Positions 1 to 64,000 of a DNA stretch of 64,000 nt are shown here, piece by piece. The position numbers were made by a program, and so were the translations under genes. Below the pieces are notes generated by a model. That model was not told where the DNA came from, searched no databases, and worked only from the letters and a program-made list of their open reading frames with translations. The stretch spans positions 1 through 64,000 of the forward strand of contig JAETTM010000016.1 of the NCBI GenBank assembly GCA_021769135.1, written 5' to 3'. Position 1 is the first letter of the stretch; the number at the start of each line of letters is the position of its first letter. This DNA is from Lachnospiraceae bacterium. GTDB taxonomy: Bacteria; Bacillota; Clostridia; Lachnospirales; Lachnospiraceae.

Positions 1-2
1 TG

Positions 3-683
3 TCAGGATTCCGGCAGCTGTAAGCTATAGCCCACACCGCGGATTGTCCGTAAGGTTACAACGCTGCCTACGGTTTGCAGACGGCGGCGGAGGAAATGAA
101 TATAGTTGTCCAAATTGCCGTTTTCGATATCCGCATCCAGGCCCCAGACTTTAGCCAGCAGTTGTTCCCTGGTAAGGGTTTGCTCCGGATTGCGAAAAAA
201 GGACTGGAAAAGCTCGTTTTCCTTTTTGGACAGGCTGCAGGACGTTTTAGGGCCGCTTAAACGGCTTTCCCCAATATGCAGGGTTAAATCCCCAATAGAT
301 AGGGTGTCATCGCCGCGGATGAGCGGTGAGCGCCTTGTAACGCACCGGATGCGGGCCAGGAGCTCCTCGAATTCAAAAGGTTTGACCAGATAATCATCGG
401 CACCCAAGTCAAGGCCCGTAATTTTATCGTTTAAAGTACCGAGAGCGGTAATGAGGATGACGGGGGTGTTGTTGTTTTTCCTCCGCATCATGGTGAGTAG
501 TTCGGTGCCGTCCAGCAGGGGAAGCATCCGGTCCAGCAGGATGACATCGTGAATGTGCTGGCTGGCATAAAAGAGCGCCTCTTCCCCGTCGAAGCAGGAG
601 TCAACGATGAAGTTTTCCTTTTCCAGCTGGTATTTTAAGGAGTGGTTCAGTTTTTTGTCATCTTCTACAAGTAACAGGCGCAT
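3..683 (-). CDS. OmpR/PhoB-family response regulator (receiver + winged-helix)
   Basis: ORF MRLLLVEDDKKLNHSL...DVILLDRMLPLLDG...KPFEFEELLARIRC...TLRTIRGVGYSL; start set at the internal Met (683) rather than the ORF-track start at 707. Confidence 0.95.
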   Translation of the reverse strand: MRLLLVEDDKKLNHSLKYQLEKENFIVDSCFDGEEALFYASQHIHDVILLDRMLPLLDGTELLTMMRRKNNNTPVILITALGTLNDKITGLDLGADDYLVKPFEFEELLARIRCVTRRSPLIRGDDTLSIGDLTLHIGESRLSGPKTSCSLSKKENELFQSFFRNPEQTLTREQLLAKVWGLDADIENGNLDNYIHFLRRRLQTVGSVVTLRTIRGVGYSLQLPES

Positions 684-716
684 GTGGGAAATCCTTTCTG
701 CAAGCATTTTATATTT

Positions 717-797
717 ATTATAGCAAAGAAACCTCTAAATAATCTCTAAAAATTTTTTATGGTTTTAGAGGTTGTTTAGAGGTTGGGCTGATATGAT
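717..797. promoter_or_regulatory. Divergent promoter with symmetric four-box operator (CTCTAAA x2 / TTTAGAG x2)
   Basis: CTCTAAA at 733-739 and 744-750; TTTAGAG at 764-770 and 775-781 (11-bp periodicity in each half). Minus-strand -10 TATAAT (complement of 717-722) and plus-strand -10-like TATGAT (792-797) each lie exactly 10 nt from the nearest box. Confidence 0.7.
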
Positions 798-838
798 AGC
801 ATAGAAAGCAACAGGATATATATGATTATGGAAAAGGA

Positions 839-3250
839 ATGGGAATTAATATGAAGAAGAAAAACAAAAAATGGAGAAAATTTGCCTCGTGGCTTCTGGC
901 GGCAGCCATGCTGTTGAGTATGGCAGGCATAGCAGGATGCGGAAAGGCGGAAAGCGATAAGGGCCCGGAAGAGGGCAAAGCCGTGGGGGAAGAGGCAGGA
1001 AGCTCTGAAGCAACCGGCACGAAAGAGGATGGGGAAGGAGAAGAGGAAGAAAAAGTGATGGGGCGTTACCTGGAACATCCCAATGAGGCCTTAAAGGGGC
1101 AGTTGGATACGGGCAGCGTGATTGTGCATATGGATGATGGAAGCCTGGCCATTATGTCGGGGAATGCGGGAAAATGGGTATCCGCGGACGGCGGCGCCAC
1201 CTGGGAAAAGGATAAACTGCCATGGCATGAGGAAATGAAGGCGGATGAAGTATGGATTATGAATACGGCCATGTCCAGGGATGGATATATTGCGGTGATT
1301 TACGCGGGCGGTAAAAGCGAGGAAGAACAGGAGGAGCAGGAGGAAGATTCTGCCTATTCTTTTCGCCCTAAATATGGGATAGCGTCTCCGGACGGTACTT
1401 TTACGGAAATAGAGATTCCCTATAAGGATATGGAATATGTGCATGTTTTTGGTTTTGGAGAGGACGGCAGGTTGTTTGGCGCGGCTTTGGGCGGAAAAGT
1501 GTATGAAATAGATAAGGAGACGGGCGCCGCTAGAAAAGTGGCAGAGCTTCCCGCTACGGCCTATTACATAGCGGAAAGCAATGAATGGCTGTTGTTGGTG
1601 CATGGAGACGGCGTGGCTATTGTGGATTTGGCCAGCGGGGAAACGGTGAAGGATGAAGTGCTGGATGATTTTATCGGGGAGCAAATCGGCGGACATGTGA
1701 ATATAACCAGCGAGGGGATACAGCCGCTTCTGCTTTTGCCGGGCGAGGATGAAGTTTTATATCTTGTTTTTGATAAGGGGATTTACCGCCATGTCATCGG
1801 CGGCAATGTGATGGAACAGGTGATGGACGGAAGCCTTACTTCCCTGATTAGCCCCAACTATGGAATGACGGATGGGGTTATATTGGAAAATGACGAGTTC
1901 CTGATTGTTTTTTCCGGCGGGATGCTGATGCAGTACCGTTATGATCCGGATATCCCGGCAGTGCCGGAGGTGAAACTGAAAGCGTACAGCCTAAGGGAAA
2001 GCCAGCAGCTGAAAACAGTGATTGCATCTTTCCAGGCGGCCCATCCGGAAGCCTATGTGGAATATGAAATAGGAATGGGGGAGAATTCCGCCATCACAAG
2101 GGAAGATGCGCTGAAAAAGCTGAATACGGAGATTGCGGCAGGAAAGGGGCCGGATTTTCTCCTTCTGGACAACATGCCCGTGGATTCTTATATAGAAAAA
2201 GGAGTTTTGGCGGACTTGACGCCTTTTCTGGATAATAAAACGGAGGAAGAATATTTTCCAAATGTGCTTCACGCGTTCCGGAAGGAGGAAGGAACTTATG
2301 TTGTGCCGGCACAGTTTCGGCTTGCGCTGATAGCCGGGAAAAAAGAGAATGTGGAAAAAGTATCCGATTTGGAATCCCTGGCCGGGATGATGGAAGCCTA
2401 CCGGAAGGAAAACCCGGAGGGTCCGATTCTTGGAAGCAGAAGTGAGGAAGAAATGCTGAATGTGCTGATGCCCGTCTGCGCACCGGCATGGAAAGGGGAA
2501 GATGGGGGAACGGATAAAGAGATGCTGACCCAGTTCTACACATTGGCCAAGAGAATATGGGATGCGGAAAATGAGGGAATCAGCGACGAGGTAAGAGAAG
2601 AATATATAAAATGGCTGGAGGATATGAAGATGTCCGGATTTTCGGGAAATGATATGTGGACAGCACAAACGTCGGTAAGCAATAAAATGATTAACCTGAT
2701 GTCCGGGGAAAATGTTCTTCCGGCTGGAATCTTAATGTTTGACAGCGGGCTGGATGTGATGACTTCGGTGATGAAGGAAATGGGGAAAGAAGAGTACACT
2801 TTTGCCGCATATAACGGACAGGCGCAAAGGATATTCGTGCCGGGCAGCCTGATGGGAATTAACCGGACATCGGAGCATCGGGATATGGCGGTACAGCTGC
2901 TGGAAGAAATGCTCGATAACCATAGCTGGGAAGGAATGCCGGTAAACAGGGCACAGTGGAATGAAAGCATGCGGGGCAATGAGACGGAGGATGGCAGTGC
3001 CTATGCTTCCATGGGAGGAAGCGCGGCGGATGGAAGCAATTCATACTTTTTAGACCTCTACCAATCGTCGGAAGAGGATATAGGGCATTTGGAAAAAATA
3101 GCGGAAGAAGCCAGCGTTCCTTATGTGAAGGAGGCTATACTGGAAGATGCGGTCATCGAAACCGGGGTAAAGGTGCTGCGCGGGGAGATGAGCCCCACGG
3201 CCGGTGTGGAAGAAGTGATGCAGAAGACGGCTATTTATATGGCGGAGTAG
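839..3250 (+). CDS. Extracellular solute-binding lipoprotein with N-terminal Asp-box/propeller-like region
   Basis: Lipobox ...LSMAGIAGC; Asp-box SADGGATWE; C-terminal SBP-like segment PEVKLKAYSLRESQQLKTVIASFQAAHPEAYVEYE...KGPDFLLLDNMPVDSYIEKGVLADLTPFL. The start may be the downstream ATG (MKKKNKKW). Confidence 0.8.
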   Translation: MGINMKKKNKKWRKFASWLLAAAMLLSMAGIAGCGKAESDKGPEEGKAVGEEAGSSEATGTKEDGEGEEEEKVMGRYLEHPNEALKGQLDTGSVIVHMDDGSLAIMSGNAGKWVSADGGATWEKDKLPWHEEMKADEVWIMNTAMSRDGYIAVIYAGGKSEEEQEEQEEDSAYSFRPKYGIASPDGTFTEIEIPYKDMEYVHVFGFGEDGRLFGAALGGKVYEIDKETGAARKVAELPATAYYIAESNEWLLLVHGDGVAIVDLASGETVKDEVLDDFIGEQIGGHVNITSEGIQPLLLLPGEDEVLYLVFDKGIYRHVIGGNVMEQVMDGSLTSLISPNYGMTDGVILENDEFLIVFSGGMLMQYRYDPDIPAVPEVKLKAYSLRESQQLKTVIASFQAAHPEAYVEYEIGMGENSAITREDALKKLNTEIAAGKGPDFLLLDNMPVDSYIEKGVLADLTPFLDNKTEEEYFPNVLHAFRKEEGTYVVPAQFRLALIAGKKENVEKVSDLESLAGMMEAYRKENPEGPILGSRSEEEMLNVLMPVCAPAWKGEDGGTDKEMLTQFYTLAKRIWDAENEGISDEVREEYIKWLEDMKMSGFSGNDMWTAQTSVSNKMINLMSGENVLPAGILMFDSGLDVMTSVMKEMGKEEYTFAAYNGQAQRIFVPGSLMGINRTSEHRDMAVQLLEEMLDNHSWEGMPVNRAQWNESMRGNETEDGSAYASMGGSAADGSNSYFLDLYQSSEEDIGHLEKIAEEASVPYVKEAILEDAVIETGVKVLRGEMSPTAGVEEVMQKTAIYMAE

Positions 3251-3260
3251 GAACAGGATT

Positions 3261-5972
3261 ATGAGAAGGAGAAAATTTATGGGAAAGACAGGAAAACGGG
3301 CCATTATATGGCTGATAACGGCAGCTTTGCTATTGGGAGCCGGAAGTATGTCTGGCTGCGGGCAAGGAGGAACTGGCGGGAATAGGGACGGCAGCGGCGC
3401 GGCCGGGGAAGAAAAGGGCGGCAGCGCGGATGGAGAAGCGAGGAACGGAAACCCGGCAGATGAAGGGGAAGCGCCGGATGTGATGGGGCGTTACCTGGAA
3501 GAAGTGGACGATTCCCTGAAGAATGAATTGAATGTGGGCAGCAGAATCCAACGGATGGAGGATGGCAGCCTGGTAATTATAAGCACTAATTCGGGCAAAT
3601 GGGTTTCAGAGGATAACGGCGCTACCTGGGAGCATGAAGAGATGGCCTGGTTCGAAGAATTGAGCGCATCCAATTGGATTATGAATATTGCGGTGGCTAA
3701 GGATGGGCATATGGCCGTTATTTATGAGCCCCAGGAGAATATGGACGGGAGCGCCGGGGAAGATGCAGGGAATGGCGGCACAGGAGAGGAAGAAGGCGCT
3801 GGGAAAGATACAGAGGACGGCATTGAGGAAGATGCAGAAGAGAATAGCGGGGAATCCAATGCCGCAAAGGGAGCTGAGCAAGAGGATGCAGGCGCCGGAA
3901 AGGCCGGTACGGATGCAGAAGGAAACAGCGATGCAGAAGGAAACAGCGATGCAGAAGAAAATGGCAGCGCGGATGCAGAAGAAAACGGCAATGCGGATGC
4001 AGAACGAAATGACGGAGCGGATGCAGAAGAAAACGCTGGGGAATTTGCGGAAGACGGCGAAGAGATGTGGTCTATGGATTTTTCCATCCACTACAGGTAC
4101 GGCGTTGTGACGCCGGAGGGGGAGTTTATGGATGTGGAAATCCCGTATCAGGACTCGGAGTATGTGAACAATTTTTTCTTTTCCGAGGACAACAGGCTGT
4201 TCGGTGCGGCCCTGGGCGGAAAAATATATGAAGTGGACCTGGAGTCATGCAGCGGGAAAGCGGTAATAGAGCTCTCCGGCTGGGCACAGTATATAGCGGG
4301 GAAGGATGGCAGGCTGATGATGGTAAATCGAGACGGGGTCACCATCGCGGATATGGATACATGGGAAATCGTGGAAGACGAAGCTTTAAACGATTTTTTG
4401 GATGAGCAGGGAAGCAGTCTGGAATACTCTACCGCAGGGATACAGCCCCTTTTGCTGATTCCAGGGGAGGAGGGAATTCTGTATTTTGCTTTTGATAAAG
4501 GGATTTACCGCCATATTATCGGAGGGAGCCTTGTGGAACGGGTGGCGGACGGTTCGCTCAACTCCATGGGAAATCCTTCTTATGGCATGACAGGAGGGGT
4601 TTTGCTGGATGACGATGTATTTTTGATTTTATACGGCAGCGGGGAAATCATGCGGTACAGCTATGACCCCAACATCCCGGCGGTGCCGGAAATACAGCTA
4701 AAGGCTTACAGCCTGACGGAAAACGGATTGCTGCAGACGGCGATTTCCTCTTACCAGTCCAGACACCCGGAAGTGTATATCCGGTATGAAACCGGCATAA
4801 ACGAGAATGGGGCAGCGACCAGAGAGGACGCCCTGAAAAAGCTGAATGCGGAAATAGCCGCAGGGAAAGGGCCGGATTTCTTCCTTCTGGACGATATGCC
4901 GGTGGATTCCTATGTGGAAAAGGGGGTACTTATGGATTTGGCCCCATATCTGGCGGAGAAAGGCGAGGATAAATATTTTACAAATATCATCAACGCTTTC
5001 CGAAAACCGGAGGGAACCTTTGTGGTGCCCGCCCAGTTCCAGGCATCCATTCTGGTGGGGAAGATGGATGATATCGAAAAAATGTCCGGACTGGAAGAAA
5101 TTGCCCAAATGGTGGAGAAATACCGGGAAGAGAAGGCGGACGGCATGATTTTCGGAGCCAGAAGCGAGGAAGAGCTGCTGAATAAGCTTTTGCCCTCCTG
5201 TGCCCCGGCGTGGAAGGACGATGAAGGGAAGGTAAATAAAGATGCGCTGGAAGAATTCTATGGGCTGGCAAAGCGGATATGGGATGCGGAAAGCGCAGGA
5301 ATTAGCAATGATATGAAAGAAGAGTACGAAGAGTGGCTCGAAGACCTGAAGGAGTCCGGGATGACGGATGGGGAAATCAGGGAAAGCCAGTTTGATGTAG
5401 GCGGAAGAATCATTGAGTATCTGACCGGCGGGCAGGAATTCGTGGCTGGTGTGATTGCCGACAGCTTTTCTTTCGATACGATGGTTTCCTGCTTCAGGAT
5501 AAAAGGAAAGACGGACAGCAGCTTCAGGGCATACAGCGGGCAGGCACAGGGCGTGTTTGTGCCGGACAGCCTTATGGGAATCAGCAGCACTTCCCCGCAT
5601 CAGGACATAGCCGTCGGCCTGTTAGAGGAAATGCTGGATAGCGACGGCTGGAGGGGCATGCCGGTGGGAAAGGAAAAATGTAAGGAAAGATTCCTGATAA
5701 ATATGACGGAAGACGGGGGCAGCTATGGCTCAATGGGCGTAGCATCCCAGGATGGCAGCAACTATATAGGGCTGGACATTTACCCCGCCTCGGAAGAAGA
5801 AATAGGGCTGCTCATGCAGGCGATAGCAGAAGCCAATACACCTTATATACGGGATTCCGTCCTGGAAAATGCGGTATGCGATGCCGGAGTTAGGGTGCTG
5901 CAAGGTGAAATATCGGCCATGGAAGGGGCGGAGGAAGTAATACAGGAGACGGCAATTTACATGTCGGAGTGA
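3261..5972 (+). CDS. Paralogous extracellular solute-binding lipoprotein with acidic low-complexity insert
   Basis: Collinear similarity to the preceding ORF; lipobox GSMSGC; Asp-box SEDNGATWE; insert rich in DAEENGxA/DAEGNS repeats. Confidence 0.8.
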   Translation: MRRRKFMGKTGKRAIIWLITAALLLGAGSMSGCGQGGTGGNRDGSGAAGEEKGGSADGEARNGNPADEGEAPDVMGRYLEEVDDSLKNELNVGSRIQRMEDGSLVIISTNSGKWVSEDNGATWEHEEMAWFEELSASNWIMNIAVAKDGHMAVIYEPQENMDGSAGEDAGNGGTGEEEGAGKDTEDGIEEDAEENSGESNAAKGAEQEDAGAGKAGTDAEGNSDAEGNSDAEENGSADAEENGNADAERNDGADAEENAGEFAEDGEEMWSMDFSIHYRYGVVTPEGEFMDVEIPYQDSEYVNNFFFSEDNRLFGAALGGKIYEVDLESCSGKAVIELSGWAQYIAGKDGRLMMVNRDGVTIADMDTWEIVEDEALNDFLDEQGSSLEYSTAGIQPLLLIPGEEGILYFAFDKGIYRHIIGGSLVERVADGSLNSMGNPSYGMTGGVLLDDDVFLILYGSGEIMRYSYDPNIPAVPEIQLKAYSLTENGLLQTAISSYQSRHPEVYIRYETGINENGAATREDALKKLNAEIAAGKGPDFFLLDDMPVDSYVEKGVLMDLAPYLAEKGEDKYFTNIINAFRKPEGTFVVPAQFQASILVGKMDDIEKMSGLEEIAQMVEKYREEKADGMIFGARSEEELLNKLLPSCAPAWKDDEGKVNKDALEEFYGLAKRIWDAESAGISNDMKEEYEEWLEDLKESGMTDGEIRESQFDVGGRIIEYLTGGQEFVAGVIADSFSFDTMVSCFRIKGKTDSSFRAYSGQAQGVFVPDSLMGISSTSPHQDIAVGLLEEMLDSDGWRGMPVGKEKCKERFLINMTEDGGSYGSMGVASQDGSNYIGLDIYPASEEEIGLLMQAIAEANTPYIRDSVLENAVCDAGVRVLQGEISAMEGAEEVIQETAIYMSE

Positions 5973-5981
5973 GTATAGGAA

Positions 5982-6845
5982 ATGAGAAGAAAAGTGATGA
6001 AAGCCAGGTTATATTTTCTTGCGCCCAGCTTCCTGGGGGTGTTTCTGTTCGTACTCCTTCCTTTCGGGGATGTGGTGAGACGTTCATTTATGACGGCGAT
6101 TACAAAGGAAGGGGCGGGAATCCAGAATTACAGGACGATATTTACCAACAGCGCTTTTTTGCTGGCGGTGAAAAATACGCTCCGTTTTACGGTGTTCTGC
6201 ATTCCTTTGATGGTGGCGCTGGGGTTGGTTATCGCGCTGGCGATGGGCAGTATCCGGCATATGCAGACGGTGAAATCCTTTTATCTCTTCCCCCTGGCCA
6301 TGCCTACGGCCACCGTAGCGGTTGTGTGGAAAATGGTTTTTTATGAAAAAGGTTTTCTGAACCAGTGGCTGGAACAGTGGGGGCTTCTGGCCTGGCTGGG
6401 AAATGGGGCCGCCGTGGACTATATTGGAAGCGGCGCCGCATTTTATGTGCTGGCAGGAACTTATATCTGGAAAAACCTGGGGTATACGGTGGTACTTTGG
6501 CTGGCGGGCATTATGGGGGTGAACGGGGAAATGATGGAGGCGGCCCAGGTGGACGGCGCGGGAAAGCTGCAAAGGTTCTGGTATGTGATGCTGCCTAATT
6601 TGAAGGGAAGCCTTTATACGATTGTTGTAATTTCCTTTTTAAATTCCTTTAAGATATACAGGGAAGCCTATTTGGTGGCGGGCTCCTATCCCCATGACAG
6701 CATTTATATGCTGCAGCACCTGTTTAATAACTGGTTCGTCAATTTGGATTTGGATAAAATGGCAGCGGCTGTAGTGGTCTGCGCCCTGTTCTTCCTTGTC
6801 TTTATTATGCTATTGCAATGGCTTTGGGATAAAGAGGCAGGATGA
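5982..6845 (+). CDS. ABC transporter permease, MalF-like (sugar type)
   Basis: Multi-TM protein; permease EAA-loop region MMEAAQVDGAGKLQRFWYVMLPNLKG. Confidence 0.9.
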   Translation: MRRKVMKARLYFLAPSFLGVFLFVLLPFGDVVRRSFMTAITKEGAGIQNYRTIFTNSAFLLAVKNTLRFTVFCIPLMVALGLVIALAMGSIRHMQTVKSFYLFPLAMPTATVAVVWKMVFYEKGFLNQWLEQWGLLAWLGNGAAVDYIGSGAAFYVLAGTYIWKNLGYTVVLWLAGIMGVNGEMMEAAQVDGAGKLQRFWYVMLPNLKGSLYTIVVISFLNSFKIYREAYLVAGSYPHDSIYMLQHLFNNWFVNLDLDKMAAAVVVCALFFLVFIMLLQWLWDKEAG

Positions 6846-6992
6846 GTTTTTCTTGCAGCAGACGGGGCGGCGGATGGCTCATAATGCTTGCAAACATATG
6901 TGAATATATGCGCGCTGTTTTCCACAAAGCCGCTGATGCGAATAGCTTCGGCAATGCCGGATTACAAAAACAGCACAGAAATAGGGGCTAAG

Positions 6993-7868
6993 ATGGATAA
7001 GAAGAAAGCAAGGGAATGGTACATTTTCATAAAGCAGGGCATATTGGAAACGGTTTTGATACTTCCGGCGCTTTTGGTATGCATCCCGATTCTGCTATTG
7101 GTGACAGGCGGGTTTATGGCCAGGGATGAACTGCGGGAAGGGCTTGCCCCCGTGTTTACGGGCATGGGGGATTATATCCAGTGGAACTGGATGCCCAATT
7201 ACCCTACATTTGAAAATTATAAAAGCCTGCTGTTTGAAACGCCCCAGTTTTTTGTTTTGTTCTGGAATTCGGTGAAAATGACGGGGTGTATCCTGATTGG
7301 GCAGCTTCTGATGGGAGTGCCGGCGGCCTGGTCCTTTGCCGTCTACCGTTTCCGGTCAGGGAAAGCGGTGTTTACCATGTATGTGGCGCTGATGCTTCTG
7401 CCTTTTCAGGTGATGATGCTGTCCAACTATCTGGTGTTAGACAGGCTTCACCTTATGAATACCCAGTGGGCGGTGATACTTCCTGCCGTATTTTCCACTT
7501 TCCCGGTTTTTATATGCTATGGAGGATTCCGGCAGATACCGGCGGCCATGCTGGAATCCGCCAGGATAGACGGCGCGGGGGAGCTGCATATCTTTTGGAA
7601 AATAGGGCTGCCCCTTGGAAAAGGGGGGATTCTTTCCGCCATGGTGCTGGGCTTTCTGGAATATTGGAACCTGATGGAGCAGCCTCTGGCTTTTCTGGAA
7701 AGCAAAGAACTGTGGCCTTTGTCATTGTACCTTCCGGAAATTACCTGGCAGCAGGCGGGGTATGCATTTGCGGCTTCGGTGATTACGCTGATACCTTCTG
7801 TGTTTGTGTTTTTGATGGGGCAGGAATATCTGGAACAGGGGATTATTTATGCCGGGCTGAAGGAGTAG
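6993..7868 (+). CDS. ABC transporter permease, MalG-like (sugar type)
   Basis: Multi-TM protein; permease loop MLESARIDGAGELHIFWKIGLPLGKGG; start taken as ATG of MDKKKAREWY inside ORF 6888..7868. Confidence 0.88.
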   Translation: MDKKKAREWYIFIKQGILETVLILPALLVCIPILLLVTGGFMARDELREGLAPVFTGMGDYIQWNWMPNYPTFENYKSLLFETPQFFVLFWNSVKMTGCILIGQLLMGVPAAWSFAVYRFRSGKAVFTMYVALMLLPFQVMMLSNYLVLDRLHLMNTQWAVILPAVFSTFPVFICYGGFRQIPAAMLESARIDGAGELHIFWKIGLPLGKGGILSAMVLGFLEYWNLMEQPLAFLESKELWPLSLYLPEITWQQAGYAFAASVITLIPSVFVFLMGQEYLEQGIIYAGLKE

Positions 7869-7888
7869 ATGGGAAGATTGAAAGGAGC

Positions 7889-9511
7889 ATGGCTATAAAG
7901 ATGAAAAGGAAAGAAAAGATTATGGCGGGATTGGCTGCTTTTTTTGTTTTTATGTGGGTTTGTACGTTGGTTTCCAAGAGCATATATGCTTCCAGGCTGC
8001 CCAGAGTGAATACGGCTAACCCGGAGAAGAAGCGGATAGAGCATCTGGTGGAGGCGGAGGGGATTGTGAAGCAGGGAAGCGACGTGGCGATTCATACGCT
8101 GCCGGGAATGCGGGTGATGAAGATTTGCGTGCGGGTTGGGGATGAAGTGGAGGAAGGAAGCGAACTGTTTTGGCTGGATAAGGATGATTTGGAGGAATTG
8201 ATTGAGGAAAAGAAGCTGGAAGCGGCCAGGCTGGAATACCAGATAGAGGATTTGAAGGAGAACCGGGCGTTGGATGAGATAGAGAGGCAGAAAGGGATTT
8301 CCCGTGCCCAGGAAGATTTGGAAGCGACGCAGGATAAGGCGGACACGGCGTTGGAGCGGGCGGACAAGGAACTTCGCCAGGCAGGGGAGAAGTTGGATAA
8401 GCTGGATGGAAACAGCCCTTCCGTTACATCCGACGGCGACAGGAAGAAAGCCAATGAGGAATATAACCGTTGGGTGGCGCAAGGGGAGCAGATGGCGGCC
8501 ACCGTATCCGGAAACCAGGTGAATGTGGCGGAAAAGGAAAAGAATTTGGAGAAGGTGAAAAAGGAAGGGAAGGAAGATGAGGTTAAGAAGGCGGAAGAAG
8601 AGCTGAAAGCGGCGAAGGAAGCGCTTGAAGCAGCAATGAGAAGCTACGAAAATTATAAAGCAAACCCGAAAAGCCAGCCGGATTTCACCGGGGAGGACAG
8701 CGCGAAGAAGGCGTGGGAAAGCGAGAAAGAAGCTTTGGAAGAAAATATGCAAAGCGCCCAGTACGGAAGAGAGGATGCGCTGACCGGCAATGAGGACAGC
8801 CTGCGGGATGCGGGCAGGAAGCTGGAAGATGCCGGGATGCCGGGGCGGGCGGACAGCACGCTGGAAATTTACCAGATGCAGCTGGAAAGCCTGAAAAAGG
8901 AAATCGAGAAATACCGGGAGATATACAAGGAGGGCGGGAAAGTTGCCAGCGATAGGATGGGAACGGTCACAAAGATCAACCTGACGGTAGGGGAACGCAC
9001 TGTGGACGGTGCGGCGGTAGTCTGCGCGGACAATGAGGTGCCCTACCAGTTTGAAACTTTGATTCCCAAGGAGCAGAAGAAATATGTCAATCAGGGGGAT
9101 GCAGTTACGTTGAAAACGCCGGAGGGCAAAAGCGAACTGGAAATCAATTATCTGGAAGAAGATACTTCCGGCGCTTACCGGGCGGTTGTCTATATGCCCC
9201 AGGGAAAGGGAACTTTGGGGATGAGCGGCACTTTGACCAAGGCGGAAGTCTCGGACAGCTACGAATGCTGCATCCCGGTAAATGCCCTGCATCAAGAGGG
9301 GCTGGGCGAACGGTACTATATTTATCTGGTTGGTGAGCGCGAAGGGATTCTTGGGAAAGAACGGTATGCGGAAATGCGCTATGTGAAGGTGCTGGATGCC
9401 AATGACAGCTATGCCGCTTTGGAGAACGGCTCAGTGGCAAAAGAGGAGGAAGTGATTATAGGCAGCGATAAAGAAGTGGAAAATAATATGGTGGTGCGGG
9501 TGGCGGATTAG
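7889..9511 (+). CDS. HlyD/MacA-like membrane-fusion (periplasmic adaptor) protein with long coiled coil
   Basis: In-frame ATG at 7889 after AAAGGAG; one N-terminal TM; VVKQG..IHTLPGMRVMKICVRVGDEVEEGSELFWLD lipoyl-like half; long charged coiled coil; second half VASDRMGTVTKINLTVGERT. Confidence 0.82.
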   Translation: MAIKMKRKEKIMAGLAAFFVFMWVCTLVSKSIYASRLPRVNTANPEKKRIEHLVEAEGIVKQGSDVAIHTLPGMRVMKICVRVGDEVEEGSELFWLDKDDLEELIEEKKLEAARLEYQIEDLKENRALDEIERQKGISRAQEDLEATQDKADTALERADKELRQAGEKLDKLDGNSPSVTSDGDRKKANEEYNRWVAQGEQMAATVSGNQVNVAEKEKNLEKVKKEGKEDEVKKAEEELKAAKEALEAAMRSYENYKANPKSQPDFTGEDSAKKAWESEKEALEENMQSAQYGREDALTGNEDSLRDAGRKLEDAGMPGRADSTLEIYQMQLESLKKEIEKYREIYKEGGKVASDRMGTVTKINLTVGERTVDGAAVVCADNEVPYQFETLIPKEQKKYVNQGDAVTLKTPEGKSELEINYLEEDTSGAYRAVVYMPQGKGTLGMSGTLTKAEVSDSYECCIPVNALHQEGLGERYYIYLVGEREGILGKERYAEMRYVKVLDANDSYAALENGSVAKEEEVIIGSDKEVENNMVVRVAD

Positions 9512-9561
9512 ATGAATGCAAACCATAGATATCGTTTCAGATTTCGTATGCTTACGCCTGG

Positions 9562-9596
9562 ATGGCCGGATGGGAAGTACTTTCCTTTCCGGCCAT
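9562..9596 (+). terminator. Hairpin terminator candidate after the transporter operon
   Basis: ATGGCCGGA...TCCGGCCAT inverted repeat with inner GGGAA/TTTCC; lies between convergent ORFs. Confidence 0.5.
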
Positions 9597-9613
9597 AGCA
9601 TGTTGAACGCAGG

Positions 9614-9874
9614 TTATGCTAATTTCTGTAGTTTTTCGGAATGCTCCCGAATTACATTCTTTATAACATCAATATCGGCTTGCATTGCTTCAATTTGTTC
9701 AACCCCTGTCTGATACCTCTTATATGTACTTGTATAACACGCTTCAATATTTTGCAATCGTGGAAGAATGTCATTTTCTTGAGTAAGTTCAATTTTTTTC
9801 AGTCTGTCATTAACAGGCTTTAGCTTTTTATCAAGCATATCAGACATTGCAAGCAATAATTCATTATCTGTCAT
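9614..9874 (-). CDS. Small coiled-coil hypothetical protein
   Basis: 86-aa ORF MTDNELLLAMSDMLDKKLKPVNDRLKKIEL...; charged heptad-like sequence. Confidence 0.65.
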   Translation of the reverse strand: MTDNELLLAMSDMLDKKLKPVNDRLKKIELTQENDILPRLQNIEACYTSTYKRYQTGVEQIEAMQADIDVIKNVIREHSEKLQKLA

Positions 9875-10215
9875 ATTATCCCGCCTTTTGTTGTGATTGT
9901 TAGTTTACTAGAATTACTATATAAATAGTATATCACAACCATTGTGTAAAGTCTATTTAATTATCAAGGCGGTTTGTTGTGTCGTTTAATTTGATAACAT
10001 TTTATTGGATTTTTCTCAATTTTTCCCAAATAAATAACTGCAGGCATATTAGTTTTCATCGTTTTTTACATATAATATGTACTATTGTAGTGATAAAATC
10101 TATATGGTATAATAATTCTGCACAACTAATATTTGGCAAACGAGGGAAGGCTATTATTAGTGGGAAGGCAATCGCGCCGGCAAGCGTATGTTTGGCAGGG
10201 GGGAGACGAAGGAAA

Positions 10216-10953
10216 ATGTATTTCATAGCTGTTTGCGATGATGACGAGATAGAACTGGATAAGACCGAGAAGTATTTATCCGGCTGGCAGGAGAAGAACC
10301 AGGACTGCCAATTGCACATAGACCGTTTTACCAGTGCGGAAAAATTGCTTTATATGCTGAAAGAAAAGGAATATGATCCGGATTTGCTGTTCCTGGATAT
10401 TTATATGCCGGAAAAGTCAGGTATGGATTTGGCCAGGGAAGTGCGTGAAATGGGGAGTGAGGGAAAGATTGTTTTTCTGACTACGTCCAAGGAGCATGCG
10501 TTGGAAGCTTTCAGCGTGGATGCTGCCCAATATCTCATAAAGCCGATAAAAGAACAGGATTTGTTTCGCGTTTTGGATAGGATGTTTGCGGACAGGGAAG
10601 AAAAGAGGAAGGATTATCTGCTTTTGCGGATTGAGGGAAAGATTTGCAGGGTACTGTTAAGCGATATCGTATATTGCGAGGCACAGGGGAAGAATCAAAA
10701 GTTGTATCTGGAAGACAATGCGCCTCAGAAACTGCGGATGTCGATGACGGAAATTTACGGGATGCTTGCCGGGAGGCAGGAGTTTGCTAAAGTGGGGGTT
10801 TCCTATATTGTGAATTTGAACCATGTAGATAGCCTGAACGCCCAGGAAATATGCCTGGATACCGGGAAGAGCATTTATCTGCCCCGGGGGGCATACCAGC
10901 CTTTACGGGAGCAGTATTTTAAATATTATTGCGAAGAAGAGGAAATGGGATGA
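10216..10953 (+). CDS. LytTR-family response regulator
   Basis: MYFIAVCDDDEIELDKTEKYL...DLLFLDIYMPEKSG...; C-terminal LytTR-like domain IVYCEAQGKNQKLYL...FAKVGVSYIVNLNHVDSLNAQEICLDTGKSIYLPRG; internal ATG at 10216. Confidence 0.92.
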   Translation: MYFIAVCDDDEIELDKTEKYLSGWQEKNQDCQLHIDRFTSAEKLLYMLKEKEYDPDLLFLDIYMPEKSGMDLAREVREMGSEGKIVFLTTSKEHALEAFSVDAAQYLIKPIKEQDLFRVLDRMFADREEKRKDYLLLRIEGKICRVLLSDIVYCEAQGKNQKLYLEDNAPQKLRMSMTEIYGMLAGRQEFAKVGVSYIVNLNHVDSLNAQEICLDTGKSIYLPRGAYQPLREQYFKYYCEEEEMG

Positions 10954-12212
10954 GTATACCAGGAATTATATCAGTATATTTGCTTCATGCAGTTTCCATT
11001 GTGCTGTTGTGCCATTCCAGATACAGCAGACGGACGACAATCAAAATATGTGGCCTGATGGCAGCCGTTCAAATTGGGGTTGCCCTTTTGGCATATTTGT
11101 ATCTTCAGGGCAAAGTATGGGTATATGCGGTATTCCTTATTACTTTTGCAATCTTGATAGTTGAAGTCTTTTGGCTTTCTTCGGAGGGGTTGGCCAAGAC
11201 TTTATTTTTTTGTATGACCTATGTGCAGCTGTTTCTTGTAATAACCTATTTGGCCGGGATGCTGGGGAGCTGGCTGTTTGACAGCGATGTTAGGGCTACG
11301 GCATGCATCCGGGCAGTGCTGCATATGTCGCTGCTCGTTATCTATGCGCGGTGGCTGAGGGATAAATTTGAGGCAATCAGACGGGAAGTGACGGAAGGGT
11401 GGTGGCCCGTGTGCCTGCTTGCTGTTTTGTACACAATATATATCAGTACTGTCGTGATAAGGGCGCAGGCGGCGTATTTTCACGGGGTGGAGGTATTTCC
11501 TTTTTTCTCGCTGCTGGCGGCTATTCTGGCAGGATATTGGGTGATTTTTAACACCATTTATTATATGAGGAAAGCAGTGATAAACGGCAAAATAGAATTG
11601 CAGGAGAAGATACTTTTGCAGAAGCTGGAAATGATGGAAGAGGCGGAACGGGAATCAAGAAGAAACCACCATGATTTTCGGCATCATATGCTTAATATTG
11701 CGGAATATGCCAAAAACGGGAATACGGAGGAACTGTTGGTATATTTGGAAAAATATTGCACGGAGGTTGAGAATACGGAACCTCTGTTCCTGTGCGCCAA
11801 TTCCACCATCAACCATATACTGACAGTCTATGTCAGCCAGGCGAAAAAAATGGGCATCCGGGCGGTTTGCGATGTTGGGGTGAAAGAAGAAATTGGAATT
11901 AACGATGTGGACCTGGTGGCAATTTTAGGGAACCTGTTGGAAAATTCCGTACACGGTTGCCTGGAATCCGGGAAGGAAGAAATGTACATTTTCGTGCGCA
12001 TCCAGGCGAAAGCAAGGAAATTATCCATTCTGGTGGAAAATACATGCAGGGAAAATATCTGTTTCGAAAACGGAATGCCGAAAGCGATAGGCAGGAAAGG
12101 GATAGGCGTTTCGAGTATTGTAAAAAGTATAGAAAAATACGGCGGAGCGGTAGATTTCGAATGCAGGGATGGAAGGTTCATTTGCAGGGCGGTATTGTTA
12201 ATGCAATTTTAG
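10950..12212 (+). CDS. GHKL-domain sensor histidine kinase (AgrC-like)
   Basis: ATGA overlap with the preceding RR stop; multi-TM N-terminus; RRNHHDFRHHMLNI H-box; DVDLVAILGNLLENSVHGCLE N-box. Confidence 0.92.
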   Translation: MSIPGIISVYLLHAVSIVLLCHSRYSRRTTIKICGLMAAVQIGVALLAYLYLQGKVWVYAVFLITFAILIVEVFWLSSEGLAKTLFFCMTYVQLFLVITYLAGMLGSWLFDSDVRATACIRAVLHMSLLVIYARWLRDKFEAIRREVTEGWWPVCLLAVLYTIYISTVVIRAQAAYFHGVEVFPFFSLLAAILAGYWVIFNTIYYMRKAVINGKIELQEKILLQKLEMMEEAERESRRNHHDFRHHMLNIAEYAKNGNTEELLVYLEKYCTEVENTEPLFLCANSTINHILTVYVSQAKKMGIRAVCDVGVKEEIGINDVDLVAILGNLLENSVHGCLESGKEEMYIFVRIQAKARKLSILVENTCRENICFENGMPKAIGRKGIGVSSIVKSIEKYGGAVDFECRDGRFICRAVLLMQF

Positions 12213-12384
12213 GTCGATTCGTGACAACGTGCTCTTTTTGCGAATTATTGTTGTAAAATATATTATATAAGTTGGTAATTTTGCCTATATCAAGGCGATG
12301 GCCAGGGCAAAAAAATAGGAAAGCAAAGCATTCCCAAAAAAGTGCAATCCATTCCAAGATGCTTTTCAGAAAGCGATATTTTGC

Positions 12385-12390
12385 TATAAT
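12385..12390 (+). promoter_or_regulatory. -10 element (TATAAT) ahead of second GHKL kinase
   Basis: TTTTGCTATAATACGC directly upstream of the kinase ORF. Confidence 0.4.
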
Positions 12391-12468
12391 ACGCACAGGA
12401 TGAAATGCCGGAGAACGCTGGAAAATGTGCTAAAAATCTACAGACTGGGCAGGCCGGAGGAATGGAGA

Positions 12469-13794
12469 ATGCTGGGTGGCAGTTATTGGATATCGCTTCT
12501 GCGCAATGGAATAGGGGCAACATTGATGATGGCAGTTTTTTTGCTGTTGGATAGGCCCAGGTTTCCGATGAGGAAAACAGTTCTGCTTTATATTTTATTT
12601 GGGATAGGGATGTCGCTTGGTTTCAGTGCATGGTATGTGCTCGACCAGGAAAGCTTTGTGAGGTTTTCCGGTCTGGCTTGTATGCCTCCCATAGGGGTTT
12701 TCTGCGGGCTGCTTAGCGAAGATGGATTTTATTTATCCTTATATAAAATTTCCCTCAGCTTTTACATACTTTCCATTTGTGTGTTTTTGGGGGTAGATAT
12801 TTCCCGATGGCTGTTTGGCTGGAATATGTGGGCGGATATACTGATACGTTTTTTGCTGGCCGGATTGATTCTGGCATTCATTGCCAGGCGGTTCCGGAAG
12901 GTTTTTTTGGGAAGGGTGGAATTCTTGCGGGGGGAACTGGACTGGTTCAGCACGGTTACGCTCGTTTTGTCCGTAATTTTGGCATCTTTCGCGGCTTATT
13001 TGCCTGCGGACAGGAGTTTTTCATTTTATAGTATGTTGAGGATTTTCGCTGCCATGTTCATGGCGGGGATTATCCAATACCTTGTTTTTTATCTGTACTA
13101 CCACCTGGGGGTGGAGCATTGTTACCAGGCGGAGAAGCAGCTGTTGGAAATGAATGAGCAATTCCTTTACCGTCAGCTGGAACTGGAACGGAAATCCCGG
13201 GAGGAAGCGGCAAGAATCCGCCATGATGTGAGGCACCACTGCATGTTAATCAGGGAATATGTGAAGAACGGCGATATGGAAAGCCTGCTTTCTTACCTGG
13301 AGCAGTACAGGGAGGATGTGGAGAGCGCCAGGCCGGAGCGAATCTGTGCAAATAGAGCAGTGAACGGGATATTGGCCGCTTATGCAGGATATGCGGAAAA
13401 AGAAAAAATCCAGGTGACGATGAAAGTGGATGCGGCGGAGAATCTGGCCGTCAGGGATATCGATTTGGTGGCTATCCTGGCCAATATTTTTGAAAACGCA
13501 ATAAAAGGGTGTCTTAGTTCGGGGAAACCGGAGCAGAAGATACATATAGATATTTCCCAGAAGGGGCATAAAATAGTGATTCAGTGCAAAAATTCCTGTG
13601 CGCCGGATGTGCGCTTCCACAAAGGCCTGCCCAGGGCCGAAAAAGGGGATGGCGTAGGGGTATCCTGCATTATGCTGACGGCTTCCCGCTATGAGGGGGA
13701 GACTGATTTTTTGACAGAAAACGGAATGTTCGTCGTGCGGGTACTCTTGAATCAGGCGGTTTCGCTGGGGGCACGGAAAGAATCATGGAATTGA
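12469..13794 (+). CDS. GHKL-domain sensor histidine kinase (second)
   Basis: H-box RIRHDVRHHCMLIREY; N-box DIDLVAILANIFENAIKGCL. The ORF opens at 12400, but an ATG at 12469 preceded by GGAGGA fits the -10 at 12385 better. Confidence 0.88.
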   Translation: MLGGSYWISLLRNGIGATLMMAVFLLLDRPRFPMRKTVLLYILFGIGMSLGFSAWYVLDQESFVRFSGLACMPPIGVFCGLLSEDGFYLSLYKISLSFYILSICVFLGVDISRWLFGWNMWADILIRFLLAGLILAFIARRFRKVFLGRVEFLRGELDWFSTVTLVLSVILASFAAYLPADRSFSFYSMLRIFAAMFMAGIIQYLVFYLYYHLGVEHCYQAEKQLLEMNEQFLYRQLELERKSREEAARIRHDVRHHCMLIREYVKNGDMESLLSYLEQYREDVESARPERICANRAVNGILAAYAGYAEKEKIQVTMKVDAAENLAVRDIDLVAILANIFENAIKGCLSSGKPEQKIHIDISQKGHKIVIQCKNSCAPDVRFHKGLPRAEKGDGVGVSCIMLTASRYEGETDFLTENGMFVVRVLLNQAVSLGARKESWN

Positions 13795-13812
13795 CAAGAG
13801 GAGGCAGATATT

Positions 13813-14865
13813 ATGTTAAAAATAGAAGAAATTTTATCGAAGGCAGGGGAAGCGGGAGCCAGCGACGTACATCTTACAGTAGGGATTGCACCGCAGATGA
13901 GGGTAAACGGAAGCCTGGTTTCTATGCCTTATGATATATTATCCCCGGAGGATACCATGGAAGCGGCGGAAAAGGTAATGAGCCGGGAGCAGATGGAAGC
14001 TTTCAAAGAGCGGGGGGAATATGATATGTCCTTTACTATTGCCAATTTGGGCCGCTACAGGGTGAATGCGTTCCGGCAGCAGGGGGCGGTGGCGCTGGCT
14101 TTCCGTCTGGTGGCGACAAAGGTGCCTTCCCCGGAGGAATTGGGAGTGCCCGCATCGATTATTGACCTTTCCCAGAGGAAAAGGGGGCTGGTACTGGTCA
14201 CAGGGCCGACGGGAAGCGGGAAATCCACTACCCTTGCCGCGATAATCGATAGAGTGAACCAATGCAGGGATGCGCATATTATTACGCTGGAAGACCCCAT
14301 CGAGTATCTCCACCCCCATAAGATGTCCATGGTAAACCAGAGGGAAATAGGAATCGATACCCAAAGCTATGCCAATGCATTGCGGGCCGCCCTCAGGGAA
14401 GACCCGGACGTGATATTGGTAGGGGAGATGCGGGATTATGAAACCATCAGCGTGGCGGTCACAGCGGCGGAGACAGGGCATCTGGTATTGTCCACTTTAC
14501 ATACCATAGGGGCGGCCAGTACCGTGGACCGGGTTATCGATGTATTCCCGCCCCATCAGCAGCAGCAAATCCGCGTCCAGCTGTCCAATGTGCTGGAGGC
14601 GATAATCTCCCAGCAATTGATTCCAAGGGCGGACGGGAGAGGGAGAGTAGCGGCCTTCGAGGTATTGCACGCAAATACTGCGATACGGAATTTGATTCGG
14701 GAAGGAAAATCCCATCAGATAGCAAATATCATGCAGACAAACCGGAGAATGGGGATGATTACCATGGACGACGCTATTGTGCAGCTGGTGAGGGAAGGGA
14801 AAATCACCAGGCAGATGGCGGTGTCCTTTGCGCAGGAGCCGGATTCCATAGAAAGCAAGTTTTGA
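13813..14865 (+). CDS. pilT: Type IV pilus retraction ATPase PilT
   Basis: Walker A GPTGSGKSTT; AIRNLIREGKSHQIANIMQT PilT-type C-terminus; EDPIEYLH. Confidence 0.95.
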   Translation: MLKIEEILSKAGEAGASDVHLTVGIAPQMRVNGSLVSMPYDILSPEDTMEAAEKVMSREQMEAFKERGEYDMSFTIANLGRYRVNAFRQQGAVALAFRLVATKVPSPEELGVPASIIDLSQRKRGLVLVTGPTGSGKSTTLAAIIDRVNQCRDAHIITLEDPIEYLHPHKMSMVNQREIGIDTQSYANALRAALREDPDVILVGEMRDYETISVAVTAAETGHLVLSTLHTIGAASTVDRVIDVFPPHQQQQIRVQLSNVLEAIISQQLIPRADGRGRVAAFEVLHANTAIRNLIREGKSHQIANIMQTNRRMGMITMDDAIVQLVREGKITRQMAVSFAQEPDSIESKF

Positions 14866-14913
14866 GTGGATTTTTTGGAGAGAGTATATAAGCGGTAAAA
14901 AAGGGAGTAAAGT

Positions 14914-17900
14914 ATGAAGAAGTCGTTTGGTAAATTGGGGAAAAAAGGATTTACGCTGGTAGAGCTTACAGTGGTTCTCGTAATTATAGGGATACTTGCG
15001 GCTATCGGGATTCCTACCGCAATGCATTTTATCAAAAAAGCAGAATACCGCAAAAACGAAGAGAACGCGAAGACGGCTTATCTGGCGGCGGAGTCAACGC
15101 TTACCTGGTATCGTTCCTCCGGGAAGTGGGAGGCTTTCCGGGAGCAGGTGATGGCAAAGGGCGTATTAAATAATACGTTCCCGGCAGGGGATGAGAAGGA
15201 AGGGCGCATCTATGCGGTATCGGTGAACAACTGGGACAGCGCCGCATCCGCTTCCCATGAGCAGGCCATGAAGCTGCTGGACGGAGGAGTATACAGCGAA
15301 GACTTTTTTAACGCCGAGATTGTAATAGAATTGGATGTGGAATCAGGGCAGGTGTATTCTGCCTTTTATGGCACGCGCTGCAACAGCCTGACCTACAGTG
15401 AGACTACGGCTGACGGTGAGCGGTGCATCAGTGCGGCAGGAAACTGGAGGGAGCCGGATACTCGCAAGGAAGTGGTGCTGGGCTATTACTCCGTGGAAGA
15501 CGTAACCAATGTGGTGGAGTTAAAACAGGTACGCCTGAAGGTGACAACCATTAATCTGATAAACAGCGAAACGTTGTCTTTGAACTGGACCAGCAATTCC
15601 AGGAACGATAACCTGGATGTAAAATATTTGATTACCTTTTATCAGAAAGACGAAACAGGGGATAAGAAACTGTTTACCACAGAAGTGGAACTGAGCGAGC
15701 TGAGGGGCCAGCTGGAAACAGTGCCGGCGGCGGATGCAGGGGTCTCCACGAAAACGGGGATGGTAAGCCTGGAAGTAAAGGACCCCAACGCGGCGGATGC
15801 TTCATGGGGGAAATGGGATTTCCCGTTGACCTATCAGCAGACAGGCGGCTCCAGCGGCAGGTTTTCCCTGGTGCTGGACGGCATGATGACGGCGGAGCTG
15901 GCGGAAGTGGTGGAAGCGAACAAGGGAGATGGAATTTCCCCTTCGGAGGTGACGCGAAAAGCCAGCACAAGCATTACCAGGCTGGGGGCAGTAGTACCGG
16001 CCCTGAAATCGCCGCAGGATATTTATGCAGAAATATTGGTGCAGCCGGCTTACAGGGAGATTAAAGGGGAAGACGGCACAACCATCGCGATGAACATTAC
16101 CGAGTATAAACCCAGCAGCCCGGTGCGTTCCAATACGGAAAATACATTATTTGCCAAAGCGGGCATGAAGACCCAGACGGGGGAGGACGGGCTGGAAGCG
16201 GAAATCACCCGGTTCCGCCACCTTTCCAATATCCGTTATTATGACCCGAAGAAGACGGCGGTATTTACCCTGGCCAGCAGAAACCTGGACTGGACTTCCA
16301 CAGGGGTAGGGATGTACGGCATTTCCCAGAATGCGACAGGGGAAGGCGGCGTAGACCCCGACTATAGAAAAGTGAAGTGGAGCAGCGTAGCCACTGAGGA
16401 TAAAATTTTGGATTTCCCTTCCATTCCTTTGCTTGGGGAAAACCATAAACTGGAAGGAAAGAAGGGGATACAGGCCCAGCTGTCCAATCTGCATCTGGGC
16501 ACCAGCTCTATGCCTGACGATGAGCAGATAAGGAAATTATATGCTGGAGCCAGCAGCGATAAAGCAACCCATTATCTGGGATTGATTTGCGAAGCGGAAG
16601 GACAGATAGAGGAACTGACGCTGTTAGACCCGGTGCTGCGCCTTGTGGCAGGCAGTGACGGGGCGGGAAATACAGGCGGAGCAGATGGCGGCACGGGCAG
16701 CGGCGACGGAACAGGCAGTACAGGCGGCGATGGAACAGGCAGCGCGGGCGACGAAACAGCCAGAGTGGGTGAAACGGCAGCGGATATTCCGGAGGCGGCG
16801 GAGAACTTCGACGCTTTATATGGCGTGGGAATCCTTTGCGGCAGGAATCAGGGAAGCCTGAAGAATATCAATATTAAGACGACGGAGCGGGAACACCAGA
16901 CGGTGTTAGTGCGTTTAAAAGACAGGGAAGAAGAGATTTCGGAAACAACAGGAGAGACAAAGAAACCGGCTGGCATTGGCGGCCTGGTTGGCGTGCTTGC
17001 AGGGAAAAATGATGACGGTTCTTTGGAGGAACTGACGGATGCGGCCAGGATTACTTTGAGCGGCCTTACTACGGAAGGCAAGGTTACAGGATATCTGCCC
17101 AGCCCGGAAGGAAACTCCGGTGCGGGAAGCGCTAACCCTGGCACAGGTACGGAAAGCGCCAACCCCGGCGGCGCAGCGGGCATAACCGCAAAGTCCGTAG
17201 AGGAACGGGCCAAAGATTATACATATGGCATCGGCGGGATTTTTGGCTATGCCTGGATTGGGAAAGATGCTGCGAGCGGGAATAATGTACAGCTGGTAAA
17301 ATGCACGAACCATGGGGATGTGAACGGCAACCTTTTCACGGGAGGAATCGTGGGCTCGCTGAAGGGCGATTTTGCCACAGGAACTACGGATGTAGTCAGC
17401 ATCAAGGATAGCTTTAACGATGGGCTCGTGCTTTGCCTGGTGGACTATGAAGAAGAGGATAACAGGCTGGAAGGCCGTTATTTCGGCGGTATTCTGGGCT
17501 ATGGAGAAGGGGCGCAGATTAGCAACGGAGTCAATGCATCCCAATATCGGGAGGAATTTAACGATACGAAAAAGGATAAGCTGCTTCACGGGCATTACGT
17601 GGGCGGTATTATCGGCTATGGGAGCAACAGCCAGCTTTCCGGGTGCAGCACCCGGAAAGGAAGCTATGTCCTGGGTTCCCATTACGTAGGCGGCATTGCA
17701 GGAGGATTGTCCAATGACCTGGCAGAGGCAATTACAGGGGGAACAGGAACGGCGGGCATCCAGGTAACTACCAATGGGGGATATGTCATCGGCGACCGCT
17801 ATGTAGGCGGAATTGTGGGCAAAAATGACGGCTCGGAAACAACGACAATAGCGAACTGTATTAACAACGGCGTGGCTGCGGGCTATGACCGTTATATCGG

Positions 17901-20900
17901 CGGCATTGTAGGTTATAACGGAGCTCAAGGAGTTATTAGCGATTGTGCCAGCTATTTTTCCGATTACGGCGGTTTTGTATTCCAGGTAATCGTGGATAAA
18001 TGGAAAGCTACCGGAGACTGTGCCGGAGGCTTGGCAGGATACAATAATGGCAGCGTGGTGTTTAACGGGGAAAGCCAAAGCATCCAGGTGAAGTCCATTT
18101 CCAGCATTGTAGTAGGAAGAAACTACGTAGGCGGTATTATCGGCTTTAACGATAGAGACGGCGAGATGGATGTTTATTATACATTGATTGGCGGCCAGAT
18201 TCATGGATACGGCAATGGGGTGGGCGGCTGTATCGGTCTAAACGCTTCCAGTCAAATTCTGGAGGAGGAATTGACCATCCAGCCCACCAGCGTTGAAGGA
18301 AATTATTATGTGGGCGGCTGCATCGGGGCCAATGTAGTGGATATAGGGTCAGATACGGCAATGACTAAGGTCAAGGCGGATAACCGTCTGGGTGGTATTA
18401 CGGGAAATGCATTTACCGGCGGCCTCATCGGATATCAGAGGACCTATACGGACGCACAGTTGAAGGTTGAACTTAACAACGCCAATCCGGACTGGCTCAA
18501 TCAGGCGGGCGAAAGCGGCGCGGCTGGGAACGGTTCCTCCGGACAGGGGATTTTTGGGAAAGATGACAAACTGCTTTTGATTGCCTATATAGAGGGGATG
18601 GAAGAAGCAGCTCCCAATGGAGATAATACTTCCAATGGAGATACCGCTTCCCAAGGGAATGAGTCTGTAAAAGGAACGGCAGGAAAGCTGTTGCCTTTGC
18701 TGGACGGGAATAATGTGCCCACAAAAGTAATTGTTTCGGAAAACCAGAAAACTTTTACCATTGGAAACAGGACGAATAATAAAGATAGAGAGCAGGACGA
18801 ATATAACAATATTCCGGTTTATTCCGACCTTTATACGGGTGGGATTGTAGGATATTGCGAGAGGGAAAGCCGGATGCATATCGTAAACGCCAGGAACTCC
18901 GGCAATTTATCCAGAGGCTCCCTGGGAGAAGGCGTGTCCTTAAAGGCGTATCTGGAAAGCAAAGAATTGGATGCGGATATTAAGGAACTGGAAGGGGATG
19001 ACCTGAATCTGGCGATTTCCATCGGCGGCGGTATCATTGGCGCCAATCTGGAAAACCAGGTTATCGACCACTGCATCAATACGGGAACAATGAACGGCTT
19101 TATCGGGCTGGGCGGCATCGTAGGATTCAATGCGGGCGGCGTATTCAACTGTCAGCTTTCCGACAACTTCGGGAACCAGGGGCTGAATTATATAGGCGGT
19201 ATAGCGGGCCTGAACGTGCATGCGGGCGGGGCTAATGAAACGGCGGACGGCATCGGCAGTAAGACCAGCATTTATCTGGATGTAAAAGGCACTACATGGA
19301 ATGGCTTTGTATCCGGAACAATCGCACAGTGCAGCACCCAGGAGAACAGGAATGTTTCCGGCCGCAGCTATGTGGGCGGCATCGTAGGCTATAATCTGTC
19401 AGGGGCGGAAATGAAGTCCAATGAAAACAACGCCAATGTGGCAGGGGCTGGCAATTATGTGGGCGGCATGGCCGGAGCCAACAGCGGCAGCATCCTGGTG
19501 GCGGAAAACAGCAAGACTAATCCGGAGGAATATACCATTACCGGAAATAATGGGGAAGGAATCGGGGGTATTGTCGGGTGGAATAAAACAAGCGGCAGCA
19601 TTGATGTGGCAGGCAATGATGGTGCAGGCAATAAGGATGGGGAAATTGTTGCTGTGGGCGCCAATGTGAGCATCACCGGAAAGCAGAAGGTGGGCGGTAT
19701 TGTCGGCATCAATGAAGGGAAATTGGATGCTTCCCGAAATGAATTAGGAGAAGAAAGTTTTTTAGTATGTAAAGCCAAGACAGTGCATGCTGCCGATGGT
19801 TACGCAGGAGGCATTATCGGCGAAGCGAGAAGAAAGTCAGGAACAGCCGGGGATGGAAAAATAGCAAACGCAATCAACAAATCCATAAATGTTACCGCAG
19901 ACCGGGGGCCGGCAGGCGGCATCGTGGCGGTGAACCAGCAGGGATTCCAGCTGGAGAACTGTATAAATCTGGGGAATGTTAACAGCGATAATGGTTATGC
20001 GGGCGGTATCTCTGCCGAGAACTATGGCCTGATTGTAGAGTGCAAAGTAGGCGATGGAAGCAGGGAAGAAGTGGGAATAACCATTAGCAGCCGGGGAACG
20101 GATGCCATAGGGGCAATTTGTGCGGTGAACCATGGCATCGTTTGGAAAAGTGCGCCTGAAAAGTCGCGAAAAGATGAAAATGGTAATACAGTAGCCCTTT
20201 CTGGCACATCGAGGATAGTAGGCGGTATCGCCGGGCTGAATGCGGCCGGAGGAAAGATTGGGATAGTGCCGGTAGAAGGAGACACAAATAATGAAAAATA
20301 TGTGATGAATTATATGCCCGGCATAAATATAACAACCGCTGCGCTGACCGTAGGCGGGGTGGCCGGACAGAACCAGTCCGCAGTGCCCGGAGGAACGGAA
20401 ACAACGGAAGGCGGAGAACAGATAACAGTTGAGCCGAAACAGGCGGCAGTGATACAGAACGTGACGGCGGAAGGCATGGCCTTTAATGACTTCAATAATT
20501 ATCAGTATTTAGGCGGCATAGCTGGGGAAAACCAGAATGGCGCCCTGGTAGAAAACTGCATTTTTTCAAACGGGGAAATCGGGCAGAAAAACGGAACCGC
20601 AGCAGGGAACTGCTATGGCGGCGTGGCCGGAATCAATGATGGCAATCTGCAAAACTGCCGGATTGAAGGTATAACAATAGATGTACAGGGCATTTATACG
20701 GCCACAAGTACGAGTACGGCATCGGAAAAAGAAAATCTGGCTTCCCATATCGGCGGGATTGCCGGGAAGAATGAGGAAAACGGCGTTATTATGGGATGCC
20801 TTATCGCAATGGGCAAAGATGCGGACGGTAAATCCAAAGCTAACAGCATAACAGTGGCCAACGGCATGTCAGGCGGCGTGGCTGGGTATAACAAGAATAA

Positions 20901-23900
20901 AATCATGCTGTCCGGCGATGAAATTACGGACGCATTGATGGAGAAGCAGACTGGAGCGGACGGGAGCGTCAGCGCAGGAGTGATGGATGTACAGACCCTG
21001 ATTGCAAAGGCGAAAGAGAATGGCATAAAAGCAGATGCAAATTATGTGAACTGGGATGCAAATGGGGAGTTGGAGAACCAGAAATATAATAATACAGGGA
21101 ATCCGGTCAGCGCAGGCAGGAATTTGCAGCTGATTATGTCCAACAACGGCAACCTGGGCGGTATTACCGCATATAATGCGCCTGCAGGCGAAGTGAGTTA
21201 CTGCGCTACAGGAAACTGGTATCTGAATAATAAATCCGAAGCCATCGGCGTAGGAACCGGCGGTATTATCGGTATGAACGAGTCGGAGAAGAGCCTGGCT
21301 TTCCTGTTAAACCAGGCGTTTGTGGGGAGGCAGCTTTTGCCAAAAGGAAAGAATGAAGGTACTGACCGTTTTGCCGGAGGTATTATTGGAAATCAGAACA
21401 ATACTACTAACAGCGGCTGGATGATACAGAATTGTGTAAATTATGGAACTATATATTGCAAATACGCCCATTATTCAGGCGGCATTCTTGGTCAATGGAC
21501 AGGAACGGGTGGAAATATAGAGAAATGTTATAACTTTGGAAATTTGCAGACCACTCAGGTTGTTGACTGGCTGGGGGCAGCCAGCGGTATTGTGGCTCAG
21601 CTTTACCATGCCTATGAGAATAATGAATATAACATTATTGGTTGTGGGAATTATGGGAGTGTTTATGCCAGGAGCGGACGCAGCACCATGGATTGCGCCA
21701 ATGACAGTGCGGGCATATTGGGAAATGTTACGGCTTATAAAGTGAAGGCCGATAAGGCAGCGAGCGGGCAGAAATTTACAATTAATGTTATAGATTGTGT
21801 CAACGGAGCTGGCGTGGAGATTTATTCCCAATCAATGGCATCAGGAATTGTAGGGTTTTTATCTGCGGACAATCCGGCAGAAGACGGAAGGGAGGCAGAG
21901 GATAGGATTACGGCCTCCACTTCCAATATTATATTGAATATTGAAAGATGTAGGAATTATGCATCTACATTAGAGGGGAAGAATTTTATTGCGGGTATTT
22001 TTGGTGACCGCTATGGGGAAACCGGTTCGAAAAACACTACTTTGCAATATTGCTTCTCTGTAAGCCCAAGTAGCGGATACAATAAGGTGCCATTCCCGAT
22101 AATTTCATACTGGCATCCTAAGTATAAGGAATATGCACAATTTATTAATCCAGGAGATAGCAAAGTTTACAATTTCTTCCTGGCGACCAGCGATGGAATC
22201 AATAGTTTTCCGGGGAATACGTTTAACAATAATATTACATCTAACGGGGATACACTAATAAGGGCAAATGCAGGCTGGGTTTATAGTGTGTTGAAAAATG
22301 GTATACGATATTTTGTATACATCACAGAAACCGGATTTACCAGCGATTATAATATTAATAATTGGGAAATACTTGGAACAAATTATGGAGCATCTGTACT
22401 CAACGTCAGCAAAACTCCAATAGGAAAAGTCCTTTTTGCCATAGAAGAAAGCACGGATGTTAATAAATATAATAGCATGAACGCTATAGTATCAAGAGGT
22501 AATGATTTTGATTACTTCGATAATTTTGATACTTATGTACGCGAATTCTGCTTCACCCAGGCCGGATTATTGTTGGCTCCGGAGAAAGCTGTTTTGTCAA
22601 AAACTGACGACGGACAGTTCACGTTGGAAGTAGATGCGCCCGCATACGCTGCTGATGCGGGGAACATTGAGTATGTAGCGACTCTATGGAGAAAAGCGGA
22701 TGACGGAACGGAAACCCAAATCAATGTAAGCGAAATGGAGAATCCGGCAGACAGCGGAATTACGGTAGACTTAGGTACAAATACCTTCCTGTTCGATTCG
22801 GAAACATGTACTTTCGGCCTTTCCGATAATGCAATACAAGACGGCGGAGAATTGTTTATAAGATTAAAAGCCAGAGAAAAGGGTACAGCTATGGAATCCG
22901 CTGAAGTGGAATCCAACAGCGTTCCGATAGGCAGCATATTGCCTGAACCGAAACTGAGAATTGAGTTGGTGGCCGAATCTACAGGAACGGGCGGCACCGG
23001 GTATAAGTACCGTTTCCGCTTGGCGAACCCGAATGCGTATAAAGATTATAGTGACCTTAAGGCGCATGTGAAGCTGATGGATGGAACGGAACTTACATTT
23101 GATATAAATGGTACAAATGATACAGCCAACTATAATTTGGCGGCGGATTCCCTTCAACAGCTGGTAGTATGGGTAGCAAAACCAGCGGCTACACCGGGAG
23201 CGGGGATGTCTTCGGCAGAAGTATCAGTACCCGTATATCTGCCTTGTTATACACCGCCTATTGCAGTAAATGGGAATGGGGTGACCAAGCCTTCCTGTGA
23301 AGTATCGGGCACCAGCCTGAAAGACCTGGCCGTTACGGTAACTTTAACAGGGCCGGAAGGGAGCGTTACGACCCCGCCCATTTACCGGGCAGAATTAGTG
23401 GGTACATGGACAGGGCCGGATGGTACGAAGCATGAAAATTATGTATTCCAGACCGCTGATATCCTGACCGTAGCCAGCGGTGAAGTAAAGGCAGTCTTTA
23501 CAGACTTCGCAGATTCTGCGGATTTGCCGGAAGAATTTGCCGGTGCGGAAGATATCAAGGTTCGCGTATGGTATGCCCAGTCCGGATTAGGTCCTGTTTA
23601 CACCTATTATATGGACTTGAGAAAGGGAGAGACAGCGAACACCCGGACAAAAGAAACCATAGACGGTAAGGAAGAAGACGGCCCTCAGTGGCAGGATGCT
23701 TATACCTGCGTACTGGAAGACGGCACCTTTGCAAATTACAGATGGGAGTCGGGAAAATTATTTGAATGGCTGCCTGCCCCTGTTTTGATGACAGTAGCGG
23801 ATGGTAAGAGCCTGACACCGGAAATCGACAGCAATAATGGGCATTTGAAGTATACCTTTAAATGGGATGAACTAACAGCTAATAATAATGACTACATCGT

Positions 23901-26763
23901 AACGCTGACAGGCACTGTCATAGATGAAGCGGGTAATGAAGGGAACCCGGTTTCCATCGTGACGGATATGGAAGTGAATGGACAAAATACACTTACCCTT
24001 GATGCGGAAGACTGGCCATATCAGAAAGTGGAGCTTTTCGTGACCAGAAAGGGGTATAAACAGACAAACGGAACAACGGAAACTATTTATATAGGAAGGA
24101 CTTCAACGGAGACATATTCGGTAAAGAAAAGGCTGCCCAGGCCAGAACAGCCGAAGGTGACAAACCCGGATGTGAATGAATTGAGCTACGAGCTCGAATG
24201 GAGTCCGGTAACGCCGGAGATAGGGCCGGATGCAAGCCAGCAGAATATCGGCTGTACATCCTATGAAATTTATATCCGTCCGGTGATGCCCAGTGTACCT
24301 GCCATCCCGAATGAGGAAATGCGGAAAACGGTAAAAGTATGGAATGACGATGGCACTTCTAACGTTACGCCGGAAGGAGTTTATCGGGAACTGATTGATT
24401 TAGAAGATTATGCCGGTAAACAGATATTGATTTCTATAAAGGCGATGGCGGCGGACGATGATGAAGTTTATGTCCACAGTGTGGACGGCATAACCTATGA
24501 ACTTACCGTACCGGAGAGGATTCCTACACCTACAATAAAAGAGTGGGAAAAGAACTGGAAACATGAACCTGATACGATTATTGACCCGGATAATCCAGAT
24601 AACCCAAGTAATATATATGAGACGAAATCCATCGAGGAATTCGAGGAAGGCGGCGAAAACGGGTTAAAAGTTACGCTGACAGCGGCGGATACGGACAGTA
24701 TCCCGCCCGGCGGCAGCAGTTATCTGACGAAAGCTTATGTATTTGAAACAGCAGCTGATGCCGAAGCAGCCCAGCAAGCGTTGATAAACGGAACAGATGT
24801 GGATATGGATACAGTAGTGGCTTATTATCCGTTATTGAATGCAGAGAATCAATGGATTCCTGCAGGCATGGAGCCGGAAGGAGGCAGCCAGGACAAATTC
24901 AGCCATACCCTTACTGGGCTGTCGGCAGAATATGCGGGCAAGTATATCCTGTTCTCCGCCAGGATTTCCTCCGGCGGAGGAAAGGTGAGCTCCGAATGGG
25001 TGGTACAGCAGGGTACTACTAATCCCGATGCTTTCATCTGGCGGCTGCCCTATGTGAAACTGCCTACGCCGGAAGTATCGGTGGAAAACGGCAATCGCGA
25101 AGTAGAGGTAACCTTCACTGTTAATCCGGACTTTGGTACTACAAGCAGCGTGTCCTTGGACGATTCGGAAGAGATAGTAGAGGATTCGTCAGCCAACGGC
25201 ATTCCGGTGCCGGGAGAAGAAGTAAACGGTGCAGAAAACGGAAATACCGGAAGCATTGGAGATACAGGAAATAGCGCGGACGCTGGAAACAGTGGAGATA
25301 CCGGAAGTGCTGGGGATGCCGGAAACGGCGGAGATAACGGAAGCAGTGGAGCCGCTGGAAACGCCGGGGAAGCCGGAACAGCCGGAAACGGCGGAGATAC
25401 CGAAACCGGCGGAAACGCTGGGGAAGCTGAAACTACCGGAACCAACGGAACTACCGGGGCTACCGGAAATACCGAGAATACCGAGAATACCGGGGAAAAT
25501 GCGGATTCTTCAGAATCTGGCGCTGCTGGCGGAAATGCAAATGAAGCGGCCGGTACAACAGAAAATACAGGAAATGCCGATGCTACGCCAGAAAGCACAG
25601 GAAACACGGACATTGCCCGAGCAAAAACCAGAAGTTATGCGGCAAATACAGCGGCGGGCAGCAAAGCTTCTACCGTAGAAGGAAATGGGCTGGCGAGAAG
25701 AAATACGCTTATGGCGGCGGAAAGGATGAGCGGCGGCTTTGCGGCAAGCGAAATGATTTACAGAATGAGCAGTTCGGTAGCCAATAACATCACTTTCATG
25801 GCAGCTGCTGCCAATACCGGCAGTATCGATGGAAGCCGTGGTAACGCGGCTGCGCAGCCCACAGATGACAGCACAGACCCGCAGCCGGAGAATGGCATTA
25901 CGCAGTCTGGAAATGACAGTGCGGAGCCGCAGCCGGAGAATGGCATTACGCAGCCCGCAGATGACGGCACGGAGCCGCAGCCGGAAAATATTGTTACACA
26001 GCCTACAGATGATGGCACGCAGTCCACAGATGCCACAAATTCGACCGTGGATGGCACAGGCTTGCAGATAACCAGTCAGGAACTGCAGGCAAATGACATA
26101 GCTCCCCAGGCCGATGACGTACAGAAGAATGAGACTTGGACGGCGGAAAATACCGTACTTTCCTGGAGCAGCGTAGAATATGCGGATGCCTACTATTTCA
26201 CCCTGACGGATGTGGATGGAGCGGCTGACGGAAGTGGAAATGCGATGACGGCGGAATTCAAGATAGTAGAGAAAAAAGATGAAACTGACCCTTCTGCCAC
26301 CACTGTAACCGTATTTGGGAAAGATGCCGCAGGTTCTAACCAATGGGAAGAAATTGCCGAAATAGCAGAACCGGATTTGAGTGCAGGAATAGATATAGAT
26401 TTATCCCAGGATGGGGCAACGTTCCAGACCTACCATAAAGTGGTAAGCGGAATGTATGCGGTAGACAGTTCAACAACCATACCTTATGAGGTGGATTTGA
26501 AGACCATCCTGAATATAACCATGCAGGACGGAGTATTTACCTACACATTGTCTCTGCCGGACAGCAACAGCCTGAATCCACCGGCGGACAGCGCATACGC
26601 ACTTGAAGGGAACAGCATTGTCAACAGCAACAGCGATAAACTGCGCTTCACGGATTCGGTGCGCATCTGGTCGGATATGAGTGTGAATGATGATGCAGAT
26701 CAAGCTAATTGGAGCGAGGCTTATGTGAAGTCAGTGGAATACGTGGCAGAATTTAACAATTAG
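14914..26763 (+). CDS. Giant type IV prepilin-like protein (3949 aa) with many GLUG-type repeats; putative pilus-associated adhesin
   Basis: N-terminal prepilin signal KKGFTLVELTVVLVIIGILAAIGIPTAMHFIKKAEY; dozens of GGI(V/I/A)GYN-type motifs; then repeat-poor beta-rich-looking segments, an N/T/G/A/E-rich linker and PQPENGITQ repeats. Confidence 0.88.
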   Translation: MKKSFGKLGKKGFTLVELTVVLVIIGILAAIGIPTAMHFIKKAEYRKNEENAKTAYLAAESTLTWYRSSGKWEAFREQVMAKGVLNNTFPAGDEKEGRIYAVSVNNWDSAASASHEQAMKLLDGGVYSEDFFNAEIVIELDVESGQVYSAFYGTRCNSLTYSETTADGERCISAAGNWREPDTRKEVVLGYYSVEDVTNVVELKQVRLKVTTINLINSETLSLNWTSNSRNDNLDVKYLITFYQKDETGDKKLFTTEVELSELRGQLETVPAADAGVSTKTGMVSLEVKDPNAADASWGKWDFPLTYQQTGGSSGRFSLVLDGMMTAELAEVVEANKGDGISPSEVTRKASTSITRLGAVVPALKSPQDIYAEILVQPAYREIKGEDGTTIAMNITEYKPSSPVRSNTENTLFAKAGMKTQTGEDGLEAEITRFRHLSNIRYYDPKKTAVFTLASRNLDWTSTGVGMYGISQNATGEGGVDPDYRKVKWSSVATEDKILDFPSIPLLGENHKLEGKKGIQAQLSNLHLGTSSMPDDEQIRKLYAGASSDKATHYLGLICEAEGQIEELTLLDPVLRLVAGSDGAGNTGGADGGTGSGDGTGSTGGDGTGSAGDETARVGETAADIPEAAENFDALYGVGILCGRNQGSLKNINIKTTEREHQTVLVRLKDREEEISETTGETKKPAGIGGLVGVLAGKNDDGSLEELTDAARITLSGLTTEGKVTGYLPSPEGNSGAGSANPGTGTESANPGGAAGITAKSVEERAKDYTYGIGGIFGYAWIGKDAASGNNVQLVKCTNHGDVNGNLFTGGIVGSLKGDFATGTTDVVSIKDSFNDGLVLCLVDYEEEDNRLEGRYFGGILGYGEGAQISNGVNASQYREEFNDTKKDKLLHGHYVGGIIGYGSNSQLSGCSTRKGSYVLGSHYVGGIAGGLSNDLAEAITGGTGTAGIQVTTNGGYVIGDRYVGGIVGKNDGSETTTIANCINNGVAAGYDRYIGGIVGYNGAQGVISDCASYFSDYGGFVFQVIVDKWKATGDCAGGLAGYNNGSVVFNGESQSIQVKSISSIVVGRNYVGGIIGFNDRDGEMDVYYTLIGGQIHGYGNGVGGCIGLNASSQILEEELTIQPTSVEGNYYVGGCIGANVVDIGSDTAMTKVKADNRLGGITGNAFTGGLIGYQRTYTDAQLKVELNNANPDWLNQAGESGAAGNGSSGQGIFGKDDKLLLIAYIEGMEEAAPNGDNTSNGDTASQGNESVKGTAGKLLPLLDGNNVPTKVIVSENQKTFTIGNRTNNKDREQDEYNNIPVYSDLYTGGIVGYCERESRMHIVNARNSGNLSRGSLGEGVSLKAYLESKELDADIKELEGDDLNLAISIGGGIIGANLENQVIDHCINTGTMNGFIGLGGIVGFNAGGVFNCQLSDNFGNQGLNYIGGIAGLNVHAGGANETADGIGSKTSIYLDVKGTTWNGFVSGTIAQCSTQENRNVSGRSYVGGIVGYNLSGAEMKSNENNANVAGAGNYVGGMAGANSGSILVAENSKTNPEEYTITGNNGEGIGGIVGWNKTSGSIDVAGNDGAGNKDGEIVAVGANVSITGKQKVGGIVGINEGKLDASRNELGEESFLVCKAKTVHAADGYAGGIIGEARRKSGTAGDGKIANAINKSINVTADRGPAGGIVAVNQQGFQLENCINLGNVNSDNGYAGGISAENYGLIVECKVGDGSREEVGITISSRGTDAIGAICAVNHGIVWKSAPEKSRKDENGNTVALSGTSRIVGGIAGLNAAGGKIGIVPVEGDTNNEKYVMNYMPGINITTAALTVGGVAGQNQSAVPGGTETTEGGEQITVEPKQAAVIQNVTAEGMAFNDFNNYQYLGGIAGENQNGALVENCIFSNGEIGQKNGTAAGNCYGGVAGINDGNLQNCRIEGITIDVQGIYTATSTSTASEKENLASHIGGIAGKNEENGVIMGCLIAMGKDADGKSKANSITVANGMSGGVAGYNKNKIMLSGDEITDALMEKQTGADGSVSAGVMDVQTLIAKAKENGIKADANYVNWDANGELENQKYNNTGNPVSAGRNLQLIMSNNGNLGGITAYNAPAGEVSYCATGNWYLNNKSEAIGVGTGGIIGMNESEKSLAFLLNQAFVGRQLLPKGKNEGTDRFAGGIIGNQNNTTNSGWMIQNCVNYGTIYCKYAHYSGGILGQWTGTGGNIEKCYNFGNLQTTQVVDWLGAASGIVAQLYHAYENNEYNIIGCGNYGSVYARSGRSTMDCANDSAGILGNVTAYKVKADKAASGQKFTINVIDCVNGAGVEIYSQSMASGIVGFLSADNPAEDGREAEDRITASTSNIILNIERCRNYASTLEGKNFIAGIFGDRYGETGSKNTTLQYCFSVSPSSGYNKVPFPIISYWHPKYKEYAQFINPGDSKVYNFFLATSDGINSFPGNTFNNNITSNGDTLIRANAGWVYSVLKNGIRYFVYITETGFTSDYNINNWEILGTNYGASVLNVSKTPIGKVLFAIEESTDVNKYNSMNAIVSRGNDFDYFDNFDTYVREFCFTQAGLLLAPEKAVLSKTDDGQFTLEVDAPAYAADAGNIEYVATLWRKADDGTETQINVSEMENPADSGITVDLGTNTFLFDSETCTFGLSDNAIQDGGELFIRLKAREKGTAMESAEVESNSVPIGSILPEPKLRIELVAESTGTGGTGYKYRFRLANPNAYKDYSDLKAHVKLMDGTELTFDINGTNDTANYNLAADSLQQLVVWVAKPAATPGAGMSSAEVSVPVYLPCYTPPIAVNGNGVTKPSCEVSGTSLKDLAVTVTLTGPEGSVTTPPIYRAELVGTWTGPDGTKHENYVFQTADILTVASGEVKAVFTDFADSADLPEEFAGAEDIKVRVWYAQSGLGPVYTYYMDLRKGETANTRTKETIDGKEEDGPQWQDAYTCVLEDGTFANYRWESGKLFEWLPAPVLMTVADGKSLTPEIDSNNGHLKYTFKWDELTANNNDYIVTLTGTVIDEAGNEGNPVSIVTDMEVNGQNTLTLDAEDWPYQKVELFVTRKGYKQTNGTTETIYIGRTSTETYSVKKRLPRPEQPKVTNPDVNELSYELEWSPVTPEIGPDASQQNIGCTSYEIYIRPVMPSVPAIPNEEMRKTVKVWNDDGTSNVTPEGVYRELIDLEDYAGKQILISIKAMAADDDEVYVHSVDGITYELTVPERIPTPTIKEWEKNWKHEPDTIIDPDNPDNPSNIYETKSIEEFEEGGENGLKVTLTAADTDSIPPGGSSYLTKAYVFETAADAEAAQQALINGTDVDMDTVVAYYPLLNAENQWIPAGMEPEGGSQDKFSHTLTGLSAEYAGKYILFSARISSGGGKVSSEWVVQQGTTNPDAFIWRLPYVKLPTPEVSVENGNREVEVTFTVNPDFGTTSSVSLDDSEEIVEDSSANGIPVPGEEVNGAENGNTGSIGDTGNSADAGNSGDTGSAGDAGNGGDNGSSGAAGNAGEAGTAGNGGDTETGGNAGEAETTGTNGTTGATGNTENTENTGENADSSESGAAGGNANEAAGTTENTGNADATPESTGNTDIARAKTRSYAANTAAGSKASTVEGNGLARRNTLMAAERMSGGFAASEMIYRMSSSVANNITFMAAAANTGSIDGSRGNAAAQPTDDSTDPQPENGITQSGNDSAEPQPENGITQPADDGTEPQPENIVTQPTDDGTQSTDATNSTVDGTGLQITSQELQANDIAPQADDVQKNETWTAENTVLSWSSVEYADAYYFTLTDVDGAADGSGNAMTAEFKIVEKKDETDPSATTVTVFGKDAAGSNQWEEIAEIAEPDLSAGIDIDLSQDGATFQTYHKVVSGMYAVDSSTTIPYEVDLKTILNITMQDGVFTYTLSLPDSNSLNPPADSAYALEGNSIVNSNSDKLRFTDSVRIWSDMSVNDDADQANWSEAYVKSVEYVAEFNN

Positions 26764-26845
26764 TGAATCAATAAAAAGCGGAGCCCAGGAAAAACAATGG
26801 GATGCCGGAAGAAAATAAGAAAAAACAGAAAGAAAGGAGGGTAAT

Positions 26846-27721
26846 ATGTTTCGCCGGAAGCTAAAAGAAACACGGGTAAAAAACAGATGGATAAATAAAA
26901 ACATACGGACAAATGAAAACGGATGGATGCGGAAAATAAAATCCAGAACCGGTTCTTCCCTTATCATGGTAGTCTGCGTGTCGGCGTTTCTGGTGGCATT
27001 TGCCCTCGCCATGGTCTATACGGGCAGCATGCTGATGGCCCGTGCCAACAGGAGGTTGGAGCAGGAGCGCTGTTACCAGCTGGCCAGCAGCTTCGCTCAG
27101 GTGTTGGACGGAGAACTTGCCCGTTATAGCGGACAGGATTTGGAAACTTTGACAGATGCCGATTATAATAACAGCTTTTACCTTTTTTCCTGTAAATTTC
27201 TGGAAGACCCATTATATCAGGAATATAGCCCGGAACACCCGGAGTTAACCACCTATTACTACCGGCATACTGCCGGTGTGGGGGATGACAAGTATGGAAA
27301 GGTAACTCTTATCCTGTACAAGGAAAATGACCAGGAAACGGATGTGATGACAGGTATACTTCCATCCAACCCGGCCTCTGGTACAGGGGGCAGCGGAGAC
27401 GCTTCAAATCCTATTGACATTATGGCAACCATTTCCCGCTTCACTTTCCATGTGGAAGTGGTGGCGGAGTTGGACGGAATGACGTACAGCTACAGTACTT
27501 CTTACAATACTCTAGTGAAATATACGGAAGATGCGGTGGAATTTACCGCAAATAGTACGCGAATACGTTGGGATGATACGGGAAAAAAATGGTTTGATAG
27601 TAACGGGAACGAATTTGAGGTACCGGCTGGTACACCGATTAGCTATACGATAACACCTAAATTTAGTGAATTAAAAAGCTGCATCTTTGAGAGAACTATC
27701 CAAGAAGGAGAAAATCCATGA
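26846..27721 (+). CDS. PilX-like minor pilin / pilus assembly protein
   Basis: Single N-terminal TM after KSRTGSSLIMVVCVSAFLVAFALAMVY; position in minor-pilin block. Confidence 0.6.
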   Translation: MFRRKLKETRVKNRWINKNIRTNENGWMRKIKSRTGSSLIMVVCVSAFLVAFALAMVYTGSMLMARANRRLEQERCYQLASSFAQVLDGELARYSGQDLETLTDADYNNSFYLFSCKFLEDPLYQEYSPEHPELTTYYYRHTAGVGDDKYGKVTLILYKENDQETDVMTGILPSNPASGTGGSGDASNPIDIMATISRFTFHVEVVAELDGMTYSYSTSYNTLVKYTEDAVEFTANSTRIRWDDTGKKWFDSNGNEFEVPAGTPISYTITPKFSELKSCIFERTIQEGENP

Positions 27722-27741
27722 ACCGGAGGAGGTGCTAGTCC

Positions 27742-28146
27742 ATGAAAAAGTTAAAAAAATATGGCAAATCGGGGGAAACGTTAGTGGAAGTCATGGTTTG
27801 CGCTCTCCTTTTCCTGATGATGGCGGCGGTGATGCAAGGAGCGATTTCCTTCAGCACTAACGCCCAGCACAAAAGTGCCCAGATACGTGAGACGAATGCA
27901 AAAATTTGTAGAGAACTCAGAACAACAGCTACAACGGAAGAGGGAAATGAAGCCTATGCCTTTAAGGCCACCTCCATGGATGGGAGCGCGGAAGGCAATC
28001 AGGTATTCACCATAAAAGTGCCTCTTGGCCAAAAATCCGTTACTTACAAGGATGGGCAGAACAATGACCAGACGACAGTATTTTACATATATGGCCCTGT
28101 GACGGAATCCACGAAAAGCGGAGGAACAGGGGGTGCAGGCTCTTGA
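27742..28146 (+). CDS. Prepilin-type minor pilin (PilV-like)
   Basis: N-terminus KSGETLVEVMVCALLFLMMAAV matches prepilin cleavage/methylation motif. Confidence 0.75.
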   Translation: MKKLKKYGKSGETLVEVMVCALLFLMMAAVMQGAISFSTNAQHKSAQIRETNAKICRELRTTATTEEGNEAYAFKATSMDGSAEGNQVFTIKVPLGQKSVTYKDGQNNDQTTVFYIYGPVTESTKSGGTGGAGS

Positions 28147-28874
28147 AAAAACATGGGATACGCCGAATAGAAAACAAGTCGGGAATGACCTTGGTGGAAC
28201 TGGTAGTTTCCATGCTGCTGGTGGCCATCATTATGGCGATGGTAGTGGGCATTTTGAGCCCTGCCGCAAAAATATTCCTCCGGATGCAAAGGCTCCAATA
28301 TGCCCAGCAGATTTTGGACAATACAGCCGCCCAGCTTCGGAGCATGGCGGGGGAAGCCACCCAATATGTGAAAATCTATGGGGATGCGGGAAATATTGAG
28401 GGAACCGGAGGAGCGGGGGAAGGCCCTGTCCTGGAATTCATAAATCCGGAGGGCTATGCCACACTAATTTCTGCCGATGGCAGCCCGGCTATGGATTTGG
28501 TGCTGGAAGATACTAAGATAGGTGAGGCGGAAGAAGTAAAAAAAGGCCGCCTTGTGGCCAGGTATTACAACATAGCCAATATAGGTACAGACACATATGA
28601 ATACATCTATATAAAAAATAGCAACCCGGTGGCACGGGCTGTGGCCAATATTTTTACCGACGGCTATTATATGGGGAATTATCTGGAAATGGAATTCTCC
28701 TATCCCCCCGGAGCCGGGGCGGCCGACGACCCTGTTACCTACATGGAGGCAAAATTATCCCTCTACAATAATGAGGCCCGCCAGCCGGAACATCTGGTGA
28801 CTCAGGAAAATGTGATATTGGACTTCCGCTATAGGGTGGTACGTAAGGACAGCCCGACAGCCAAGAATGGTTGA
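28143..28874 (+). CDS. Prepilin-type minor pilin (PilW-like)
   Basis: N-terminus KSGMTLVELVVSMLLVAIIMAMVVG; TTG start overlaps the upstream TGA (TTGA). Confidence 0.75.
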   Translation: MKKHGIRRIENKSGMTLVELVVSMLLVAIIMAMVVGILSPAAKIFLRMQRLQYAQQILDNTAAQLRSMAGEATQYVKIYGDAGNIEGTGGAGEGPVLEFINPEGYATLISADGSPAMDLVLEDTKIGEAEEVKKGRLVARYYNIANIGTDTYEYIYIKNSNPVARAVANIFTDGYYMGNYLEMEFSYPPGAGAADDPVTYMEAKLSLYNNEARQPEHLVTQENVILDFRYRVVRKDSPTAKNG

Positions 28875-28910
28875 GGCGTGGGAAATGCGCTTTTGCTTCC
28901 TTAGAGGAAA

Positions 28911-28977
28911 GTCCGTCGCCAGACGGACATAAAATGACGAAGAACCGAAGGTTCTTCATGAAGTGTCGAAGACACTT
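28911..28977 (+). other. Cluster of three consecutive perfect hairpins in the major-pilin leader
   Basis: GTCCGTC-GCCA-GACGGAC (28911-28928); GAAGAACC-GAA-GGTTCTTC (28939-28957); AAGTGTC-GAA-GACACTT followed by TTT (28961-28977). Confidence 0.6.
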
Positions 28978-29286
28978 TTTACCAAAGAGAAAGAAACCGA
29001 TGAAGCGGATTGTCTTGGTAAAAGAAAGGAACCGATGAAACAGATTATTCTGGTAAAAAGGAATGAATCGGTACAATGGATAAAATGGGAATATAGATGC
29101 AGTCCATACGATGCATTTATAGATAAATGGGGCGGTTTCCCAAAACCCCGCCGATGGCCATAAGCCGGCCCGGCTGCCTGGCAGCCCACGGCTTTCGCAC
29201 ACAGGCCACCGGCAAGGCGGATAAAGGAACGCCGCGCCGAATGTTACTATAATTTTAAAATGTCTTATGAAAAAAGGAGAGGAAAA

Positions 29287-29709
29287 ATGTTAAACAAACT
29301 CAAAAAGAACAACAAAAAGGGTTTCACCCTGGTAGAATTAATCGTTGTATTGGTTATTCTCGCAATTTTGGCAGCTTTATTGGTACCGGCTTTGACGGGG
29401 TATATTGATAAGGCGAAGAAGGAGCAGGTTATTGCTCAGACAAGACAGGCGGTAATGGCAGCACAAACATTGGCAGATGGGGTATATGCTACAACACCGG
29501 CTAGTCTTGATGATACTTGGTTTAGTTCAGGTACAAATAAAACTGATATATTGAATTTGGCAGAATTAAATACTACTGGTAATGACATCACAGCTTTAAC
29601 TTTTGATACTACTACTGGTGGAAAAATAGCTACGCTTACATTTACCGATGGAAAATATACTTGTACTTATACTGCAGCAAATACTCCTAAATATGTGGTT
29701 ACTCCATAA
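29287..29709 (+). CDS. Major type IV prepilin (PilA-like)
   Basis: MLNKLKKNNKKGFTLVELIVVLVILAILAALLVPALTGYIDKAKKEQ; start ATG at 29287 behind GGAGAGG. Confidence 0.88.
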   Translation: MLNKLKKNNKKGFTLVELIVVLVILAILAALLVPALTGYIDKAKKEQVIAQTRQAVMAAQTLADGVYATTPASLDDTWFSSGTNKTDILNLAELNTTGNDITALTFDTTTGGKIATLTFTDGKYTCTYTAANTPKYVVTP

Positions 29710-29728
29710 CTATAATTAAACTGAAGCC

Positions 29729-30202
29729 ATGAACAAAACCAACACATTGTCAAATGACCAAAACTACAAAGAAAAATCAAAAAACAGGCATCTCATCCGG
29801 GCTCTGTCTGTCATAGTCCTCATCTTGGCAATCGTGACGGCATCCGTTCCGGGCATCCTGGCCATTATGCGGCGCGCCGATGCACAGGTGGCGCTGGGGA
29901 ATGCAAAATCCCTCCGCCTGGCGCTGCAAGTGGCCTCTACGGAAGCCTATGCTGCAGGACATCCCTTTGGCGATGCTGCCCAAATCGGGGGCATTGCCGA
30001 AGAATCCTGGAGGAAGGTCATTACGGACAGCAAGATACCCGGGGATTTCTGGGTGCTGCAGACGGATGAAAGCGGCTATGAAGTGCTCCGTTTTCTCTAT
30101 CAGGAAGGGAACTTTACAGTAAGCTATACAAAGGAACCGCTGGTTTATGAGGTATGCTACGGGCAGACCTACATAAAGACGGAACAAAGCGCCGTTTATT
30201 GA
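29729..30202 (+). CDS. Pilin-like protein lacking the canonical G|FTLxE cleavage motif
   Basis: RHLIRALSVIVLILAIVTASVPGILAIMRRADAQVALGNAKSLRLALQ: pilin-like hydrophobic helix without the canonical Gly(-1)/Glu(+5); sits between the major pilin and pilD. Confidence 0.6.
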   Translation: MNKTNTLSNDQNYKEKSKNRHLIRALSVIVLILAIVTASVPGILAIMRRADAQVALGNAKSLRLALQVASTEAYAAGHPFGDAAQIGGIAEESWRKVITDSKIPGDFWVLQTDESGYEVLRFLYQEGNFTVSYTKEPLVYEVCYGQTYIKTEQSAVY

Positions 30203-30250
30203 AACAGGGAGTGTGCCCCTGTAGAAGAACGGCCGACAGAAAGGAAGAAA

Positions 30251-31033
30251 ATGATTGCAGTGCTGAATGGAATCCTATGGCTGCTCCGGTTTGCCATAGG
30301 GGCCTGCGTATTCAGCTTCTTCAATGTGGTCATCTACCGTCTCCCCAAAGAGGAGAGCGTAGTCCACGGGCGCAGCCATTGCATGAGCTGCGGGAGAACA
30401 CTTACGGCAGGGGAATTGATTCCCTGTGTCAGCTACCTGATACAGGGGAAAAAATGCCGCGGATGCGGTGAAAAGATTTCAGGAAGATATTTTAAAGTAG
30501 AACTGGCAGGCGGCCTCGCTTTTGCCTGCTGCGGTGCATATTTTGGATGTGGGGAGTACGGGCTGTTATCCCTTCGTGGGCTTATAGCCTTCGCATATCT
30601 GGGCATCCTCACCATCATAGCTCTTATAGATTGGGATACAAGGGTCATTTATGACCGTTTTCATATACTTATTTTGCTTCTGGGCATCGCCGCCCTATGG
30701 CTTTTCCCGGAGCATTCCGTAACTGAGCGCCTCATCGGCGCGGCTGCGGTATCGCTGCCCATGCTCCTTATCGCTATGGCGATAGAAGGCGCTTTTGGTG
30801 GGGGGGATATCAAACTGATGGCCGTAAGCGGCTTCCTCCTTGGTTGGCGCAGCATCCTCATCGCCATGTTCCTTGGCCTGCTTTTCGGCAGTGTCTACGC
30901 TATAGGAATGATGGCCGCGAAAAAATTAACCCGGAAAGACCACTTCGCCTTCGGCCCCTTCCTGGCCCTGGGCCTGGCTGTCGCCCTCTTTTACGGCGAT
31001 GCTATAGCCAACTGGTATCTTTCGCTATTATAA
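30251..31033 (+). CDS. pilD: Prepilin peptidase (A24 family)
   Basis: SFFNVVIYRLPKEE...HCMSCGRTL...GKKCRGCGEKIS; IDWDTRVIYDR and GGGDIKLMAVSG aspartyl motifs. Confidence 0.93.
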   Translation: MIAVLNGILWLLRFAIGACVFSFFNVVIYRLPKEESVVHGRSHCMSCGRTLTAGELIPCVSYLIQGKKCRGCGEKISGRYFKVELAGGLAFACCGAYFGCGEYGLLSLRGLIAFAYLGILTIIALIDWDTRVIYDRFHILILLLGIAALWLFPEHSVTERLIGAAAVSLPMLLIAMAIEGAFGGGDIKLMAVSGFLLGWRSILIAMFLGLLFGSVYAIGMMAAKKLTRKDHFAFGPFLALGLAVALFYGDAIANWYLSLL

Positions 31034-31061
31034 TATGAAAAGCAATGAAAGGAGCAAACCA

Positions 31062-32261
31062 ATGCCAAATTTCCGCTATACAGCCAAAAGCATGGAAGGC
31101 AAAATCCAGAAGGGAACGATGGAAGCGGCAGGGGAGAGCGCCCTCCAGCAGATGCTGAAGGAGCAGGGCCTCTACCTTATCGAAGCCAAAGACGCCGTTT
31201 CTGCGAAAAAACATAAAAAACTTACTGCCAGACAGCTTTCTGAGTTTTCCAAGGAACTGTCCACCCTTCTTGCTTCCGGTGTCAGCATCGTCCGCGCGTT
31301 GGAAATCATCGCGGAGGAGGAAGGGATTTCGCCGGTAACCAAAGCCCTTTATCTGGATATCCTGGCGGAACTGAAACGGGGGCTTAGCCTGTCAGAGGCC
31401 ATGGAGCAGAGACAATGTTTCCCGGAACTTATGCTGGGGATGATTCGTTCCGGGGAAGGGAGCGGCAACATCGATGCTGTCATGAACCGTCTGGCCCTGC
31501 ATTATGAAAGGGAAAACCGGTTAAGGCAGCAGGTGCATTCGGCTATGACCTATCCAATGGTGCTGCTGGTGATGAGCATCCTGGTGGTGATTTTAATCGT
31601 GACCTTTATCCTGCCCCAGTTCGAAGAGCTTTTTGCGGAAATGGAAAGCCTTCCTGTGGTGACGGAAATATTGATGGGGATATCCGATTTCCTTGTGCAG
31701 CAATGGTACGTGGCGCTGTTAGCGGTATTTCTTTTGTTTATTATCCTGCGGACAGTGGGCAAGATTTATAAAGTGCGGCGCACTATCGATTATATTAAAG
31801 TACATATGCCGGTGGCGGGCAAGCTGAACAAGGTGATTTATACAGCCCGTTTTTCCAGGACACTAAGCAGCCTTTATTCCAGCGGCATGCCTATCGCACA
31901 GGCCCTGCAGACGGCGGGGGGAACGGTAGGCAACATCTATGTGGAAGAGCAGTTCGACAAAGTGATTGCTATGGTCCGCAGCGGTATCCCTTTATCCCAG
32001 GCGCTGCGGGAAGTGGATGGTTTTCTGCGCAAGCTTTCCAGCACTATCCTGGTCGGGGAAGAAAGCGGTCGTCTGGACATCATGCTGGACTCCATCGCCA
32101 TGACCATGGAAGAAGAAGCGGAAGCGGCCACCAAACGTTTAGTAACATTGCTGGAGCCCATACTTATCTGTATTATGGCGCTGGTGGTAGGCTTTATCAT
32201 CATAGCCGTTATGCTGCCGATTTACGAGTCTTATGGAGCGATTGAAGGCTCGGCATATTAG
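31062..32261 (+). CDS. pilC: Type II secretion/type IV pilus inner-membrane platform protein PilC
   Basis: MPNFRYTAKSMEGKIQKGTMEA...; ELSTLLASGVSIVRALEI; MIRSGEGSGNIDAVM; internal ATG behind GAAAGGAG. Confidence 0.93.
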   Translation: MPNFRYTAKSMEGKIQKGTMEAAGESALQQMLKEQGLYLIEAKDAVSAKKHKKLTARQLSEFSKELSTLLASGVSIVRALEIIAEEEGISPVTKALYLDILAELKRGLSLSEAMEQRQCFPELMLGMIRSGEGSGNIDAVMNRLALHYERENRLRQQVHSAMTYPMVLLVMSILVVILIVTFILPQFEELFAEMESLPVVTEILMGISDFLVQQWYVALLAVFLLFIILRTVGKIYKVRRTIDYIKVHMPVAGKLNKVIYTARFSRTLSSLYSSGMPIAQALQTAGGTVGNIYVEEQFDKVIAMVRSGIPLSQALREVDGFLRKLSSTILVGEESGRLDIMLDSIAMTMEEEAEAATKRLVTLLEPILICIMALVVGFIIIAVMLPIYESYGAIEGSAY

Positions 32262-32280
32262 ACAATATAAATAGTAAGGA

Positions 32281-32545
32281 ACTGGAATAAATACTGGAAA
32301 CAGCAAGTGCCCGGTAAGAGCCCCAGAGAATTTCATGGCTGCAAAGCAGACAGGAAATTGCTCTGCGTGGAGTTGGCGCTGGAAGGGCACTTGCGGAACT
32401 GGAATACTGAAAACAGCAGATATCCGGACAGCACCTCAGAAAATTTACGGATGCGAAAGCAGCCGGGAATTTTCTGCATATGAAAAGAGTTTAGGTGCTG
32501 GAAGGATATCTGCGGAACTGGAATAAATACTGGAATAGGAGAAGA
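32281..32545 (+). repeat. Two tandem copies (A, B) of a structured intergenic repeat ahead of pilMN
   Basis: Copy A stem 32303-32312/32385-32394 (GCAAGTGCCC/GGGCACTTGC); copy B stem 32416-32425/32504-32513 (GCAGATATCC/GGATATCTGC); each followed by GGAACTGGAATA. Confidence 0.8.
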
Positions 32546-32548
32546 AGT

Positions 32549-34186
32549 ATGAATCAGACAGTCATTGTTTTTTCAGAAGATTGTATATTGGCGGCATCGG
32601 GCAGGGAAGGGAAATATCCGGCCCTTTCCGGCGTAAAGAAAATCGGGCTGCAGATGCAGGGGGATTCCTTCGAGCGGTGGGGGCAGGCATTAAAAGAACT
32701 TCCCCGGGAATGGAAAGCAGGGCAGGCCCATCTGGTGCTCCCTGTAAGCATGTGCTCATCCAGGGTGTTGAAGCTGCCCTATGCGAAAGGAAAGCAGCTG
32801 GCGGATATGGCATCCAAAGAGATGGCGGACAGCTTCCGGAACGAAGTGGCCGATTACTCCATCGTTTCGGAAGATAAGAAAAATGGGGTGGATATTTGCG
32901 TAGGCGGCGTGGATTCCGGACAGCTGGACAGCTTTTGTTCTATTTGCGCGGATGTAGGCATTGCCGTTGGAAGCATGAGCATCCCTATGGAGGGTTATCT
33001 GCATATTTTGCAGCAGCTGGATAGTTATTATAACCGCACGGCCATCTACCTTTTCTTTGAAGAAGGAAGCATGATGAGCGTGCTCTGCCAGGATGGCCGC
33101 TACCTTTATTCCGGGCGCAGCCGCCTGTTCAGCGAGCCGGGAACTTTGGATTTCGGAACGGAAATCGTCCGCAGCGTTTCCGGTATCCTTCAATTTTACG
33201 CATCGGAAAAAAGGGAAAATCCCATTACGGATGTTTACTATGTGGGCTGCCCGGCCGGGGATTTTGAAGTGAGCGTGGAAGGCATAGAGAACATGAACCT
33301 GAAAACCGCCCCTATGGCGGTGAGCGAGAAAATTTCCGTTCCCCCGGGCCAGAAGGCGGCGGACTGGATTCCCTGTATCGGCGCTATGATGAAAAACAGC
33401 AGGGCGGAAAAAAGGATTGACCTTTACCGGGCGAATAAGAAGTTTTCCGAAAAAGGGGAAAAACAGCAGGGAATCGGAAAGCATCTGCTGTTTCCGGCGG
33501 CGGTATTTATCCTGTGCATGATTCCTACGATTATATTTTTCATATTAAATAGAATCACATTAAATGAAATCCAGAAGAAGCAGGAATGGATAGCATCCGA
33601 AGAAGTGCAGAGCCAATATAACCAGGCGATGGATTTGGGGCGGCAGCTGGCGGATATCGAGAGCAGTATTGCGGCGGTGGAACTGACCAGCCAGAATTTA
33701 TCCGTCTATCCGGAACTTTCCAATGATATTCTCCGCCAGATTGAAAATGCGGGAGGGGCGGGAATCGAGTGCCGGATTACCGGTTACGATGCCTCCACCG
33801 GGGTGCTCACCTTCCAGGCTGAAAGCCGGAAAGTCATTGACGTGCCGGACTATATATTGAAATTGAAGGACAGCGGACTATTCCATACGGTAAACTATAC
33901 CGGATACGATTACGATAATGAGTGGTATACCCTTTCCCTTTCCTGTGCGATGGAAGGGAAGATTTCCAAGCAGGCCCAGGAACAGGGGATTACCTGGGAG
34001 ACGAAGGAAACTCAGGGCGGAACCCAGGGGGCGGACGAGGCCCAGACGCAGGCGGGGCAGGAAGCCGGAAGCCAGGACGGGGCAGCTGTCCAGGAAGCAG
34101 ACGGGAGCCAGGATGGTGGAATAGCTGAGGAAGCTGGCGGAAGCCAGGATGCGGAAGGTCAGCTGCCGGAAGGAGGTACACAATGA
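32549..34186 (+). CDS. PilM-PilN fusion protein (actin-like PilM domain + TM + PilN-like domain)
   Basis: MNQTVIVFSEDCILAAS... PilM-like N-half; TM HLLFPAAVFILCMIPTIIFFILN, then PilN-like LNEIQKKQEWIASEEVQ...; position between pilC and pilO-like gene. Confidence 0.7.
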   Translation: MNQTVIVFSEDCILAASGREGKYPALSGVKKIGLQMQGDSFERWGQALKELPREWKAGQAHLVLPVSMCSSRVLKLPYAKGKQLADMASKEMADSFRNEVADYSIVSEDKKNGVDICVGGVDSGQLDSFCSICADVGIAVGSMSIPMEGYLHILQQLDSYYNRTAIYLFFEEGSMMSVLCQDGRYLYSGRSRLFSEPGTLDFGTEIVRSVSGILQFYASEKRENPITDVYYVGCPAGDFEVSVEGIENMNLKTAPMAVSEKISVPPGQKAADWIPCIGAMMKNSRAEKRIDLYRANKKFSEKGEKQQGIGKHLLFPAAVFILCMIPTIIFFILNRITLNEIQKKQEWIASEEVQSQYNQAMDLGRQLADIESSIAAVELTSQNLSVYPELSNDILRQIENAGGAGIECRITGYDASTGVLTFQAESRKVIDVPDYILKLKDSGLFHTVNYTGYDYDNEWYTLSLSCAMEGKISKQAQEQGITWETKETQGGTQGADEAQTQAGQEAGSQDGAAVQEADGSQDGGIAEEAGGSQDAEGQLPEGGTQ

Positions 34187-34797
34187 GACTGGAATTAACG
34201 GAAAATGATATTTTATTGCTGAAGCTGGCGGGCAGCATCCTGATTGCGTTTCTTGTAATCCGGTTTCTGCTGATGCCTGGGATTGAACATTTTCAGGAAA
34301 ACTGCATACAAAGGGATGAACTGACGGAAACGGCGGAGACGATGCAGGCCGCTATTGATGGAATCCCTGTATTAAAGCAGGAAATAGAGAACAGCCAAAA
34401 GGAATTGGAAGAAGTATCCTCCGTTTATTATGAACATATGGAAAACCATCAGGTGGACGAACTGCTGACAGGGCTGGCCTTAAAACATGGCCTTTTTCCC
34501 GTATCCCTTTCCATAACAGAGGCGGCTCCGAAAATCCCGGACGCTTATCTGTACGGCGTAACGGCAGGAAGCGGAAAAGCCCCTTCGGCCCACTACATAC
34601 AGACTGCGGCAGGAAATATGGTGCTTCGCGGGGAGGAAGCCCAATTTTTCGGCTTCCTGGATGATGTGGAAACCAACTACCCTGCGCTTCGTCTATGCAG
34701 CCTGAAAATGGACGAACAAATATATTTCGATCAGGACTGGAACGTCATTGACCAGCCCGACATGAGCTGCGGACTGGAAATATACATGCACGAATAA
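34183..34797 (+). CDS. PilO-like pilus assembly protein
   Basis: ATGA overlap with the previous stop; N-terminal TM; coiled coil; position after PilMN. Confidence 0.6.
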   Translation: MRLELTENDILLLKLAGSILIAFLVIRFLLMPGIEHFQENCIQRDELTETAETMQAAIDGIPVLKQEIENSQKELEEVSSVYYEHMENHQVDELLTGLALKHGLFPVSLSITEAAPKIPDAYLYGVTAGSGKAPSAHYIQTAAGNMVLRGEEAQFFGFLDDVETNYPALRLCSLKMDEQIYFDQDWNVIDQPDMSCGLEIYMHE

Positions 34798-34811
34798 TTA
34801 TGTGATGAGAA

Positions 34812-34960
34812 AAGGGCACTGGAAGGACACTTACGGAACTGGAAAAACAGTAAGTGGCCGTACAGTGCCCCCAGAGGATTTTCGGACGGCAACGTCCGGA
34901 AATAGCTCTGCGAGAAAGGGCACTGGAAGGACACTTACGGAACTGGAATAGAAGGAGGTT
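34812..34960 (+). repeat. Copy C of structured intergenic repeat (plus a partial 3' copy) ahead of pilB
   Basis: Partial AAGGGCACTGGAAGGACACTTACGGAACTGG from 34812; full copy stem 34850-34859/34929-34938; second stem CAGTGCCC/GGGCACTG (34863-34870/34918-34925); apical CGGACG-GCAA-CGTCCG (34883-34898). Confidence 0.8.
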
Positions 34961-34964
34961 TATT

Positions 34965-36641
34965 TTGAGGACGAATCTGAGGATTGGGGAAATACTGGCG
35001 GAAAGAGGATATGTGGATGCCCGGCAAATGGAAGAGGCGCTGGCCTACCAGAAAGAGCATCGCGATAAACGTGTGGGCCAGATTTTGATAGAACTGAAAT
35101 TTGTAACGGAGCAGCAGGTGCTGGAAGCATTGGCCAGCAGGCTGGAACTGGAGATTGTGGATGTAGCATCCCAGCAGGTGGATTTAGAAGCGGTGGCCAT
35201 GATAGATAAGGAATTGGCGGAGAAAAACCTTTTCCTCCCCTTAAATGTGAAAAACCGCACCATGCTTTTAGTGACCAATGACCCTCTGAACTATTTTGCT
35301 TTGGAAGAGGTGCGCCAGCAGACGGGCTGCTATCTGCAGATTTTGCTCAGCGAGGAAAAACCTCTGCGGCAGGCCATTTCCTACTATTTTGCGGAAGTGG
35401 GCGCCAGACAGGCGGCAACCAAGGCCAATGCCGGGTTCGTAGTGGACGAATTGGACGATTTTGACCTGACGGAGCTGGAAAATGTGGACGAAGAGGCTCC
35501 TATCATCAATCTGCTCAACAGCCTGGTGGAAAGGGCCATCAAAAGCAGTGCCAGCGATATCCATATCGAACCTTTCGACCGGGAAACCAAAGTCAGGATG
35601 AGGATTGACGGCGTAATCCTGGAATATGTCTCCCTGCAAAGAAATGTGCACCAGCCGCTGATTGCCCGCATTAAAATCATGGCGAACCTGGATATAGCGG
35701 AAAAAAGGATACCCCAGGACGGACATTTCCGGGTGAGGACGGAAAACGGCCATGTGAATATCCGTGTATCCATTATGCCTACTGTATTCGGGGAAAAAGC
35801 AGTGCTTCGTCTGCTTACTTCTTCCGGCCAGCTGGACCATGCGGAGCAGTTCGGCATGGAAGATGAAAGCTATCAGCAGTTTTTGCCTCTGTTAAACTGC
35901 CCTAACGGGATAATTTATATCACAGGCCCTACCGGAAGCGGAAAGTCCACAACATTATATATGATATTGGAATACCTTTCCCATAGGATGTTAAACATTT
36001 CCACCATCGAAGACCCGGTGGAAAAAAATGTGCCGGGTATTAACCAGACCCAGGTGAATCCGGTGGCCGGCCTTACTTTTGAAGCCGGGCTTCGGGCTCT
36101 GCTGCGTCAGGATCCGGATATCATTATGGTAGGGGAGACAAGGGATGGCGAGACTGCCGAGATTTCCGTCCGCGCGGCCATTACCGGCCATGTGGTGCTA
36201 AGTACCCTCCATACCAACGATGCGGCATCCAGTATTGTCCGCCTGGGGGATATGGGTGTGGAGAATTACCTGATTGCCAACTCTTTGGTGGGCATGGTGG
36301 CACAGCGTCTGATGAGGAAGGTTTGCCCCAACTGCAGCCAGGAAATGGAGACCACTCCGGAAGAGCGGAAACTGTTGGGCGAGGATGTAAAGAAAATCCG
36401 GCGGGGCAGAGGCTGCATCCAATGCAACAATACGGGCTACAGAGGCCGTACCGCCATCCATGAAATAATAAGCGTGGATGCTAATGTACGGCATATGATT
36501 AGCGAGAGGGCTTCTATGGATGAAGTGGTGGCTTATGCCCGGAAATATCAGAATATGCATACCCTGAAAGAGAATGGTTTAAAATTGGTCAAGGCAGGAA
36601 TCAGCACTCCGGAGGAACTGCTGAAGATTGCGTATGAATAA
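34965..36641 (+). CDS. pilB: Type IV pilus extension ATPase PilB (N-terminal MshEN-like domain)
   Basis: TTG start behind GAAGGAGG; RIGEILAERGYVDARQMEEALAYQKEH; Walker A GPTGSGKSTTLY; tetra-Cys CPNCSQ...CIQCNNTGYRGR. Confidence 0.94.
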   Translation: MRTNLRIGEILAERGYVDARQMEEALAYQKEHRDKRVGQILIELKFVTEQQVLEALASRLELEIVDVASQQVDLEAVAMIDKELAEKNLFLPLNVKNRTMLLVTNDPLNYFALEEVRQQTGCYLQILLSEEKPLRQAISYYFAEVGARQAATKANAGFVVDELDDFDLTELENVDEEAPIINLLNSLVERAIKSSASDIHIEPFDRETKVRMRIDGVILEYVSLQRNVHQPLIARIKIMANLDIAEKRIPQDGHFRVRTENGHVNIRVSIMPTVFGEKAVLRLLTSSGQLDHAEQFGMEDESYQQFLPLLNCPNGIIYITGPTGSGKSTTLYMILEYLSHRMLNISTIEDPVEKNVPGINQTQVNPVAGLTFEAGLRALLRQDPDIIMVGETRDGETAEISVRAAITGHVVLSTLHTNDAASSIVRLGDMGVENYLIANSLVGMVAQRLMRKVCPNCSQEMETTPEERKLLGEDVKKIRRGRGCIQCNNTGYRGRTAIHEIISVDANVRHMISERASMDEVVAYARKYQNMHTLKENGLKLVKAGISTPEELLKIAYE

Positions 36642-36695
36642 AAAGTGAACGATGCCGGGTTCAATAGCCCTGATTGCGGAATCCGCATAAAACTG

Positions 36696-36760
36696 ATATG
36701 CTCCCCTTATAGTACAGGCAAAACAATAGAACTGCCGCTATAAAGGGAGCATATTTTTAT
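36696..36760 (+). terminator. Inverted repeat followed by T-rich tract after pilB (terminator, or possibly fused IS-end remnants)
   Basis: ATATGCTCCCcTTATAG...CTATAAaGGGAGCATAT then TTTTAT. Confidence 0.55.
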
Positions 36761-36965
36761 CCGCTGCTTGTAATTGATAATGTAGTATGATAGAATGAAT
36801 TTAAGCAAAGATGTAAATAAATCTAAGAATCTAAAAGTTTCTTATACGGATGCCTGTTCAGGCCCGTATCTTAGCAGAGGAATCTGCAAAACTCCTTGCT
36901 TATTACAACTAAATTATGCAGGGAGGAAATAATGCCTCTCTGTACAACGAAAGAGAGGTAGCAGT

Positions 36966-37946
36966 ATGCAGAAGAAAACGGCAAAAGGAATGGCGGGGAA
37001 AAATGCCCTGCAGAAGAAAACGGCAGAAGGAATGGCAGGGAAAAATGCTCTGCAAAGAAATACGGCGGATGGTGCCATGCAAAGGAAGCCAGGGCTTGAT
37101 GCCTTGCAAGGGGTATTCCCGGAAGATTACCAATCCAATCTAAGCGACTTCGCCCTGTTCTTATCCGTCATGAAGGTGAAGGAAGCCTATGAGGACGTGC
37201 TAAGCATTATCCTGGATGAGTGGAACCTGAAACTGAAAGAGGTAAAAGTAGAGCAAGTGGTGCTGAACAAACAAGGGAAAAGGGCGATACGCCTGGATGC
37301 CTGGGCATTGGACTGGAGAAGACGCCAGTTCGACATGGAAATGCAGAATGACATGGACAGCGATAACATCAGGAAAAGGGCGAGGTTTTACCAAGGGCTA
37401 ATCGATGCGCCCATTTTAAAATCGGGGAAAAAAACCCGTTACCGGCATTTGCCATCGACGATTATTATTTTTATTACACAGGAAGATATTTTCGGGAAAG
37501 ACCGCGCGAATTATACTTTCAGCGAACAGTGCGAGGAAGTGCCGGGGCTTTCGCTGGAGGACGGAACAAAGAAGATGTTTCTGAACATGTCAAGCAAAAA
37601 CGGAAGGCCGGAATTAGTGAGCCTGCTGCAGTATATGAAAAATACAAATCTGGATAATCCTGATATTATAGTAAAGGACAGACGCATCCGGGAATTACAT
37701 AAAATAGTGGAGGAAGTCAGGCAGTCCGAGGAATGGGAGGATGTAAGGATGAATATTCTTGAAATTGGGATAGAACACGGGATAAGTCAAGGAATAAGTC
37801 AGGGAATAGATTTAGGAAAAGCAGAAAGTATGGTTAAGGATGTGGAACTGATTATGAAAAATCTTGGCTTAGGTTTGGAGGAAGCATGCAGGGGGATAGA
37901 AATTACAGTGGAGGAATATTATGCGGCGAAAAAACTTATGAACTGA
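36966..37946 (+). CDS. Rpn-family recombination-promoting nuclease / PD-(D/E)XK putative transposase
   Basis: KRAIRLDAWALDWRRRQFDMEMQN...RARFYQGLID core, typical of the family; N-terminal 14-aa tandem repeats. Confidence 0.8.
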   Translation: MQKKTAKGMAGKNALQKKTAEGMAGKNALQRNTADGAMQRKPGLDALQGVFPEDYQSNLSDFALFLSVMKVKEAYEDVLSIILDEWNLKLKEVKVEQVVLNKQGKRAIRLDAWALDWRRRQFDMEMQNDMDSDNIRKRARFYQGLIDAPILKSGKKTRYRHLPSTIIIFITQEDIFGKDRANYTFSEQCEEVPGLSLEDGTKKMFLNMSSKNGRPELVSLLQYMKNTNLDNPDIIVKDRRIRELHKIVEEVRQSEEWEDVRMNILEIGIEHGISQGISQGIDLGKAESMVKDVELIMKNLGLGLEEACRGIEITVEEYYAAKKLMN

Positions 37947-38151
37947 ATGGAGTGCAGATATTTATAAGCTTCGGATAGGCTTGTCATTTGCTACATTTTC
38001 GGTCTGGGCTGTAAAGACAATTTGAAAACTGCCAGGGGAAAAGGATTCCATTTTTTGGTTAATTATGGTACAATTTTTAAGAAAGAATATAGGATTAACC
38101 ATTAAAGATTTAAAGAAATTGTAAAGAATATAAAGAAAGAAGGACTGGAAA

Positions 38152-40155
38152 ATGTTGAGGACAAAAGGAGAAAGGCCTGGAACTAAAGCTGTGAAGAAGC
38201 GGGGAATGGGGATTACGGTGAAACTGGTAGCGGCTATTGTTGTGAGCGTTATTATCGCGGTGTCAGCATTGCTGGCAGTGGTATATAACAGGATGTCCCA
38301 GACGCTTCTGGAAAAAAGCGAGGAAATGCTGCGTACTACTACTGACAAGACGCTGCAGGAAACCAAAGCGTGGATGAACCGGACGGTCACAATGCTGGAA
38401 ACCCAGAGAGATACTATAGAATATGAGGATATGGATATCCCTGAAATGATGGATTACATTAAGCATACGGCAGGGAAGAACGATGCCTATCCGGCTGGCC
38501 TGTATGTGGCGCTGACGGATGGGTCATTGTATCATGCCTCTTTTGTGCCGGGGCCTGAATTTGATGCTTTGGCCAAAAGCTGGTATATTAACGGGCTGAA
38601 CTCCGAAGATTTCCTGTTAGGGGATGTATATTTTGACGAGGATAGCCAGTCATATGTAGTAGGCGCATCTGGGGTGTTGAAGAACGCGGACGGAACAGTA
38701 AGGGGCGTTGCGGCTGCCGATGTGTATCTGGATTCTATTTCGGATATTGTCAGCAACATTAAGATTGAAGATACCGGCGGCATTTTCCTGGTGGATACCC
38801 GTACGGATACTATTATCGGGCATAAGGATAAAGAAATTGTTGGAGGAAAGCTGGGGGAAAATAGCGGCATGTATGCTTATGCCGAGGAACAGATACAGGA
38901 GGGGAAGATAGGGCTTGGCCTTTATGAGGATACTTATATCCAGATAGCTGAAGTGGAGGGCAGCAACTGGATAGCGGTAGCCTATGTATCTAAGGCGGAG
39001 GTATTGTCGGAACTTCAGGGGCTGACAGTTACTATGGCGATAGTATCTATTATAGCGGTGTTTGTGCTGACTCTTTTGGTTGTTATCCAGACGCGGAGAA
39101 TCATTGGCAGGCCGGTTAGGGAATTGAGCAGGGCAGCCACCCTTATTGCAGAAGGCGAACTGGACCAGACTATCCACTACAGCTCTAAGGATGAACTGGG
39201 GGTTTTAGCGGATGATTTCAATCAGGTTACGATAAGGCTTCGCGATTACATAAAATATATTGATGAAATCTCAGATACTTTATTGGAGATTGCAAAAGGA
39301 AATCTGGCATTTGAGCTTAAAAGTGAGTATACAGGGGAATTTGCCAAGATTAAAAGTTCTCTGGAGGAGATATCTGTGGAACTGAATGTGGCTATGGGGC
39401 AGTTGAATGCGTCTTCCAGGGATGTTGCTGCCGGCGCGGCGCAGATTTCCGACAGCGCAGTGAATCTTTCACAGGGTTCTGCGGAGCAGGCGGCGGAGGT
39501 AGATGCACTGGCCGGGCATATCGGGGAAGTGTCTGAAAGCGTGAAGCAAATTGCCCGTGGAGCCCAGAAAGCCAGGGATGTTTCCCAAGAGGTGAGGGAA
39601 GGCCTGGTGGAGAGCAATGCGAAAATGAAGCATATGACAAACGTGATTCAAAAGATAAGCGATAAGTCAAATGAAATCAATAGAATTGTAAAGACAATTG
39701 ATGATATTGCGTTCCAGACGAATATCCTTGCATTGAATGCGGCGGTAGAGGCGGCACGGGCAGGGGAAGCCGGTAAAGGCTTTGCGGTGGTGGCCGGTGA
39801 GGTCCGCACTTTGGCAGGCAAGTCTGCTGCTGCGGCCCAGGAAACTACAGCTCTATTGGGTGAGACGATAGATTCTATGGAAGAAGGGGTTATAGCGGCT
39901 GAGGATACGGCGAAATCCATGTTGGCCGCAGTAGGGCTTGCGGATGAAATGGACAATCTGATAAGCGGCATCGCGGATTATACGAAACAGCAGGCTGATA
40001 CGGCGGCAGAGATTAGCCATGGAATCGACCAGATTGCCATTGTTGTTCAAAGCAATGTGACCACAGCGGAATCCAGTGCCGCTGCCAGCGAGGAATTGTC
40101 AGGGCAGGCTGCAGCATTGAGGGAATTGGTATCCAGGTTCCGGATAAAGGGATAA
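38152..40155 (+). CDS. Methyl-accepting chemotaxis protein (dCache-like sensor, HAMP, MCP signalling domain)
   Basis: TM + extracytoplasmic domain + HAMP; hairpin tip [44 protein letters not shown]. Confidence 0.96.
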
Positions 40156-40380
40156 AAGTTGCCGGGCGGCTTAGGATGAATTGGAAAAAGATGGATATTT
40201 TCTGTCAAATATGATATGATTATTGTATAAGTTATAAATATATTGGAACTTATAGTATACCTGAAATCTATGCGATGATTTAACAAACAGTATAGTATTT
40301 TTATTGGATATAGTTTGGTAATATAAAGTTAGTATAATTAGGGCATTATTCATTTGGCCCGTTGGCCATGGGAATAAATA

Positions 40381-40701
40381 GCACATGAATTGGCGCATTG
40401 TTGCTTAGACTGTCCTAATGATGAAAGTTCCCATATTGAGTTCAGACTGGGGCCACGTATGAATTTATCCGATGAAGACATGAAAAAAGAGGAGAGGGCA
40501 AATGTTTTTGCGGGCCAGTTACTTATACCCAGTGCCCCGCTAATTACTTATTATGACAAAATGATTGTGCCTTCTTTGACTGAACTGGCGAAGATATTTG
40601 ATGTTTCCTCATCTGTTATGTCTGCCAGATTAGATTTTTTGAAATTGCCTTATTTTAAGGACGATTTTTCCGAATATAATATTTCACAAAGGATAAAGTA
40701 A
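40381..40701 (+). pseudogene. N-terminally truncated ImmA/IrrE-type metallopeptidase remnant
   Basis: Frame reads AHELAHCCLDC (HEXXH) ... RANVFAGQLLIPSAPL; in-frame stop TAA at 40375 just upstream, so the normal N-terminus is missing. Confidence 0.55.
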
Positions 40702-40702
40702 T

Positions 40703-40939
40703 ATGGCGCAAGGGGAATTAAAAAAAGAGATATCGGAAGAATTATTAAGGAAAGAATCATATAGCAGGCAAAATGATTTTGAAGATGAAACTGAAAACAG
40801 TAAAAGGAAAGAACAGCAGATAACAGAAGATATTGCGAATAGTATAGTTGACAGCGCTAATAAATATTTTCTGGTTAAAGTGTTATCCCCTGAAATAACA
40901 AAAAATGAAGGAAAAAGCGTGAACATAAGGATAAATTAA
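40703..40939 (+). CDS. Small hypothetical protein
   Basis: 78-aa ORF MAQGELKKEISEELLRKESYS..., next to the ImmA-like remnant. Confidence 0.4.
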   Translation: MAQGELKKEISEELLRKESYSRQNDFEDETENSKRKEQQITEDIANSIVDSANKYFLVKVLSPEITKNEGKSVNIRIN

Positions 40940-40959
40940 TTTTAATTATCAAGTATTTC

Positions 40960-41235
40960 TTGCTGTTTCAGTTCGTAATGATTTCGCTATTACTAGTTGG
41001 AATTGTGGTCATGATTTTTGTATTCCATGGATTAGGAAATAATTTGGATTTATCCTATATAGATATTATTATTAAGTTCGTATCTGTATATATTACTTCT
41101 GTAGTTGTGGAATTGATTGCAATGCTTCATTATATTGTATCCAAAGTTTTTGACACTTCTATTACCGGGTTGGTTGAGATATATAAAGATGCAACAAATA
41201 CAAAATATGATAAGATGAAAGGGCAAGAGAATTAA
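40960..41235 (+). CDS. Small membrane protein, hypothetical
   Basis: 91-aa ORF with two predicted hydrophobic segments. Confidence 0.45.
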   Translation: MLFQFVMISLLLVGIVVMIFVFHGLGNNLDLSYIDIIIKFVSVYITSVVVELIAMLHYIVSKVFDTSITGLVEIYKDATNTKYDKMKGQEN

Positions 41236-41378
41236 TCTCCTGCTCTTTGCATTTGTGTCCACACTTGACAATAAGCAAAAACAAGCGCAAAATACATTAA
41301 GAGTATAATTTGTGCCGTCAAAGGCGGCATATTTAAAAAAGTATGGAGCAAAAGTCATAGAAAGGAGTGCATATAAAA

Positions 41379-42545
41379 ATGGCGAAGATTGATATTGTAT
41401 CCGGCTTTTTAGGGGCCGGGAAGACCACATTGATAAAGAAGCTGCTGAAAGAGGCTTTGGCAGATACAAAAGTAGTATTGATAGAAAACGAGTTTGGAGA
41501 AATCGGCATTGACGGTGGATTTTTGAAAGAGGCGGGGATTGAAATCAAGGAGATGAATTCCGGCTGTATCTGCTGCTCCCTGGTAGGGGATTTTGGAACA
41601 TCTTTGAAAGAAGTATTGGAAACATATGCCCCGGAAAGGATTCTGATAGAGCCTTCAGGGGTAGGGAAGCTGTCGGATGTGATGAAGGCGGTACAGGATG
41701 TGGTATCGGATGTGAAAGTGGAACTGAACAGCGCAGTGGCGGTAGTGGATGCCTTGAAGTGCAAAATGTATATTAAAAATTTCGGAGAATTTTTTATCAA
41801 CCAGATAGAAAATGCGGGAACTATTATTTTAAGCCGGACAGGAAAAATCAGCGCAGAAAAACTGACGGCCTGTGTGGATATGATAAGGGAACACAATCCG
41901 AAGGCAACAATAGTAACAACGCCTTGGGAAGAACTGGACGGAAAGGTCATCCTGGAAACCATCGAAGGAGCGAAAGACCTGGAAGCGGAATTGATGGAAG
42001 AAGTGCGCAGAAAACATCAGCAGGAAGAGCATCATCACCATGACCATGGCCCGGATTGTACATGCGGATGCCATGAGCACCATCACCATGACGAGGAAGA
42101 ATGCGGCCATGAGCACCATCATCATGACGAGGAAGAATGCGGCCATGAGCACCACCATCATGACGAGGAAGAATGCGGCCACGAGCACCATCATCACCAT
42201 GACAGGGAAGAGTGCGGTCATGACCACCATCATCATGACGGACATCACCATCACCACCACGCGGATGAAATATTTACTAGCTGGGGCATAGAGACGCCTG
42301 CATTATATACGGCGGAAGAAATTGAAAAACTGTTGGAAGAGCTGGAACATGAAGAGGAATATGGATTTGTGCTCCGGGCGAAAGGGATGGTTCCTGCCGG
42401 CAACGGAACATGGATTTATTTCGACTACGTGCCGGGAGAGTGCGATATCAGGGAAGGAAAACCGGATGTAACAGGCAAAATATGCGTAATAGGCTCGAAA
42501 CTCGTGGAAGAAAAGCTGCAAAAATTGTTTGAGAAAGGGAAATAA
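41379..42545 (+). CDS. CobW/G3E-family GTPase with His-rich metal-binding repeat region
   Basis: SGFLGAGKTTLIKKLL Walker A; SGCICCSLVGDF (CXCC-type motif); HHHHDEEECGHE repeats. Confidence 0.92.
   Translation: MAKIDIVSGFLGAGKTTLIKKLLKEALADTKVVLIENEFGEIGIDGGFLKEAGIEIKEMNSGCICCSLVGDFGTSLKEVLETYAPERILIEPSGVGKLSDVMKAVQDVVSDVKVELNSAVAVVDALKCKMYIKNFGEFFINQIENAGTIILSRTGKISAEKLTACVDMIREHNPKATIVTTPWEELDGKVILETIEGAKDLEAELMEEVRRKHQQEEHHHHDHGPDCTCGCHEHHHHDEEECGHEHHHHDEEECGHEHHHHDEEECGHEHHHHHDREECGHDHHHHDGHHHHHHADEIFTSWGIETPALYTAEEIEKLLEELEHEEEYGFVLRAKGMVPAGNGTWIYFDYVPGECDIREGKPDVTGKICVIGSKLVEEKLQKLFEKGK
42076..42262 (+). repeat. In-frame tandem repeats encoding His/Asp/Glu/Cys-rich segment
   Basis: Repeats of CACCATCATCATGACGAGGAAGAATGCGGCCATGAG with small variations. 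Confidence 0.85.
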
Positions 42546-42559
42546 CGGGGAGGTTACCA

Positions 42560-43489
42560 ATGAAACCTGTTTATATCATTAATGGATTTTTGGAAAGCGG
42601 CAAAACGGAGTTCATCTCCTATACTTTAGGGCAGCCCTATTTTCAGGTACAGGGAAAAACACTTTTAATCCTCTGCGAAGAGGGGGAGGTAGAGTATGAT
42701 GACTTGCTGTTGAAAGGAAGCCGGACGGAACTGGAGCTGATTGAGGAAGAGGAGGACTTTACCCCTTCCCACCTGATAGAACTGGAGAAAAAGCATAAGC
42801 CGGAACGTATTATTATAGAATATAACGGCATGTGGAATTTTAAAAACATGAAATTGCCGTGGCATTGGTCGGTGGAGCAGCAGATAACTACAATTGATGC
42901 TTCCACATTCCCCATGTATTTCAACAATATGAAAACTTTCCTGGCTGAAATGGTGAGGAAGTCGGAACTGATTATTTTTAACCGTTGCGACGGCATTGAG
43001 GATTTGAATAATTATAAGAGGAATATAAAAGCCATTAACCAGAAAGCGGATATTGTTTTCGAAACTGCCGAAGGGGAGATTGACGAAATCATGGAGGAGG
43101 ATTTGCCTTATAATCTGGAAGATGAAGTGCTTGAGCTGGATAATCAGGGATATGGCATCTGGTATTTGGATTCGCTGGACCATCTGGAAAGGTATGAGGG
43201 AAAAACGGTGAGCTTCACGGCAATGGTCTTAAAGCCGAAAAGCTTTCCCAAAGGGTATTTTGTGCCGGGGAGGATGGCAATGACCTGCTGTGCGGAAGAT
43301 ATGGCATTTCTTGGTTTCGCCTGTGCCTATGGGCAGTGCGATGCCTTGGAGGACAAGCAGTGGGTAAAAGTGACAGCGGTAGTTAAAAGAGAATATTTTG
43401 AGGATTACCAGGGGGAAGGGCCGGTATTGCACGCTTGCAGCGTGGAGGCTGCAAAAGCCCCGGAAGAGGAAGTTATCAGTTTTATATAA
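42560..43489 (+). CDS. CobW-like GTP-binding protein with C-terminal TIGR03943-like segment
   Basis: IINGFLESGKTEFI P-loop; C-terminal YEGKTVSFTAMVLKPKSFPKGYFVPGRMAMTCCAEDMAFLGFACAY. Confidence 0.75.
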   Translation: MKPVYIINGFLESGKTEFISYTLGQPYFQVQGKTLLILCEEGEVEYDDLLLKGSRTELELIEEEEDFTPSHLIELEKKHKPERIIIEYNGMWNFKNMKLPWHWSVEQQITTIDASTFPMYFNNMKTFLAEMVRKSELIIFNRCDGIEDLNNYKRNIKAINQKADIVFETAEGEIDEIMEEDLPYNLEDEVLELDNQGYGIWYLDSLDHLERYEGKTVSFTAMVLKPKSFPKGYFVPGRMAMTCCAEDMAFLGFACAYGQCDALEDKQWVKVTAVVKREYFEDYQGEGPVLHACSVEAAKAPEEEVISFI

Positions 43490-43510
43490 TATAGAAAATG
43501 GAGCAGTTTA

Positions 43511-44278
43511 ATGGCGGCGGAGAGCGAAAAGGAGCTGCAGCAGCTGCAAAAGCGGTTGGCGGAGCTTTCAAGGAAATCTTTTGAACACAATATTTATACC
43601 TACACGAACTTTTTAAGCATGGCGGAATTGGACGCATTCTACAGGATGCCCATAGAGGACAAGGGGAAGGATTATGAACTAAGCGGGGGAAGGGAAGGCT
43701 GCGAGAGGCAGATGCTCCGTTTCGGAAGCCCGGAAAGCGTTGGCTATGAAGAGGAATTCCCTATTGCCTGCCTGTCCATAAAGCCCCTGATGGAAAAGTT
43801 TGCCGATGCAATGACCCATAGGGATTTCCTTGGAGCGCTGATGAACCTGGGGATTGATAGAAGCAATCTGGGGGATATTTTTCTTGAGGGAAAATCGGCC
43901 TATGTATTTTGCACGGAAAAAATAGCCCCTTATATTGTGGAAAACCTGAATAAAGTAAAGCATACCAATGTGAAATGCTGCCTGGCGGATGCCAATAAGG
44001 AACTTCCGGTAAAAGAGCCGGAGGAAATGCGGCTGACGGTGGCCTCCGAACGGGCAGACGGGCTGGTTGCCAAGGTCTACCATTTATCCAGGAATCAGAG
44101 TTTGGAACTTTTCCGGGAAAAAAAGATATATGTGAACGGCAGGGTGAATGAAAACAATAGCTATGCGATGAAAAAAGGCGATATTGTTTCCGTTCGCGGC
44201 TATGGCCGGTTCGTGTACTATGGGGCGGATTATGAGACGAAGAAAGGGAAGTGGAGCGTATCCGTAGGGGTGTATTAG
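43511..44278 (+). CDS. YlmH-like S4-domain RNA-binding protein
   Basis: FLGALMNLGIDRSNLGDIFLEGKSAYVFC; C-terminal S4 SLELFREKKIYVNGRVNENNSYAMKKGDIVSVRGYGRF. Confidence 0.88.
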   Translation: MAAESEKELQQLQKRLAELSRKSFEHNIYTYTNFLSMAELDAFYRMPIEDKGKDYELSGGREGCERQMLRFGSPESVGYEEEFPIACLSIKPLMEKFADAMTHRDFLGALMNLGIDRSNLGDIFLEGKSAYVFCTEKIAPYIVENLNKVKHTNVKCCLADANKELPVKEPEEMRLTVASERADGLVAKVYHLSRNQSLELFREKKIYVNGRVNENNSYAMKKGDIVSVRGYGRFVYYGADYETKKGKWSVSVGVY

Positions 44279-44367
44279 AAGAACGATTCGACAACGGCGA
44301 AGCCATGGGCGGAATGCTTATTGGCCTATCAAAGAAGATACGGGAGCATAAATAACAGGAGACGGTT

Positions 44368-45276
44368 ATGTATTCATATACGATGGCGCAGTGGCTATTT
44401 TTCTTTTACTTTTATTGCTTTTTCGGATGGTGTTTTGAGTCATCCTATGTTTCGTTAAAAGAAAGGCGGTTGGTGAACCGGGGATTTATGCGGGGGCCTT
44501 TTCTGCCTTTATATGGCAGTGGGGCGGTGATGATGCTGGTGGTGTCCATGCCTTTTCAGCATAATCTCGTGCTGACCTATATCGCAGGGTGTATCGGTGC
44601 AACTGCCCTGGAATACGTGACAGGGGTTGTGATGGAGGCTTTATTCAAAGTAAGGTATTGGGACTATTCGAACCAGAAGTTCAATTTCCAGGGGCAAATC
44701 TGCTTAAGCTCCACCCTGGCATGGGGCGGGCTGACAATACTTATGACACGGGTGGTGCATAAACCGGTGGAAGGGCTCGCATTGGCGATACCGGCTGGGG
44801 CGCTTTCGGCGGTAACTTTCGTACTGACCATATATATTGTAGCGGATTTCACCTTATCCTTTAAGGCTGCTATCGATTTGCGAGATATCTTGGTTAAGAT
44901 GGAAGCGGCAAAGGAAGAGCTGGAAAGGGTGCAAAAGCGTTTGGATGTGATTATTGCGCTTTCCAATGAGGAATGGGAAGCGAAGAAGCAGGAGCGCAGC
45001 CTGAAGGCTGAGGAACTGGCAGCCGGTATTGAAGAGCGGCTGGGCAGCCTGAAAGAAAAAATACAGAACGAAGTTTCCCTGTATCCTGACGGAATTAAAG
45101 AGGAAATCCAGGAGCTTCGAATGAAATATAGAATCAGCGTGGAAAGGCGGATTCAGCTGGGGGCATTGAGGAATTATAAGCAAATGTTCAAAGGGAACCC
45201 GTCGATGGCATCCAGGCGGTTTAAGGATGCCCTTCAGGAATTGAAGGATGCGGCGGAGGAGAGACGGAAAAAATGA
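44368..45276 (+). CDS. Putative ABC-transporter permease-like membrane protein (CmpB family)
   Basis: FFFYFYCFFGWCFESSYVSLKERRLVNRGFMRGPFLPLYGSGAV. Confidence 0.85.
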   Translation: MYSYTMAQWLFFFYFYCFFGWCFESSYVSLKERRLVNRGFMRGPFLPLYGSGAVMMLVVSMPFQHNLVLTYIAGCIGATALEYVTGVVMEALFKVRYWDYSNQKFNFQGQICLSSTLAWGGLTILMTRVVHKPVEGLALAIPAGALSAVTFVLTIYIVADFTLSFKAAIDLRDILVKMEAAKEELERVQKRLDVIIALSNEEWEAKKQERSLKAEELAAGIEERLGSLKEKIQNEVSLYPDGIKEEIQELRMKYRISVERRIQLGALRNYKQMFKGNPSMASRRFKDALQELKDAAEERRKK

Positions 45277-45308
45277 GCCCTGTTATGATTTCCCGTTCCA
45301 ATACAAAT

Positions 45309-45384
45309 TTTGCCTGCCGGAATTTTTTTCTGTAATATGGCTTCTGTCGGGTTAAGCTTTTTGGAAAAAATTTCGGCAGGCAAA
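45309..45384. terminator. Bidirectional hairpin terminator candidate between convergent genes
   Basis: TTTGCCTGCCGgAATTTTTT ... AAAAAATTtCGGCAGGCAAA inverted repeat. Confidence 0.55.
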
Positions 45385-45467
45385 GTTTTTCTGCATAGGA
45401 AAGCGCTGTGGGCGGGATATATGGGCAGCTGCGCACAATGTGGCAATAGACTGCAGTTGTTAAATTC

Positions 45468-46373
45468 TCAGGCCCCTTTCTGCTGGGTACAGGAATGTTC
45501 CATAAAGCGGGCGGAGCGCCTTTTCTTTAAGAAAAGCCTGCGCCTGGGAGAATATCTATAAAGGTTATTGACTTTTAGTTCCGTTTTCCTTTTATGGTGT
45601 TTGTATAAGGCCAAAAATTTATTGTAAAACCAAAAAGAATAGATTAGGATATCATTAATCCGGCCGATTCTCTGTTTGGTGGTAAACATATATTGTTCCC
45701 CGCCGGAAGAAACGGAAGTTTCGGAGCGGAGGGCGTGAATCAGGCTTGTTTCATCGGTGATTTCGGCTTCTATCATAGTATATCCCATTCCGGTACAGAG
45801 CGCTTTGTGGGAATCGCTGCCTCCAATCCCCGGCTTATCAAAGCGTTTTGCCAGTTCGGCAGCAGCTTTGTTGGATTCCGGCGATTCGCAGGCATTATAG
45901 GTTTCGATAAAGTCGAAGCGGGAAATCAGGTTCCGCGATTTTTTGCCCCGTCTTGTATTCATAAGGCTTAAATATTTTTCGCCGCAGGGATGGGCGGGCC
46001 CCAGGATTCCTCCGAAATGATGCACGATATCAACCAATAAATTCACGGGAAGCCCCCGGAGCTCCAAAAGGGGAAGCTTTACCCCTGTAGGCATAATGAC
46101 AATGATATGCCCGGCATCGATGGTGTCATATTCAATACCTTTCAGCACAATAAAATCTTCCAGCTCTTTATGCTGGTTCTTAATATTTTTCACGTAATGG
46201 CGGTAGGCTTTGTAGGAATTGTGGTCCGTAATCAGCATGCCCTGGTACCCCTTTTCACGAAGGGAAAGGATTGTCTCGTAAAGTGTGATTTTGCCGTCCA
46301 AAGAGCCTTCCTTTGTATGGCAGTGCATATCCAGTTTCAATTGATACCTTCTTTCTACAGCCGTTTGCTGCAT
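45468..46373 (-). CDS. PHP-domain protein (predicted metal-dependent phosphoesterase)
   Basis: KLDMHCHTKEGSLDG...GMLITDHNSYKAYRHY; GPAHPCGEKYLSL; GIGGSDSHK. Confidence 0.88.
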   Translation of the reverse strand: MQQTAVERRYQLKLDMHCHTKEGSLDGKITLYETILSLREKGYQGMLITDHNSYKAYRHYVKNIKNQHKELEDFIVLKGIEYDTIDAGHIIVIMPTGVKLPLLELRGLPVNLLVDIVHHFGGILGPAHPCGEKYLSLMNTRRGKKSRNLISRFDFIETYNACESPESNKAAAELAKRFDKPGIGGSDSHKALCTGMGYTMIEAEITDETSLIHALRSETSVSSGGEQYMFTTKQRIGRINDILIYSFWFYNKFLALYKHHKRKTELKVNNLYRYSPRRRLFLKKRRSARFMEHSCTQQKGA

Positions 46374-46786
46374 TTTTCTTCACAGTATTTGCAACGGTAA
46401 ATTTCTTTTTTTTCATCAGAGAGGACGAAAATATGAGGAAGCCCCTGTTCGATGGAAGTGATGCACCGGGGGTTTTTGCATTTGATGATATTTCGTATTT
46501 CCCTGGGGAGGGTGAGTTCCCTTTTATCTACGATTTCCCCGTCTTTGATGACGTTTACGGTAATATTATGGTCGATAAACGCAAGCACATCCAGATTGAG
46601 GGCGTTGATATCGCATTCCACTTTGAGGATATCTTTTTTCCCTTTTTTGTTGCTTCTGGCGTTTTTGATAATGGCAACCGGGCAATCCAGTTTGTCCAGC
46701 TGTAGATGATGGTATAGAGAGAGGCTTTTGCCTGCCTCTATATGGTCTAAAACGAAGCCTTCTTCGATTTTTCCTACATTTAACAT
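46355..46786 (-). CDS. pyrI: Aspartate carbamoyltransferase regulatory subunit
   Basis: MLNVGKIEEGFVLDHIEAGKSLSLYHHL; zinc-binding CKNPRCITSIEQGLPHIF...YRCKYCE. Confidence 0.95.
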   Translation of the reverse strand: MLNVGKIEEGFVLDHIEAGKSLSLYHHLQLDKLDCPVAIIKNARSNKKGKKDILKVECDINALNLDVLAFIDHNITVNVIKDGEIVDKRELTLPREIRNIIKCKNPRCITSIEQGLPHIFVLSDEKKEIYRCKYCEEKCSKRL

Positions 46787-46838
46787 AATATCAGTATATC
46801 TCCTTTATTCATTTTTTATGCCCATATCCCATAAGGGT

Positions 46839-47756
46839 TTAGTTTTTGCAGCTTTCCAGCAAAGTGAGAATCAAAGCCATGCGCACATATACGCCATATT
46901 GTACTTGTTTGAAATAGGCGGCCCTTGGGTCATCGTCCACCTCCACGGAAATTTCGTTCACCCTGGGAAGGGGATGGAGGACCAGCATGTCCTGCTTGGC
47001 AAGCGCCATTTTTTCGCTGTTTAATATATAGAAATCCTTTAAGCGCACATAGTCCTCTTCGTTGAAGAAACGTTCCTTCTGCACTCTGGTCATATAAAGG
47101 AAATCAAGGCGCGGCATGATTTCTTCCAGCCGGATGACCTCCTCGTAGGGGATATTCTTTTCTTTCAGCATTTCTGTGATATAATCGGGAACCCGCAGTT
47201 CCTGGGGTGAAATAAAGATAAAATGAATGTCGGGATAGCGCACCAGAGCATTGATAAGGGAATGGACGGTCCGGCCAAATTTCAAATCGCCGCATAAGCC
47301 GATAGTAAAGTGGCCAAGGGAGCCTTTCAGGGAGCGGATGGTAAGCAAATCCGTCAAAGTCTGGGTAGGATGCTGATGGCCTCCGTCACCGGCATTGATG
47401 ACCGGTATGGATGATTTTTCCGCGGCCACCATGGGGGCGCCTTCTTTATGATGGCGCATGGCACAGATATCGGCGAAGCAGGAAATAACCCGAATGGTAT
47501 CGGATACGCTTTCCCCTTTTGCAGCGGAGGAAGAACCGGCATCGGAGAAGCCGATGACGCTGCCGCCCAGATTCAGCATAGCCGCTTCAAAGCTAAGCCT
47601 TGTCCTTGTGCTGGGCTCGTAGAAACAGGTTGCCAGCTTCTTGCCTTCGCAGGCTTTGGAGTACTTTGGCATATTTTTTTCAATGTCATTGGCAAGGTCA
47701 AAGAGCTGGTCCAATTCCTCCACCGTAAAATCAAGAGGGCTCATTAAATGTCTCAT
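46839..47756 (-). CDS. pyrB: Aspartate carbamoyltransferase catalytic subunit
   Basis: [50 protein letters not shown]. Confidence 0.97.
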
Positions 47757-47838
47757 AATAAATGTTCCTTTCTAAAAATAAAGCGCGGTATAAAATACAA
47801 TAAATTCTAAATAAAACATAAAGCTTCCAATCGTAATA

Positions 47839-47869
47839 AAATCGAAGGGAAGCGGCTTCCCTCCGATTT
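47839..47869 (-). terminator. Rho-independent terminator downstream of nitroreductase gene
   Basis: AAATCGaAGGGAAGC/GGCTTCCCTcCGATTT; T-rich on the minus strand after the stem. Confidence 0.6.
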
Positions 47870-47885
47870 ATATATGACTTTCCGT

Positions 47886-48425
47886 TCACATAAATGATAG
47901 TAAATCCTCTACTGTTTTGCGCCTCGGTGCAGCGGGCTCTTCTGCGGGATAACCGATGGGAATGAGGGCGACAACCTCCCGCTCCTCAGGGATATTGAGA
48001 AGTTCGCCTACTTTTTCATCATCAAAAATACCTTCGATTACGCTGCCGATACCTTGCTCATATGCGGCAAGGCAGAAAGACTGGGATGCAATACCGGCAT
48101 CGAACATCTGCCAGGAATCCCCCCTTCTGGTAGTGAAAGAGCCATCCCTCTCATAGCCGCATCTGTTTTTGATAACGGTTATGACAATCAGCATCGGCGC
48201 CCCTTTGATGATATTGCCGTTATTGGGAAAAGAGGAAGTGCATTCGTCAGCAATTTTGTCCTTTAATTCCCCTTCCACTGCAATATAACGGACAATCTGC
48301 GTGTTCTTCCAGCTGGGAGAATAAGAGGCCGTTTCGATGATGCCCTCAAGCAGGGAATGGTCGATAGGCTGGTCGGTGAATTTGCGGATGCTTCTGCGTC
48401 CTTTAATACATTCTTTTGCTGTCAT
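47886..48425 (-). CDS. Nitroreductase-family protein
   Basis: IKGRRSIRKFTDQPIDHSLLEGIIETASYSPSWKNTQ...GIGSVIEGIFDDEKVGELLNIPEEREVVALIPIGYPAEEP. Confidence 0.93.
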   Translation of the reverse strand: MTAKECIKGRRSIRKFTDQPIDHSLLEGIIETASYSPSWKNTQIVRYIAVEGELKDKIADECTSSFPNNGNIIKGAPMLIVITVIKNRCGYERDGSFTTRRGDSWQMFDAGIASQSFCLAAYEQGIGSVIEGIFDDEKVGELLNIPEEREVVALIPIGYPAEEPAAPRRKTVEDLLSFM

Positions 48426-48542
48426 TGATTACCTCCTGTTTCGGTTCTATGTGATAAATTCTGCAATTGTATTTATGATAACATAACGGAGGATTGCTTT
48501 CAACTCGAAAAGGGAATTAATTTGAAAAAGTCTTGATTCCAT

Positions 48543-48849
48543 CACGGAAATCAATTTTCATGGGCGGCGCAGCGTGAGGCCCCTTCTGCAGAACAGGATT
48601 TGGTTTGTCGGCCAGGCAAAAAAAACAGATTTCACTAATGAAATGGGCGAAATACTACGAAAGCGGACGGGTCAGAAGCCATGGGCATCCGTGCCCATGC
48701 TTCCTAAAACCGCCATCCATGGCGGTTTTCCCCTGGGTTCGAACCATTTCATAAGTGAAATTACTGCTTTTTTGCAATGGCCGACAAATCAAACGCTGTT
48801 CTGTAGAAGGGGTCTCACGCTGCGCAGCCCATGAAAATTGATTTCCGTG
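48543..48849. mobile_element. MITE-like foldback element (long imperfect inverted repeat)
   Basis: Left arm CACGGAAATCAATTTTCATGGGC-GCGCAGCGTGAGGCCCCTTCTGCAGAACAG...TTTGTCGGCCA matches the reverse complement of the right arm; flanked by direct ATTCCAT at 48536-48542 and 48852-48858. Confidence 0.7.
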
Positions 48850-49044
48850 TAATTCCATAAAATTTCATTGCCAGCATAGGAACGTTATGCTATACTTCGT
48901 ATAAAGCATATTTCTTAATATTCATTTCAGAAGAATTCTAATACTCTTTGAGCATTCCAGGAAATAAGTGCTTTACAATTCAGACAACAAACAGTATAAG
49001 CGGGGGATTTCCAGGATGTCTCCTGCGGGAGGGAGAAAGAGGAT

Positions 49045-50031
49045 ATGGATAAAGATGCGATTAACAAACGTTATCTGTCCGATAACAGGCGTTATGCGGA
49101 TTTGATAAATGGTTTTGTATTTCATGGAGAACAGGCCATTCAGCCAGAGGCGCTGATGGACATGGATTCACAAAACGGAATGTGGCATACGGCATTGGAA
49201 AAAGAAAATAGTGGGAACGATGAGAAGCCTGCTGTCAGGAAATCGGGAAGACATGGAAGAGGAAGCCGCAGGAAGGGCTACCGCGATTTGGTGAGGAAAG
49301 CCGCCATAGGCATAAATTTTGCTGTCATAGGGATTGAGAAGCAAGAAGAGGTACATTACCTGATGCCTTTGCGGATTATGGGTTATGATGTGGCAGAATA
49401 CGAACGTCAGGCTGCAATAATCAGGAAAGAGGTTCAGGAGCAGAAAACGGGAAGGGTGAGCGGTGCAGAGTTTTTATCCGGATTTAAGAAGGACAGTCGG
49501 CTCTATCCCTGTATTACGCTTGTATTATACTTTGGCGAGGAATGGGATGGCAGCCATGACCTCCACGGAATTATAGATTTTACGGATATCCCTGAAAAAC
49601 TGAAAGGTATGGTGAATAATTACCATATTCATTTCTTAGATGTAAGGAAGCTGGAAAATACGGATATATTTCGAACGGATATAAAGCAGGTCTTCGACTT
49701 CATCCGCTATTCAAAAAATAAAAAGAAATTGAGTGAACTGGTAGAAGGGGATGCCGCTTATAAGGAAATGGATGAAGATGCCTATGACATGATAGCAGCA
49801 TATGCAAATGCAAAAGAAATGGTTAATGTGAAAAAAGGAAACCGGAAGAAAGGAAAAGTGAACATGTGTGAAGCTTTAGAAGAAATGATTGAGGATGGCA
49901 GAAAAGAAGGACAAGACAGAATTAATAAATTGAACTTGAAGCTGACCCAGGACGGGCGGATGGACGATTTGGTGAAATCCTTTCAGGATATGAATTTGCA
50001 AAAACAGTTGCTGGAAGAATATCATTTATAG
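49045..50031 (+). CDS. Rpn-family / PD-(D/E)XK putative transposase-like nuclease (second, divergent)
   Basis: FHGEQAIQPEAL...RDLVRKAAIGINFAVIGIEKQEEVHYLMPLRIMGYDVAEYERQ...; YPCITLVLYFGEEWDG; KQVFDFIRYSKNKKKL. Confidence 0.75.
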   Translation: MDKDAINKRYLSDNRRYADLINGFVFHGEQAIQPEALMDMDSQNGMWHTALEKENSGNDEKPAVRKSGRHGRGSRRKGYRDLVRKAAIGINFAVIGIEKQEEVHYLMPLRIMGYDVAEYERQAAIIRKEVQEQKTGRVSGAEFLSGFKKDSRLYPCITLVLYFGEEWDGSHDLHGIIDFTDIPEKLKGMVNNYHIHFLDVRKLENTDIFRTDIKQVFDFIRYSKNKKKLSELVEGDAAYKEMDEDAYDMIAAYANAKEMVNVKKGNRKKGKVNMCEALEEMIEDGRKEGQDRINKLNLKLTQDGRMDDLVKSFQDMNLQKQLLEEYHL

Positions 50032-50099
50032 ATATATCATATTAAAATGGCATGATGTTTTCAAATATTAATATGCCAGGAAAGGCTTAGGAGGAATTC

Positions 50100-50795
50100 A
50101 TGGCAAAGAAGAAGTTTTATGCGGTCAGGGAAGGGCTGCAGACAGGGATATATGAAAGCTGGCAGGAATGCCAGGCAGTAATTGACGGTTACAGCAATGC
50201 GGAATATAAAAGCTTTTCCACAAGGGAAGAAGCGGAGCGCTATATGGGCGGAATTGATGTGGATAAGGAGGCGGAAATGGCAAGGCTGGAACCGGCGGGA
50301 TGCAAGCCGGAACTGGTTTTGGAAGAGGGGGAAATGCCTGCCAGCCCGTCGAAGGTAATCGCTTATGTGGATGGAAGCTACGAGGATAAGCTGAAGAAAT
50401 ATTCCTTTGGCTGCATTATTATAACGCCCTCCGGGGAGGTGATTAAGGAGTCCGGAAATGGAAATAATCCGGCATCTTTGGCAATACGCAACGTGGCGGG
50501 GGAAATGCTGGGCGCAATGTATGCGGTAAAATGGGCGATGATTAACGGTTATAAGGAAATTGAACTTAGATATGACTATGCAGGGATTGAAAAGTGGGTG
50601 CAAGGGGAATGGAGAGCCAAAAATGAACTGGCACAGAAATATGCGGCGGCTATGAACGAATGGAAAAAAAATATACATATTTCCTTTTTAAAGATTGCAG
50701 CCCATTCCAATAACAAGTATAATGATATGGCAGATGAACTGGCCAAGTCGGCGCTTCTTAACGCTGATGGGATTCCCAAAATCAGAAGGATGTAA
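50100..50795 (+). CDS. Ribonuclease HI-like protein with N-terminal viroplasmin (caulimovirus) domain
   Basis: KKFYAVREGLQTGIYESWQECQAVIDGYSNAEYKSFSTREEAERYM; VIAYVDGSYEDKLKKYSFG...; ELRYDYAGIEKWVQGEWRAKNE; HSNNKYNDMADELAK. Confidence 0.92.
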   Translation: MAKKKFYAVREGLQTGIYESWQECQAVIDGYSNAEYKSFSTREEAERYMGGIDVDKEAEMARLEPAGCKPELVLEEGEMPASPSKVIAYVDGSYEDKLKKYSFGCIIITPSGEVIKESGNGNNPASLAIRNVAGEMLGAMYAVKWAMINGYKEIELRYDYAGIEKWVQGEWRAKNELAQKYAAAMNEWKKNIHISFLKIAAHSNNKYNDMADELAKSALLNADGIPKIRRM

Positions 50796-50804
50796 AATGT
50801 TTAG

Positions 50805-50938
50805 GAAGAGAACTTGCGGAACTGGAAAAACAGCAAGCATCCGGACAATGCCCCGAAGAATTTCAGGACGCAAAGCGGCCGGAAATTGCTTCGCGATAAA
50901 GGGCATTGGTAGGATGTTTGCGGAACTGGAATAGGAGG
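50805..50938 (+). repeat. Copy D of structured intergenic repeat
   Basis: Stem GCAAGCATCC/GGATGTTTGC (50833-50842/50912-50921); CAATGCCC/GGGCATTG (50846-50853/50901-50908); then GGAACTGGAATAGGAGG. Confidence 0.8.
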
Positions 50939-50945
50939 ACTTAGT

Positions 50946-51320
50946 ATGGAATATAAGGAAAGAAAACGGCTGTTGCTTTTCGGGCTGCCATGGACATTCA
51001 CGAAGTATACGGTGAGGGAAGAGGATGTGGTAATCAACGATGGCCTGCTAAAAACCCATGAAAATAACTGTTATATGTATAAGATACAGGATGTGGAGCT
51101 GCAGAAATCGTTGGCGGAAAGGATATTCGGCCTTGGAACGGTAATCTGCTACACGGGGGATACCACCCATCCCAAGCTTATGCTGGAACGGATAAAAAAT
51201 GCCAGGGAAATTAAGGATTACATATTGAAGGCATCGGAGGAAGCCAGGAGAAAGCGGAGGACGCTGAACACTTTGGATATAGGCTCCGATGGGCTGGATG
51301 ATGCGGACTTAGGTGACTAA
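50946..51320 (+). CDS. PH-domain-containing protein (bacterial PH type)
   Basis: RLLLFGLPWTFTKYTVREEDVVINDGLLKTHENNCYMYKIQDVELQKSLAERIFGLGTVICYTGDT...LERIKNAREIKDYI. Confidence 0.75.
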   Translation: MEYKERKRLLLFGLPWTFTKYTVREEDVVINDGLLKTHENNCYMYKIQDVELQKSLAERIFGLGTVICYTGDTTHPKLMLERIKNAREIKDYILKASEEARRKRRTLNTLDIGSDGLDDADLGD

Positions 51321-51395
51321 AAGCAGGAGGATATTCCTGATATGCGCCAGAGTACTGCAGGGGAACCGGCCCGCATGCAGGAATTAGCCGGTTAT

Positions 51396-51485
51396 AAAGA
51401 ATCGCTGGATTATGAAGAATTATCAGGTTATAAAGAATTGTCAGATTATGAAGAATCGTCAGATTATGAAGAATCGTCAGATTCT
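51396..51485 (+). repeat. 18-bp tandem repeat ((Y-K/E-E-x-S/L-x)n when read + frame)
   Basis: Units of TATGAAGAATCGTCAGAT and variants, five consecutive; encodes YKESLDYEELSGYKELSDYEESSDYEESSD in ORF 51342..51536. Confidence 0.75.
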
Positions 51486-51868
51486 TTAAGAAGCCGCTCA
51501 AAGAGCAGGCCGGCGAAGATCCAGCAGGGCAGATAGTCCAGGCGTATGATTTTTTTAATATTCCATCTTGAACGTTCATAGTTCCAGGGGCATAATTCCC
51601 GGCGCATTAAAAGGGAACCGGTGATGAATTCGCCGGTGAAAATAAGCAGCGCATAGAGGAAGCCGCGTACAAGAAAATGAAATTTTTTTACAATCCGGCA
51701 TACGGGGGCAAGAAAAGCGGCCATGCCATAAATGGGAAACATCCAGACAGAGGTATTCCCGCTTAAGGTGAATTCCCTCCGGCGGAATGAGTTTAAGGCT
51801 GTAAAGCTAATTTCTAGGCACCAGCCGAGAATGCCGCAGTGGATAAAATTGTGCAATAGTTTTCTCAT
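51464..51868 (-). CDS. Small CmpB-family putative ABC-transporter permease-like membrane protein
   Basis: MRKLLHNFIHCGILGWCLEISFTALNSFRRREFTLSGNTSVWMFPIYGMAAFLAPVCRI; start chosen at internal Met of ORF 51464..51976. Confidence 0.7.
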   Translation of the reverse strand: MRKLLHNFIHCGILGWCLEISFTALNSFRRREFTLSGNTSVWMFPIYGMAAFLAPVCRIVKKFHFLVRGFLYALLIFTGEFITGSLLMRRELCPWNYERSRWNIKKIIRLDYLPCWIFAGLLFERLLKESDDSS

Positions 51869-51956
51869 AAGGATATCTTTCCCATATTCGCCATGTTTAT
51901 GCAGGGGGATAAAGGAATGGTTTTCAGAAAATATAAAAATAGAAAGGTATAAGGGA

Positions 51957-52922
51957 ATGGGTATAAACTTTGACAAACCGCATTTGTGGAAACAGGATAT
52001 TATTCAATCTGTGGATTTATATAATGCATGGTTTATGGACTTTGCTCCTACAGCGTTTAGACAAACCCGCATTACAACAGCAAAGAGTGTCGCAAAAGCC
52101 TTGAAGGAAACAGACTATCTAAACAATGTTTCGCCGGAAGTATTGCAGAAATATCCAGAGGTTTTACCTATTTTGAGAATGTCCACCTGCCCCCCAATAG
52201 CAAGAGACAGATTAGTTGGATTAGCTGGGGTTTCAAAGAGTCTTGTGCAGAATATGGAAAATTTCGAAAATCCTCATATTTCACCGAGGATACAAAAGGA
52301 AAAGCTGATAATTGAGTTACAGAAAATATCCGACATTATTATTAAAATGGCTGACCCCGATATTTTTACATGGCTTTCGGAAAAGCGAAATCCGGATGAA
52401 ACGGAAATTATGCGTTCATCTACTATAGTGGCTGATAGGCTATGCGGAGCTGTTGCGGACCCCATAATCCGTAACGCGCAAGAAAAGCGGCAGCTTGCAG
52501 CAATAAAAGAACTATTAGAGAATAAAGGATATAATTTATCAGAAAATAGAATAAAGTATGATGAAATGAACCCCGGTTCATTTTCGTTTCATACAAATGT
52601 GCCTGTAAATGTAGCAGGAGAACAGGGCAAAATAGTCAATATCCCTGTTGATGTTGCAATTATGCCATTCACAGCAAAATATGGCGATATGCCTTTGCTT
52701 TTAGAGGCAAAATCGGCAGGTGACTTTGCAAATGTGAACAAGAGGCGTAAAGAAGAAGCTGTAAAAATGCAGCAATTAAGAACTACATACGGAAATAATG
52801 TATCCTATTCGCTATTTTTGTGTGGTTACTTTGACTCCGGATATTTGGGCTATGAAGCGGCAGAGGGGATAGATTGGATATGGGAACACAGAATAAAGGA
52901 CATGGAACAATTAGGAATTTAA
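51957..52922 (+). CDS. XamI-like type II restriction endonuclease
   Basis: MGINFDKPHLWKQDIIQSVDLYNAWFMDFAPTAFRQTRI...VAVDVAIMPF/LLLEAKSAGD region; directly coupled to an adenine methylase gene; family recognised by eye only. Confidence 0.65.
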   Translation: MGINFDKPHLWKQDIIQSVDLYNAWFMDFAPTAFRQTRITTAKSVAKALKETDYLNNVSPEVLQKYPEVLPILRMSTCPPIARDRLVGLAGVSKSLVQNMENFENPHISPRIQKEKLIIELQKISDIIIKMADPDIFTWLSEKRNPDETEIMRSSTIVADRLCGAVADPIIRNAQEKRQLAAIKELLENKGYNLSENRIKYDEMNPGSFSFHTNVPVNVAGEQGKIVNIPVDVAIMPFTAKYGDMPLLLEAKSAGDFANVNKRRKEEAVKMQQLRTTYGNNVSYSLFLCGYFDSGYLGYEAAEGIDWIWEHRIKDMEQLGI

Positions 52923-54433
52923 AAGACATAGAGAAAGCTCGCTCTAGCAGACAGAAATCGATTGACAAGAAAAAGAATATGGAAGAACGTCGTAGGTTTG
53001 GACAGTTTTCAACCCCCTATGAATTGGCAAAAGAAATAGTTTCATTTGGGCTTGGCCTTTTAGATACTGATGAAATTACATTTTTGGAACCGTGTATAGG
53101 AAGCGGTGCGTTTTATTCAGCCCTCTTAAATACAATAACTGATGATTATATTATTAAGTCCGCAACAGGAATAGAAATAGACTCTGTATATTTTGAATGT
53201 GCAAAAAGCCTTTGGTGCGATACGGGCATAAATATTATCAATGATAATTTTGCGGATGTAAAGCCTGATAGGAAGTATAATTTTGTTCTGACTAATCCGC
53301 CGTATGTACGTCACCATTACTTGGCGCAAGATGAAAAAAAACATTTAGAAGAAGCAGGAAAAAAAGAAACGGGAATTGCATTATCTGGATTGGCTGGATT
53401 ATACTGTCATTTTATTTTGTTAGCAAACAAATGGCTTGCCCCAAACGCTATATGCGGCTGGCTTGTTCCAAGTGAGTTTATGGACGTGAATTATGGTAGC
53501 GCAATGAAAGATTATTTGCTGAATCATGTTCATTTGCTTAGAGTACACCGCTATGACCCGGATAATTCTATGTTTTCAGATGCTTTAGTTTCATCTTGTG
53601 TTATATGGTTCAAAAATGAAGTTGTTGCTTATGATTATGATGTAGAATTTACTTTTAGCGGCACGCATAATAAACCGATGCAAAAAAAACAAGTAAAAAA
53701 ATCAGAATTGATGAAAGAGCGTAAATGGACGCGTTTCCCTAAAAAAGAAATACGAAGCGAAGAAATTGATGGGGCGACATTGGGAGATTTTTTTGAAATA
53801 AAACGAGGGCTTGCAACAGGAGATAACAATTTCTTTATTATGAGCCGGGATAAAATAGCAGAGTTGGGCATGGATATGTCATTTTTTAAGCCTATCCTGC
53901 CAAGTCCCAGATACTTGAAAACAAATTTTATAGGCTCCGATAGGAATGGGATACCGCAAATTGACCCGCAATATTTTTTGCTGGATTGTGTACTATCCGA
54001 ACAGGAACTTGAAAAAAAATCTCCTGCAACATGGGATTATTTGCAAAGCGGAGTAGAAAAAACAAGCAAAAAGTATCTTTGCAAGAGTAGAAAAAAATGG
54101 TATTGGCAGGAACAAAGAGAATCGACCTATTTTTTGTGCTCATATATGGGGCGGGGTAAAGGTAACAGTTCTCCTATTCGATTTATATTAAACCTATCAA
54201 AAGCAGTGGCAACCAATTCATATTTAATGCTTTACCCGAAAGCCCATTTACAACAGACTATTTTAGCAAAGCCCGATTCCGTGTATAAGATATGGGAAAT
54301 TCTCAAGAGTATTGATGGAAATGAGATTGAAGAAGAAGGACGCGTTTATGGAGGAGGACTAAAGAAAATTGAACCAAGAGAACTGGCAAAAGTTCCGTGC
54401 TGCGATTTGATAGACCTTTGCATGGCGAAATAA
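52874..54433 (+). CDS. N6-adenine DNA methyltransferase (Eco57I/XamI-like class)
   Basis: RRRFGQFSTPYELAKEIV; FLEPCIGSGAFYSALL; FVLTNPPYVRHHYL catalytic NPPY motif. Confidence 0.9.
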   Translation: MDMGTQNKGHGTIRNLKDIEKARSSRQKSIDKKKNMEERRRFGQFSTPYELAKEIVSFGLGLLDTDEITFLEPCIGSGAFYSALLNTITDDYIIKSATGIEIDSVYFECAKSLWCDTGINIINDNFADVKPDRKYNFVLTNPPYVRHHYLAQDEKKHLEEAGKKETGIALSGLAGLYCHFILLANKWLAPNAICGWLVPSEFMDVNYGSAMKDYLLNHVHLLRVHRYDPDNSMFSDALVSSCVIWFKNEVVAYDYDVEFTFSGTHNKPMQKKQVKKSELMKERKWTRFPKKEIRSEEIDGATLGDFFEIKRGLATGDNNFFIMSRDKIAELGMDMSFFKPILPSPRYLKTNFIGSDRNGIPQIDPQYFLLDCVLSEQELEKKSPATWDYLQSGVEKTSKKYLCKSRKKWYWQEQRESTYFLCSYMGRGKGNSSPIRFILNLSKAVATNSYLMLYPKAHLQQTILAKPDSVYKIWEILKSIDGNEIEEEGRVYGGGLKKIEPRELAKVPCCDLIDLCMAK

Positions 54434-54594
54434 AACCAATATACGGAACTGCAAAGACTTATAAGAAGAGTTTCGGTTGTATAATTAATAAAAAAAACAT
54501 AAAAATATTAAATAATTATAAAGTTTTTATTTGACATAAGGGTGCATTCATTCTATTATGTATTATGTGGTGAAAAACTTAATACTTTTACAAA

Positions 54595-54650
54595 AACAGC
54601 ATATTCCCGGAATGGCTTTTTATAGGAATATGCGGAACTGGAATAGGAGG
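54595..54650 (+). repeat. Copy E (shortened) of structured intergenic repeat ahead of ECF S-component
   Basis: AACAGCATATTCCCGG...AGGAATATGCGGAACTGGAATAGGAGG; stem GCATATTCC/GGAATATGC (54599-54607/54625-54633). Confidence 0.7.
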
Positions 54651-54658
54651 ACATACAT

Positions 54659-55234
54659 ATGTCAAAAGAAAAACGCAGTGTAAAATCTTTATTGTTAGGA
54701 ACATGGAATACGAAAACCATTGTGGGTATCGCTATCGGCGCAGCCTTGTTCGGGGTATTGATGGTATTTGGCGGCATCAGGGTGGCGACGAATACTTCCC
54801 TCACATCGGCAATGGTGGTAGTAGTGGTAGTAGGCGCTTTGTTTGGGCCTTTGGCAGCAGGGCTTGGAAATGTAATTGCGGATTTAATCAGCGGATATGG
54901 GTTCTGGTTTGACTGGTCTATCGGCAATGCAGTGCTTGGCTTTTTCGTAGGGCTTCTGCCTCTTTACGGCGCACGCATTGAGGAAGGCATTTTCCAGGTA
55001 AAGCATGCAATTATTTATACGATACTTTGCATTTTGGGCAATGCGCTGGCTTTCGGCATTGTAACGCCCATATTTACCGTACTGTTCTTCTCATCGGAGT
55101 TGACAATTACATGGATTCAGGCATTCAGCGCAATTATCTCCAATGCGTCCATATTGGTTATTATCGGGATTCCGGTATTGTTCCTGCTTGCCAAGAGAAA
55201 CGCTCGTGCCACTAATTTATCGAAGGAAGACTAA
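54659..55234 (+). CDS. ECF transporter S component (UPF0397-like)
   Basis: TIVGIAIGAALFGVLMVFGGIRVATNTSLTSAMVVVVVVGALFGPLAAGLGNVIADLISGYGFWFDWSIGNAVLGFFVGLL; followed by ATPase and T component. Confidence 0.88.
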   Translation: MSKEKRSVKSLLLGTWNTKTIVGIAIGAALFGVLMVFGGIRVATNTSLTSAMVVVVVVGALFGPLAAGLGNVIADLISGYGFWFDWSIGNAVLGFFVGLLPLYGARIEEGIFQVKHAIIYTILCILGNALAFGIVTPIFTVLFFSSELTITWIQAFSAIISNASILVIIGIPVLFLLAKRNARATNLSKED

Positions 55235-56937
55235 TGAAAACACCTGTTATTGAATTTAAAGATTTCAGCTTCCGTTACAAATCACAGACGGAAGAAACAT
55301 TGCATGATATTAATCTTACCATATACGAAGGGGAGAAGGTGCTGCTCCTTGGCTCCAGCGGAAGCGGGAAAACCACGCTGGGTAATTGCGTCAATGGGCT
55401 GATACCTTTTTCCTTTCCTGGCGAGATAAAAGGAAGCTGCAAGATATGCGGGAAGGAAACTCAGGAAGAAAGTATCTTTGCCATCAGCAGTTCTGTCGGC
55501 ACTGTGCAGCAGGATACGGATGCCCAGTTCGTGGGGCTGTCCGTAGGGGAAGATATCGCATTTTCCCTGGAAAATGATGCGGTGCCCAGGACAGAAATGC
55601 TTCCTAAGGTGGCCGGGGCAGCCAGGGTGGTGGGGATGGAGGAGTTCTTAGGGGAACTTCCCTACAGCCTGTCCGGCGGGCAGAAGCAGAAGGTGGCTTT
55701 GGCTGGAATTTTGCATAACAATGTAAAAATTCTTCTTTTTGATGAGCCATTGGCAGCCCTTGACCCGGCCATGGGAATGGCGGCGGTGGATTTAATCGAT
55801 CAGGTTTATAAGGCCCAGGAGAAGACTGTGCTGATTATTGAGCACAGGCTGGAAGATGTGCTGTACCGCCATGTGGACCGTATTATCCTGATGCACGAAG
55901 GGAGAATTCTGATGGATACTACGCCGGACGAACTGCTTTCCTCCGATATCCTGAAGGAAAAGGGCATCCGGGAACCTCTTTATATCAGTGCCCTGAAGCA
56001 TACGGGTATACGCTTTTCCGAAAAAGAGCATCTGGAAGATATTGAAGAACTGGATTATGAGAAGTATAAGGGGCCGCTGCAGCAGGCGTTCCATAATGTG
56101 AAAATCGAGCGGAGGGAACCGGAGGGGGAAATCCTGCTAAATGTGAAAAACGTGGATTTCTTTTACGGTGAGCATCAGGTATTGAAAGATGTCAGCTTTT
56201 CAGTCCGCAAAGGGGAGAGGATTTCCATTGTAGGTAAAAACGGCGCGGGAAAATCCACCATTGCCAGATTGATTTGCGGCATTATCCGTCCGAAAAGCGG
56301 GGAAGTGCAGCTGAAGGGCCAGAACTATATGAAAATGTCCATCCGTGAAATCGGCAGGATGGTAGGGTATGTAATGCAGAACCCGAACCAGATGATTGTG
56401 AAAGATATGATACGGGATGAGGTAGAGCTGGCTATGAAGCTGAACGGCTTCACCGAAGGCGTGGAAGAACGTTCGGAAGAAGTATTGAAGATGTGCGGGC
56501 TATATGCGATGCGCAACTGGCCGGTATCCGTGTTGAGTTATGGGCAGAAAAAACGAATTACCATTGCTTCGATTCTTATATTGAAGCCGGAAGTGATTAT
56601 CCTGGACGAGCCTACGGCGGGGCAGGATTACAAGCATTATACGGAGATTATGAATTTCCTGGAAGGGCTGAACCGGGATTATAATATTACGATTTTATTT
56701 ATTACCCATGATATGCATCTGGCCATCGAATATACGGATCGTTCCATCGTATTTGCCGATGGGGAATGCATCGCCGACGGGCCGGTTTATTCCGTGCTTT
56801 CCAATGACGATATTATCCGCAGGGCCAATCTGAAAAAGACTTCCTTGGTAACGCTGGCGGAGCATACGGGGCTGAATCCGGAAACCTTTATCTATAATTT
56901 TATCGAAACGGAAAGAAAGGCGAGACAAAATGGATGA
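55234..56937 (+). CDS. ECF transporter double ATPase (two fused ABC domains)
   Basis: Two Walker A motifs (GSSGSGKTTLGN, GKNGAGKSTIAR) and two signature regions (LSGGQKQK, LSYGQKKR). Confidence 0.95.
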   Translation: MKTPVIEFKDFSFRYKSQTEETLHDINLTIYEGEKVLLLGSSGSGKTTLGNCVNGLIPFSFPGEIKGSCKICGKETQEESIFAISSSVGTVQQDTDAQFVGLSVGEDIAFSLENDAVPRTEMLPKVAGAARVVGMEEFLGELPYSLSGGQKQKVALAGILHNNVKILLFDEPLAALDPAMGMAAVDLIDQVYKAQEKTVLIIEHRLEDVLYRHVDRIILMHEGRILMDTTPDELLSSDILKEKGIREPLYISALKHTGIRFSEKEHLEDIEELDYEKYKGPLQQAFHNVKIERREPEGEILLNVKNVDFFYGEHQVLKDVSFSVRKGERISIVGKNGAGKSTIARLICGIIRPKSGEVQLKGQNYMKMSIREIGRMVGYVMQNPNQMIVKDMIRDEVELAMKLNGFTEGVEERSEEVLKMCGLYAMRNWPVSVLSYGQKKRITIASILILKPEVIILDEPTAGQDYKHYTEIMNFLEGLNRDYNITILFITHDMHLAIEYTDRSIVFADGECIADGPVYSVLSNDDIIRRANLKKTSLVTLAEHTGLNPETFIYNFIETERKARQNG

Positions 56938-57787
56938 TAAGCGTTTATTTGTGAATACTACTCCTGGAAACCGTTTCTTGGATAAATTGACCGGAAAAAC
57001 AAAAGTGAGGACATTCCTGATTTTAATAGTGCTTTTGATTGCCACCTGGGATATCAGGGTGATTCTCCCCTTTTTTATACTGAGCTGGATTGCCTTGATT
57101 TCGTTGAAGCCGGACTGGAAAAAAGTATGGGGGGTTATGGCTTTTGTGGTGGTGATGAACCTTTTCAACCTTTTTCTTGTATGGGTGGTCAGGCCGGATT
57201 ACGGGCTGAGCATATGCGGCGCTTCTACGGTTATTTTTAAATTTACGGATTTTTACATTATAACATCGGAAACGCTGTGGTATTTCATGGTGCGTTTCCT
57301 AAAGCTATTGGGAACCTTTACCATATCGCTGACCTTTATCCAGTGCATTACGCCCAGCGAAATGGCGGCAGGCTTGTACTCCTGCAAAGTTCCTTATAAA
57401 GTATGTACGATTTTTTCCATCGCCTTCCGTTATATTCCGGATATCAGCCGCGATTTCCACAGCATTAAGATATCCATGCAGATGCGGGGGATGGAATTGG
57501 ACTCCGAGAAAACGAGCCTGTGGACGCGTTTAAAACAGAATGTCCTGATTCTGGTGCCTTTGATTATTACTTCCTTTGACAGGGTGGGAAATATCGCAAA
57601 CGGTATGGACCTTAGAGGATACGGGAAAAATAAGACGCGCACTTATTATGCGGAGCACGAAGAGGGGCCGGGCGATAAGAAGATGAAAGTAGTTTATATG
57701 CTGTTCTTTGCAATTATGGTTTTTGTTATTATCTGGCGGGTTTTCTTCCCGGGAGAATATGAGGTTTGGTGCCCATGGGTAAGTTAA
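56930..57787 (+). CDS. ECF transporter T component (EcfT-like)
   Basis: Multi-TM; QMRGMELDSEKTSLWTRLKQNVLILVPLIITSFDRVGNIANGMDLRGYG. Confidence 0.92.
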   Translation: MDDKRLFVNTTPGNRFLDKLTGKTKVRTFLILIVLLIATWDIRVILPFFILSWIALISLKPDWKKVWGVMAFVVVMNLFNLFLVWVVRPDYGLSICGASTVIFKFTDFYIITSETLWYFMVRFLKLLGTFTISLTFIQCITPSEMAAGLYSCKVPYKVCTIFSIAFRYIPDISRDFHSIKISMQMRGMELDSEKTSLWTRLKQNVLILVPLIITSFDRVGNIANGMDLRGYGKNKTRTYYAEHEEGPGDKKMKVVYMLFFAIMVFVIIWRVFFPGEYEVWCPWVS

Positions 57788-59127
57788 ATTTTGAAAAGAT
57801 TTTTATGGATTCTTTAGGGGAGTTGCAGGAACTTCTGCAAATCCCCTCTGTATTTGATGAAAAAACAGTTTCTGAGCAAATGCCCTATGGGGAGGGAGTC
57901 TGGCGCGCATTGGATTATATGCGCCGGATGGCTTTTCAGGACGGTTTTGAAATATTGGAATACGATAACCATGCTATCGCGGTTCGGATTGAGCCAAAGG
58001 AAACGCGGGTGGATGTGGTTTCCCATCTGGACGTGGTGGAACCCGGCGAAGGATGGGAATGGGAGCCTTTTTGCGGGGCGGTGGAAGACGGATACTTGAT
58101 TGGACGCGGCACGGAGGATATGAAAGTTTGTGCCTGGCTTACCTATTTGGCGCTGCGTATGATAAAGGAGCAGAACCTGCCCTTAGCCCGTGAAATACGC
58201 CTCGTATTCGGATGTGACGAAGAGCGGACGATGGCGGATATGTTCCATTATGTGGATAAGGCCGGCAAACCGGAATTCGCCTTTACACCGGACGGCTGTT
58301 TCCCCATGTCCATCGGGGAAAAAGGGGCGTTGATGTGGAGGCTGACCGGGAGCTATCAGGGAGCCTGCAAGTGGTTTCGGGGTGGCGTGCAATGCAATGT
58401 GATTCCGCCTGCCGCCAGTGCATGTATTTTGGACGCTTCTTTGGAAGAGGAATTTCGGGCATATATTGCGGGGAAGGGCTATGATATTTCCTGCGCAATG
58501 GAAAACGGGGAGCTGATTTTGGAATCCCGCGGGCAGGCGGCGCATGCTTCCATGCCCCATCTGGGTCATAGCGCGGTGACGGATTTGCTGGATGTGATTG
58601 CCGGAGTGACAGGGGATGCGATGCTGGGCAGCCTTTACCGCTGCTTTGCGGATCCTTATGGTTCCGGCATTGGCTTGAAGACGAAAGATGATTCCATGGG
58701 GGATTTTACGGTAAGCTTAGGGGTGCTTAGGATAGAAGAAGGGCATTTATACGGGGAAGTGGACGGAAGATACCCTTATGGGATTACGTCCGGGGAAGCG
58801 ACAGAGCATGTGGAAAAGGAATGTGCGGCGGAAGTGTTCCTTGATTATGATGCTGCCCCGAACCTTTGCGGGAAGGATGACCCTTTTGTCCGGGAATTGC
58901 TTGCCGTTTACCGGGAAAAGACGGGGGATTTTTCGGAGCCAGCGATATCCAGCGGCGTGTCCTACAGCAAAGTGTTCGGGCATTGCGTGGCTTTTGGCCC
59001 TGTTGACAAGCCGGAGGAATATCTGGCACATCAAGCGAACGAGAAAATTTCTTTAGACAGGTGCGTGAAGCTGCTGGAGATTTATTATGATGCAATTTAC
59101 AGAATTGCAGCTTTGGAAAACGGATAA
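57775..59127 (+). CDS. M20-family metallopeptidase (dipeptidase/Sapep-like)
   Basis: VDVVSHLDVVEPGEGWEWEPFCGAVEDGYLIGRGTEDMKVCAWLTYLALRMIKE; HASMPHLGHSAV. Confidence 0.92.
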   Translation: MGKLNFEKIFMDSLGELQELLQIPSVFDEKTVSEQMPYGEGVWRALDYMRRMAFQDGFEILEYDNHAIAVRIEPKETRVDVVSHLDVVEPGEGWEWEPFCGAVEDGYLIGRGTEDMKVCAWLTYLALRMIKEQNLPLAREIRLVFGCDEERTMADMFHYVDKAGKPEFAFTPDGCFPMSIGEKGALMWRLTGSYQGACKWFRGGVQCNVIPPAASACILDASLEEEFRAYIAGKGYDISCAMENGELILESRGQAAHASMPHLGHSAVTDLLDVIAGVTGDAMLGSLYRCFADPYGSGIGLKTKDDSMGDFTVSLGVLRIEEGHLYGEVDGRYPYGITSGEATEHVEKECAAEVFLDYDAAPNLCGKDDPFVRELLAVYREKTGDFSEPAISSGVSYSKVFGHCVAFGPVDKPEEYLAHQANEKISLDRCVKLLEIYYDAIYRIAALENG

Positions 59128-59133
59128 TAGGCG

Positions 59134-59330
59134 ATTGCGAAACTCAGTGGTTTTGCACCTGTCATTGTGCAACTTGTATATTCCAACACAGACGCGCTTT
59201 CGCTCCACGATTACCGTAACGGTACGTAAGCTGCCAAAATACGGCAGCTAAGTACCGACGGTAATCAAGGGTCTGCTTATGGAATATACAAGCTGCACAA
59301 TTCGTAACTGGAAAATGACAGTTTCGCAAT
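59134..59330. mobile_element. Second MITE-like foldback element (imperfect inverted repeat)
   Basis: ATTGCGAAACT...TTGTGCAACTTGTATATTCCA...GATTACCGT...GGTAC...AGCTGCC / GGCAGCT...GTACC...ACGGTAATC...TGGAATATACAAGCTGCACAA...AGTTTCGCAAT. Confidence 0.65.
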
Positions 59331-59371
59331 AATCTAGAAATAGATAATAACGAAAGGAGAATCAGCAGAGC

Positions 59372-60229
59372 ATGAAACCTTGCATTTTACTACAGACAGA
59401 CTTTTCCCTGACCTGGAGCGCTGTGGCCAGTATGAAGGGGGTGATTAAAATCGTGGATCCTGCATTGGATGTGCAGGATATTTGCCATGAAATTAAGAAC
59501 TTCGACCCCTGGGAAGCCAGCATGTCTTTGAATACGGTAGAACCTTACTGGCCGAAGGGAAGCATCTTCGTATCGGTGGTGGATCCTGGCGTGGGAACGG
59601 AAAGGAAAGCCAGCGTTGCCCTGCTCAATGACGGAAATTATGTGGTGACTCCTGACAATGGAACTCTGACCCACCTGTTCCATAGGGTAGGGGTGAAAGA
59701 AATCAGGGAAATCGATGAAACAGTAAACCGTTATCGGGCGCAGGAAGAGGTTTCAGTATTCCATGGCAGGGATATTTTCGCTTACTGTGCGGCCAGGCTG
59801 GCCAGCGGATGCATTACCTTCGAACAGGTAGGAAGGGAATATCCTGTGGAGAAAATTGTAATCTGTGAGGAATATCATAAGAGGCCTGTTCTGGGGAACC
59901 GCAGTGCCAACGGCTTCATCCAGTCCGGACTGAAGCATTTCGGCGGCATACAGATAAATATTACAAATGAAGAATGGAAGCAATGCGGTTTTCGGCTGGG
60001 AGATATAGTGCATACGACCATTACCCATAATGGCCGGACGGTGTTCGAAAATGATATTTTGTATCATGAAGCTTTCGGCTGCGTGGAAAAATCGGAGCCT
60101 ATTTTGTACTGCGGGTCATCCAGATATTTGTGCCTGGACTGCAATATGGACAATTTCATGCGGAAATACGGGATTGAGTCCGGCAAAGAGTGGGAAATCG
60201 CTTTCGCGGTCAGAAAGATGCAATTGTAA
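59372..60229 (+). CDS. SAM hydroxide adenosyltransferase (DUF62 / SAM-dependent chlorinase-fluorinase family)
   Basis: LLQTDFSLTWSAVASMKGVIKIVDPALDVQDICHEIKNFDPWEASMSL; VSVVDPGVGTERKA; VTPDNGTLTHLF; FHGRDIFAYCAARLASG. Confidence 0.93.
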   Translation: MKPCILLQTDFSLTWSAVASMKGVIKIVDPALDVQDICHEIKNFDPWEASMSLNTVEPYWPKGSIFVSVVDPGVGTERKASVALLNDGNYVVTPDNGTLTHLFHRVGVKEIREIDETVNRYRAQEEVSVFHGRDIFAYCAARLASGCITFEQVGREYPVEKIVICEEYHKRPVLGNRSANGFIQSGLKHFGGIQINITNEEWKQCGFRLGDIVHTTITHNGRTVFENDILYHEAFGCVEKSEPILYCGSSRYLCLDCNMDNFMRKYGIESGKEWEIAFAVRKMQL

Positions 60230-60300
60230 CAGTTCAGCCCATGAGAATGTGCAGCGTCCGCCGCCATTAACTAAATGACATTGGAGGCTGAACTGTTACA
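60226..60300. terminator. 15-bp perfect inverted repeat between convergent genes (terminator candidate)
   Basis: TGTAACAGTTCAGCC (through 60239) / GGCTGAACTGTTACA (60286-60300); overlaps the stop codon of the preceding gene. Confidence 0.4.
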
Positions 60301-60305
60301 TGCAA

Positions 60306-61346
60306 TTACTTTTTGTTTATCTCCCGGATTGCCGCATCCTCCGCGGCGTCAAAAGTAGAAACCTGGACGGAGCCGTATAAGGGTGTGCGGTACATGGGCA
60401 CGCTGGAATCAAAGGCGTTGAAATAAACGTAATTGGAAACGATATTAATGTTGGAGTAATTGCCCGGCGCAACCATTTCAACCCCGCTGCCGTCAATGAA
60501 CATGCGCATAAGGGCGGGCTCTGTCTGGGAATTCTTTTGATAATAAATATAATCCCCATAAATGTTATAGGTATCCACCCGGTCGTTGGTAAGCACTTCC
60601 ACGCTGTTTTGGGAAGGAAGGTAGCGGCACAGGCGGTAATTGTTCCCGATATCCATATAATAAAAATACCCGTTATAATATATGGGATTCCATACATTTC
60701 CCTCCCATACTACGGAGATGGAATCGTTTGACGGATTTAAAGAATAAAGATAATGGTCTTTCTGGGTTCCGTTAAAATACATCATCCCATCTACAATACA
60801 TGCGGGGTTAACCATGAAATCCGTAATCCTTGTATCTTCCGATTTGTCGATTTTGATTTTAAACAGTTCCGTACCGTTTTCATTATAATTGTCAAAATTC
60901 TGGTAATAGAGGTAATTGCCGCAAAGCTGAAGGGCAATCGCATTCCCTCTTTTCAGGCATTTGGCATTTTTGCCGTTTAATTTGCTGCGGTAAATCCCGT
61001 AATTCCGCTGCACGAATTTATCCCCGGTCTGTCCGCTGTCTAAAAAGTAGTAGAGGTAATGGGAATCCGCATTAATAGAAGTCACTCCGGAAGTGGTCAG
61101 CTTTTTCATTTGGGAATCGTCCGGATTCATGGAGTACAGGCAGCCGTTATCATAGGCATTGGAAAAATAAATGACCCCGTCCGATTCGCAGAAAAGCCCT
61201 TTGTTGTTCAGATTCCCGGCAGTATTTCCGGTGACATAGCCGCTATTCATCTGTACCTTTTGCGTGATATACATAACCGTGAAGCCGATGATGATAATGG
61301 CGGCCGATATAATAAGAATAATGATTAGTTTAGCCCTATCCTTCAT
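60306..61346 (-). CDS. DUF5050-like beta-propeller protein with N-terminal membrane anchor
   Basis: MKDRAKLIIILIISAAIIIIGFTVMY anchor; repeated DGVIYFSNAYDNGCLYSMNPDDSQMKKLT...YLYYFLDS blades. Confidence 0.75.
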   Translation of the reverse strand: MKDRAKLIIILIISAAIIIIGFTVMYITQKVQMNSGYVTGNTAGNLNNKGLFCESDGVIYFSNAYDNGCLYSMNPDDSQMKKLTTSGVTSINADSHYLYYFLDSGQTGDKFVQRNYGIYRSKLNGKNAKCLKRGNAIALQLCGNYLYYQNFDNYNENGTELFKIKIDKSEDTRITDFMVNPACIVDGMMYFNGTQKDHYLYSLNPSNDSISVVWEGNVWNPIYYNGYFYYMDIGNNYRLCRYLPSQNSVEVLTNDRVDTYNIYGDYIYYQKNSQTEPALMRMFIDGSGVEMVAPGNYSNINIVSNYVYFNAFDSSVPMYRTPLYGSVQVSTFDAAEDAAIREINKK

Positions 61347-61545
61347 AGAAATTACCATTTCCTTTCCATAATTTATGCAAACTTTGTGCCATAGACATAA
61401 AGCCATAATACCGAATTTTTGGCGGCCTGGCAGAACTGTTTTATATAAATAAATTATAAGCCTTTCTTCACTTGCTATCAAGTGTGTTTTGGTATAAGAT
61501 TAAATTTAATGTAACAATTGTTATCGCGTGAAAGGAATAAGAGGC

Positions 61546-62673
61546 ATGGAACTGACAGAATTACGGGATAAAATCGATGTAATCGACAAACAGATAGTAG
61601 AACTGTACGAGGAAAGAATGGGGATTTCGGAACAGGTGGCGGAGTACAAGATTGGAACTGGGAAGAAAGTCTTTGACAAGGAACGGGAAGAAGAGAAGCT
61701 GCGGAAAGTAAAGGCGATGGCTCATAATGAATTTAACAGACATGGGATTGTAGAATTGTTTGAGCAGATTATGTCCATGAGCAGGAAGCTGCAGTACAAG
61801 ATGCTGACGGAAAAAGGGAGCATGGGGAGGCTGCCTTTTATTGAGGCGGATACGCTGGATAAAGAAAAGGCCAGGGTGGTTTTCCCCGGGGCGGAAGGGG
61901 CATATACACAGGAAGCTATGATGCAGTATTTTGGGAAAGATGTGAACTGTTTTCATGTGGATACTTTCCGGGATGCCATGATTGCCATTGACGAAGGCAG
62001 TGCGGATTACGCAGTGCTGCCCATTGAGAACTCCACGGCGGGCATTGTAAATGAAATCTACGATATGCTTGTGGAATTTGAGAACTATATTGTAGGGGAA
62101 CAGATTATCAGAATAGAGCATTGCCTGATGGCGGTGCCTGGAACGAAAATAGATGAAATCCAGACGATTTATTCCCATCCACAGTCGTTGATGCAAAGCG
62201 CCAGATATCTGCAGGAGCATGCTTCATGGAAGCAGATTAGCATGAATAATAATGCTTTTGCGGCAAAGAAAGTGGCAAAGGACCAAGACAGGACGCAGGC
62301 AGCGATTGCCAGCGCCCATGCGGCTGAGACTTATGGCCTGGAAATATTGGAGAAAGGGGTGAACCAGTCCAGCACCAATTCCACGCGCTTTATCATCGTG
62401 ACCAACCGGAAAATATTTTTACGGGATGCGGGCAAGGTGAGCATCTGTTTTGAAGTGCCCCATGAAAGCGGTTCGCTCTATCATATGCTTTCCCATTTTA
62501 TCTATAATAATTTGAATATGAATAAAATAGAAAGCCGGCCTTTGGAGGACAGGAACTGGGAATACCGTTTCTTTATTGACTTTGACGGCAACCTGGCGGA
62601 CGAAGCGGTAAAGAATGCCTTAAGGGGGCTTAGGGAAGAAGCCAGGAACTTACGGATCCTTGGGAATTACTAA
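61546..62673 (+). CDS. pheA: Bifunctional chorismate mutase / prephenate dehydratase
   Basis: MELTELRDKIDVIDKQIVELYEERM chorismate mutase; VVFPGAEGAYTQEAMMQYFG; ENSTAGIVNEIYDML; STRFIIV; ESRPLEDRNWEYRFFIDFDGN ACT region. Confidence 0.96.
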   Translation: MELTELRDKIDVIDKQIVELYEERMGISEQVAEYKIGTGKKVFDKEREEEKLRKVKAMAHNEFNRHGIVELFEQIMSMSRKLQYKMLTEKGSMGRLPFIEADTLDKEKARVVFPGAEGAYTQEAMMQYFGKDVNCFHVDTFRDAMIAIDEGSADYAVLPIENSTAGIVNEIYDMLVEFENYIVGEQIIRIEHCLMAVPGTKIDEIQTIYSHPQSLMQSARYLQEHASWKQISMNNNAFAAKKVAKDQDRTQAAIASAHAAETYGLEILEKGVNQSSTNSTRFIIVTNRKIFLRDAGKVSICFEVPHESGSLYHMLSHFIYNNLNMNKIESRPLEDRNWEYRFFIDFDGNLADEAVKNALRGLREEARNLRILGNY

Positions 62674-62718
62674 GGAAAAACGGTATGAAACAAGGATGAA
62701 AAATGTGGGGAAGGAAAA

Positions 62719-64000
62719 ATGCGGGAAAAAGAACTGATTGTATATAAGGACTTCGAAGACGGAGGGCTGTTGGACGATATGGTATGGCTGATGGAGCAAT
62801 ATGCAGCCTGCGGCCAGCGGGAAGGCAGCCGGGGCGATGCCGGAGGACAGGGAAATATCAACGGCCAGGGCAGCGCCGATTGCCAGGGCAATGCCGGGCA
62901 GCGCTCCCTCCTGTACGGCTGCATGCACCGGCTTTTGGAGATGGCGGGAAACCACGGGTTTTATGGCAACTTATGGCATTGCTATCTGACGAATCTGCTT
63001 GTGAATAATGAAAATACTTACAGCAAGGCCTGTGAAATCCGCGGGGAAGTGGAAGGAACGATAAACCTGGCGGTGCTCCATGACATTATCATTTTTAAAG
63101 AATGGTATGATTATGATTTCGGCGGGCTGATGGAGGAACTGGGTGTCCGGGAATTTGAACTGATACTTCATTATGACAGCTGCCGGCAGGAAAGCAAGGT
63201 TTATAATACGCGCATCTGCAAAAGGATTTGCGATTTGGCAGTGCGTTTTACCCAGAACCATTCCCCAGAGGAAATGAAGGCTACGCTGACGGAATTTTAC
63301 AAGGAATACGGCGTGGGAAAATTCGGCCTGCATAAAGCGTTCCGCATCGCCCATGACGAAAAGGGAGTGAACATTGTTCCTATACTGAACATTGCCCATG
63401 TCCATCTGGATGATTTGGTGGGATATGAAATCCCGAAGCAAAAACTGGTAGAGAATACGGAAGCTTTTGTAGCGGGGAGAAGGGCCAACAACTGTTTGCT
63501 TTTCGGGGATGCGGGAACGGGCAAATCTTCCAGCATTAAGGCGATTGCCAACGCATATTATGATAAAGGGCTGCGGATTATAGAAGTGTACAAGCATCAG
63601 TTCCAGGATTTGAACGATGTGATTGCCCAGGTGAAAAACCGCAATTATAAATTCATTATTTATATGGATGATTTGAGTTTTGAAGAATTTGAAACAGAAT
63701 ATAAGTATTTAAAGGCCGTCATCGAGGGCGGGCTGGAAAAGAAGCCGGAGAATGTGTTGATTTATGCCACATCCAACAGGAGGCATTTGATTAAAGAAAG
63801 CTTTGCGGATAAGGAAGGGCGCAGGGATCAGCTGCATGCCAGCGATACGGTACAGGAAAAGCTGTCTTTGGTATCCCGCTTCGGCGTAACGATTTTCTTC
63901 TGTGCGCCGGATAAGAAACAGTTCCAGGAGATTGTCAGTACATTGGCGGATAGGTACGGCATTGAAATGCCAAAGGAAGAACTCCTTCTTGAGGCCAATA
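62719..64000 (+). CDS. DUF815-type AAA ATP-binding protein (runs off window end)
   Basis: In-frame translation from ATG 62719: MREKELIVYKDFEDGGLL... NCLLFGDAGTGKSSSIKAIANAYYDKG...LLIYATSNRRHLIKESF; no stop before 64000. Confidence 0.88.
   Translation, partial: MREKELIVYKDFEDGGLLDDMVWLMEQYAACGQREGSRGDAGGQGNINGQGSADCQGNAGQRSLLYGCMHRLLEMAGNHGFYGNLWHCYLTNLLVNNENTYSKACEIRGEVEGTINLAVLHDIIIFKEWYDYDFGGLMEELGVREFELILHYDSCRQESKVYNTRICKRICDLAVRFTQNHSPEEMKATLTEFYKEYGVGKFGLHKAFRIAHDEKGVNIVPILNIAHVHLDDLVGYEIPKQKLVENTEAFVAGRRANNCLLFGDAGTGKSSSIKAIANAYYDKGLRIIEVYKHQFQDLNDVIAQVKNRNYKFIIYMDDLSFEEFETEYKYLKAVIEGGLEKKPENVLIYATSNRRHLIKESFADKEGRRDQLHASDTVQEKLSLVSRFGVTIFFCAPDKKQFQEIVSTLADRYGIEMPKEELLLEAN

Follow-up and report, generated by a model that had tools for sequence, protein, structure and literature searches.

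A covarying hairpin repeat found in sense directly before Shine-Dalgarno sequences in Lachnospiraceae

What kind of element is the hairpin-forming sequence that recurs ahead of genes in this Lachnospiraceae contig: a translational regulator, an RNA-processing site, or a mobile repeat that brings its own ribosome-binding site? By sequence reading, the window (the whole 64,000-nucleotide stretch analyzed) contains five intergenic copies, four full units of 105–114 nt and one short unit (Table 1). All lie where an earlier note had placed them, with stems as it described; the exception concerns copy E, listed there as a full element, in which stem 1 is as described but only the 3′ linker accompanies it. 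Stem 2 of unit B is CAGCACCT/AGGTGCTG, and units A and C are additionally preceded by a leading partial copy. The window has 37 matches to the motif GGAACTGGAA at one mismatch or fewer (5.6 expected), a count reached by no shuffle. The first downstream protein has no counterpart in Pfam, and those after C, D and E are a T2SSE ATPase, a bPH_2 protein and a riboflavin ECF S component, respectively. The label pilMN, given earlier to the gene after A and B, is unconfirmed because that gene has no Pfam match, but a T2SSE ATPase does follow unit C. Of 16 genomes in the genus, only 3 were found to have the 545-amino acid protein encoded after A and B (32549–34183, plus strand). The window also contains an open frame of 3949 codons (14914–26763, plus strand).

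Table 1. Repeat units and adjoining Shine-Dalgarno (SD) sequences in the window
Feature	Position	Strand	Basis or remark
Leading partial copy GGAACTGGAATAAATACTGGAA	32278..32299	+	exact direct repeat of 32514-32535
Unit A, stem 1 GCAAGTGCCC/GGGCACTTGC	32299..32406	+	covariance model 2.8e-25
Unit B, tandem to A, stem 1 GCAGATATCC/GGATATCTGC	32412..32525	+	covariance model 4.6e-24
SD AGGAGA, 545-aa gene starting at 32549	32537..32542	+	sequence
Leading partial copy, ~30 nt from the 3′ end of unit C repeated ahead of C	34815..34844	+	
Unit C	34846..34950	+	covariance model 1.6e-23
SD AAGGAGG, T2SSE ATPase gene (start TTG 34965)	34952..34958	+	
Unit D	50829..50933	+	covariance model 8.2e-28
SD GGAGG, bPH_2-domain gene (ATG 50946)	50934..50938	+	
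Short unit E, stem 1 and 3′ linker only	54595..54645	+	covariance model 3.3e-6
SD GGAGG, ECF riboflavin S-component gene (ATG 54659)	54646..54650	+	

A full unit is typically ~105 nt long. Its order is AACAGC, stem 1 (10 bp), an internal loop that is commonly CGGACA, stem 2, an inner helix (C-A-G-A-G), an apical hairpin (AATTT/GAAATT), the return arms, and the 3′ end GCGGAACTGGAATA. The termini are the most conserved parts, and both AACAGC and the linker GCGGAACT are near-invariant. The predicted folds of B, C and D are much more stable than those of shuffles (z of −9.0, −8.3 and −6.1), and A has a z of −3.4; the short copy E alone folds weakly (z −1.7), and the tandem A/B leader is predicted to form two hairpins.

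The pairing of the stems is kept while their sequence changes. In the host alignment, which was not fitted to the covariance model, 95.4% of cells are paired versus 79.3% in shuffles, with both-side changes at 17 of 20 pairs. The two alignments that were fitted to the model, and so lean towards it, gave 91.5% versus 63.8% (85 units of other species, both-side changes at 20 of 20 pairs) and 92.4% versus 69.4% (99 units of model-chosen relatives, 19 of 20). The observed values were matched by no shuffle in any of the three, and pairing fell to 34–52% when the partner was slid by 1–3 columns. The model itself was made from 40 units picked by their end motifs, not by pairing. Mismatches are more often G-U than A-C (61 versus 16, p 2e-7), which favors folding of the sense strand, but part of this excess could stem from single-stranded DNA or strand-biased mutation. 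The compensatory stems proposed earlier are therefore borne out, with strong double changes in three alignments; together with the G-U bias and a near-fixed sense position before SDs, they argue for a selected structure.

Orthologous units show how stems differ between species. Unit B and its ortholog in genome G001 differ by a compensated T-A to C-G pair in stem 1, and the apical part is deleted in G001. The stems of orthologs often differ by blocks of several pairs, which could have arisen through palindrome correction or gene conversion instead of stepwise selection. In the parC leader of G000 (L133), the 5′ arm of the unit and a leading partial copy are perfect inverted repeats of each other over 21 bp, internal loop included, which suggests an alternative fold as well as palindrome correction from a template.

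Searches of the host and its relatives revealed many more copies than the first five. The 4.43 Mb host genome has 102 matches to the 3′ motif GCGGAACTGGAATA at one mismatch or fewer, versus 3 for the reversed control, some of the matches being coding and some solo ends. The covariance model gave 92 matches there (E up to 0.01), of which the best ~86 group into 61 sites with 1–3 units each. Of 61 relatives searched, seven carry the family: 6 of the 16 from the genus, plus one from a different genus. In a family-wide sample of 397 genomes the element was found in 8 genera, all Lachnospiraceae by record title, and in an order-level sample of 395 genomes only the host was positive. The model searches, across 40 genomes, applied stricter filters and may overlook weak copies. 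Among the matches listed for an exact 19-mer in public species genomes are at least ~30 Lachnospiraceae assemblies, including strains 1XD8-76, D16-50, and 526-35. Carriers are mostly gut genomes, many of which we take, from strain or isolate names, to come from the rodent gut. High copy number is patchy, with at least 58 units in G002 and at least 61 in G009 (both from at most 64 scored candidates) and at least 26 in G001.

Position and orientation are nearly fixed. At all 57 readable host sites (four at contig ends or in decayed sequence were left out) the unit is in sense, with a start codon on the same strand 7–62 nt after it (median 13). At a few of these, including C11 and C88, the automatic start differs from an obvious SD-spaced one, which alters the distance but not the strand. 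The sense orientation before genes noted in the window holds across these host sites. The three outcomes that the earlier note named as counting against its idea (random orientation, no covariation, an Rfam match) were each checked for, and none occurred. In other genomes, model-selected loci have a downstream frame at 58 of 63 sites; of the remaining five, an SD and ATG precede a short frame in two, the sequence turns into Ns in one, another unit follows at a contig end in one, and L070 is a true exception. Apart from this one clear exception, six other genera agree on the sense position. Loci of other species found by the 19-mer have a downstream start at 66 of 66 sites, a biased set since the 19-mer includes the SD. 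Nearly all sites have an SD after the 3′ end, at a varying gap, and some have extra bases in between. In the host, 33 of 57 sites have a same-strand frame that ends within 60 nt upstream of the unit, which very probably places many units inside transcripts.

The earlier note had the 3′ end supply or abut the SD; for purA, supplying it is wrong. The purA gene has a unit in G000, G002, and G004 but none in G001, G003, G009, G012, and others. In G001, ATGTGGAATTGGAATGGAGGATTTATTATG stands where G000 has the unit, and the same SD and spacer (GGAGGATTTATTATG) follow. The parC site of G000 has a unit; in G001 and G002 just the unit 3′ end is present, and in element-free species the SD follows a stop codon after a short gap. 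The native SD is kept at orthologous purA and parC sites that lack the element, which at the sites compared adjoins a native SD and does not supply one. Copies have been gained and lost between related species. Presence and absence in such close relatives fit the mobile repeat that the earlier note considered, although its ribosome-binding site is adjoined and not carried. Some orthologous genes retain a copy across species (ybaB in three).

Truncated copies retain the 3′ end, with solo 3′ ends at ~10 places. A core search gave 44 matches, and outside known units there were only three doubtful ones with 3 mismatches each. A partial GGAACTGG copy precedes the first unit in 39 of 56 arrays. We considered whether it is a duplicate of the 3′ end of its own unit, but the own arm is the best match for only 8 of the 39, so this is not the general rule. 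Other palindromes occur nearby: a different ~50-nt repeat (GTCCTAAGGAATCCACCAGGC...GCCTGATACCCCCTTAGGAC) lies within or beside several units as a nested insertion (L018, L044, L102, L106, L114, and L001), and a long palindrome (GGGAGAATGATAAAATCCTCC...GAGGATTTTATCATTCTCCC) lies between the upstream gene and the unit ahead of a dihydrofolate reductase gene (L024/L025), with a piece resembling it at L061.

Our preferred reading, tentative at a probability of roughly 0.45, is a proliferating, 3′-anchored repeat of mRNA leaders whose RNA fold keeps the SD open. Each unit, in sense directly 5′ of the gene's own SD, would be co-transcribed, often between two genes of an operon. The hairpin would be self-contained, absorbing its own sequence and leaving the 3′ linker and SD single-stranded. 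A copy beside an SD would then do no harm or help slightly by insulating the ribosome-binding site, and the position may tolerate and retain copies for that reason. The fold would be kept since arms left unpaired would bury the SD. New copies would be anchored by their 3′ end beside an SD through some copying mechanism, and arrays probably grow and shrink by recombination between GGAACTGGAA direct repeats. Predicted SD openness is 0.69 with the unit and drops to 0.61 when native upstream sequence replaces it (p 0.015) and to 0.575 when the unit is shuffled (p 6e-6). These modest, computed differences fit a self-contained hairpin that does not interfere with ribosome access and may slightly help it. 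Against the insulator step, the gain is small and computed, and stemless 5′-truncated copies persist, so not every site needs the hairpin. The near-invariant GCGGAACT hints at a sequence-specific partner, which a leader repeat of this kind does not need, and searches for copying machinery (Y1 transposase and RVT_1) found none.

It is possible, although on the unlikely side, that the family is a new kind of mobile element that seeks ribosome-binding sites, is copied 3′ end first, and has spread by virtue of a fold harmless to translation. If true, such a repeat could spread through the gene starts of a genome, and the question is how it finds ribosome-binding sites. An answer that dispenses with function is a selfish, non-autonomous element of the IS200/IS605 or REP type, read as single-stranded DNA and inserting 3′ of the antisense CCTCC. 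Such insertion would fix both orientation and the place before the SD, the stems would covary because a transposase reads their shape, and no target duplication would be necessary; the conserved termini and the high, patchy copy number also agree with it. We consider it unlikely. G001, with at least 26 units, has no match to a Y1 transposase, and G000 has only one match with an internal stop codon and one fragment. The extra bases between some units and the SD fit less well, and 5′-truncated copies are atypical of an IS200/IS605-like mechanism. Mobilization by reverse transcriptase was likewise rejected: unit-bearing G028 and G212 have no match to the RVT_1 model, the only one used. The mobilizer may have been lost or be of an unrelated kind, and draft genomes can miss genes. 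Plasmid or phage origin was discarded on 0 matches in plasmids or phages; the sole match in a viral contig is a bare 18-mer in unrelated sequence without the hairpin.

The downstream genes bear on regulation. Those with Pfam matches encode, among others, DNA topoisomerase IV subunit A, DnaG, FabF, and YbaB, and reading of translations adds adenylosuccinate synthetase, dihydrofolate reductase, DapA, and flagellar and sugar-metabolism proteins. Neither approach made a common function evident. These are unrelated housekeeping genes, so there is no obvious regulon, and a single regulon or riboswitch-like cis-regulator was rejected because they share no pathway or function. A looser arrangement, in which a protein or small RNA recognizes GCGGAACTGGAATA and the hairpin and co-controls translation of some 60 genes, would account for the near-invariant linker and AACAGC, the sense position next to the SD, and the copies kept at genes such as ybaB. 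We judge it improbable given the unrelated genes, the lack of the unit at the same genes in close relatives, and an SD that is not sequestered. CsrA was rejected as a partner: it has no match in the element-rich G002 and G009 and is present in nearly all element-free genomes. Of the translational regulator suggested by the earlier note, the selected structure is supported but a dedicated regulator is not, as the genes share no function and CsrA does not track the element. A module for RNA processing or stability, in which cleavage in single-stranded linkers gives the downstream cistron a protective 5′ hairpin, would suit the operon-internal positions and the tandem hairpins joined by short A-rich linkers, but truncated copies without a hairpin make it a poor candidate.

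We propose that the leader repeat is a previously undescribed interspersed repeat, structured and restricted to the SD side of gene starts. No Rfam family matches the element: Rfam 15 at the gathering threshold gave only TwoAYGGAY in the window, away from the units, only weak chance matches at 32200–32600, and one tRNA and nothing else at 17 loci of other species. The TwoAYGGAY RNA (RF01731, 80.9 bits; 48616–48776, minus strand) belongs to an Rfam clan shared with RsmY. Our search of open-licence PMC articles found no description of the repeat. Bacterial interspersed repeats are usually viewed as scattered intergenic passengers; here a hairpin repeat occupies one functional position, and its RNA fold is kept while its sequence turns over. 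Genes with and without the structured leader form natural pairs for testing how an upstream hairpin affects translation.

REP/BIME, ERIC, and Correia elements occur in either orientation and in various intergenic places, and we know of no confinement of BOX, RUP, or SPRITE to the SD side of start codons. The family here, in sense and before the SD, is unlike the REP/BIME, ERIC, and Correia elements, from which it is set apart by description and not by sequence. Those elements are palindromic and transcribed and may affect mRNA cleavage or attenuation, as summarized in PMC3049150. Pneumococcal BOX, RUP, and SPRITE are small interspersed intergenic repeats with predicted RNA stem-loops, as here (PMC3049150). 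BOX is also modular and length-variable, as are our arrays. SPRITE resemble terminators, whereas our family has a near-fixed position and orientation. Marine Beggiatoaceae, Cyanobacteria, and Bacteroidetes carry direct repeats of a TAACTGA heptamer that likewise have many copies per genome, mostly forward, right before the start codons of unrelated genes, with patchy occurrence between lineages and a mobility mechanism that is not known (PMC4679880). They are 7-nt direct repeats that overlap the expected ribosome-binding site in genomes where SDs are rare (PMC4679880), whereas our units are ~105-nt covarying hairpins upstream of an intact native SD. The unit consensus and native SD do not have TAACTGA heptamers in the SD place. 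The TAACTGA repeat of Beggiatoaceae is the closest positional match to the family, and BOX and RUP are the closest structural matches.
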